In this document: piece after piece, positions 1 to 32,263 of the stretch
Layout: each line of letters begins with the position of its first letter
Numbering within the stretch: position 1 is the first letter of the stretch
Made by a program: the position numbers and the translations under genes
Notes under the pieces: generated by a model
The model's input: only the letters and a program-made list of their open reading frames with translations
The model's database searches: none
Told to the model about the DNA's origin: nothing
DNA from: Klebsiella pneumoniae
Lineage (GTDB): Bacteria > Pseudomonadota > Gammaproteobacteria > Ga0077536
Assembly: GCA_945876945.1 (NCBI GenBank)
Contig: CAMCQE010000036.1
Location: 1 to 32,263 of the forward strand
Direction: 5' to 3'
Length of the DNA stretch: 32,263 nt

Positions 1-2
1 CG

Positions 3-878
3 GTGGCCGTCGCGCTGGCAGCGCTCGGTTCGACGATGACGGGTGGCACCACGCCAGCCCCGACCCCTTCAGCGAAGGCGGGCGAACTCGCAATGGCTCG
101 GTTGCGTCCCGAATCCCGCGCTGCAGCCCAGTGGCCGGCCGTTGCCGCCAGTACGCAGAGCCCGACCAAAGCTGCGCCTAACGCGCAGGCGTCCGTTGCG
201 GCGCCCGAACAGGCGTCCGTTGCGGCGCCCGAACAGGCGACCTCGGGTCTTGGTAAAGCTGATGGGGAACTCCCCGACTTCCAATTGGCATTGGCCGAGG
301 CCGGCACCAAAACGCAGGACGCGTCAGTGACATCCTCGGACGGTAAATCCCCGGAACAGACGACGGCCACCAGCAGCGCAGACCAGATCCAGGGGACCAC
401 CGCGACGCGCGAGCGCGATGCGCGGTCCGAGGTGCTGAAACTCGATACCCGCCTACCCATCCAGTCCCCGCGCTTTGGCGAAGGTTTCAGCCAGCAGGTG
501 GTGGTGCTCGCCCAGCACGGGGTTCAGCAGGCGCAAATGACGATTAACCCGCCGGACCTTGGGCCCATCGAGGTGCGCATCACCATTCAACACGATCAGG
601 CGAGCGTCCAGATTGCCGCTGCCAGCGGGATGGCGCGTGATGTCATTCAGGATGCGCTGCCAAAACTCCGGGAAGTGATGGACCAGTCCGGCGTTCGTCT
701 GAACGACGCAGGGGTGTTTGCGCAACTTCCGCAGCGGGAGCAGTCCGCGTTCCAGTCTCAGCCGCAACGGCAGGAGTGGTTGTTCAATGCGCCCGACGGT
801 CAACGCAGAATGGCAGAGGAGGCCAGCCTGGTCCCGCGTCAGGCGCGCCGCGTGGGCTTGATTGACGCTTACGCCTGA
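3..878 (+). CDS. fliK: FliK, flagellar hook-length control protein (5' end missing)
   Basis: FliK is the secreted molecular ruler that stops hook growth and, through FlhB, switches export from hook to filament subunits. The reading frame is open at the left edge, so only the C-terminal part is present and the true start lies outside. The first 150 or so residues seen are Ala/Pro/Ser/Thr-rich and disordered, as in FliK ruler regions. They include an exact tandem copy of eight residues (ASVAAPEQ, bases 189-236). The last 130 residues form the conserved Flg_hook domain, with the signature NPPDLGPIEVRI near residues 182-193 and a Gln-rich tail. It lies 167 bp before fliL, in the same direction. 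The domain signature makes the call firm; total length is unknown. Confidence 0.93.
   Translation: MAVALAALGSTMTGGTTPAPTPSAKAGELAMARLRPESRAAAQWPAVAASTQSPTKAAPNAQASVAAPEQASVAAPEQATSGLGKADGELPDFQLALAEAGTKTQDASVTSSDGKSPEQTTATSSADQIQGTTATRERDARSEVLKLDTRLPIQSPRFGEGFSQQVVVLAQHGVQQAQMTINPPDLGPIEVRITIQHDQASVQIAAASGMARDVIQDALPKLREVMDQSGVRLNDAGVFAQLPQREQSAFQSQPQRQEWLFNAPDGQRRMAEEASLVPRQARRVGLIDAYA
189..236 (+). repeat. Exact 24-bp tandem duplication inside fliK
   Basis: Two identical 24-bp units lie head to tail, at 189-212 and 213-236, each encoding ASVAAPEQ. They are in frame and fall in the disordered ruler part of FliK. Absence of any base difference suggests a recent slippage event. Confidence 0.9.
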
Positions 879-999
879 CTCGGCGCTAGCCGTCAAAGCA
901 CCGTCGTGGAGACGGATGTTCAGCGCCAATCGCTCACGGAATTTTGGCGTCCCCCAGGGAATCAATTCCCAAGCTGTTGAAATAAAAAGAATCGCGCCA

Positions 1000-1016
1000 T
1001 TGGCCTAAGCCTTGCT
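1000..1016 (+). promoter_or_regulatory. Sigma-54 (-24/-12) promoter candidate for fliL operon
   Basis: TTGGCCTAAGCCTTGCT has GG and GC at the exact spacing of the sigma-54 consensus (TTGGCACG-N4-TTGCW), with a perfect TTGCT -12 element. The -24 block departs after TTGGC. Initiation would fall near 1027, about 19 bases before the fliL start. RpoN control of the fliL-flhB operon is the rule in pseudomonads, which supports the reading. Activator sites were not identified. Confidence 0.6.
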
Positions 1017-1022
1017 AGAAGG

Positions 1023-1040
1023 CCTCCAAACGACTGGAGG
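1023..1040 (+). promoter_or_regulatory. Inverted repeat that would hide the fliL ribosome binding site
   Basis: CCTCCA (1023-1028) and TGGAGG (1035-1040) are perfect complements separated by six bases. The right arm contains the fliL Shine-Dalgarno GGAGG (1036-1040), five bases before the ATG. The hairpin could form only in RNA that reads through from fliK, because a transcript starting near 1027 would lack the left arm. Confidence 0.45.
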
Positions 1041-1045
1041 TCTCT

Positions 1046-1693
1046 ATGGCTACGACAGCACCCGCAGAACAAGCTCCCGCCGCCGGCGGTTCGAAAAAGA
1101 AACTGATTATTTTGATCGTGGTGGGCGCCCTGATTCTGCTTGGCGGCGGCATCGGCGGCACGATGTTCCTGATGAAGGGTAAGGAGTCCAAGGAGGCTTC
1201 CGCCAAAAGCAAAAAGGCCAAGGCCGGAGACGGCGAGGAGGCCACCTCAGAAGACGAAGACGAAGCCGAAGGCGAGCATACGGAAGAGGGTGACGCCGAA
1301 GCTGAGGGCGAAGGAGAGGGCGAGGAGGCCGCAAAGGGTGAAGGCGAGGGCAAGGAAGGTGCTAAGTCTGCCTATGTCGAGTTAAGCCCGCCGTTCGTCG
1401 TCAACTTCCAGGACGACAAAAAACGCGCACGTTTCCTCAAGGCTGAAATCAGCATCATGGCCAAGGCCCCTGCGGTGCAGGAGGCCATCACCCAAAATCT
1501 GCCGGCCGTGCGGAATAGTCTGGTGATGCTGCTGAGCCGGCAGGTTTATGAGCAACTCATGACCCCGGAAGGCAAGGAAAAGCTGCGTACTGACGCGCTT
1601 GAAGAAGTGAAGGCGGTGCTGACCAAGGTCGCTGGCGCCAAGAAGGCCAAAGGCGTGAAGGACCTGTTCTTCTCCAGCCTGGTGATGCAGTAA
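1046..1693 (+). CDS. fliL: FliL, flagellar basal-body/stator-associated membrane protein
   Basis: FliL is a single-pass inner-membrane protein that surrounds the stator units at the basal body and supports torque. The 215-residue product begins with a short polar segment and a Lys cluster. One membrane helix follows, at about residues 18-43 (LIILIVVGALILLGGG...). Residues 50-112 are a highly acidic Glu/Ala/Gly linker, and the conserved FliL periplasmic domain fills 113-215 (YVELSPPFVVNF...). The linker makes it longer than most FliL proteins (usually about 150-180 residues). The ATG has a good GGAGG five bases upstream. It is the first gene of the fliLMNOPQR-flhB operon and lies 17 bp before fliM. 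Confidence 0.95.
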   Translation: MATTAPAEQAPAAGGSKKKLIILIVVGALILLGGGIGGTMFLMKGKESKEASAKSKKAKAGDGEEATSEDEDEAEGEHTEEGDAEAEGEGEGEEAAKGEGEGKEGAKSAYVELSPPFVVNFQDDKKRARFLKAEISIMAKAPAVQEAITQNLPAVRNSLVMLLSRQVYEQLMTPEGKEKLRTDALEEVKAVLTKVAGAKKAKGVKDLFFSSLVMQ

Positions 1694-1710
1694 GTCGCGG
1701 AACTGTCGCC

Positions 1711-2727
1711 ATGGCCAATAACGACCTGCTATCGCAAGACGAAATCGACGCCCTGCTCTCGGGCGTCGATAGCGGCGATATCGCCACTGACGGCGACGAT
1801 ACGCTGGCGCCGGATGGTACCCGGCAATACGACTTCGCCTCTCAGGACCGCATCGTTCGCGGCCGGATGCCAACGCTCGAAATGATCAACGAGCGTTTCG
1901 CCCGCAATCTGCGCGTTCAATTGTTCAACATGCTGCGACGCTCGCCCGTCATTTCGGTCGAAGGCGTGCAGATGTTGAAGTTTGGCGAATACGTCCACTC
2001 GCTGCTGATGCCGTCCAATCTGAACGTCATCAAGATCAAACCCTTGCGCGGCTCTGGCCTCATCGTTTGCAACCCGAAACTCGTGTTCTCGCTGGTCGAC
2101 TGCTTTTTCGGCGGCGACGGGCGTTTTCACACGAAGATCGAAGGCCGTGATTTCACCGGCACCGAAATGCGCATCGTCCGCCGTCTGGTGGACATGTGCT
2201 TTGAATCCCTCTCCGAGGCCTGGGAGCCGGTATTACCGCTGCAGTTCGAATACCTCGGTGCGGAAATCAATCCTCACTTCGCCAACATCGTGAGCCCCAG
2301 CGAAGTCGTGGTGGTTTCCACTTTTCATATCGACCTTGAAGGCGGCGCGGGCTATCTCCACGTCACCATGCCTTATTCGATGGTGGAGCCGATTCGCGAT
2401 TTGCTGGACGCGGGCATCCAAAGCGATGTCGCCGAGAAAGACGCGCGCTGGAGCCATCTGCTCCAGGACGAAGTGAAACTCGCCCAGATTGAGGTCAATA
2501 CCACGCTTGCCACCGCCGAACTCACCGTGCGTGACGTGCTGGCATTTCGACCTGGCGATGTGCTTGGCATCGAGATGCCTGAAGCCCTCGTCGCCTGCGT
2601 TGAAGACATTCCAATTTTCCGCGCGCGCTACGGCGTTTCGCGCGGCAACTACGCCCTGAAAGTCACTGAAATGCTGCGGCACTCTGATCTCACGCCGCGA
2701 CATAAAGAGTTTGGAGGAATGCCATGA
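1711..2727 (+). CDS. fliM: FliM, flagellar motor switch protein
   Basis: FliM forms the middle of the cytoplasmic C-ring and binds CheY-P to reverse rotation. The 338-residue product has the usual length. The N-terminal CheY-binding peptide is present (LSQDEIDALLSG, residues 7-18). The CheC-like middle domain carries the conserved GGxG loop as GGDG at residues 134-137. The C-terminal SpoA domain, at about residues 245-325, binds FliN. The start ATG at 1711 leaves the CheY peptide at the very N-terminus, as required. The 3' end overlaps fliN by four bases (ATGA), indicating coupled translation and fixed C-ring stoichiometry. Confidence 0.97.
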   Translation: MANNDLLSQDEIDALLSGVDSGDIATDGDDTLAPDGTRQYDFASQDRIVRGRMPTLEMINERFARNLRVQLFNMLRRSPVISVEGVQMLKFGEYVHSLLMPSNLNVIKIKPLRGSGLIVCNPKLVFSLVDCFFGGDGRFHTKIEGRDFTGTEMRIVRRLVDMCFESLSEAWEPVLPLQFEYLGAEINPHFANIVSPSEVVVVSTFHIDLEGGAGYLHVTMPYSMVEPIRDLLDAGIQSDVAEKDARWSHLLQDEVKLAQIEVNTTLATAELTVRDVLAFRPGDVLGIEMPEALVACVEDIPIFRARYGVSRGNYALKVTEMLRHSDLTPRHKEFGGMP

Positions 2728-3149
2728 GTGGAACAGACACCTCTGATGAAGATGATTGGGCGGCCGCGCTTGCCGAGCAGCGCTCGGTGGAGGCGGGTTC
2801 TCGGGCGAGCCCGGCGCCTAATGCCTACGCAATTGCCGCGCCGGCCGAGATGGAGTCCTTTCAACCCACCAACGACAGTGGGGGCCAGATCGCCGATCTG
2901 GATTCAATCCTCGATATCCCGGTGATGATGTCGGTTGAGATTGGCAAGACCAAACTCTCCATTCGCAACCTGCTGCAGTTGAATCAGGGCTCAGTGGTGG
3001 AACTCGACCGCATGGCGGGCGAGCCGCTGGATGTGCTGATCAACGGGACGCTGGTGGCGCATGGCGAAGTGGTTGTCGTGAACGAGAAGTTCGGCATCCG
3101 GCTCACCGATGTGGTTAGCGCGCAGGAACGCGTGAAGAAACTTCGCTGA
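2724..3149 (+). CDS. fliN: FliN, flagellar motor switch protein
   Basis: FliN forms the base of the C-ring and helps dock the FliH-FliI export ATPase complex. Of 141 residues, the first 55 are acidic and low in complexity, and the last 80 are the SpoA domain (LDIPVMMSVEIG...LDRMAGEPLDVLINGTLVA). The hydrophobic-patch region and the FGIRL segment near the end are typical. It starts inside the fliM stop region (ATGA) and fliO follows after six bases. Confidence 0.96.
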   Translation: MSGTDTSDEDDWAAALAEQRSVEAGSRASPAPNAYAIAAPAEMESFQPTNDSGGQIADLDSILDIPVMMSVEIGKTKLSIRNLLQLNQGSVVELDRMAGEPLDVLINGTLVAHGEVVVVNEKFGIRLTDVVSAQERVKKLR

Positions 3150-3155
3150 GCGCTG

Positions 3156-3572
3156 ATGAATACCGTCGCCGCTCGATTTGCTGTTGCGATCCTGACCTTG
3201 GTCATGGGCACTTCGCTGGCGTGGGCCGAACCCACCCTGCCGACGCCCGCGGCGGGTCCGGTCGGTGCCGGACAGTTGGTGCAAATTGTCCTCGCATTGG
3301 CCTTGGTGCTGGCTTTGGTGGTGGCCCTGGGATGGGGGGCGCAGCGGCTGCGGCTGACTAAAGGCACCACCGGACGGCATATCAAAATCATCGACAGCTT
3401 GGCGCTGGGCGCGCGTGAGCGCCTGATGTTGGTGGACGTGGACGGCGAGCGGGTGCTGATTGGAATCGCCAGCGGTCGGCTCGAGCGTCTGCATGCGATG
3501 CGTGCGCCGGAGCCCGCAGGATTTGCCGAGGCTTTACGCGTCGCTGACGCCGCACAGGAGCAAGCCCAATGA
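3156..3572 (+). CDS. fliO: FliO, flagellar export-gate assembly protein
   Basis: FliO is an inner-membrane scaffold that helps FliP pentamers form in the flagellar type III export gate. The 138-residue product has a cleavable-looking signal peptide (residues 1-23, ending SLAWA). A short periplasmic Pro-rich stretch follows, then one membrane helix at about 38-60 ([20 protein letters not shown]). The cytoplasmic tail has the FliO pattern of a basic segment followed by [24 protein letters not shown]. FliO is poorly conserved, so position between fliN and fliP matters for the call. It overlaps fliP by four bases. Confidence 0.92.
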
Positions 3573-4303
3573 GAGCATTGCTCGTGGCGATCGGGTTGTT
3601 CGCGGTGTTCCCGGCGCAGGCCCAACAGGGCCTGGAAGCCTTGTCGGTGACCACCAACGCGAATGGCTCGCAGACTTATTCGCTGACCCTTCAGGTGCTG
3701 CTGCTGATGACGGCGCTCACCTTGTTGCCGTCGATCTTGTTGGCGATGACTGCCTTCACCCGGATCATCATCGTATTGGCGATCTTGCGTCAGGCGCTGG
3801 GGACCGCACAGACGCCATCCACCCAGATTCTTATCGGATTGGCGCTGTTCATGACCGCTTTCATCATGACGCCGGTGATCGATCGCATGTATGCCAACGC
3901 GATCACGCCCTACCTTGAAGAGAAGATTGGCTTTACCGAGGCGCTCGATAAAGCCCAGGTGCCGCTACGCGAATTCATGCTCGCGCAAACGCGCGAGACC
4001 GACCTCAAGCTGTTTGTTGAGATGGCTGGGCGGGGTGAGATCACAGAGCCGGCTGCCACGCCGTTCACGGTGCTGGTGCCAGCCTTCATTACCAGCGAAC
4101 TGAAGACTGGATTCCAGATTGGATTCCTGATCTTTCTGCCGTTTTTGATTATCGATTTGGTGGTCGCCAGCGTGTTGATGTCGATGGGCATGATGATGCT
4201 CTCGCCGCTCATTATTTCGCTGCCGTTCAAGCTTATGTTGTTCGTGCTCGTCGACGGTTGGGCCCTGATCGTGGGCAGCCTGGCTTCGAGTTTCTACGTG
4301 TAA
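3569..4303 (+). CDS. fliP: FliP, flagellar type III export-gate protein
   Basis: FliP forms the five-subunit core of the helical FliP5Q4R1 export gate in the basal body. The 244-residue product has a signal peptide (about residues 1-19, [19 protein letters not shown]), which is typical of flagellar FliP. The FliP signature follows ([18 protein letters not shown], residues 65-82, then [14 protein letters not shown]). Further hydrophobic segments lie in the C-terminal third ([19 protein letters not shown]). Start and overlap with fliO (ATGA) are unambiguous. Confidence 0.97.
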
Positions 4304-4324
4304 TGCTGCGGAAGGCGATCCCTC

Positions 4325-4594
4325 ATGACACCTGAATTTGTCGTCACTTTGGGCAAGGGAGCACTTGAGGTCACGCTGATCATGATGGCGGTGTTGCTGC
4401 TGCCCGCGCTGGTGGTTGGTGTGGTGATCGGCGTGCTGCAGGCGGCCACCCAGATTAACGAAATGACGCTGAGCTTTATTCCCAAGTTGCTCATCACGGC
4501 ACTGGTTCTGGTGGTAGGCGGGCCTTACTTGCTGCAGGTCATTACCGACTACACCACACAGCTCTTTGGACTTATTCCTTCGCTGGTCCATTGA
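4325..4594 (+). CDS. fliQ: FliQ, flagellar type III export-gate protein
   Basis: FliQ is the small two-helix membrane subunit present in four copies in the export gate. The product has 89 residues, the normal family length, with two long hydrophobic hairpin segments (about 15-40 and 50-75). The typical phrases ALVVGVVIGVLQAATQINEMTLSFIPK and the C-terminal LFGLIPSLVH region are present. It lies 21 bp after fliP and nine before fliR. Confidence 0.96.
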   Translation: MTPEFVVTLGKGALEVTLIMMAVLLLPALVVGVVIGVLQAATQINEMTLSFIPKLLITALVLVVGGPYLLQVITDYTTQLFGLIPSLVH

Positions 4595-4603
4595 GTAACT
4601 GCT

Positions 4604-5386
4604 GTGCTCGAAATTACTGACGCCGAACTGATGACCTGGCTAAGCGCCTGGCTCTGGCCGTTCATTCGCATCAGTACATTCGTGGTGACCGCGCCGGTGA
4701 TTGGCACTCAGGCCTTGCCGGGTCGGGTGCGTCTGATTTTTGCCTTGGCGCTCACCACCATCATCGCGCCATTGCACGCCGCGGCGATGCCGAACGTTGA
4801 GATCATGAGCGCGGCGGGCCTGGGCCTTGCGGTTCAGCAGGTTCTGATTGGCGGGATGCTGGGCTTGGTCTTGCGAACTATTTTTCTCATTCTCGAATTT
4901 GCCGGCCAAGTCGTGGCCCAGCAAATGGGCCTCGGATTCGCGGCGATGGTGGACCCCGTGTCCGGCGCTCAGGTGCCCGTCGTGTCCCAGCTTTACATCA
5001 TCCTCGCCACCTTGATGTTCTTTGCGTTCAACGCTCATTTGAAGTTGATTGAACTGATTGCTGACAGCTTCGCGCTGATGCCGCCCGGTGGTCATATGCC
5101 TTCGCCAGCGGCGCTTTACTACATCATTGAATGGACCGGGCAAATGCTGGGCGCCGGCATCCTGATGATGATGCCCGCAGTGGCTTCTCTCCTCATCGTT
5201 AATCTTTCCTTTGGGGCCATCGCGCGCTCTGCGCCGCAGTTCAATATTTTCTCCATCGGTTTCCCTGTGATGATTCTGTTCGGCGCAGTCGTTCTCCTGT
5301 TGAGCATCGGGATGCTCGCGGGCCAGATGGAAGTGATTTTTGCCGATGGCTTCGCGGCCGCTTACGAAACTTTGCGCAGGCAATAG
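4604..5386 (+). CDS. fliR: FliR, flagellar type III export-gate protein
   Basis: FliR is the single-copy subunit that closes the FliP5Q4R1 gate and anchors FlhB. The 260-residue product is almost wholly hydrophobic with about six membrane segments. It shows the family pattern RISTFVVTAPVIGTQALPGRVR near residues 18-39 and GFAAMVDPVSGAQVPVVSQ near 107-125. The start is GTG at 4604; no in-frame ATG lies nearby, and the N-terminus from here has the usual FliR length. The gene sits nine bases after fliQ and two before flhB. Confidence 0.95.
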   Translation: MLEITDAELMTWLSAWLWPFIRISTFVVTAPVIGTQALPGRVRLIFALALTTIIAPLHAAAMPNVEIMSAAGLGLAVQQVLIGGMLGLVLRTIFLILEFAGQVVAQQMGLGFAAMVDPVSGAQVPVVSQLYIILATLMFFAFNAHLKLIELIADSFALMPPGGHMPSPAALYYIIEWTGQMLGAGILMMMPAVASLLIVNLSFGAIARSAPQFNIFSIGFPVMILFGAVVLLLSIGMLAGQMEVIFADGFAAAYETLRRQ

Positions 5387-5388
5387 CC

Positions 5389-6516
5389 ATGGCAGAGTCA
5401 GAAAGCGGGGCAGAACGCTCAGAAGAGGCTAGTGCCAAGCGCCTCACTGAGGCGCGCGAACGCGGCGAGGTCCCTCGATCGCGAGAACTCGGCACGATGC
5501 TGTTGTTAATGTCGGCGGCCGGCGTGCTTTGGGCTTCTTCCGACCGCTTCCTGGGGTCTATTCAATCGGCGATGCGCAACGACTTTCAGGTGGGTCGCGC
5601 GATTCGCATGAACGACGTTGAGCTCACTCTGGCCTTGCGCGAAGCCTTGTTGGCCATGTTGTCGGCGCTTGCGCCATTCCTGATGGTTTCCGCGCTGGTG
5701 TCGATTGCGGCTTCCATCTTGCTCGGCGGGTGGACCTTTTCGGTCGAAGCCATGGGTTTCAAATGGAACCGCATCGACCCGATGAGTGGCATCGGACGGA
5801 TGTTCTCTACCAAGAGCCTGATGGAACTTCTCAAAGCCACCGTCAAGTTCTTGCTGTTGCTGGGGATTGCCTTTGCGGTGCTATGGCACGACGCCAACGA
5901 CCTGAAAATGCTGGCCTTGATGCCCTTGCATGCGGCTTTTGCCGCCACCGCGACGATGGCCTTCAAGGCATTTTTTGCGGTCTCCGGCGGCACAGTCCTG
6001 ATCGCCATGCTGGACGTTCCATTCCAGCTTTGGGATTACGCGAACAACCTGAAAATGACCAAGCAGGAGTTGCGCGAAGAAGCCCGCGAAAGCGACGGAT
6101 CACCCGAAGTAAAGGCCAAAATCCGTGGGCTCCAGCAAGAGCTGGCACGGCGTCGAATGATGGAGCAGGTGCCGAAGGCCGATGTGGTTGTCACCAACCC
6201 GGAGCACTTTGCGGTGGCCTTACGCTTTGACCCGGCAACGATGGCGGCACCGCTACTGGTGGCGAAGGGGGCTGACGAAGTCGCCTTCCGTATCCGCGAA
6301 CTGGCGAAAGGCGCGGGCGTGACGATTCTCGAGGCGCCGCCGCTCGCGCGCGCCGTGTATCACTCCACCAAGATAAATCATGAAATTCCAGCCGGGCTTT
6401 ATCTCGCCGTAGCGCAGGTGCTGGCCTACGTCTTCCAGTTACGCAAGCGCCCGACTGGTGCCCAGCAGCCACCAGCGCCGCGTGATTTCGTGATTCCGCC
6501 GGAACTGCAGTTTTAG
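5389..6516 (+). CDS. flhB: FlhB, flagellar export substrate-specificity switch protein
   Basis: FlhB regulates the switch from rod/hook to filament export after FliK signals hook completion. The 375-residue product has a polar N-terminus (SGAERSEEASAKRLTEARERGEVPRS pattern) and four membrane helices up to about residue 215. A basic linker follows, with MTKQELREEARESDGSPEVK, the typical FlhB_C entry. The self-cleavage site is NPEH at residues 270-273 rather than the common NPTH; Asn, Pro and His are kept, so cleavage between N270 and P271 should still occur. The tail after residue 350 is Pro/Gln-rich. It is the last gene of the fliL operon. Confidence 0.96.
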   Translation: MAESESGAERSEEASAKRLTEARERGEVPRSRELGTMLLLMSAAGVLWASSDRFLGSIQSAMRNDFQVGRAIRMNDVELTLALREALLAMLSALAPFLMVSALVSIAASILLGGWTFSVEAMGFKWNRIDPMSGIGRMFSTKSLMELLKATVKFLLLLGIAFAVLWHDANDLKMLALMPLHAAFAATATMAFKAFFAVSGGTVLIAMLDVPFQLWDYANNLKMTKQELREEARESDGSPEVKAKIRGLQQELARRRMMEQVPKADVVVTNPEHFAVALRFDPATMAAPLLVAKGADEVAFRIRELAKGAGVTILEAPPLARAVYHSTKINHEIPAGLYLAVAQVLAYVFQLRKRPTGAQQPPAPRDFVIPPELQF

Positions 6517-6594
6517 GCACCCCGGCAAGCATGTACCGATTTTATTCAGCAGACCGACGAACTGATGGCGCGACCATCAGGTGAGGGTTAAGCG

Positions 6595-8703
6595 ATGGCA
6601 ACGATAATTCCTGGCTTCCAAAGCCGTGAGATGCTCGCCGTAGTCTTACGCAACGGGTTAGCGATCCCGGCGCTTTTGATGGCCTTGCTGGCCATGATGA
6701 TTCTGCCGCTACCGCCGCTGCTGCTGGACGTGCTTTTCACGTTCAACATTTCATTGTCGATCGTTGTTTTGTTGGCGAGCATTTATAGCCGTCGGCCGCT
6801 CGATTTCGCGGCGTTCCCCACTGTACTTCTGGCCGCCACGCTGCTGCGGCTTGCGCTGAATATTGCTTCTACCCGCGTGGTGCTTTTGCATGGTCATAGC
6901 GGTCCGTCGGCGGCGGGCGAGGTCATTCATGCGTTTGGCAGTTTCGTGATTGGCGGCAATTACGCCGTTGGTTTTGTGGTCTTTGCCATTTTGGTCATTA
7001 TCAATTTTGTGGTCGTTACCAAGGGCGCTGGCCGTATTTCAGAGGTCAGTGCGCGGTTTACCCTCGATGCGATGCCGGGCAAACAGATGGCGATCGATGC
7101 CGACCTGAACGCCGGGGTTCTCACTCAGGACGAAGCGCGAAAACGGCGCGCGGAAGTGACCCAGGAGGCGGACTTTTATGGCGCAATGGACGGCGCCAGC
7201 AAGTTTGTCCGCGGTGACGCCGTTGCCGGCATTCTGATTGTGTTCATCAACATTATCGGCGGCTTCATCATTGGCGTAGCTCAGCACAGCATGTCGATGA
7301 GTGAAGCGGTGCGGGTATTCACGCTGCTGACGATCGGTGACGGTTTGGTGGCGCAGATCCCCGGCTTGCTGCTTGCGGTAGCGTCGGCGGTGATCGTGAC
7401 CCGGGTCTCCGCCGAGGCCGATGTCAGCCAGCAAATCTCGAGTCAGCTGTTTGAGGATCCGCGGGCGCTGGGTGTGACCGCCGGCATTCTCGGCGCCATG
7501 GGCATGATTCCGGGCATGCCCAATATTGCCTTCCTGACCATGGCCGCTGGTGCGGGTTATACCGCTTGGCGCGTGAATCAAAAGCGAACCGAAAGAGCCT
7601 TGGTAGTGCCCGAGGCACCGCCACCCCCCCCACCTACCGATACCAAAGAATTAACCTGGGATGACGTCCAGCCTATCGATTCGATAGGTCTGGAAGTGGG
7701 CTATCGCCTCATTCCGCTGGTGGACCGCAACCAAAACGGCCAACTGCTCAGCCGGCTCCGCGGGGTTCGTAAGAAGCTTTCGCAGGAACTCGGTTTTCTG
7801 GTGCCTGCGGTGCATATTCGGGACAACCTCGACCTTGAGCCCACGGCCTATCGCATCACCGTGCATGGCGCGACGCTGGGTAATGCTTCGGTGCAGGCGG
7901 GGCGAGAACTCGCGATCAATCCCGGTCAAGTATTCGGGCAGTTACGCGGCACCATCATCAAAGACCCGGTGTTCAATCTCGAGGCGGTTTGGATTGGCGA
8001 AGACCAGCGCGAGCAGGCGACTTCACTCGGCTACACGGTGGTGGACGCCAGCACCGTGGTGGCGACCCACATGAGCCAAATCATTCAGGACCATGCGCAG
8101 GACCTGCTGGGCCACGACGAGGTGCAGAAGCTGCTGGACGGCCTGACCAAGACCTCGCCGAAGCTGGTGGAGGACGTCGTGCCCAAGATCGTGCCGCTGG
8201 GGATATTGGTGCGCGTGATGCAAAACCTGCTGCGCGAGCACATTCCGGTTCGCGATATCCGAACCATTCTTGAGGTTTTGGCGGAGCGTGGCGGTAGGAG
8301 TCAAGACCCCGTCACGTTGACGGCGGCGGTCCGTGAAGCGATGGGGCGAGTCATCATCCAACAAATCAATGGTTTGGATGAAGAGCTTCCAGTAATTACG
8401 CTGGATTATTCGTTGGAACAGATATTGCTTCGTTCGGTCGAGGGCGGCGCCGAAGCGGGGATCGCCATAGAACCGAATCTCGCCAATCGCTTCGCGCAGT
8501 CACTGCGCGAGGCGCACGAGAAGCAGGAACTGACCGGGCAACCGTCGGTGCTGCTGGTTCCAGGCAATCTCCGCGAGTTTCTGGCGCGGTTTGTCCGGCA
8601 AAGCGTGAAGGGGATGCATGTCATCAGCTTCAACGAAGTGCCAGACGACAAGCAGCTGCGCATCGTGGCGACCGTTGGCGATGGCAGCGGCGCGCGACGC
8701 TAG
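6595..8703 (+). CDS. flhA: FlhA, flagellar type III export-gate protein
   Basis: FlhA is the nonameric export gate that couples proton flow to secretion and docks chaperone-substrate complexes. The 702-residue product has eight predicted membrane segments in the first 330 residues. The FHIPEP signature RISEVSARFTLDAMPGKQM is near residues 147-165. The DFYGAMDGASKFVRGDA segment carries the conserved Asp used in proton conduction. A run of six prolines near residue 343 marks the linker to the cytoplasmic domain, about 360-690. A GGTGAGGG lies seven bases before the ATG. The 78-bp gap after flhB may hold its own promoter, but I found no convincing one. Confidence 0.97.
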   Translation: MATIIPGFQSREMLAVVLRNGLAIPALLMALLAMMILPLPPLLLDVLFTFNISLSIVVLLASIYSRRPLDFAAFPTVLLAATLLRLALNIASTRVVLLHGHSGPSAAGEVIHAFGSFVIGGNYAVGFVVFAILVIINFVVVTKGAGRISEVSARFTLDAMPGKQMAIDADLNAGVLTQDEARKRRAEVTQEADFYGAMDGASKFVRGDAVAGILIVFINIIGGFIIGVAQHSMSMSEAVRVFTLLTIGDGLVAQIPGLLLAVASAVIVTRVSAEADVSQQISSQLFEDPRALGVTAGILGAMGMIPGMPNIAFLTMAAGAGYTAWRVNQKRTERALVVPEAPPPPPPTDTKELTWDDVQPIDSIGLEVGYRLIPLVDRNQNGQLLSRLRGVRKKLSQELGFLVPAVHIRDNLDLEPTAYRITVHGATLGNASVQAGRELAINPGQVFGQLRGTIIKDPVFNLEAVWIGEDQREQATSLGYTVVDASTVVATHMSQIIQDHAQDLLGHDEVQKLLDGLTKTSPKLVEDVVPKIVPLGILVRVMQNLLREHIPVRDIRTILEVLAERGGRSQDPVTLTAAVREAMGRVIIQQINGLDEELPVITLDYSLEQILLRSVEGGAEAGIAIEPNLANRFAQSLREAHEKQELTGQPSVLLVPGNLREFLARFVRQSVKGMHVISFNEVPDDKQLRIVATVGDGSGARR

Positions 8704-8760
8704 CAAAGCCGCCTGAAGAACAACATGACACCCGGTAACTGGTAGTAGGGGATAGGACGC

Positions 8761-9957
8761 ATGAAGGTGAAACGCTATTTCGCCGCGAATATGCGCAGCG
8801 CGCTAGAGCAGGTCCGGCAAGAACAAGGCCCGGACGTTGTGATCCTGTCGAATCGAAAAGTCGACGGTGGCATCGAGATTTTGACGGCGATCGGGGAGCC
8901 CGATGCCGAATTGATCGAGCGCTTCACGCCGCGAGGCACACGGGAGCGCGCGCCACAGCCGCTTACCGAAACGCCTCCGATGGCCGCTGCCGCGGTACCG
9001 CCGGCGGCCCCTGCCGCGATGGATCCGCTATGGACCAGTCAGGAAACCGTCATCCAGATGCAGCGCGAAATTGGCGCCATCAAATCTTTGCTTGAGCAAC
9101 AGTTGTCTGGCTTCGCCTGGCATGAGTTCTCGAACCGTAGCCCGCTGCAGGCGCGGTTGCTGCGCGTGCTCACGCAGCTCGGCATTGCGCCCGCGCTGGG
9201 GCGCAATCTGGTGAGTACGGTTGATGAGCGGCGTGAATTTTCTGCCGCATGGCGGCAAGTTCTTGCCACCATGCAGGCGCGTTTGCCCTGCCTCGATGAC
9301 CCCATTCTCCGTTTTGGCGGGCACATCGCACTTTGCGGCGCCACGGGGGTCGGCAAAACGACCCTGGCCAGCAAACTCGCAGCGCGGTACGCGCTGGCGC
9401 GTGGCAGCGACAAGGTCGCGCTGATATCTACCGACGACCAGCGCCTCGGCGCTCATCAACAGTTGCGGACATTCGGTCGTCTGGTGGGTATTACGGTGTT
9501 GTCGGTGCGGGGTGTGGATGAACTGCCAGACACGCTGGCCGAATTGCGGGACCGGGAACTTGTGCTCATTGACCTTCCCGGCTTCGCCCCATCGGATCCG
9601 GCCTTCCGGCGCACGCTGGCGACTTTGAGCGGATTGCCGAGCCGGGTGCAGACCTATCTCACACTTTCCGCCAGCACTGATTTTCATGCGCTAGAGCGCG
9701 TTGTGCATGCCGTCGATGGTCTCCCGCTGGCTGGCTGCTGTTTGACCAAACTGGACGAGGCGGCCAGTTTGGGGCCCGCGCTGTCGGCGGTGATCACCGC
9801 CCGACTCCCTGTGGCTTACGTCACTGCCGGACAACAGGTGCCCGATGACCTGGATGCCGCGACCTCGGCACTCCTCTTTGAACAAATGTTGAGCATGGGC
9901 AAGACGCGCCCCGTGCCAGCCGAATCAGCGTTCATTGAACAAGCGTTCGCGCTGTGA
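8761..9957 (+). CDS. flhF: FlhF, SRP-type GTPase for polar flagellum placement
   Basis: FlhF is a homodimeric GTPase that recruits the first flagellar parts to the cell pole. The 398-residue product begins with MKVKRYFAANMRSALEQVR, the typical FlhF N-terminus. A Pro/Ala-rich B-domain follows, then the NG domain. The P-loop GATGVGKTT is at residues 193-201, DDQRLGAHQQLRTFGR gives the G2-type region, and TKLDEA the G4 motif. The G3 motif reads DLPG at residues 271-274 instead of the usual DTAG or DTVG, keeping Asp and Gly. It is followed by flhG, its GTPase activator, and the two control flagellar site and number. Confidence 0.96.
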   Translation: MKVKRYFAANMRSALEQVRQEQGPDVVILSNRKVDGGIEILTAIGEPDAELIERFTPRGTRERAPQPLTETPPMAAAAVPPAAPAAMDPLWTSQETVIQMQREIGAIKSLLEQQLSGFAWHEFSNRSPLQARLLRVLTQLGIAPALGRNLVSTVDERREFSAAWRQVLATMQARLPCLDDPILRFGGHIALCGATGVGKTTLASKLAARYALARGSDKVALISTDDQRLGAHQQLRTFGRLVGITVLSVRGVDELPDTLAELRDRELVLIDLPGFAPSDPAFRRTLATLSGLPSRVQTYLTLSASTDFHALERVVHAVDGLPLAGCCLTKLDEAASLGPALSAVITARLPVAYVTAGQQVPDDLDAATSALLFEQMLSMGKTRPVPAESAFIEQAFAL

Positions 9958-9977
9958 ACTCGGAAGGAATGCAAAGA

Positions 9978-10835
9978 ATGGGAATTTCCTCTGGTGAACG
10001 CCGACCACGACCGACCCGCGTTATCGCGGTCACCAGTGGTAAGGGGGGCGTCGGCAAATCGACCGTATCAATCAACCTCGCGATTGCGATGGCGAAGGCG
10101 GGTTCGCGAGTCACCCTGCTAGACGCTGATTTAGGACTCGCAAACATTGATGTCTTGCTGGGACTCACCCCGACCAGAACCCTGTCTGACGTGCTGAGCG
10201 GTGACTGCTCCCTCAATGAGATTCTGATGCAGGGTCCGGCCGGCGTGCGTATCGTTCCTGGCGCGTCCGGCGTTCAGCATATGGCGGACTTGGGCGAAGC
10301 CGAGCGCGTTGGACTGATGCGCGCTTTCAGCGATCTCGAAGGCGAAATGGACGTCATGATTGTGGATACCGCTGCCGGCATTTCGGCCAATGCGCTCCAA
10401 TTCTGCGAAGCCTCGCAGGAAGTGCTGGTGGTGGTCTGCAACAACCCGGCATCCATTACGGACGCTTACGCCACGATCAAAGTGCTTAATCAGAGAACTC
10501 GCCGCACCCGCTTTCGGGTCTTGGTCAACATGATTCAGACCGAGGCAGAAGCGCGCGAAATTTATCGCCGCCTGCTGGTGGCGACCGACCGCTTTCTTGA
10601 AGTGGCCCTGGATTACGCGGGGTCAATTCCCTACGACCGCTGCGTGACCCAAGCCGTACGCCGTCGCGCATCTGTCGTGGCCACTTACCCGGCAAGTCCG
10701 GCGGGGATGGCCTTCGACCGTCTCGCGGCCGCGGCCGAAAAATGGCCCAAACCACAAGCGGCCAGCGGACATTTCGAATTTTTTCTGGAACGGATCATTC
10801 AAGCTGAAGTGATGGGGAGGCATGCCCTCGTATGA
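9978..10835 (+). CDS. flhG: FlhG (FleN), MinD-like ATPase limiting flagellar number
   Basis: FlhG/FleN restrains flagellar number by stimulating FlhF and, in pseudomonads, by inhibiting the master activator FleQ. The deviant Walker A motif SGKGGVGKST is near the N-terminus, followed by DADLGLANIDVLLGL and the VDTAAGIS switch region. I chose ATG 9978 (285 residues) because GGAAGGA lies nine bases upstream. GTG 9954 (overlapping the flhF stop) and ATG 9969 are in-frame alternatives. None of these starts adds the DQAxxLR activation helix found in some FlhG proteins. The gene overlaps fliA by four bases. Confidence 0.94.
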   Translation: MGISSGERRPRPTRVIAVTSGKGGVGKSTVSINLAIAMAKAGSRVTLLDADLGLANIDVLLGLTPTRTLSDVLSGDCSLNEILMQGPAGVRIVPGASGVQHMADLGEAERVGLMRAFSDLEGEMDVMIVDTAAGISANALQFCEASQEVLVVVCNNPASITDAYATIKVLNQRTRRTRFRVLVNMIQTEAEAREIYRRLLVATDRFLEVALDYAGSIPYDRCVTQAVRRRASVVATYPASPAGMAFDRLAAAAEKWPKPQAASGHFEFFLERIIQAEVMGRHALV

Positions 10836-11572
10836 ACAAGGTAGCGAAATACAAAGCGACGGCAGGTGCTGGGTTAGCCGACAAGAACCAGGATGAACTG
10901 GTGCGGAAACAGGCGCCTCTGGTCAAGCGCATTGCTTATCACCTGATGAGCCGCTTGCCTCCGACTGTTCAGGTCGACGATTTGGTCCAGTCCGGGATGA
11001 TTGGTCTGTTGGAAGCGTCACGGAATTATGACGCCTCACAGGGGGCGAGTTTCGAGACTTACGCCGGGATTCGTATCCGTGGCGCGATGCTCGACGAAAT
11101 TCGCAAAGGTGACTGGGCGCCCCGATCGCTGCATCGAAAGGTGCGCGAAATCAGCCGCGTAGTGGCTGAAATCGAAGCCGAAACCGGTCGGGACGCGCGG
11201 GACGCCGAAGTTGCGGCCCGTCTCAACATGGACCTCGATGCCTACTATCAGACCCTGCAGGATGCCACTAGCCACAAAGTCTTTAGTTTCGAGGACTTGC
11301 CGAGCAAGGACGACATCATCTCCGAGGGCCTCTATGAGCGGATCCCCGAGCCTTCCGAAAATGTTGAGAAGGAAAAGTTCAAGAACGCTCTCGCGCAGGC
11401 GATAGCGTCTTTGCCGGAACGTGAACGTCTGGTCATGTCCCTGTACTACCGGGAAGAATTGAATCTGCGGGAAACCGGAGAGGTAATGGGGGTGAGTGAA
11501 TCCCGTGTCTGCCAGATCCACTCGCAGGCGTTGGTGCGACTCAAGGCCCGCATGGTGGATTGGAATAATTGA
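10832..11572 (+). CDS. fliA: FliA, flagellar sigma factor sigma-28
   Basis: FliA directs RNA polymerase to late flagellar and chemotaxis promoters. The 246-residue product has the usual group 3 sigma architecture. Region 2 is RLPPTVQVDDLVQSGMIGLLEASRNYD and SFETYAGIRIRGAMLDEIRKGDW. Region 3 begins RSLHRKVREISRVV. Region 4 ends with LNLRETGEVMGVSESRVCQIHSQALVRLK, the -35 recognition helix. Translation is coupled to flhG by an ATGA overlap. No flgM (anti-sigma) gene is in the window. Confidence 0.97.
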   Translation: MNKVAKYKATAGAGLADKNQDELVRKQAPLVKRIAYHLMSRLPPTVQVDDLVQSGMIGLLEASRNYDASQGASFETYAGIRIRGAMLDEIRKGDWAPRSLHRKVREISRVVAEIEAETGRDARDAEVAARLNMDLDAYYQTLQDATSHKVFSFEDLPSKDDIISEGLYERIPEPSENVEKEKFKNALAQAIASLPERERLVMSLYYREELNLRETGEVMGVSESRVCQIHSQALVRLKARMVDWNN

Positions 11573-11618
11573 GAGATCGCCCTGAGCGCGGCAGGAATCT
11601 AAGAGGAGTGAGTATCCC

Positions 11619-12011
11619 GTGAACAGCAATATGAAAATCCTGATCGTTGACGACTTTTCAACGATGCGCCGAATCATCAAGAACCTTTTGCGGGATCTCG
11701 GCTTCAACAACACGCATGAAGCGGATGATGGCAACACTGCTCTGCCTATGTTGAAGAGCGGTGGTTTCGATTTTCTCATCACCGACTGGAACATGCCGGG
11801 GATGCAGGGCATTGACCTGCTTCGGGCCGTTCGGTCAGACCCTAATCTGAGCTCGCTACCGGTGCTCCTGGTGACCGCCGAAGCACGACGAGATCAAATC
11901 GTTCTCGCCGCTGAAGCAGGCGTAAACGGGTACATCGTCAAGCCATTCACTGCCCAAACGCTCAAAGAAAAAATCGACAAGATTTTCGAGCGAATCGCGG
12001 CGACCACTTGA
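11619..12011 (+). CDS. cheY: CheY, chemotaxis response regulator
   Basis: CheY is the diffusible receiver protein that, when phosphorylated by CheA, binds FliM and changes rotation. The 130-residue product is a lone receiver domain. Asp11 and Asp12 form the acidic pocket, Asp56 is the phosphorylation site (LITDWNMPG), and Thr86, Tyr105 and Lys108 complete the switch set. The GTG at 11619 is preferred over the ATG at 11631, because AAGAGGAG ends ten bases before the GTG but too far from the ATG. It lies 46 bp after fliA and 38 before cheZ. Confidence 0.97.
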   Translation: MNSNMKILIVDDFSTMRRIIKNLLRDLGFNNTHEADDGNTALPMLKSGGFDFLITDWNMPGMQGIDLLRAVRSDPNLSSLPVLLVTAEARRDQIVLAAEAGVNGYIVKPFTAQTLKEKIDKIFERIAATT

Positions 12012-12049
12012 GCCTCTCGTCCTGAATCGAGCCTAGAAAGGAAATCCGC

Positions 12050-12718
12050 ATGGAGACCGCAGAGCGCCTTGCGCTAGCCCGCCAACTGGTTGCCGCCTTA
12101 GAGACCGGCAACGAAGAACAAATAGTTCATTTTCTACGAGCCATTCAGGACGTGCGCTCCACGCCATTAATTCGCCATCTGGCTGAACTCACCCGCGATG
12201 TCCACCAATCGCTGCTCGGGCTCAGCGCGGACCCGCAGTTGGTCGAATTAACCAAGAACAACATGCCTGACGCGCGTAACAGGCTGAGCTACGTGATCGA
12301 AAAAACGGAAGACTCGGCGCACCGCACGCTGGCTGCAGTTGAAGACATGATGCCGCTTGCCGAGCGTCTGGCCTCCGGTGCTTCGGAGCAAGTGCTGGGC
12401 GGTGACCCCGCCGCTATCCAGGCTTACGTCAATGAAACGGTGGTCACCGGCGAAGTGCTGCGGGGAGGCTTGACGGAAGTGCTGATGGCGCAAGAGTTTC
12501 AGGATCTCACCGGACAGGTCATCCGCCGCACGATCGATCTTGTGAGTGAGGTTGAGAAAAAACTCGTGGCGCTCATCACATCGGAACTGCCGGCTAGCGG
12601 CGAGTCTCTCCGGGCAAGCGGGCCGAATGGTGTGAATGGGCCCGCACTGAAAAGCGATGTTGGGGCGATTCATCATCAGGATGATGTCGACGCATTGCTC
12701 GCGGAGCTCGGCGTCTGA
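12050..12718 (+). CDS. cheZ: CheZ, CheY-P phosphatase
   Basis: CheZ is a long helical-hairpin dimer that dephosphorylates CheY-P. The 222-residue product has the catalytic segment AQEFQDLTGQVIRR with Asp152 and Gln156, which match the Asp/Gln pair of E. coli CheZ. The C-terminal CheY-docking peptide QDDVDALLAELGV occupies residues 210-222 after a flexible linker. AGAAAGGAAA lies just upstream of the ATG. CheZ is confined mainly to beta- and gammaproteobacteria, which supports the taxonomic reading. Confidence 0.96.
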   Translation: METAERLALARQLVAALETGNEEQIVHFLRAIQDVRSTPLIRHLAELTRDVHQSLLGLSADPQLVELTKNNMPDARNRLSYVIEKTEDSAHRTLAAVEDMMPLAERLASGASEQVLGGDPAAIQAYVNETVVTGEVLRGGLTEVLMAQEFQDLTGQVIRRTIDLVSEVEKKLVALITSELPASGESLRASGPNGVNGPALKSDVGAIHHQDDVDALLAELGV

Positions 12719-12730
12719 CCGATTAAACAG

Positions 12731-12790
12731 CATGGGCGGGTACTCCGACGCCCATGACTGAATTGGCTGGTCGGCCTAGTTCTCCGACCA
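12731..12790 (+). promoter_or_regulatory. Two tandem stem-loops in the cheZ-cheA gap
   Basis: CATGGGCG (12731-12738) pairs perfectly with CGCCCATG (12749-12756) around a ten-base loop. TGGTCGG (12768-12774) pairs with CCGACCA (12784-12790) around nine bases. Neither is followed by a T-run, so they are poor intrinsic terminators. RNA processing, a partial pause site, or chance are the options. The whole gap (12719-12894, 176 bp) is the largest inside the flagellar/che block. Confidence 0.45.
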
Positions 12791-12894
12791 ACCCTCCAGT
12801 GATTGACAAATTCTGCCGCTAAGCGAACAGGCAGTCATCTTCTGCGCATCAAAAACATCGCAGCGCATGCGACAGGGCATCAGGGTAGACCACG

Positions 12895-15123
12895 ATGGAT
12901 GATGAAATTTTACAAGACTTCCTCGTAGAGGCTCAGGAAATCCTGGATAACCTCGATTCCCAGCTGATCAATCTGGAGGGGTCGCCCAACGATCAAGGAC
13001 TACTGAACGCGGTTTTTCGCAGCTTCCACACCATTAAAGGTGGCGCTGGATTTTTGTCTCTCGATGCGTTGGTAGAAGTCGCGCACAAGTGCGAAGACGT
13101 GTTCGATCAGCTACGCAACGGCAAGTTCTCACTCAACGCGCAAGTGATGGACGTCTTTCTTCGAGTCCTCGATTCGCTGCGAGAAATGTTTGACGCCCTC
13201 AGAAGCGGTAAGGTGCCTTCACCAGCCGCGCCCGCGTTGCTGGAAGAACTTCGCCTGATCGCAAGCGGCCAGTTTAGCGTTGAGCCGTCGAGTGTCACGT
13301 CTGCCACGGAACCGGTCGAAGCGACCGTGGCGATTGAAGCCAACGCCGAAATTGAGCCGTCCGACAACAACAGCATTGGCGAATTCGATGATGTGGTCGC
13401 TGGCATGTTAGCTAGCGTGCCTAACGCCAGCGGAATGCCAGCCGGGGCATCTCAGGCTACGTCGGTCGTTGCCGCGAGCGGCGCGCTCATCTCCGACGAC
13501 GAGTTTGAATCGCTTCTCGATACCTTGCAGGCCAAGCGTCCGGTGACGCCCTTGCCTGCTGCGCCAGATCTGATCACCGATGACGAGTTCGAATCTCTGC
13601 TCGACAATCTGAAGTCTCAAAAGGCCCCGATTGTCGATGCGCCCAAAATCGAACCTGCACCTGCACCTGCAGCTGCAGCCGTGACCAGCAGCGGCCCGGA
13701 CATCATCACTGACGACGAATTCGAACGTTTGTTGGACAAGCTGAATCCTGCAGCTAAGGTCGAGGAGCCCGCCAAGCCAGCAAGCAAAGCGGCTGACCGT
13801 GCCAGGCCCAAAAAAGAACCGCCGCCAACCGCCGCTGCCGAGGGCTCGGCTGTGGTGGATGCACCGGTCGAAGCATCGGTTGAAGCGCGCCCGCCGAAAC
13901 GCAAGCCGGCTGAACCCAAAGAAGGCGGGGCGGATAAATCGGCGGATAGCGCAAACGCGGATGCCAACACGATTCGTGTCGGCATCGATGTGCTCGACCG
14001 CATCATGAACATGGTCGGCGAACTCGTATTGATCCGGAATCGATTGTCGAATCTGCAAGTCAAGGTGGCCGATCCGGAAGTGACGCAGGCCGTGAGCAAT
14101 CTGGACGTCGTGACCAGCGACCTGCAGATGGCGGCTATGAAAACGCGCATGCAGCCGATCAAGAAAGTGTTCGGTCGTTTCCCCCGCGTGGTGCGCGATT
14201 TGGCGCGCAACCTCGGCAAAGAAGTCGAACTTGAGATGGCGGGCGAGGACACTGACCTCGACAAAAATCTGGTTGAAGCGCTTTCCGACCCGCTCGTCCA
14301 TCTGGTGCGTAATGCCGTCGACCATGGGATTGAACTACCGGCCGCCCGCTTGGCCGCAGGCAAACCCAAAACGGGAACCTTGCGACTTTCCGCAGAGCAG
14401 GATGGCGACCAGATCCTGCTCACCATTCAGGACGACGGCAAAGGGATGAATGCCGAAATCCTGCGTGCAAAGTCCGTAGAAAAAGGTTTGCTCGAGGAGG
14501 ACGCGGCGCTGCGTCTGACCGAGCGCGAGTGCTTCGAGCTCATTTTCCTGCCCGGTTTTTCGACCAAAGACGAAATCAGTGACGTTTCTGGGCGCGGCGT
14601 GGGGATGGACGTTGTGAAGACCCGCATCACCCAGCTTAACGGCGCTATCGAAATTGATTCCAAAGTCGGCGTCGGCACGACCATTCGTATTCGGGTGCCG
14701 CTGACGCTTGCGATTATGCCGACCTTGATGGTGCATCTGGGGCGTCAGATCTTTGCGCTGCCCCTCATGAACGTTAAAGAGATTATCGACTTCCGGCGCG
14801 AGCAGGCGCACGACGTTGACGGTCGGAAGTCTTTGGTCGTGCGTGGTCGGGCCTTGCCTCTCTTCTATCTCAGCCGGTGGCTAATCGACGGCGTCTATGA
14901 CGTGGCGGTCGATGAAGGTCATGTCGTGATTGTGTCGGTAGGCAGTCAATCAATCGGGCTCATCGTTGATGAACTGCTGGGTCAGGAAGAAGTGGTGATT
15001 AAGCCGCTGGGCGCCATGTTGCACGGGACCAGAGGGCTGTCAGGAGCGACCATCACGGGCGACGGTCGAATTGCGCTGATTCTGGATTTACCCGAGTTGC
15101 TTGATGTCTACGGCCGCCGCTAA
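12895..15123 (+). CDS. cheA: CheA, chemotaxis histidine kinase
   Basis: CheA phosphorylates CheY and CheB in response to receptors. The 742-residue product starts with an Hpt (P1) domain whose phospho-accepting His45 lies in FHTIKGGAGFL. A long low-complexity linker (about 125-355) contains three copies of a DDEFExLLDxL motif, at residues 201-211, 229-239 and 273-283, and PAPAPAAAA runs. No folded P2 domain is recognisable there. Dimerisation (P3) begins near NTIRVGIDVLDRIMNMVGELV. The ATPase (P4) shows the N-box HLVRNAVDHGIE, DDGKGM and GRGVGMDVVK. The CheW-like P5 domain ends the protein. cheB follows after 29 bp. Confidence 0.97.
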   Translation: MDDEILQDFLVEAQEILDNLDSQLINLEGSPNDQGLLNAVFRSFHTIKGGAGFLSLDALVEVAHKCEDVFDQLRNGKFSLNAQVMDVFLRVLDSLREMFDALRSGKVPSPAAPALLEELRLIASGQFSVEPSSVTSATEPVEATVAIEANAEIEPSDNNSIGEFDDVVAGMLASVPNASGMPAGASQATSVVAASGALISDDEFESLLDTLQAKRPVTPLPAAPDLITDDEFESLLDNLKSQKAPIVDAPKIEPAPAPAAAAVTSSGPDIITDDEFERLLDKLNPAAKVEEPAKPASKAADRARPKKEPPPTAAAEGSAVVDAPVEASVEARPPKRKPAEPKEGGADKSADSANADANTIRVGIDVLDRIMNMVGELVLIRNRLSNLQVKVADPEVTQAVSNLDVVTSDLQMAAMKTRMQPIKKVFGRFPRVVRDLARNLGKEVELEMAGEDTDLDKNLVEALSDPLVHLVRNAVDHGIELPAARLAAGKPKTGTLRLSAEQDGDQILLTIQDDGKGMNAEILRAKSVEKGLLEEDAALRLTERECFELIFLPGFSTKDEISDVSGRGVGMDVVKTRITQLNGAIEIDSKVGVGTTIRIRVPLTLAIMPTLMVHLGRQIFALPLMNVKEIIDFRREQAHDVDGRKSLVVRGRALPLFYLSRWLIDGVYDVAVDEGHVVIVSVGSQSIGLIVDELLGQEEVVIKPLGAMLHGTRGLSGATITGDGRIALILDLPELLDVYGRR
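13489..13743 (+). repeat. Three copies of an ISDDEFESLLD-type motif within cheA
   Basis: The CheA linker carries ISDDEFESLLDTL (residues 199-211), ITDDEFESLLDNL (227-239) and ITDDEFERLLDKL (271-283), spaced 28 and 44 residues apart. They are protein-level repeats, with differing codons, so they are kept by selection rather than by recent duplication. Confidence 0.85.
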
Positions 15124-15152
15124 GCGACCACGGGCTGTCTGAAAGCCTCGCC

Positions 15153-16244
15153 ATGACTACGCCAGGCCCTTCGATCGCGCCGCCATGGCGAGTGTTGATC
15201 GTGGAGGACTCGGCTTTTTATCGCGCCCAATTAGCGCGAGTGATTGGCGCAGACCCTGCATTTGTTGTCGTCGGGGAAGCGAGCAACGGGCGCGAGGCGG
15301 TGGCATTGGCGCATAAGTTGCGGCCCGCCATTGTGACCATGGACGTCGACATGCCGTTGATGGGCGGCATTGAAGCCGTCCGCGAAATCATGCGGGTCGC
15401 ACCGACCAAAATCGTGATGCTGTCGACTTACACCCACGCCGGCGCGGAAACCACGCTTGACGCGCTTGATGCTGGGGCTGTTGACGTCATTCCGAAGCGA
15501 GCGCTCCAGCACGGGAGTGATGGGGTCAGCGCTTCGGCTTTACGCGATCGACTGCGCGCCATCCTTGGTGAGACCTTACCTGCTTCGACTGTCGTCGCGC
15601 CGCGCGCCGGTGTGCGTATGCCGGAGACATCTCCCCAACCCAGCGCGACCAGCGCCAATTCACACCCTGAGTTTCGGGACTACAGTCTGCTAGTCATCGG
15701 GGCCTCCACCGGCGGACCGGCACTATTAGGTGAGTTAATGGGCGCGTTCCAGCCTGATTTCCCTGCGGCCGTGCTCATCGCCGTGCACATGCCAGAGCCT
15801 TTCATCGCCTGTTTTGTAGAGCGTTTGGGGCGGCGGAGTCGTCTACCGGTGGTTGAGGCGGTGCATGGGACATCCTTGCCGCCTGGCACTGTGGCTTTGG
15901 CACCCGGGGGCATGCAGACGCGGGTGACCCGTGCGAACGGCAAAATTTATCTCGACGTGCAGCGAGCACTCCCCGAGGAAATTTATAAGCCAAGCATCGA
16001 CATCACGCTGGCGAGCGTCGCCATGCAGATGGGGAAAGATGCGCTGGCCGTCATTTTGACGGGTATGGGCAGCGACGGCTGCGAAGGCGCGCGGGCCTTG
16101 GTGAGCGCCGGTGGCAAGGTCTGGGCGCAGGATGAAGCCTCTTCTGCGGTTTTCGGCATGCCCGCCGCTGTGATTCGAGCAGGGCTCGCCTCCGATGTGT
16201 TGTCGCCGACGGAACTGGCTAACCGACTACGCAGGAGCCGCTGA
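15153..16244 (+). CDS. cheB: CheB, receptor methylesterase response regulator
   Basis: CheB removes methyl groups (and deamidates Gln) on chemoreceptors for adaptation when activated by CheA. The 363-residue product has a receiver domain with phospho-acceptor Asp64 (VTMDVDMPLMGG), a variable linker at about 135-172, and the methylesterase domain. Catalytic Ser185 lies in GASTGGP, His212 in VHMPEPF and Asp308 in TGMGSDG, giving the full triad. The cognate methyltransferase cheR is not in the window. motC begins two bases after the stop. Confidence 0.96.
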   Translation: MTTPGPSIAPPWRVLIVEDSAFYRAQLARVIGADPAFVVVGEASNGREAVALAHKLRPAIVTMDVDMPLMGGIEAVREIMRVAPTKIVMLSTYTHAGAETTLDALDAGAVDVIPKRALQHGSDGVSASALRDRLRAILGETLPASTVVAPRAGVRMPETSPQPSATSANSHPEFRDYSLLVIGASTGGPALLGELMGAFQPDFPAAVLIAVHMPEPFIACFVERLGRRSRLPVVEAVHGTSLPPGTVALAPGGMQTRVTRANGKIYLDVQRALPEEIYKPSIDITLASVAMQMGKDALAVILTGMGSDGCEGARALVSAGGKVWAQDEASSAVFGMPAAVIRAGLASDVLSPTELANRLRRSR

Positions 16245-16246
16245 AC

Positions 16247-16987
16247 GTGGATGTCTTAAGTCTCTGCGGGATTGCGCTGGCGTTTGCAGCGGTGCTGTTT
16301 GGGCAGTATCTGGAAGGTGGACAGCTCGCCACCTTGTTCAACGGCCCCGCGCTGCTCATTGTTTTAGGCGGCACACTGGGCGCCACCATGTTGCAGTCAC
16401 CGTTCGAGGTGTTTTCGCGCGCGTTGCGAATTTCAGTCTGGGTGGTGAAGCCACCGCGTCAGTCACTCGACGGCGCCCTGGAAGACCTTATCAACTGGTG
16501 CCGTATTGCCCGCCGCGAAGGCCTGCTCGGTCTTGAGGCGGTGGTGGATTCGGTCCAACACAAATTCGCCCGCAAAGCTTTGCAAATGCTGATTGATGGC
16601 AATGATCCGGAAGTTATCCGCGAGACCCTGCATCTTGATAGCGTCACGCGGGAGCAGCGGGATGTTCAGGCGGCGAAAGTGTTCGACAGCATGGGGGGCT
16701 ATGCCCCAACCCTTGGGATCCTTGGCGCGGTCATCGGCCTCATTCAGGTCATGAATCATTTGACCGACCCGGCGCTGCTGGGCCGGGGGATCGGGGTGGC
16801 CTTCGTCGCTACCGTTTACGGCGTTGCTTTTGCGAATCTGGTCTTTCTGCCGATGGGCGCCAAACTCCGGGCGGTGACTCGGAGCGAAACGCGGCTGGAA
16901 GAAATGATCACGATCGGGATCACCGCCATCGCCGACGGTGAGAACCCACGGGTCATCGAATCACGCCTCCAGGGGTTACTTGCGTGA
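16247..16987 (+). CDS. motC: MotC, MotA/PomA-type stator channel subunit
   Basis: This is the four-helix stator subunit that turns the C-ring. The 246-residue protein has two helices at the N-terminus (about 3-20 and 30-55). A cytoplasmic loop follows with the charged WCRIARREGLLGLE segment that contacts FliG. Two C-terminal helices contain GGYAPTLGILGAVIGLIQVM, including the conserved channel Pro. The start is GTG with GCAGGAG nine bases upstream. Location between cheB and motD matches the second stator set (MotCD) of pseudomonads, so another MotAB pair may exist elsewhere. The sodium-or-proton preference was not determined. Confidence 0.94.
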   Translation: MDVLSLCGIALAFAAVLFGQYLEGGQLATLFNGPALLIVLGGTLGATMLQSPFEVFSRALRISVWVVKPPRQSLDGALEDLINWCRIARREGLLGLEAVVDSVQHKFARKALQMLIDGNDPEVIRETLHLDSVTREQRDVQAAKVFDSMGGYAPTLGILGAVIGLIQVMNHLTDPALLGRGIGVAFVATVYGVAFANLVFLPMGAKLRAVTRSETRLEEMITIGITAIADGENPRVIESRLQGLLA

Positions 16988-17907
16988 GCAAGCGTCGACC
17001 CCTGACGCGCCCGGTTGAAGATCATGAAGAATCCGAGGGCCGCGAACGCTGGCTGATTTCCTACGCCGACTTCATCACCCTGTTGATGGCGTTCTTTGTC
17101 GTCATGTATTCCATTTCATCGGTGAATACCGGCAAGTTTCGGGTGTTGTCCAATTCGCTTGAGGCCATGTTGGCGCCCGTGCCCAATCGGCCTGTGCCCG
17201 TTGACCTTGGCGGTGGCGCGATGCCGCGCGACGGCCTTCTTGATGCGTCGCGCAACATCGCAGCAGTTGACGAGCCTTCGGGCAGTGATGCTGTAAACGT
17301 AGTGACGCCGGACATCGTGGCGCCCACCGCTGTGCCGGTCGTGGGAACACCGAGAGAGAAACTGGAGGCGGTGCTGGGAGAAATGGGCGGGCGGGATGAC
17401 GTTGAATTCCGCGAAACGAAAGACTGGCTGGAGATCGTCCTCGGTAGCGAACTGCTTTTTCCATCAGGCAGCGCGAAGCTAAACGTCTCGGCCAACGCGG
17501 CGTTGGCGAAAATTGCCGGCATCGCGGCTGATATGGGCCATCCCGTTCGGGTGGAAGGATTTACCGATAACGTCGCCTTGCTGGGTGGCCCGTATGGCTC
17601 GAACTGGGGGCTTTCGGCGGCAAGGGCGGCAAGTGTTGCCGAGCGCATGGCGGCAGGTAGAGTCCGCCCCGAGCGCCTGTCGGCGGTAGGTTTTGGGGAA
17701 CATCGTCCGATTGCTGACAACGCAACGCCAGAAGGCCGACGCCAAAACCGCCGAGTGGTCGTCGCGATCGCCAAAAATGACAACGTAAAATTGGCGGCAG
17801 ATGGCGATGTGGCCAATCAGGCCGCGGAGGAGCCGGCAAAACAAGAACCGGCCCAATCCTTGCAGAGAGTTAGTGAACTTCCAGGACCTGCGGAGATCGC
17901 TCAATGA
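16984..17907 (+). CDS. motD: MotD, MotB-type stator anchoring subunit
   Basis: MotD pairs with MotC and anchors the stator to peptidoglycan. The 307-residue product has a charged N-terminal tail. A membrane helix at about 25-45 carries the ion-binding Asp29 in ISYADFITLLMAFFVVMYS. A Pro/Val-rich periplasmic linker follows, and an OmpA-like domain spans about 150-255 (VEGFTDN...LSAARAASVAERM...GEHRPIADN...RRQNRRVVVAI). A Gln/Glu-rich tail follows. The GTG start overlaps the motC stop (GTGA). Confidence 0.95.
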   Translation: MSKRRPLTRPVEDHEESEGRERWLISYADFITLLMAFFVVMYSISSVNTGKFRVLSNSLEAMLAPVPNRPVPVDLGGGAMPRDGLLDASRNIAAVDEPSGSDAVNVVTPDIVAPTAVPVVGTPREKLEAVLGEMGGRDDVEFRETKDWLEIVLGSELLFPSGSAKLNVSANAALAKIAGIAADMGHPVRVEGFTDNVALLGGPYGSNWGLSAARAASVAERMAAGRVRPERLSAVGFGEHRPIADNATPEGRRQNRRVVVAIAKNDNVKLAADGDVANQAAEEPAKQEPAQSLQRVSELPGPAEIAQ

Positions 17908-18707
17908 AAATCTGGACCATTGCCGCTCAAAAAGGCGGGGTTGGTAAAACCACTACTACTATCAGTCTCGCCGGCGCGCTGTTGCGCGAGCGGGCTCGAG
18001 TATTACTTGTTGATTTGGATCCCCACGGATCCTTGACTCAATACTGTGGCTTCGACCCGGATCAGGTGGAGCCCAATCTCTATTCCCTGTTCGCGGCCGC
18101 AGCCGAGGACAACATGATCGGCATCGACGATCTGGTGTTGCCCACCCAAATCGAAGACCTCAGTATCGCGCCGTCCTCCACCGCTCTGGTAACGCTGGAA
18201 CGACGTTTCGGCTTGAAGCAGGGCATGGGACTCGCGCTCAAGCGCAGTCTCGCCCGAGCTTCCAAACACTACGACTATTGCCTTATCGACTGCCCGCCCA
18301 CCCTTGGGGTGTTGGTGGTGAACGCGCTGGTGAGCTGCGAACAGCTGATTGTGCCAGTGCAGACCGAGTTTCTGGCCGAGCGGTCGATTGACCGTCTGCT
18401 GGGCACGCTGAAGATGATTGAAAGCGCGCGCGGTACGCCGCTGCCGCATCTGGTGGTACCTACTTTGTTCGATCGGCGCACGCGTGCCGCCACCGAAACG
18501 CTTGCAGCGATTCGTGCGCGGACCGACATCAACCTCTGGGGGGGAGTAATTCCGGTCGACACACAGTTGCGCGAAGCCAGCCGTCTGGGTGTGCCACTGA
18601 CGCTGCGTCAACCCTATGCGCGCGGCAGCATTGCCTATCAGGCCCTGCTTGCCTCGCTGCGTAATGAACCCGCCGACCTTGCAGAGACGCTGAGGGACGT
18701 GGGATGA
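17904..18707 (+). CDS. parC: ParC, ParA-like ATPase for chemosensory array positioning
   Basis: ParA-family ATPases next to che genes position arrays at the cell pole; the Vibrio and Pseudomonas members are called ParC. The 267-residue product begins at once with the deviant Walker A motif KGGVGKTTTT. It then has LLVDLDPHGSLTQYCG (Walker A' region) and DYCLIDCPPTLG (Walker B). There is no N-terminal DNA-binding helix-turn-helix, unlike plasmid ParA type Ia. It is locked between motD and parP by four-base overlaps on both sides. No ParB gene is present, consistent with a protein-positioning role. Confidence 0.92.
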   Translation: MKIWTIAAQKGGVGKTTTTISLAGALLRERARVLLVDLDPHGSLTQYCGFDPDQVEPNLYSLFAAAAEDNMIGIDDLVLPTQIEDLSIAPSSTALVTLERRFGLKQGMGLALKRSLARASKHYDYCLIDCPPTLGVLVVNALVSCEQLIVPVQTEFLAERSIDRLLGTLKMIESARGTPLPHLVVPTLFDRRTRAATETLAAIRARTDINLWGGVIPVDTQLREASRLGVPLTLRQPYARGSIAYQALLASLRNEPADLAETLRDVG

Positions 18708-19234
18708 GCGTTTCAGAATTCAAACCTCGCAAGACTTCCACCGCAGAAATCGTCGCGAGTTACCTGCAGGATCACTTGGAAGGCGTGCTCGCGCCGCCCG
18801 TAGTGGTGCCAGACATTCTTCTGGAGGCGCCTGCGCCGACGCCTGTGGACCCGGACGTCTTACGGGTGATGAGTTTTATGGCTGGGCCTTTCCGCTTTTT
18901 ATGCCCCGTCGATGCCGTGTTGTCCGCGGCCCCGGATAGCCCCTGCGCCATGGTGATAGACGCGGCAGATCTGGTGCCTGATCCCTATCGCGCCCAACTG
19001 GGTCAGAACCTGCAGATCGGACGGGACTCCATCTGGCTCAAAGGGGGGCGGCTCGAAATTCGTGGCTGCCGTCTGGAGCAATCGCTGGAAATTCGTCAGT
19101 CCAACTTGACCTCGCGGGGGCCGCGCGCGGCGGCACCCTGGATCGGGGCCACGCTGCGCGACCCGCCGGCGTTTGTTCTCGATCCGGATGCCACCCAGCT
19201 GCATTTCATGCGCCGGCTACGCTCGGGCGAATGA
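18704..19234 (+). CDS. parP: ParP, CheW-like array-partition protein
   Basis: ParP links ParC to CheA and the receptors so that arrays stay at the pole. The 176-residue product has a short N-terminal part with a Pro/Val-rich stretch (APPVVVPDILLEAPAPTPVDP) for partner binding. A divergent CheW-like domain follows from about residue 48 (VLRVMSFMAGPFRFLCPVDAVLSA), corresponding to the array-integration domain of ParP. Sequence alone would allow a generic CheW paralogue. The ATGA overlap with the ParA-like gene and the position before cheW make ParP the better name. Confidence 0.85.
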   Translation: MSVSEFKPRKTSTAEIVASYLQDHLEGVLAPPVVVPDILLEAPAPTPVDPDVLRVMSFMAGPFRFLCPVDAVLSAAPDSPCAMVIDAADLVPDPYRAQLGQNLQIGRDSIWLKGGRLEIRGCRLEQSLEIRQSNLTSRGPRAAAPWIGATLRDPPAFVLDPDATQLHFMRRLRSGE

Positions 19235-19237
19235 AAG

Positions 19238-19254
19238 CTGGCACAAAGGATGCT
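19238..19254 (+). promoter_or_regulatory. Sigma-54 (-24/-12) promoter candidate for cheW-fipA
   Basis: CTGGCACAAAGGATGCT matches YTGGCACG-N4-TTGCW at 12 or more of its defined positions, with GG and GC at exact spacing. The full TGGCAC block and the TGCT end are present. Initiation would fall near 19265, giving a leader of about 67 bases before cheW. It lies just after the parP stop, in the only sizeable gap (97 bp) downstream of cheB. Confidence 0.7.
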
Positions 19255-19331
19255 TTCACACTTGAACAGTCGTACGCGCGTCGAAGCTTTGACACCGCGG
19301 CCGTTCCCGACACGAGATTGAGGATTAAACA

Positions 19332-19808
19332 ATGAGCGCAGTGCTGCAAAAAACCGAAACGCAATTCAATCGTTGGGTGACGTTCCGCCTGGCCGATGAA
19401 ATTTATGGCATCAACGTCATGCAGGTTCAGGAAGTCCTGCGCATGACGGAAATCGCTCCGGTGCCGGGTGCACCGGGTTGCGTGATTGGCATCATCAACC
19501 TCCGCGGCAATGTTGTGACGGTGGTTGATGCGCGCGAGTTGTTTGGGCTGGTCCGCAATGACAGCACCGACCAAACCCGCATCATGATTGTCGAAATCAA
19601 CAAGCTCATCGTTGGGTTGTTGGTCGACAGCGTGGCCGAGGTGGTCAATATCCAGAACTCGGAAATCGATTCCGCGCCAAGCATCGGCAACGACGATAAC
19701 TCGCGCTACATTCAGGGCGTTTACAGCAAAAATGGCGAGATTCTGATTCTGGTAGACCTCAACCGCCTGATGACTGCCGACGCGCAGTTCGTTCAGGGCG
19801 GTTTCTGA
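19332..19808 (+). CDS. cheW: CheW, chemotaxis coupling protein
   Basis: CheW bridges receptors and CheA in the array. The 158-residue product is a single CheW domain of normal size. It shows WVTFRLADEIYGINVMQVQEVLRM, PGAPGCVIGIINLRGNVVTVVDARELFG, and the closing ILILVDLNRLM. A GAGG lies about eight bases before the ATG. It follows the sigma-54-like site and is seven bases from fipA, so it probably has some transcription independent of the upstream operon. Confidence 0.96.
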   Translation: MSAVLQKTETQFNRWVTFRLADEIYGINVMQVQEVLRMTEIAPVPGAPGCVIGIINLRGNVVTVVDARELFGLVRNDSTDQTRIMIVEINKLIVGLLVDSVAEVVNIQNSEIDSAPSIGNDDNSRYIQGVYSKNGEILILVDLNRLMTADAQFVQGGF

Positions 19809-19815
19809 GAGCGCC

Positions 19816-20229
19816 ATGAGCGAGTTCCTTCCTCTGACCAGTCTGCTACTGATGGCGAGTGCGCTATCCGTTGCGCTCGTGGTTTGCATGCGGCTGACAC
19901 GCGCGCAGGCTCGCCTCGCGGCCAGTTTGAGTGTGGCGCTGGCGGAGGAGCGAAAAGCGCGCGAACAACTGGGAAGAGACATTAACGCCCTCATTATCTG
20001 CTCCGGCGAGTTAGGTGAACGCTTCCGTCACCAGAGCGCCAAGCAGAAATCGCTGGTCGACAAAATCAACACGCTGAGTCAGCACATCGAAGGGACTCAG
20101 GCAGTCTCCCAGGCGGAGCGCCTGATGGCCAACGGTTTGGCCGTTGAGCAGATCACCCAGATGTGCGCGCTATCGCGCGGCGAAGCGGCCCTTCTGGAGC
20201 GCTGGAAACAACGCAGCAACGCCGCCTGA
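19816..20229 (+). CDS. fipA: FipA, DUF2802 polar flagellum factor
   Basis: DUF2802 proteins named FipA recruit FlhF to the pole in several polarly flagellated gammaproteobacteria (from memory of recent work). The 137-residue product has one membrane helix (about 6-27), a charged coiled-coil region (28-95), and a C-terminal helix-turn-helix-like DUF2802 segment. As I recall, three residues needed for FlhF contact in Vibrio are Gly110, Glu126 and Leu129. Here Gly107, Glu123 and Leu126 have identical spacing. It follows cheW by seven bases, the usual place for this family. Confidence 0.85.
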   Translation: MSEFLPLTSLLLMASALSVALVVCMRLTRAQARLAASLSVALAEERKAREQLGRDINALIICSGELGERFRHQSAKQKSLVDKINTLSQHIEGTQAVSQAERLMANGLAVEQITQMCALSRGEAALLERWKQRSNAA

Positions 20230-20242
20230 AGAACTCGGCGCC

Positions 20243-20270
20243 TTGTCGCCGACACCGCAAGTGGTTTACC
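20243..20270 (+). promoter_or_regulatory. Weak promoter candidate for tRNA-Ser
   Basis: TTGTCG (20243-20248) and TTTACC (20265-20270) are 16 bases apart, followed by a G+C-rich discriminator (CTGCCGCGCC) as seen at stringently controlled tRNA promoters. The -10 is a poor match, so this is tentative. A TCGGCG/CGCCGA hairpin (20235-20252) overlaps the -35 and has no T-run. Confidence 0.3.
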
Positions 20271-20301
20271 CTGCCGCGCCTCGCGAGAAGATTCGCACCC
20301 C

Positions 20302-20391
20302 GGAGAGGTGTCCGAGTGGTTTAAGGAGCACGCCTGGAAAGTGTGTATAGGCGAAAGTCTATCGCGGGTTCGAATCCCGCCCTCTCCGCCA
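20302..20391 (+). tRNA. tRNA-Ser (anticodon GGA)
   Basis: The 90-base gene folds as a class II tRNA. The acceptor stem pairs GGAGAGG (20302-20308) with CCTCTCC (20381-20387), then discriminator G and an encoded CCA (20389-20391). The anticodon stem CACGC/GTGTG encloses the loop CTGGAAA, with anticodon GGA at 20336-20338, reading UCC and UCU serine codons. A long variable arm (TAGGC-GAAA-GTCTA type) follows, then the T arm GCGGG-TTCGAAT-CCCGC. The long variable arm is diagnostic of Ser/Leu/Tyr, and the discriminator and anticodon fix serine. Confidence 0.97.
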
Positions 20392-20427
20392 ATAAAAAAG
20401 CCCGCTTTAGCGGGTTTTTTTATTGGC
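20388..20427 (+). terminator. Rho-independent terminator of tRNA-Ser, stem includes the CCA end
   Basis: The core is CCCGC-TTTA-GCGGG (20401-20414) followed by seven T. The stem extends outward through an A6/T7 pair and then GCCAAT/ATTGGC, so arms 20388-20405 and 20410-20427 pair over 18 bp with one G-T pair. The left arm contains the tRNA discriminator base and CCA. With its A-run, it could also terminate transcription from the right. Confidence 0.9.
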
Positions 20428-20558
20428 GGCGAAGGCGGGTAGCAGCAGAGCCCGCCGGTTCGACGGAATCGCCCAGCGATTCCGGACGCGCGAAGCGCGC
20501 CCCGCAGGGGTGAGCATTCGCAGCCGGCGAATGCGAATCCATCCCGCCCGGCACCAAG

Positions 20559-20579
20559 CCCGCTTTAGCGGGTTTTTTT
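20559..20579 (+). terminator. Terminator copy in repeat unit 2
   Basis: CCCGC-TTTA-GCGGG (20559-20572) is followed by T7, identical in core to the tRNA terminator 158 bp upstream. It is preceded by CACCAAG rather than an A-run, so it is not symmetrical. Confidence 0.75.
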
Positions 20580-20716
20580 ATTGGCGGAGAGGGCGGGTAG
20601 CCACAGAGCCCGCCGGTTCGACGGCATCGCCCGGCGATTCCGGACGCGCGAAGCGCGCCCCGCAGGGGTGAGGATTCGCAGCCGGCGAATGCGAATCCAT
20701 CCCGCCCGGCACCAAG

Positions 20717-20737
20717 CCCGCTTAAGCGGGTTTTTTT
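20717..20737 (+). terminator. Terminator copy in repeat unit 3
   Basis: CCCGCTTAAGCGGG (20717-20730) is a perfect 14-bp palindrome followed by T7. Its loop changed from TTTA to TTAA compared with the two upstream copies. Confidence 0.75.
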
Positions 20738-20837
20738 ATTGGCGGCGAAGGCGGGTAGCCACAGAGCCCGCCGGTTCGACGGCATCGCCCGGCGATTCCG
20801 GGCCGAAGCAGGTTAATGTCGTTGTGGCATCCGCGCT

Positions 20838-21329
20838 TCACCCACACTCAAGCACCCAACTCGCGTGCGCGTTCTGCTCCGTCGGCGGCGGCGCCAGGCA
20901 GGGATTTTGGGCTGAGTCCTTGGCGCCCGGCACTGTCACCGCGTCAGCTTTGTCGCCGACAGGCTTTGCTGCCCGCGCCAACCGCAATCCCGGCGAGCTT
21001 TCCTGCGCTAGTTCGCTCGTCTCCCAGAGCGCCACGCCCGTTGCCAGCAACGCCACGATCACGGCTGCGACGGGCCGCACGCCAAGCCGCCCTAGTCCCC
21101 AATCCACACCGCCACCGACGGTGCCCACAGTAGCTGCGCCAGCGAAAAATCCAATCGCCGCGAAAAAAACGAACATCCCCCACACCAAGACGGGGGCGGC
21201 GGTGTCATGGTTCATGGCCGGTCCCGAGTACTGGGAAATACCCTGAAACCCTACCCAAGCGCCCCATACGCCGCCGAATAAACACCAGCCGATGAGACGC
21301 AGTGTGCCGCGCGATGGCTGGCCGCTCAT
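20838..21329 (-). CDS. Small multi-pass membrane protein, unknown function
   Basis: I do not recognise a named family. The 163-residue product has three hydrophobic segments, at about residues 10-33 (LIGWCLFGGVWGAWVGF), 46-72 (VLVWGMFVFFAAIGFFAGAATVG) and 84-102 (PVAAVIVALLATGVALW). A polar, Pro/Ala-rich tail follows. Its ATG overlaps the stop of the upstream amber-interrupted gene by four bases on the minus strand (ATGA), so it was probably translated by coupling to that gene. It is the last gene of a three-gene minus-strand set and ends 37 bp from the tRNA-linked repeat array. Confidence 0.7.
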   Translation of the reverse strand: MSGQPSRGTLRLIGWCLFGGVWGAWVGFQGISQYSGPAMNHDTAAPVLVWGMFVFFAAIGFFAGAATVGTVGGGVDWGLGRLGVRPVAAVIVALLATGVALWETSELAQESSPGLRLARAAKPVGDKADAVTVPGAKDSAQNPCLAPPPTEQNAHASWVLECG

Positions 21330-21796
21330 TGCTTTTTAGCGTCTTGAGTGGCGCCTTCAATAGCCGCGCGTGCGCGACCCAGGTGGCGCGCCATGGCGTC
21401 GAGTTTTTGGAGTTGCCAGCTTCTGCCGTGCGCATTCCAGTGCACGCTGAGCGATTGATTGAGCCCAGTACGTAACTCAAAGCTTGCCAGCGGCATGATC
21501 CGCCGCTGGGCCGAGAAGGGCAGCGGGGTGATCCGCTCGACTACCAGACGCTGTTGGTGATTGCGCCAACGCAGCTGCGCTCCCAGCCAGTCCCCGGCCC
21601 CGCCATCGATGAGCACGATGCTAGGCGGCCCTCTCTCGGCAGCAGTGCGAAGATTCAGATAGCAGTAGCTGCCATTCTCACCGGCACCTACCTATTCGCC
21701 GGCAAAGAATTCCAGGCAGTCGTCGGCTAAAGGCGTGAGCGCGCTCGCGCTGCCCAAGCTGCCTGGCAGCAACATCAGTCCCGCGATTGCTTTCAT
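21326..21796 (-). pseudogene. Exported protein gene interrupted by one in-frame TAG
   Basis: From ATG 21796 the frame encodes a signal peptide (MKAIAGLMLLPGSLGSASA) and then a mature start with one Cys. It meets TAG at 21694-21692 (codon 35) and continues without another stop to 21326, for 156 codons in all. Translation after the TAG looks protein-like (VGAGENGSYCYLNL..., then SIVLIDGGAGDWLGAQLRW) and lines up with the downstream ATGA junction. The part beyond codon 60 can open from a GTG (21616), but it has no evident ribosome site there. GAGGCGAG precedes the ATG at 21796. Function is unknown. A sequencing error, a fresh nonsense mutation or tolerated readthrough would all fit. Confidence 0.7.
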
Positions 21797-21832
21797 GTTC
21801 TCGCCTCGTTGCGGGCATTCGCCTTGTGCAGG

Positions 21833-22285
21833 CTAGCCGGATGCAGGGCAGTGTGCCTCAAGGCAGAAGATGAGTTGCGGTATCGCCGTACTGCCCGCCC
21901 ACACAATCGCATTTTGCGCAAAGCGCTGCCCCATTGTGCAGGCCTCCTCAACGCTCAATCCAAACACGAGGAAGCTTGGCTCGCCCGGCCAGTGACTGTC
22001 CGGGTGTTGGCCAATCCCGTCTACGAACGCGTACTGCCGCTGCCGGAGCACCTCGCGTAAAGCCTGTTGGCGCGCCAGGTTCTCAGCGTCTGGCAGCCGC
22101 ACGCTGTGGGGATTAAAAGCGGTGATAAACGCGCTGCAGCTGCAGTCGTGCGTCGCATGGGCCGCCGCCAGCGCCGCATTGAACTGGTCAATGCGCAAGA
22201 CGAATCCTGCCTCGCCCAGCACGCGATACTCCGTTTCGCGATATGCGCGCAGGGTGTGCTCGTCCACCAATGTCGTTGAACTCAT
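21833..22285 (-). CDS. DUF3293 domain protein
   Basis: The 150-residue product fits the DUF3293 pattern. It has YRETEYRVL near the start, an ITAFNPHS motif (SAFITAFNPHSVRLPDAENLARQQAL), a central GIGQHPDSHWPGEPSFLVFGLS, and a short C-terminal part (FAQNAIVWAG). No biochemical role is known to me. A longer frame runs to 22468, but that extension is Arg/His-rich and overlaps the divergent gene, so I start at ATG 22285 (MSSTTLVDEHTLRAYRE). It is the first gene of the minus-strand trio, 36 bp before the amber-interrupted gene. Confidence 0.82.
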   Translation of the reverse strand: MSSTTLVDEHTLRAYRETEYRVLGEAGFVLRIDQFNAALAAAHATHDCSCSAFITAFNPHSVRLPDAENLARQQALREVLRQRQYAFVDGIGQHPDSHWPGEPSFLVFGLSVEEACTMGQRFAQNAIVWAGSTAIPQLIFCLEAHCPASG

Positions 22286-22390
22286 GCCTTGTGCTAACAG
22301 TGTCTTGTTTCGCCAGTGAGCGCCGCGCGCTCGTGGCCTGCGGTGATTCCGGCTATGGTGATGCGCCATGCAGAGCACAGCAACCTGACG

Positions 22391-23476
22391 ATGACCGCGC
22401 ACCAGCCTCGTGCCAGCACGCGCCGTGCGCTGGACGCCGTGCAGCGCACGCTTGCTGAGTGGATTCAACAGCGCCCGGCCTACGCCGCGGCAGAGATTAT
22501 TGCTCTCGAGCGCCCGGCCGGCGCCGGTTTATCCAACGAAACCTATTTGTTTGACTGTCGTTCCGCGCGCGGCGTCGAGTCTTTGGTGATGCAGGTCGGC
22601 CCCGCCGGCGAGGGCCTGTTTCGCGATTACGATCTGGTGGGCATGGCGCGCATCCAGCAGCAGCTGGCGGCGATTTCATCCGTGCCCGTGCCGACGGTGC
22701 GCTGGGTTGAAGCAGATCCCGCGTGGCTGGCCGCGCCCTTCTACGTGATGAACCGCGTGCCGGGGCGCGTGCCCGGCGATAACCCGACCTATCATCAGGC
22801 GGGCTGGTTCTCGGCGCTGCCGGTGCCCGAGCGCGCCGCGGCCTGGCACTCGGGTATCAGAGCCTTGGCGCGACTGCATCGATTGGAGCCGGCGGCAGGC
22901 TTCAGCTTTCTCCAGGACGCGCCGTGGGGCATGGGCCTATACGCTGACCCGGTCGCGGTGCGCCTTCGCCAATGGCGGGACTTCATGCGCTGGGGCGCGC
23001 GCTCGCCGCTCCTGCCGCTGGCACAAGCCTTAAACGCGCTCGAAAACTCACGACCCGCGGCCCGCAAACCCCGCATCGCCTGGGGCGACGCCAAGCTCAG
23101 CAACTGCGTGATTGAACAAGGGCAGGTCACGGCCTTGCTCGACTGGGAACTCTGTGGCCTGTCCGATCCGGATGAAGACCTCGCCTTCTGGCTCTTGCTC
23201 GACTGGGCGCACTGGCGCATTCCGGGCGTGGCGCGTCTTGCCGCGCTCCCGACCGCCAACGACACGCTCGAGCACTACGCTCACGCCGGCGGCCAGCCCA
23301 GCGCGGATGTGCTGTGGTGGTTCAAGTTTGGCCTCGTGCGTTTAGCGATTATTTTCAATCGATTTATCGAGCGTCGGGTTGAAATGGGACGCCTGCCGCC
23401 GGAGGTCGATGCGGTGGCCGCCAACCCGGTGTGCGCGCTGCTGCCAGAAGTCTTAGCCATGAAGGAACTGCCATGA
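22391..23476 (+). CDS. Phosphotransferase family protein (APH/ACAD10-like kinase fold)
   Basis: The 361-residue product has the aminoglycoside-phosphotransferase kinase fold. The nucleotide-binding start is GAGLSNETYLFDC, hinge-like PFYVMNRVPGRVPGD follows, and the catalytic loop is WGDAKLSN. The metal-binding DWELCGLSDPDEDLAFW comes next. The usual His of the HGD motif is Trp, a variant I know from a subgroup of this family with undefined substrates. Drug resistance should not be inferred. The frame opens at 22316, but ATG 22391 (MTAHQPRAS) gives the more credible N-terminus. The stop overlaps the next ATG (ATGA), so the two genes work together. Confidence 0.82.
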   Translation: MTAHQPRASTRRALDAVQRTLAEWIQQRPAYAAAEIIALERPAGAGLSNETYLFDCRSARGVESLVMQVGPAGEGLFRDYDLVGMARIQQQLAAISSVPVPTVRWVEADPAWLAAPFYVMNRVPGRVPGDNPTYHQAGWFSALPVPERAAAWHSGIRALARLHRLEPAAGFSFLQDAPWGMGLYADPVAVRLRQWRDFMRWGARSPLLPLAQALNALENSRPAARKPRIAWGDAKLSNCVIEQGQVTALLDWELCGLSDPDEDLAFWLLLDWAHWRIPGVARLAALPTANDTLEHYAHAGGQPSADVLWWFKFGLVRLAIIFNRFIERRVEMGRLPPEVDAVAANPVCALLPEVLAMKELP

Positions 23477-24420
23477 CGCTCATGCACGCCGACGACGAAT
23501 TCCATCCGCCGCTCGATAATGATCCCTATCGCACCGAAACCTGCTGGTTCACCTTCACCGTGCCCGAGCGCCGGCTCTCGGGTCAGTTCTACCCGTTCTT
23601 TCTGCCCAATCTGGGCGTATTTGCCGGTGCGGCGTATTTCTGGAATGACGAAGGCGACCAGTGGTGGAACTGCCTGTACGCCAAAAACTTCTGGCATCTC
23701 CCTATCCCGCAGGCGCCGCTGTCGAATATCGAATTGCCGAACGGTTTGCGGCTGCGTTGTCTTGAACCCCTGACGCGCTACGCCATTGGCTATCGCGATC
23801 CGGACGGCAACGATGAAGTGGAAGTGGACCTCACCTTTACCGCCATCGCCCGCCCGCACTATCTGGGTAAAGGGCATCTCGATCAGCCCGGCCGCTATCA
23901 GGGGCACATTCGCCTGCGCGGCGAGACGATGGTGGTGGATTCGTTCGGCTTTCGGGATCGCTCCTGGGGCAAGCGTTCGCAGTTCGGGCCGGGCATGGTG
24001 CCCAAGGGCGCGGCCTATGGCGGCTACACCTACGGCACGGCCTCGGCCGACCACGCCTTCCATTGCATCAGCGGCGATCGTGGCGAGGGCTGTCTGGCCT
24101 ATCACGGCTATTTAATCGAAAACGGCGAGTGGTCGGCGCTCGCCCACGCTCGGCGCGAGGTGCTGGCCCGCGACAAAAGCACCGGCTATCCCACGCAGGT
24201 GCTCATCACGGGACAGGATCAACTGGGGCGCCAACTGCGCGCGGAAGGGCGCTGTATCAACAAGCTTGGGGTGCCGCTCAATCCCAATATGTTGTCGATT
24301 AACTGTCTTACCGAGTGGACGATCAACGGCGTGACGGCCTTCGGCGAAGACCACGAAAACTGGACTCCGGCGGCGGCGCGCAATTTCTTTCGGCGTGAGC
24401 TCGGCTTCCGCAGTCCGTAA
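23473..24420 (+). CDS. DUF7064/7065-like beta-barrel protein, function unknown
   Basis: The 315-residue protein is rich in Trp, Tyr and Phe in alternating beta-strand patterns. It contains DSFGFRDRSWGKR, the signature I associate with DUF7064/DUF7065 and AttH/CrtC-like proteins. No signal peptide is seen. The start at 23473 overlaps the phosphotransferase stop and has AAGGAA about nine bases upstream; an earlier frame start at 23431 is less likely. Such proteins often neighbour phosphotransferases of the preceding type, and a lipid or isoprenoid substrate is possible but unproven. The family name is given with caution. Confidence 0.65.
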   Translation: MTLMHADDEFHPPLDNDPYRTETCWFTFTVPERRLSGQFYPFFLPNLGVFAGAAYFWNDEGDQWWNCLYAKNFWHLPIPQAPLSNIELPNGLRLRCLEPLTRYAIGYRDPDGNDEVEVDLTFTAIARPHYLGKGHLDQPGRYQGHIRLRGETMVVDSFGFRDRSWGKRSQFGPGMVPKGAAYGGYTYGTASADHAFHCISGDRGEGCLAYHGYLIENGEWSALAHARREVLARDKSTGYPTQVLITGQDQLGRQLRAEGRCINKLGVPLNPNMLSINCLTEWTINGVTAFGEDHENWTPAAARNFFRRELGFRSP

Positions 24421-24501
24421 GAGCACAAGTGACCCTTGCCACATGCGGCGTTGCGAACCATCATGCCCAGCCATCAGCCCATAGCCACGCCCGGAGATCT
24501 G

Positions 24502-25191
24502 ATGGCCGCGCCCCTCCCCGAGAATGAAGCCGCCCGTCTGGAGGCGCTCCGCCAATACGCCATTCTGGATACCGCGCCCGAGCAAGGCTTCGACGAACTG
24601 GTGCGGGTGGCCTCAATCTTGTGCGGCACGCCGATGTCGCTGATGTCGCTGGTGGATGAAAAGCGCCAGTGGTTCAAGGCCAAGCTTGGTTTGGGCGCTT
24701 CGGAAACCCCGCGCGAACACGCATTTTGCGCCCACGCTATTTTGGGCACCGCGTCTTTGGTGGTCGAGGATGCCCGCGAGGATCATCGGTTCGCCGAAAA
24801 CCCGCTGGTGACCGGCAACCCGAATATCCGCTTTTATGCCGGAGCGCCCCTGATGGCGCCGACGGGCGAGGCCTTGGGCACGCTCTGCGTGATCGATCAG
24901 AGGCCCCGCCAGCTGAGCGCCGAACAAATTCAAGGGCTGGAAATGCTCGCCCGTCAGATCGTGGGCCAAATGGAACTGCGGCGCGTTACCACCGCGCTGG
25001 CCGACGCCTTGGGCGGCCTTAAAACCTTGCAGGGCTTATTGCCCATCTGCGCCTGGTGCAAGGATATCCGCGACGACGCCGGGTACTGGAACAGCGTGGA
25101 GCAATATCTCCACTCAGCGACGGGGCTCGAAATGACCCACGGCATGTGCCCCGACTGCTACGAGCGGCAAACCACGCAGCTCAGGTCGTAG
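24502..25191 (+). CDS. GAF domain sensor protein with C-terminal Cys-rich motif
   Basis: The product from ATG 24502 has 229 residues. It starts [35 protein letters not shown], the standard lead-in to a GAF domain that fills about residues 25-165 ([16 protein letters not shown]...[22 protein letters not shown]). The C-terminal part contains [17 protein letters not shown] and HGMCPDCYE, a module common at the ends of sensor proteins with two CxxC pairs that may bind metal. There is no kinase or cyclase domain. GGAG six bases before 24502 decides the start; ATG 24463 is the alternative. It converges on and overlaps the kinase gene by 11 bp. Confidence 0.82.
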
Positions 25192-27097
25192 CAGACGCGC
25201 CCGACGGGCTCAGACAGCGCCCGACGGCCTCCGCTAACTGCTGGGGGCTGTAAGGCTTACGGAGCACCGGCGCGTTAGCCGGCAAGGGCCCGTGGCCGGT
25301 AATCTCCGATTCTGAATAGCCCGTGCTGAGCAACACCGGCAAATCGGGTCGCAAGCTTCTTACCGCGTCTACCAACTCGCCCCCCAACATACCGCCTGGC
25401 ATGACGATGTCGGTGAACAGCAAGGAGAGTTGCGAGAGTTCTTTCAGCACCATCAGGGCGCTCGGACCATCGGCGGCCGTAATCACGCGGAAGCCAAGGT
25501 TCCGCAGCAAGCCTTCGGCATAGCGACGCACAAACTCGTCGTCTTCCACCAAGAGGATGGTTTTAACCGACGGCTCTAGCGGCTGCAGGGTGATGGTTTC
25601 CTGAGCCTCCACTTTGCGCGTGAGGTACAAACTTACGCGGGTGCCGGCGCCGGGCTCCGAGGCAAGTTTGATATGCCCCCCCGATTGCCGCAGGAACCCA
25701 TAAACCATCGACAAGCCCATGCCCGCCCCCGTGCCTTTGGCCTTGGTGGTGTAGAAGGGCTCGAATACCTGATTGAGGTGCTCGGCGGCGATGCCGCAGC
25801 CGGTATCGCTCACGCTCAGCATCACGAAGTCGCCTGAAACCGTCTCGACTTCGTGGGGGAACTGCTCGTGGCTTAGCGTCACGTTGGCGGTTTCAATCCG
25901 CAGTTGACCACCCTTTGGCATCGCATCTCGCGCGTTGAGGGCAAGATAGAGCAGCGTGTTCTCCAGTTGGGAGGAGTCGACCAGCGTGGGCCACAGGGCG
26001 GGTTCCTGCTCGATATCGATCACGATGCGGGCGTCGAGCGTGCGTCGGAGCACTTCGCGAATCGCGTCGACGGTTTTGTTAACGTCCTGTAGCTCTGGCC
26101 GCAAGGCATTCCGCTGGGCAAAGGTCAGCAGCCGGCTGGTCAGTTCAGACCCCCGGCGGGCGGCCCGGCTAATGTCGTTCGCCATGCCGTGCAGCGACGG
26201 TTGGGCGGCCAGTCGCTGCACCAGTAATTCTGCGTAGCCCAAAGTCACCGTCAGCACGTTGTTGAAATCGTGGGCGAGGCCGGCGCTCAGTTGCGCCACC
26301 GCGTCGAGGCGCTGCGTGCGCTGCGCCAGTTCGTCCTTCGACTTGCGATCGGTCGCATCCCGTTCAATCGCAACCCAGTGGGTGTACCAGCCGGTTGCAT
26401 CGGCCATCGGCACAATATCGAGTTCTAACCAGAATGGCGTGCCCGCCTTGGTGTAGTTAATGATCTCGCAACGCACCGGTTGCCACTGTTTCAGCGCCTC
26501 ACGAATCTGGTTCAGCGCCGCGCGCTGGGTGAGCGGGCCTTGCAGCATGCGGGGCGATTGGCCAATGGCTTCTGCGCGAGTGAAGCCGGTGCGGCGTTCA
26601 AACGCATCGTTCACATAGACGATGCGAGGGTAGGGACTGTCGACGCCACCGGCATCGGTGATGATCACGATGTCGTTCAGCCGGTCGAGGGCTTTGTGCA
26701 GCAGCGCGCCATCAACTCCCGATGCCGTGACGGCCTTGGGCTCCATCAGTTGAATCGACCAACCCCAGCTGTGGCCTTGAACGCGCAAGCGCCAGTCGCT
26801 GGCACTGGTCCGCAGCGGGTTTGCCTGTAGCGTTGAGACCGCCTCGGCAGGGGTTGCCTCTAGCGCTTGTGCCATGGCTTCTTTGCTCGACGCGGGCCAG
26901 AGTTCCCAGATCGGCATCCCGATCAATTCGGCTGTGTCCAAATTGAACGCGCGCCCGCTGGCGGCGTTGGCCTGCGTGATTCGCCAATGGTGGTCAGTCA
27001 GTAAAAGCGGTTCCGGCAGGGTATGGAGCACATCCAGCACCGAGATCTGGTCGTTCGTGCTGGCGAGTGATGAATCCGGAATGGCGTTGTTGTTCAC
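25181..27097 (-). CDS. Hybrid histidine kinase (PAS-PAS-HisKA-HATPase-receiver)
   Basis: The 638-residue cytoplasmic protein has a PAS domain at about 20-120 and a second, LOV-like PAS at about 135-250. The HisKA motif has His276 in [10 protein letters not shown], and the ATPase is at about 370-495 ([29 protein letters not shown]). A C-terminal receiver has Asp563 ([11 protein letters not shown]) and Lys614. No membrane helix is visible. The second PAS resembles LOV domains ([30 protein letters not shown]), but the photoactive Cys site reads GQSPRMLQ, with Pro182. AAGGAAG precedes the ATG. The 3' end overlaps the GAF gene on the other strand, and no separate response regulator is adjacent. 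Confidence 0.93.
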
Positions 27098-27260
27098 ATA
27101 ACTTCCTTATTTTGCGTGCTGAGTATCCGCGAACGCTCAGGGCTTGGCACGCCTTGCGTGACGCGACCGCGCCTTCTTGGGGTGGTGAGCTGCGCCGGAA
27201 CGCAGTTACCATCGCCAGCTGAAACCGCATTGATGACTCCTGATTAAGAGTGCCCAGCTG

Positions 27261-28343
27261 ATGAAAGCGAGTGCCAAACTCCCGCTATGGACCATTGCCA
27301 GCCCGGTGCTGGGATGGCTGCTACTGGCAGCAGGCACGCTACAACTCGGCGTCTGGTTTTACGGGGTGCTGCTGCTGGGCTTGTTTGCGGCCGTGCTGGC
27401 CGCGGTGCATCACGCAGAAGTGGTGGCGCATCGAGTAGGTGAACCGTTCGGCACGCTGCTGCTCGCGGTGGCCATCACCACCATCGAAGTGGCCTTGATC
27501 GTGTCGATGATGATGTCGGCCGGTGCCAGCGGGGCGGAACTCGCGCGCGATACCGTGTTTGCGGCAGTGATGATTATCCTCAACGGCATCATCGGCCTAT
27601 GTCTTTTGTTAGGCGCTTCCCGCCACCGCGAACAGACGTTTCACCAGCATGGCGTGAACGCCTCGCTCACGACGCTGGCCGCGATCGTCGTGCTGACCTT
27701 GGTGCTGCCCAACTACACGGAAAGCGTGCCCGGCCCTTACTACAGCACTAGCCAACTGGCGTTCATCGCGCTGGTGTCCTTGGTGCTGTACGGCACGTTT
27801 GTGCTGGTGCAGACGGTTCGCCACCGGGATTACTTCCTCGCGGTGGACGCTAACGCAGCAGGGCAAGACCACCACGAGCCTGCGTCAACCCGCACGGCCG
27901 TGCTGAGCGGGGCGTTGATGCTGATTGGGCTGGGCGCGGTGGTGTTGCTGGCGAAGGCGCTCGCGCCGGTACTGGAGTCTGCGGTGGAGGCGATAGGCGC
28001 GCCGCAGGCTTTCGTTGGCGTCATCATTGCGCTGTTCGTCCTGTTGCCCGAAGGGCTCGCCGCGATTACGGCCGCCCGCCATAACCGTCTGCAAATCAGC
28101 CTTAATCTCGCGCTGGGGTCGGCGCTGGCGAGCATCGCGCTCACCATTCCTGTGGTGGCCGCCGTGTCGCTGTGGCAGGGCTGGCCGCTGGCGCTGGGCA
28201 TCGATCAGAAATCGACCGTCTTGCTGGTGCTGTCGCTGATGGTGGCAACGCTGTCGTTCGGCACCGGCCGCACGACCATCATGCAGGGCGCCGTGCATCT
28301 GGTGTTGTTCGCCGCCTACCTCTTTACTTCGGTCATTCCCTGA
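27261..28343 (+). CDS. chaA: ChaA-type calcium/proton antiporter
   Basis: ChaA-family exchangers move Ca2+ (and Na+ or K+ in some) out against protons at the inner membrane. The 360-residue product has about 11 hydrophobic segments. It has the two alpha-repeats of the CaCA superfamily: GEPFGTLLLAVAITTIEVALIVSMM near residue 60, and PEGLAAITAARHNRLQISLNLALGSALASIALTIP near residue 263. The conserved acidic residues, Glu in each repeat, are kept. It is transcribed away from the kinase gene across a 163-bp gap. Confidence 0.9.
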   Translation: MKASAKLPLWTIASPVLGWLLLAAGTLQLGVWFYGVLLLGLFAAVLAAVHHAEVVAHRVGEPFGTLLLAVAITTIEVALIVSMMMSAGASGAELARDTVFAAVMIILNGIIGLCLLLGASRHREQTFHQHGVNASLTTLAAIVVLTLVLPNYTESVPGPYYSTSQLAFIALVSLVLYGTFVLVQTVRHRDYFLAVDANAAGQDHHEPASTRTAVLSGALMLIGLGAVVLLAKALAPVLESAVEAIGAPQAFVGVIIALFVLLPEGLAAITAARHNRLQISLNLALGSALASIALTIPVVAAVSLWQGWPLALGIDQKSTVLLVLSLMVATLSFGTGRTTIMQGAVHLVLFAAYLFTSVIP

Positions 28344-28374
28344 CCCGCAGGCGCTTGCTGGCCGGCAGATCCGA

Positions 28375-29256
28375 ATGCGATTTCAATCTCCCGCGCGCGA
28401 CACGCTGCCGGCGGCGCGGCTCAATCACCCTATCTTCGCGCCCTTTGCGGCCTATCGCCCGTTGCTGGAAGGCCCGCAGTGGCCGGCGCTCGAGGCGCTG
28501 TCGCACTACTGGGCGTCGCCTTCACACCGGTTTAGCGGGCTGGCGTTGCGATTCGTGGCCCAAACGCCGGCGCTCACGGCCGACGGCTTGCACTACGAGG
28601 AACGCATCTACTCCCGAGGTGCAATTGCCACCCGACTGGAGAACTGGCACGACCTCTTCAACGCCCTGATGTGGTTTGAACGCTTCGACCTCAAATGTGC
28701 CGTTAATGCGGCCTATATCGAGGAGTTTGCGGCGCCTGCCGAGGGCGCGCGCACGCGGCGGCAGGCGGCCCTGACGCATTTCGACGAGGGCGGTGCGATT
28801 GTGGTGTTACGCACAGGAGCGAGCCTCCCTTTATGGGACAGGCACGATTGGCCCGCCCTGTTCTCGCCCGCGCACTGGGCCGACTGTCATTCGATCGTGG
28901 TGTTTGGGCATGCCTTGCTGGAACAATGTCTGATGCCCAACGCGCTACCGGTGGCCAAATGTCTGGTGGCCTTGCTGGAATCCGGGCAGGACGCGGGCGA
29001 GGTGGTTTCCGCGATGGCGCAGGAGATCGCTGAAGGTCGTTTGCTGCGTGATCCCAAAGATTTGCGCCCGCTACCTTTGGTGGGCATTCCGGGCTGGCAT
29101 GATGCTGGTAACGACCCTGCATTTTTCGCCAATACGCCCTGCTTCAGACCTTTGCGGGCAGGGCGTTGTTATCCGCCGCCGTGGCATCGGCCACGAGCGG
29201 AACATTCAGAATTTCCGCTGGCTGGGGGCTTGCGACTTACCGTCGCGGCCCGTTAG
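28375..29256 (+). CDS. DUF3025 domain protein
   Basis: The 293-residue product matches the DUF3025 pattern. It has YEERIYSRGAIATRLENWHDLFNALMWFERFDLKCAVNA in the first half, THFDEGGAIVV in the middle, then VFGHALLEQCLMP and a C-terminal PLPLVGIPGWHDAGNDPAFFANTPCFRP segment. These are the conserved landmarks I know for the family, which has no assigned function to my knowledge. It begins 31 bases after the antiporter stop and its ATG has no strong ribosome site. Confidence 0.85.
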   Translation: MRFQSPARDTLPAARLNHPIFAPFAAYRPLLEGPQWPALEALSHYWASPSHRFSGLALRFVAQTPALTADGLHYEERIYSRGAIATRLENWHDLFNALMWFERFDLKCAVNAAYIEEFAAPAEGARTRRQAALTHFDEGGAIVVLRTGASLPLWDRHDWPALFSPAHWADCHSIVVFGHALLEQCLMPNALPVAKCLVALLESGQDAGEVVSAMAQEIAEGRLLRDPKDLRPLPLVGIPGWHDAGNDPAFFANTPCFRPLRAGRCYPPPWHRPRAEHSEFPLAGGLRLTVAAR

Positions 29257-29286
29257 ATCAGCAGCACTACGAGGGGAGCACTTTTC

Positions 29287-29838
29287 ATGCGCAACGCATT
29301 GCAGGACCAACTGCTGAAAGCGGGTCTGGTCAAGGAAAAGGAAGTCAAGGAAGCACACAAGCAGCAGCGGAAGGAAGATCGCCGCACACCGCCCAACAAG
29401 GCCGATGCCGCCGCCGAAGCGCGCGCAAAAAGCGCCCGCGCACAGGCCGAAAAAGCGCAGGCCGAAAAACTGGCGCGCGATCGCGCCCTCAACGCCGAGC
29501 GGGAAGCGCGGGCCGCGCGTAAAGCCCTGGTCGCTCAGGTCGCACAACTGATCGAACCGCATCGACGTCCTCACAACAACGGCGAAGAGGCCTACAATTT
29601 TGTGGATGGCGCAGCCGTCAAACGCATCTATGTCAACGCCGAGATGCGCGCCGCGCTGGCCGTCGGTGAACTCGCGATTGTGCGGTTGCGCAGTCGCTAT
29701 GCGGTGGTGACGCCGGAAGGCGCCACGGCAGTGCGGGCGGTAGCGCCTGATTTTCTGATCATGTTGAACGACGACGCTCCGCCCGTGGTCGATGAGGCCT
29801 ATCTCGAGCATCCGGTCCCCGACGACCTGATGTGGTGA
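29287..29838 (+). CDS. DUF2058 (YaiL-like) protein
   Basis: The 183-residue product has the classic DUF2058 start MRNALQDQLLKAGLVKEKEVKEAHKQQRKEDRR. A highly charged Ala/Lys/Arg/Glu coiled-coil region follows to about residue 80. The folded C-terminal half is NNGEEAYNFVDGAAVKRIYVNAEMRAALAVGELAIVRL...YAVVTPE. It is soluble and probably nucleic-acid associated, though I know no proven role. GAGGGGAG precedes the ATG. Confidence 0.92.
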   Translation: MRNALQDQLLKAGLVKEKEVKEAHKQQRKEDRRTPPNKADAAAEARAKSARAQAEKAQAEKLARDRALNAEREARAARKALVAQVAQLIEPHRRPHNNGEEAYNFVDGAAVKRIYVNAEMRAALAVGELAIVRLRSRYAVVTPEGATAVRAVAPDFLIMLNDDAPPVVDEAYLEHPVPDDLMW

Positions 29839-29876
29839 GCGTGCCGCACCGGTCGCGCATTCGCGGTGTCGCCCGT

Positions 29877-29892
29877 AACATGCCGGCATGTT
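29877..29892. promoter_or_regulatory. Perfect 16-bp palindrome between the DUF2058 gene and darP
   Basis: AACATGCCGGCATGTT reads the same on both strands with no loop, 45 bases before the darP start. Absence of a loop and T-run makes a terminator unlikely; a dimeric regulator site is possible. No second copy was noticed in the window. Confidence 0.35.
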
Positions 29893-29937
29893 TAACACCG
29901 CCCCGCACTGGCGCTTTGACAATCAGGGGAGCCGCCC

Positions 29938-30468
29938 GTGAGTAATTACCTGCCGGAAGACGACGGCGTTATCAGCAAGTCCGCGCTCAAGCGCGAACAC
30001 CACGAGATTCGCGCGCTGGGCGAGGAGTTGATTGGTCTGGGCGACCGTCAACTCAAGCGACTTAATCTCGAGGAATCCGTTCGGGATGCGGTCATCGAGG
30101 GGCGGCGGCTCAAACACGGCGCCCTCCAGCGACACCTGCGGCATCTGGCCAATTTGCTGACAGAAATCGACCACGCCGCAATCCGCGAGACGCTGGCCGC
30201 GATGCGCGAGCCGCACCGCGTGGATGTGCGGCTGCTGCACGAAGTTGAGCGCTGGCGCGATGCGCTGGTGGCCGGCGACGATGGCTGCATGGCGGAAATT
30301 CAAACCCGCTGTCCGGGTATCGATATGACCCAACTGCGTTCGCTCACCGCTGAAGCCCGCACGGATAAAGCCACCGGTCGCCCGCCCAAGTATGCCCGCC
30401 AGCTCTTCAGCTTTTTACGCCTGGCGCGGCAGGCGAGCGTCGCCGCCGTCGCAACGCAGGACCAATAA
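29938..30468 (+). CDS. darP: DarP (YjgA), ribosome large-subunit maturation factor
   Basis: DarP, formerly YjgA/DUF615, assists late 50S assembly near the peptidyl-transferase centre. The 176-residue product has ISKSALKREHHEIRALGEELIGLGDRQLKRLNLEESVRDAVIEGRRLKHGALQRHLRHLANLL, the highly conserved N-terminal helix pair. The C-terminal part contains LLHEVERWRDALVAGDD and KYARQLFSFLR. The start is GTG with CAGGGGAG about ten bases upstream. The TTGACA just before it is too close to be a -35 element. Confidence 0.93.
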   Translation: MSNYLPEDDGVISKSALKREHHEIRALGEELIGLGDRQLKRLNLEESVRDAVIEGRRLKHGALQRHLRHLANLLTEIDHAAIRETLAAMREPHRVDVRLLHEVERWRDALVAGDDGCMAEIQTRCPGIDMTQLRSLTAEARTDKATGRPPKYARQLFSFLRLARQASVAAVATQDQ

Positions 30469-30518
30469 TCCGCTAACCATCACCGGGCGGCAGGCAGCCG
30501 ATCCCGCGCAGGACCACC

Positions 30519-31343
30519 ATGTTCACGTATCTCAATCCCGCTGTGCGCCAGCGACTCATCGCCAACGGCAAACTTTTTCGCATCAACGCGCAGGGCGCGT
30601 CCATCAGCGCTGAACTGCCGCCGCCGGAAGGCGAATTGGCGATTAACGTTCTGGGACCCATCCCGCTTCCCATCCTGCTCGATGGCGTTGAGATCAAGAC
30701 GCAGTGGTATGCCACGGTGCGCAGCACCGAGCTCGCCAAAGTGGAAGCGCTGGCGCGCGATCTGAATCGACAAGGCGGGCAGCATTTATTCGCGACGCTG
30801 GCCTCGAGTCTGGCGGTGAACAGTGTGCTCATGATCGGCGAGCCGGCGCAGATGAAAAATCCGCTGGTGCGCGTGCATTCCAGCTGCCTGACGGGTGACG
30901 TGTTTGGTTCGCAGCGCTGCGAATGCGGCCCGCAGTTCACCGCAGCGCTCCAGCGCATCAACGAAGAACCCGGCGGCGGAATGCTGATTTACATGTCCGG
31001 CCACGAGGGCCGGGGCATTGGCCTGTGGGCCAAGGCCGCCACCTACCTCCTGCAGGACGCCGGCGAGAACACCTATGAGGCCAACCGCACCCTCGGTTTA
31101 CCGGACGACTCCCGAGATTTCACCGATGCCGCCGCCCTGCTGCATCACTTCGTCGGCCGGGCGCCGTTTCGCTTGCTGACCAATAATCCGAAGAAGATTC
31201 GCGACCTCAACGCCTTTGGGCTGACCGACATCACGCCGGAGCGTCACGTTACCGGCGTGAGTGAATGGAATCGTCGCTATCTGGCGGCCAAGCGCGACTG
31301 GGGCCACGCGCTGTCAGATCTGGATATCGCCCCCAAACCCTGA
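30519..31343 (+). CDS. ribA: GTP cyclohydrolase II (RibA family), long form
   Basis: GTP cyclohydrolase II opens GTP in the first step of riboflavin synthesis. The 274-residue product carries the zinc ligands Cys123, Cys134 and Cys136 in SCLTGDVFGSQRCECG. It then has GHEGRGIGL (residues 161-169), the Asp197/Arg199 pair in DDSRDF and LTNNPKKI. It is about 75 residues longer than E. coli RibA (196), all at the N-terminus. It is not fused to RibB. Whether it is the sole riboflavin enzyme or a paralogue cannot be told from this window. The start ATG lies 50 bp after darP. Confidence 0.88.
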   Translation: MFTYLNPAVRQRLIANGKLFRINAQGASISAELPPPEGELAINVLGPIPLPILLDGVEIKTQWYATVRSTELAKVEALARDLNRQGGQHLFATLASSLAVNSVLMIGEPAQMKNPLVRVHSSCLTGDVFGSQRCECGPQFTAALQRINEEPGGGMLIYMSGHEGRGIGLWAKAATYLLQDAGENTYEANRTLGLPDDSRDFTDAAALLHHFVGRAPFRLLTNNPKKIRDLNAFGLTDITPERHVTGVSEWNRRYLAAKRDWGHALSDLDIAPKP

Positions 31344-31376
31344 AATCCCGTCGGCTAGCGTTCAAGGAGAACTCTC

Positions 31377-31850
31377 ATGTTGAAGACCCGCCTGCAGTCG
31401 CTTGCGCTTGTTGCGCTATGGGGTGTTGCCGGCACGCTCAGCGCGGCTGAAGCCACCAAACCCGGCTACGACCGCCACGCGCGCGGCATGGCCGCACTTA
31501 GCACCATCACCGGCGATGGCGCGGGCAAGATGGTGGAAAGCCTGCGCGACATCGCCCCCGAACTCAGCGACTGGGTGATCGACTTTGGTTATGGCGACGT
31601 GGTGTCGCGTCCCGAGCTCAGCCTGCACACGCGCGAACTCGCCACCGTCGCTGCGCTCACCGCATTGGGCAATGCGCAGCCGCAGCTGAAGGCGCACATC
31701 AAAGGCGCGCTCAACGCCGGCTGCACGCCGCGCGAAATCGTGGAAGTGATTATGCAGATGGCCGTCTACGCCGGATTCCCGGCGGCGATTAACGGCATTC
31801 TGGCCGCCAAGGAAGTGTTCGCCGAGCGCGGGGTGAAGGTCGAGCACTGA
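31377..31850 (+). CDS. Exported carboxymuconolactone decarboxylase-like protein
   Basis: The 157-residue product opens with a signal peptide (about residues 1-24, MLKTRLQSLALVALWGVAGTLSA), so it is predicted periplasmic. The rest is a CMD/AhpD-type domain: VVSRPELSLHTRELATVAALTALGNAQPQLKAHIKGALNAGCTPREIVEVIMQMAVYAGFPAAINGILAAKEVF. The catalytic CxxC of AhpD is absent, with only one Cys in the GCTPREI turn. This fits a gamma-carboxymuconolactone decarboxylase-like rather than peroxidase-partner type. AAGGAGAA precedes the ATG. Substrate is unknown. Confidence 0.88.
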   Translation: MLKTRLQSLALVALWGVAGTLSAAEATKPGYDRHARGMAALSTITGDGAGKMVESLRDIAPELSDWVIDFGYGDVVSRPELSLHTRELATVAALTALGNAQPQLKAHIKGALNAGCTPREIVEVIMQMAVYAGFPAAINGILAAKEVFAERGVKVEH

Positions 31851-31935
31851 GGCCGGGCAAGGCGGCAGGGCGAGTGAATGAGCCTCAATGTGCGCGGTGT
31901 GCCGTTTCAGGCGTCTAAAATTTCAGTGCCACGAC

Positions 31936-31964
31936 TCGCCCTTCGACAGGCTCAGGGCGAACGG
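31936..31964 (+). repeat. REP-like hairpin, left copy
   Basis: TCGCCCT (31936-31942) pairs with AGGGCGA (31954-31960) around the loop TCGACAGGCTC, and GAACGG continues the element. Its 25-base core (31940-31964) is the reverse complement of 32128-32152 with one difference. Confidence 0.75.
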
Positions 31965-32100
31965 TAATCCGGGCTCATAGCGAGCGGTAATCCGGAGTCA
32001 GAGCGAGCGGTAATCCGGGTTCAGAGCGAGCGGTAATCGAGGTTCAGAGCGAGCGGTAATCCGGGTTCAGAGCGAACGGTAATCCGGGCTCAGGGCGAAC
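31963..32100 (+). repeat. Six tandem 23-bp direct repeats
   Basis: GGTAAT recurs at 31963, 31986, 32009, 32032, 32055 and 32078, exactly 23 bp apart. The consensus unit is GGTAATCCGGGTTCAGAGCGAGC with one to five changes per copy. The first unit grows directly out of the left REP-like hairpin, whose last bases CTCAGGGCGAAC resemble the end of a unit. It lies in the gene-free region 31851-32263. Confidence 0.93.
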
Positions 32101-32125
32101 GCGAATTTGCTCTCAAAGGTCAAAC

Positions 32126-32162
32126 CCCCGTTCGTCCTGAGCCTGTCGAAGGATGAACGGGG
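32126..32162 (+). repeat. REP-like hairpin, right copy (inverted)
   Basis: CCCCGTTC (32126-32133) pairs with GAACGGGG (32155-32162), and TCCT with AGGA inside it, around GAGCCTGTCGA. It is inverted relative to the copy at 31936-31964. The CCTTCGACAGGCTCAGGACGAACGG core is of a type widespread as intergenic repeats in proteobacteria. Confidence 0.8.
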
Positions 32163-32194
32163 CGGCACTTTGCCCGGCAAGAGACGTGAGGTTA

Positions 32195-32262
32195 GGGTCA
32201 GAGTAAAAACTCGAAGAATCACTTGGCGCCGGCCTAAACCCGAATAAATTTTTCTCTGACCC
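32195..32262. repeat. Short inverted repeat pair at the window edge
   Basis: GGGTCAGAG (32195-32203) and CTCTGACCC (32254-32262) are perfect complements. Each is followed inward by an A-run or preceded by a T-run. The 50 bp between them contain no reading frame. Such GGGTCAGAG...A-rich ends are familiar to me next to REP-associated or IS200-like transposases, but none is visible here before the window ends. Confidence 0.5.
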
Positions 32263-32263
32263 C

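Follow-up and report, generated by a model that had tools for sequence, protein, structure and literature searches.

What takes the place of P2 in a CheA kinase that lacks this domain is the question raised by the cheA gene (12895–15123) of the window, by which we mean the whole 32,263-nucleotide stretch of DNA analysed here. The gene lies on the plus strand, as do all window genes and motifs whose coordinates are given below. It encodes an F6-type CheA of 742 residues, for which Pfam searches and an AF2 model give P1, a disordered linker, P3, P4, and P5, with no P2; the Pfam domains are Hpt (P1), H-kinase_dim, HATPase_c, and CheW. The genes of the window are ordered fliA, cheY, cheZ, cheA, cheB, motA, motB, parC, a ParP-like gene, cheW, and DUF2802. 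They follow the order fliA-cheY-cheZ-cheA-cheB-motAB-parC-parP-cheW, which we take to be the mark of class F6. An antisense open frame of 305 residues (13408–14325) lies on the opposite strand beneath the cheA linker; long antisense frames, this one included, are common within the window and look like composition artefacts.

The linker between P1 and P3

The linker of the window CheA contains three near-identical copies of the pattern [ST]DDEFExLLDxL, which are putative docking motifs. Copy 1, DDEFESLLDTL, spans residues 201–211 (13495–13527); copy 2, DDEFESLLDNL, spans residues 229–239 (13579–13611); and copy 3, DDEFERLLDKL, spans residues 273–283 (13711–13743). The AF2 model places helices at residues 201–213, 229–241, and 273–283, respectively. 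The original prediction had located three such motifs in a linker without a folded P2, and re-reading of the sequence found its positions exact. Of 200,000 shuffled versions of the window linker, 199,159 lacked the pattern [DE][FILVM][DE]xLL, 839 had it once and 2 twice, and none reached three occurrences. The three copies diverge at many synonymous codon positions, and therefore do not reflect a recent DNA duplication. A fourth, degenerate copy may lie upstream of copy 1, where GEFDDVVAGML at residues 162–172 (13378–13410) overlaps a low-confidence short helix (residues 166–170); four copies are found in three CheAs of the same genus (L013/L167, L015/L168, and L016). No such motif occurs in the linkers of the other CheA-like proteins detected in the window's genome. 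Membership of the window CheA in the SHOCT family was rejected, its match scoring 16.3 bits against a curated cut-off of 27, and we read the match as a resemblance of the helix start; some Pfam SHOCT match occurs in 33 of 60 F6 CheAs.

The AF2 model, computed from 60 sequences, has a mean pLDDT of 77, and the linker falls below 50 over most of residues 132–358 except for the three motif helices. The model of a Vibrio CheA (L198) has helices at residues 180–191, 227–237, and 269–280, at its three motifs, and nothing else ordered between P1 and P3. Neither model has a folded domain in this region. By the models and the alignment, order and conservation within the linker are confined to the motifs. 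The absence of P2 from the window CheA was borne out by three observations: no Pfam P2/CheY-binding match, no match to a P2 profile, and no P2 fold in the model. Pfam gave no P2/CheY-binding match in any of 60 F6 CheAs either, which is a weak test because Pfam also missed P2 in 13 of 13 non-F6 CheAs. For this insensitivity, Pfam alone was abandoned as the test of P2 and replaced by structure prediction and a custom profile built from six P2-bearing Gammaproteobacterial CheAs. With this profile, no motif-bearing CheA scored above 5 bits, and P2-type CheAs scored 66–149 bits. The 181 CheAs of at least 550 residues comprise 165 with the motif and no P2, nine with P2 and no motif, seven with neither, and none with both; the motif side of this set includes named loci fetched for carrying the motif, and six of the nine P2 CheAs trained the profile. 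Among 30 CheAs fetched with a P2-bearing query, two of which repeat training sequences, P2 was found at 77 bits or more in 26 and the strict motif in none. Hence, the motif and P2 are mutually exclusive in the sampled CheAs. Both the P2/CheY-binding domain and the motif array sit between P1 and P3, and docking of CheY/CheB is the job proposed for the array; P2 is a folded domain, whereas the motif linker has neither a P2 profile match nor a P2 fold.

A published survey reports that over half of all CheAs have no P2 and that the region there is extended and unstructured (PMC10542144); the word "motif" does not occur in it. In the open-licence literature, outside which the 2014 LID paper and a 2018 review lie, we found no prior description of the CheA linker motif.

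Conservation and distribution of the motif

CheA homologues were collected from a draw of 274 Gammaproteobacterial genomes, 115 of which had a match at E ≤ 1e-100. All matches from the class were fetched with their neighbours except the window's own and a 336-residue fragment (G247). Linker counts left out CheA open reading frames in which P1 was not found or the linker had 40 residues or fewer, identical linkers were counted once, and no linker could be delimited for L038/L066 (length 0). The 113 distinct linkers contain 236 matches to the strict pattern, whereas 200 shuffles gave 0.4 on average and 3 at most. A slightly looser pattern, found in 102 linkers, is present once in nine of them, twice in 39, three times in 45, four times in eight, and seven times in one, so that a motif-bearing linker has one to seven copies, usually two or three. 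The median spacing between copies is 42 residues (interquartile range 36–47). The rest of the linker is variable, with 36% Ala plus Pro. The seven-copy linker, 546 residues long with extended AAPAKP repeats, belongs to a CheA of 1073 residues (L107:7551–10769, minus strand).

The consensus of the CheA motif is x-I-[TS]-[DE]-[DE]-E-F-[ED]-x-L-L-D-x-L-H-G. Alignment of 60 F6 CheAs shows no variation at two positions of the last copy, the Phe and the second Leu. When the window CheA is compared with that of a congener (L009), 38 of 42 motif residues are kept, as against 61 of the 130 residues aligned in the rest of the linker, where 53 more are gapped. The codon has changed at 20 of the 38 kept motif residues, and such conservation of residues in spite of codon change amounts to purifying selection on the motif peptide. 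The motif is thus far from lacking in close relatives, as linker alignment and copy counts alike show, and it is a near-constant feature of F6-type CheAs in the sampled Gammaproteobacteria.

In a draw of 299 genomes across the phylum, 87 of which (the window's own genome included) belong to the window's class, a DNA pattern for the motif followed by HG matched 37 genomes, all from that class, and none of the 212 genomes outside it. The genomes of named species have at least 119 motif stretches; the 80 matches listed are all Gammaproteobacteria by title, and among these matches are Pseudomonas, Vibrio, Shewanella, Marinobacter, Aeromonas, Alteromonas, Stenotrophomonas, and Succinivibrio. A looser DNA pattern also matches other contigs, several of them reading [DE][DE]F[DE]xLLDF. 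This match recurs away from cheA in seven genomes (G277, G287, G244, G154, G217, G216, and G263), which points to a further conserved family that has a similar helix. Motif matches in ParC, such as DDFDYVLIDCPP, were set aside as chance.

Resemblance to CheY-binding peptides

The window encodes two peptides of the CheY-binding type, as had been pointed out before, namely the FliM N-terminal SQDEIDALLS, of which SQDEIDALL covers FliM residues 8–16 (1732–1758), and the CheZ C-terminal QDDVDALLAELGV at CheZ residues 210–222 (12677–12715). We built a 14-column profile from 240 occurrences of the motif outside the window's family and ran it over 249,040 scan windows, taken from the open reading frames of our window and of 40 pieces of 20 kb from the same genome. 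The three motifs of the window CheA rank first. The FliM N-terminal LSQDEIDALLSG ranks 9–10 and the CheZ C-terminal HHQDDVDALLAELG ranks 23–70, both depending on smoothing; five to six unrelated scan windows outscore FliM, and more lie above CheZ. The FliM and CheZ positions had been named beforehand as known CheY ligands, and such ranks are therefore unlikely by chance.

The CheA motifs share with these peptides an acidic helix with a hydrophobic-[DE]-x-L-L core. Among CheZ C-termini, 93 of 96 fit the core hydrophobic-[DEN]-x-L-L, with the consensus QD[DE]VDDLLSSLGF. The FliM peptide, like the CheA motif, is an acidic amphipathic helix of the form DE-hydrophobic-D-x-LL, but it occurs as a single copy at a protein terminus, has Ile instead of Phe, and lacks the LLDxLHG extension. 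The CheZ peptide, QD[DE]VD-x-LL-x-x-LG, spaces its hydrophobic residues as the CheA motif does, down to the last Leu, but is a single C-terminal copy with Val instead of Phe and mostly Ser after LL. With its nearly invariant Phe and its Asp after LL, the CheA motif is not identical to either known peptide. An acidic amphipathic helix is also a generic shape, which counts against a CheY-specific reading, as do the SHOCT matches of F6 CheAs and the unrelated scan windows that score above FliM and CheZ.

The proposed ligand is CheY (cheY, 11619–12011). Residues I95, Y106, F111, L116, and K119, in what we take to be E. coli CheY numbering, are invariant in 97 of 97 F6 CheYs and form the core of the α4-β5-α5 face. 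According to one report, FliM and CheZ bind a common face of CheY (PMC3774744). Another states that F6-system CheY and F7-linked CheY differ at P2-facing positions (PMC7184735); the window CheY has R, Q, and V at three such positions.

Our best reading is that the motifs rather likely constitute a multivalent docking site for CheY that replaces P2. The FliM/CheZ-like profile, the exclusion of P2, and the standing of the motifs as the only ordered conserved linker elements favour this part of the original prediction; evidence given below speaks against ParP as the sole partner. We infer CheY binding, the face used, and the kinetic role as follows. The P1–P3 linker of F6 CheAs would be a disordered, Ala/Pro-rich tether with tandem, individually capped amphipathic helices, and these would dock the CheY receiver via its α4-β5-α5 face, as the FliM N-terminus and the CheZ C-terminus do. 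Standing in place of P2, the array would raise the local concentration of CheY beside P1 for phosphotransfer; CheY would be held near P1, phosphorylated, and then released to FliM and CheZ. The number of copies, from one to seven and usually two or three, would set the avidity on the flexible tether. Kinase, phosphatase, and motor would then each present a form of one shared peptide and, for that reason, be competitors for a single surface of CheY. The receivers of CheB or CheV possibly bind the same motifs too. Whether all this extends across the F6 lineage (which includes Pseudomonas, Vibrio, and Shewanella) we judge evenly balanced: there, tandem motifs mimicking FliM and CheZ would dock CheY instead of P2, with varying copy number, the cassette could also sit in a ParP/CheW-like protein, and kinase, phosphatase, motor, and scaffold would compete via one peptide code.

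What would be new is the docking of CheY by linear motifs and not by a folded domain. If the motifs dock CheY, a large group of P2-less CheAs would gain a concrete, mutable docking site, and the sharing of one messenger by kinase, phosphatase, and motor would be explained by one peptide code. It could then be tested directly with peptides and point mutants. The P2-less group takes in model species for which drawings of CheA still show a P2/CheY-binding domain: P. putida CheA appears with five domains, one of them CheY-binding (PMC11978298, from 2025), and V. cholerae CheA with a P2/CheY-binding domain (PMC7534058).

ParP and other candidate partners

The motifs, or the copy nearest P3, might instead be the LID, the site where the AIF domain of ParP holds CheA in polar arrays, a reading that we regard as unlikely. 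Two papers describe the Vibrio LID as a CheA region between P2 and P3, present only in CheAs accompanied by ParC/ParP, which binds the AIF domain of ParP near W305 (PMC7534058, PMC5706961). Like the motifs, the LID lies within the P1–P3 stretch of the same CheA class. Since the Vibrio CheA (L198) has no P2 and its motifs are the sole ordered elements, the LID may well overlap a motif; in F6 linkers generally, Vibrio included, no other ordered element is conserved, and parC and a ParP-like gene are present in most clusters. Of the window's own pair, parC (17904–18707) is assigned from Pfam and neighbourhood as a ParA-like polar anchor, and the gene between parC and cheW (18704–19234) encodes a highly divergent ParP-like protein, the rival ligand. 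This protein has 176 residues and a C-terminal PWIGAT, comparable to RPWLAGT of typical ParPs. It has no Pfam match, CheW included, and a search at E ≤ 1e-5 with a ParP profile of 20 members missed it, yet the window CheA retains three copies. Among 18 genomes examined, the window ParC as query found a ParC orthologue in nine (186–288 bits) and only general ParA proteins in the other nine (≤128 bits). Within the latter nine, the ParP profile detected ParP in G213 alone (103.6 bits), and the remaining eight gave CheW-level matches (27–32 bits) or none. All eight keep the repeats: seven have 4, 2, 2, 2, 1, 1, and 3 copies, and G060 has two degenerate ones; two of these loci (L148 and L149) have no CheZ within the fetched 12 kb. 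Thus, whereas the LID is defined by ParP binding and reported only together with ParC/ParP, the motifs persist in genomes without either, the one degenerate case included. Given this retention and the divergence of the window ParP, ParP is therefore not the maintainer of the motif everywhere, although it may use one copy in some species. The last copy does not stand clearly apart from the others in sequence. A ParP-specific last copy was considered and dropped, as a GKGKGPT tail is only mildly commoner in last copies, too little to assign partners. The finding of one or three motif copies in the ParP/CheW-like protein itself, in two clusters, also argues against the LID. As to Pseudomonas/Stutzerimonas, parC lies near the F6 cluster in five of ten loci of up to 8 kb (L179, L186, L187, L194, and L218), P. 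aeruginosa not being among them; a 2025 paper states that P. aeruginosa has no ParC/ParP-related genes (PMC12410967).

It is quite improbable that the motifs dock CheB, CheV, or CheW rather than CheY, or act as generic stickers that join CheA molecules within the array. CheB (cheB, 15153–16244; Response_reg and CheB_methylest domains) has a receiver and may be a second receiver ligand, and in CheAs of the E. coli type P2 is reported to dock both CheB and CheY (PMC11978298); docking of CheB alone, however, would not account for the mutual exclusion of motif and P2. Multivalent assembly would suit repeated short helices on a disordered tether, but neither stickers nor CheW binding would explain the resemblance to the FliM and CheZ peptides. 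A further reading, in which the repeats escape selection or serve structure alone within a linker of low complexity, is very hard to credit: the linker is indeed Ala/Pro-rich and variable, but the motif is conserved far above the rest of it and occurs far above shuffles, and the invariant Phe and second Leu of the last copy in the 60 aligned CheAs speak against it as well.

The motif also occurs in a protein other than CheA. In Pseudoxanthomonas sp. PXM02, a CheW-domain protein encoded after parC (L204:6369–7460; L380:4373–6325; minus strand) has three copies in its own linker and a ParP-like N-terminus, LDDYLQDLLGD. The cluster also encodes an F6 CheA with one strict copy and a second CheA, which has P2 but lacks the motif. 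The related G576 (L383) has one copy in the same ParP/CheW-like protein; the counterparts in L381, L382, and L384 have no motif, and in L385 and L386 the ParP/CheW-like gene was not identified. A cassette in another array protein fits the docking of a mobile ligand such as CheY and fits poorly with a ParP-binding site; a homotypic contact in the motif-bearing ParP/CheW-like protein is possible. The ParP/CheW-like proteins of two Xanthomonadaceae-like clusters (L384:2538–4487 and L382:4199–5362; minus strand) contain other short repeats, WDDLPDEVI[HY][ED]T and ANLALLDELMNDPALGP, which are perhaps docking motifs of their own.
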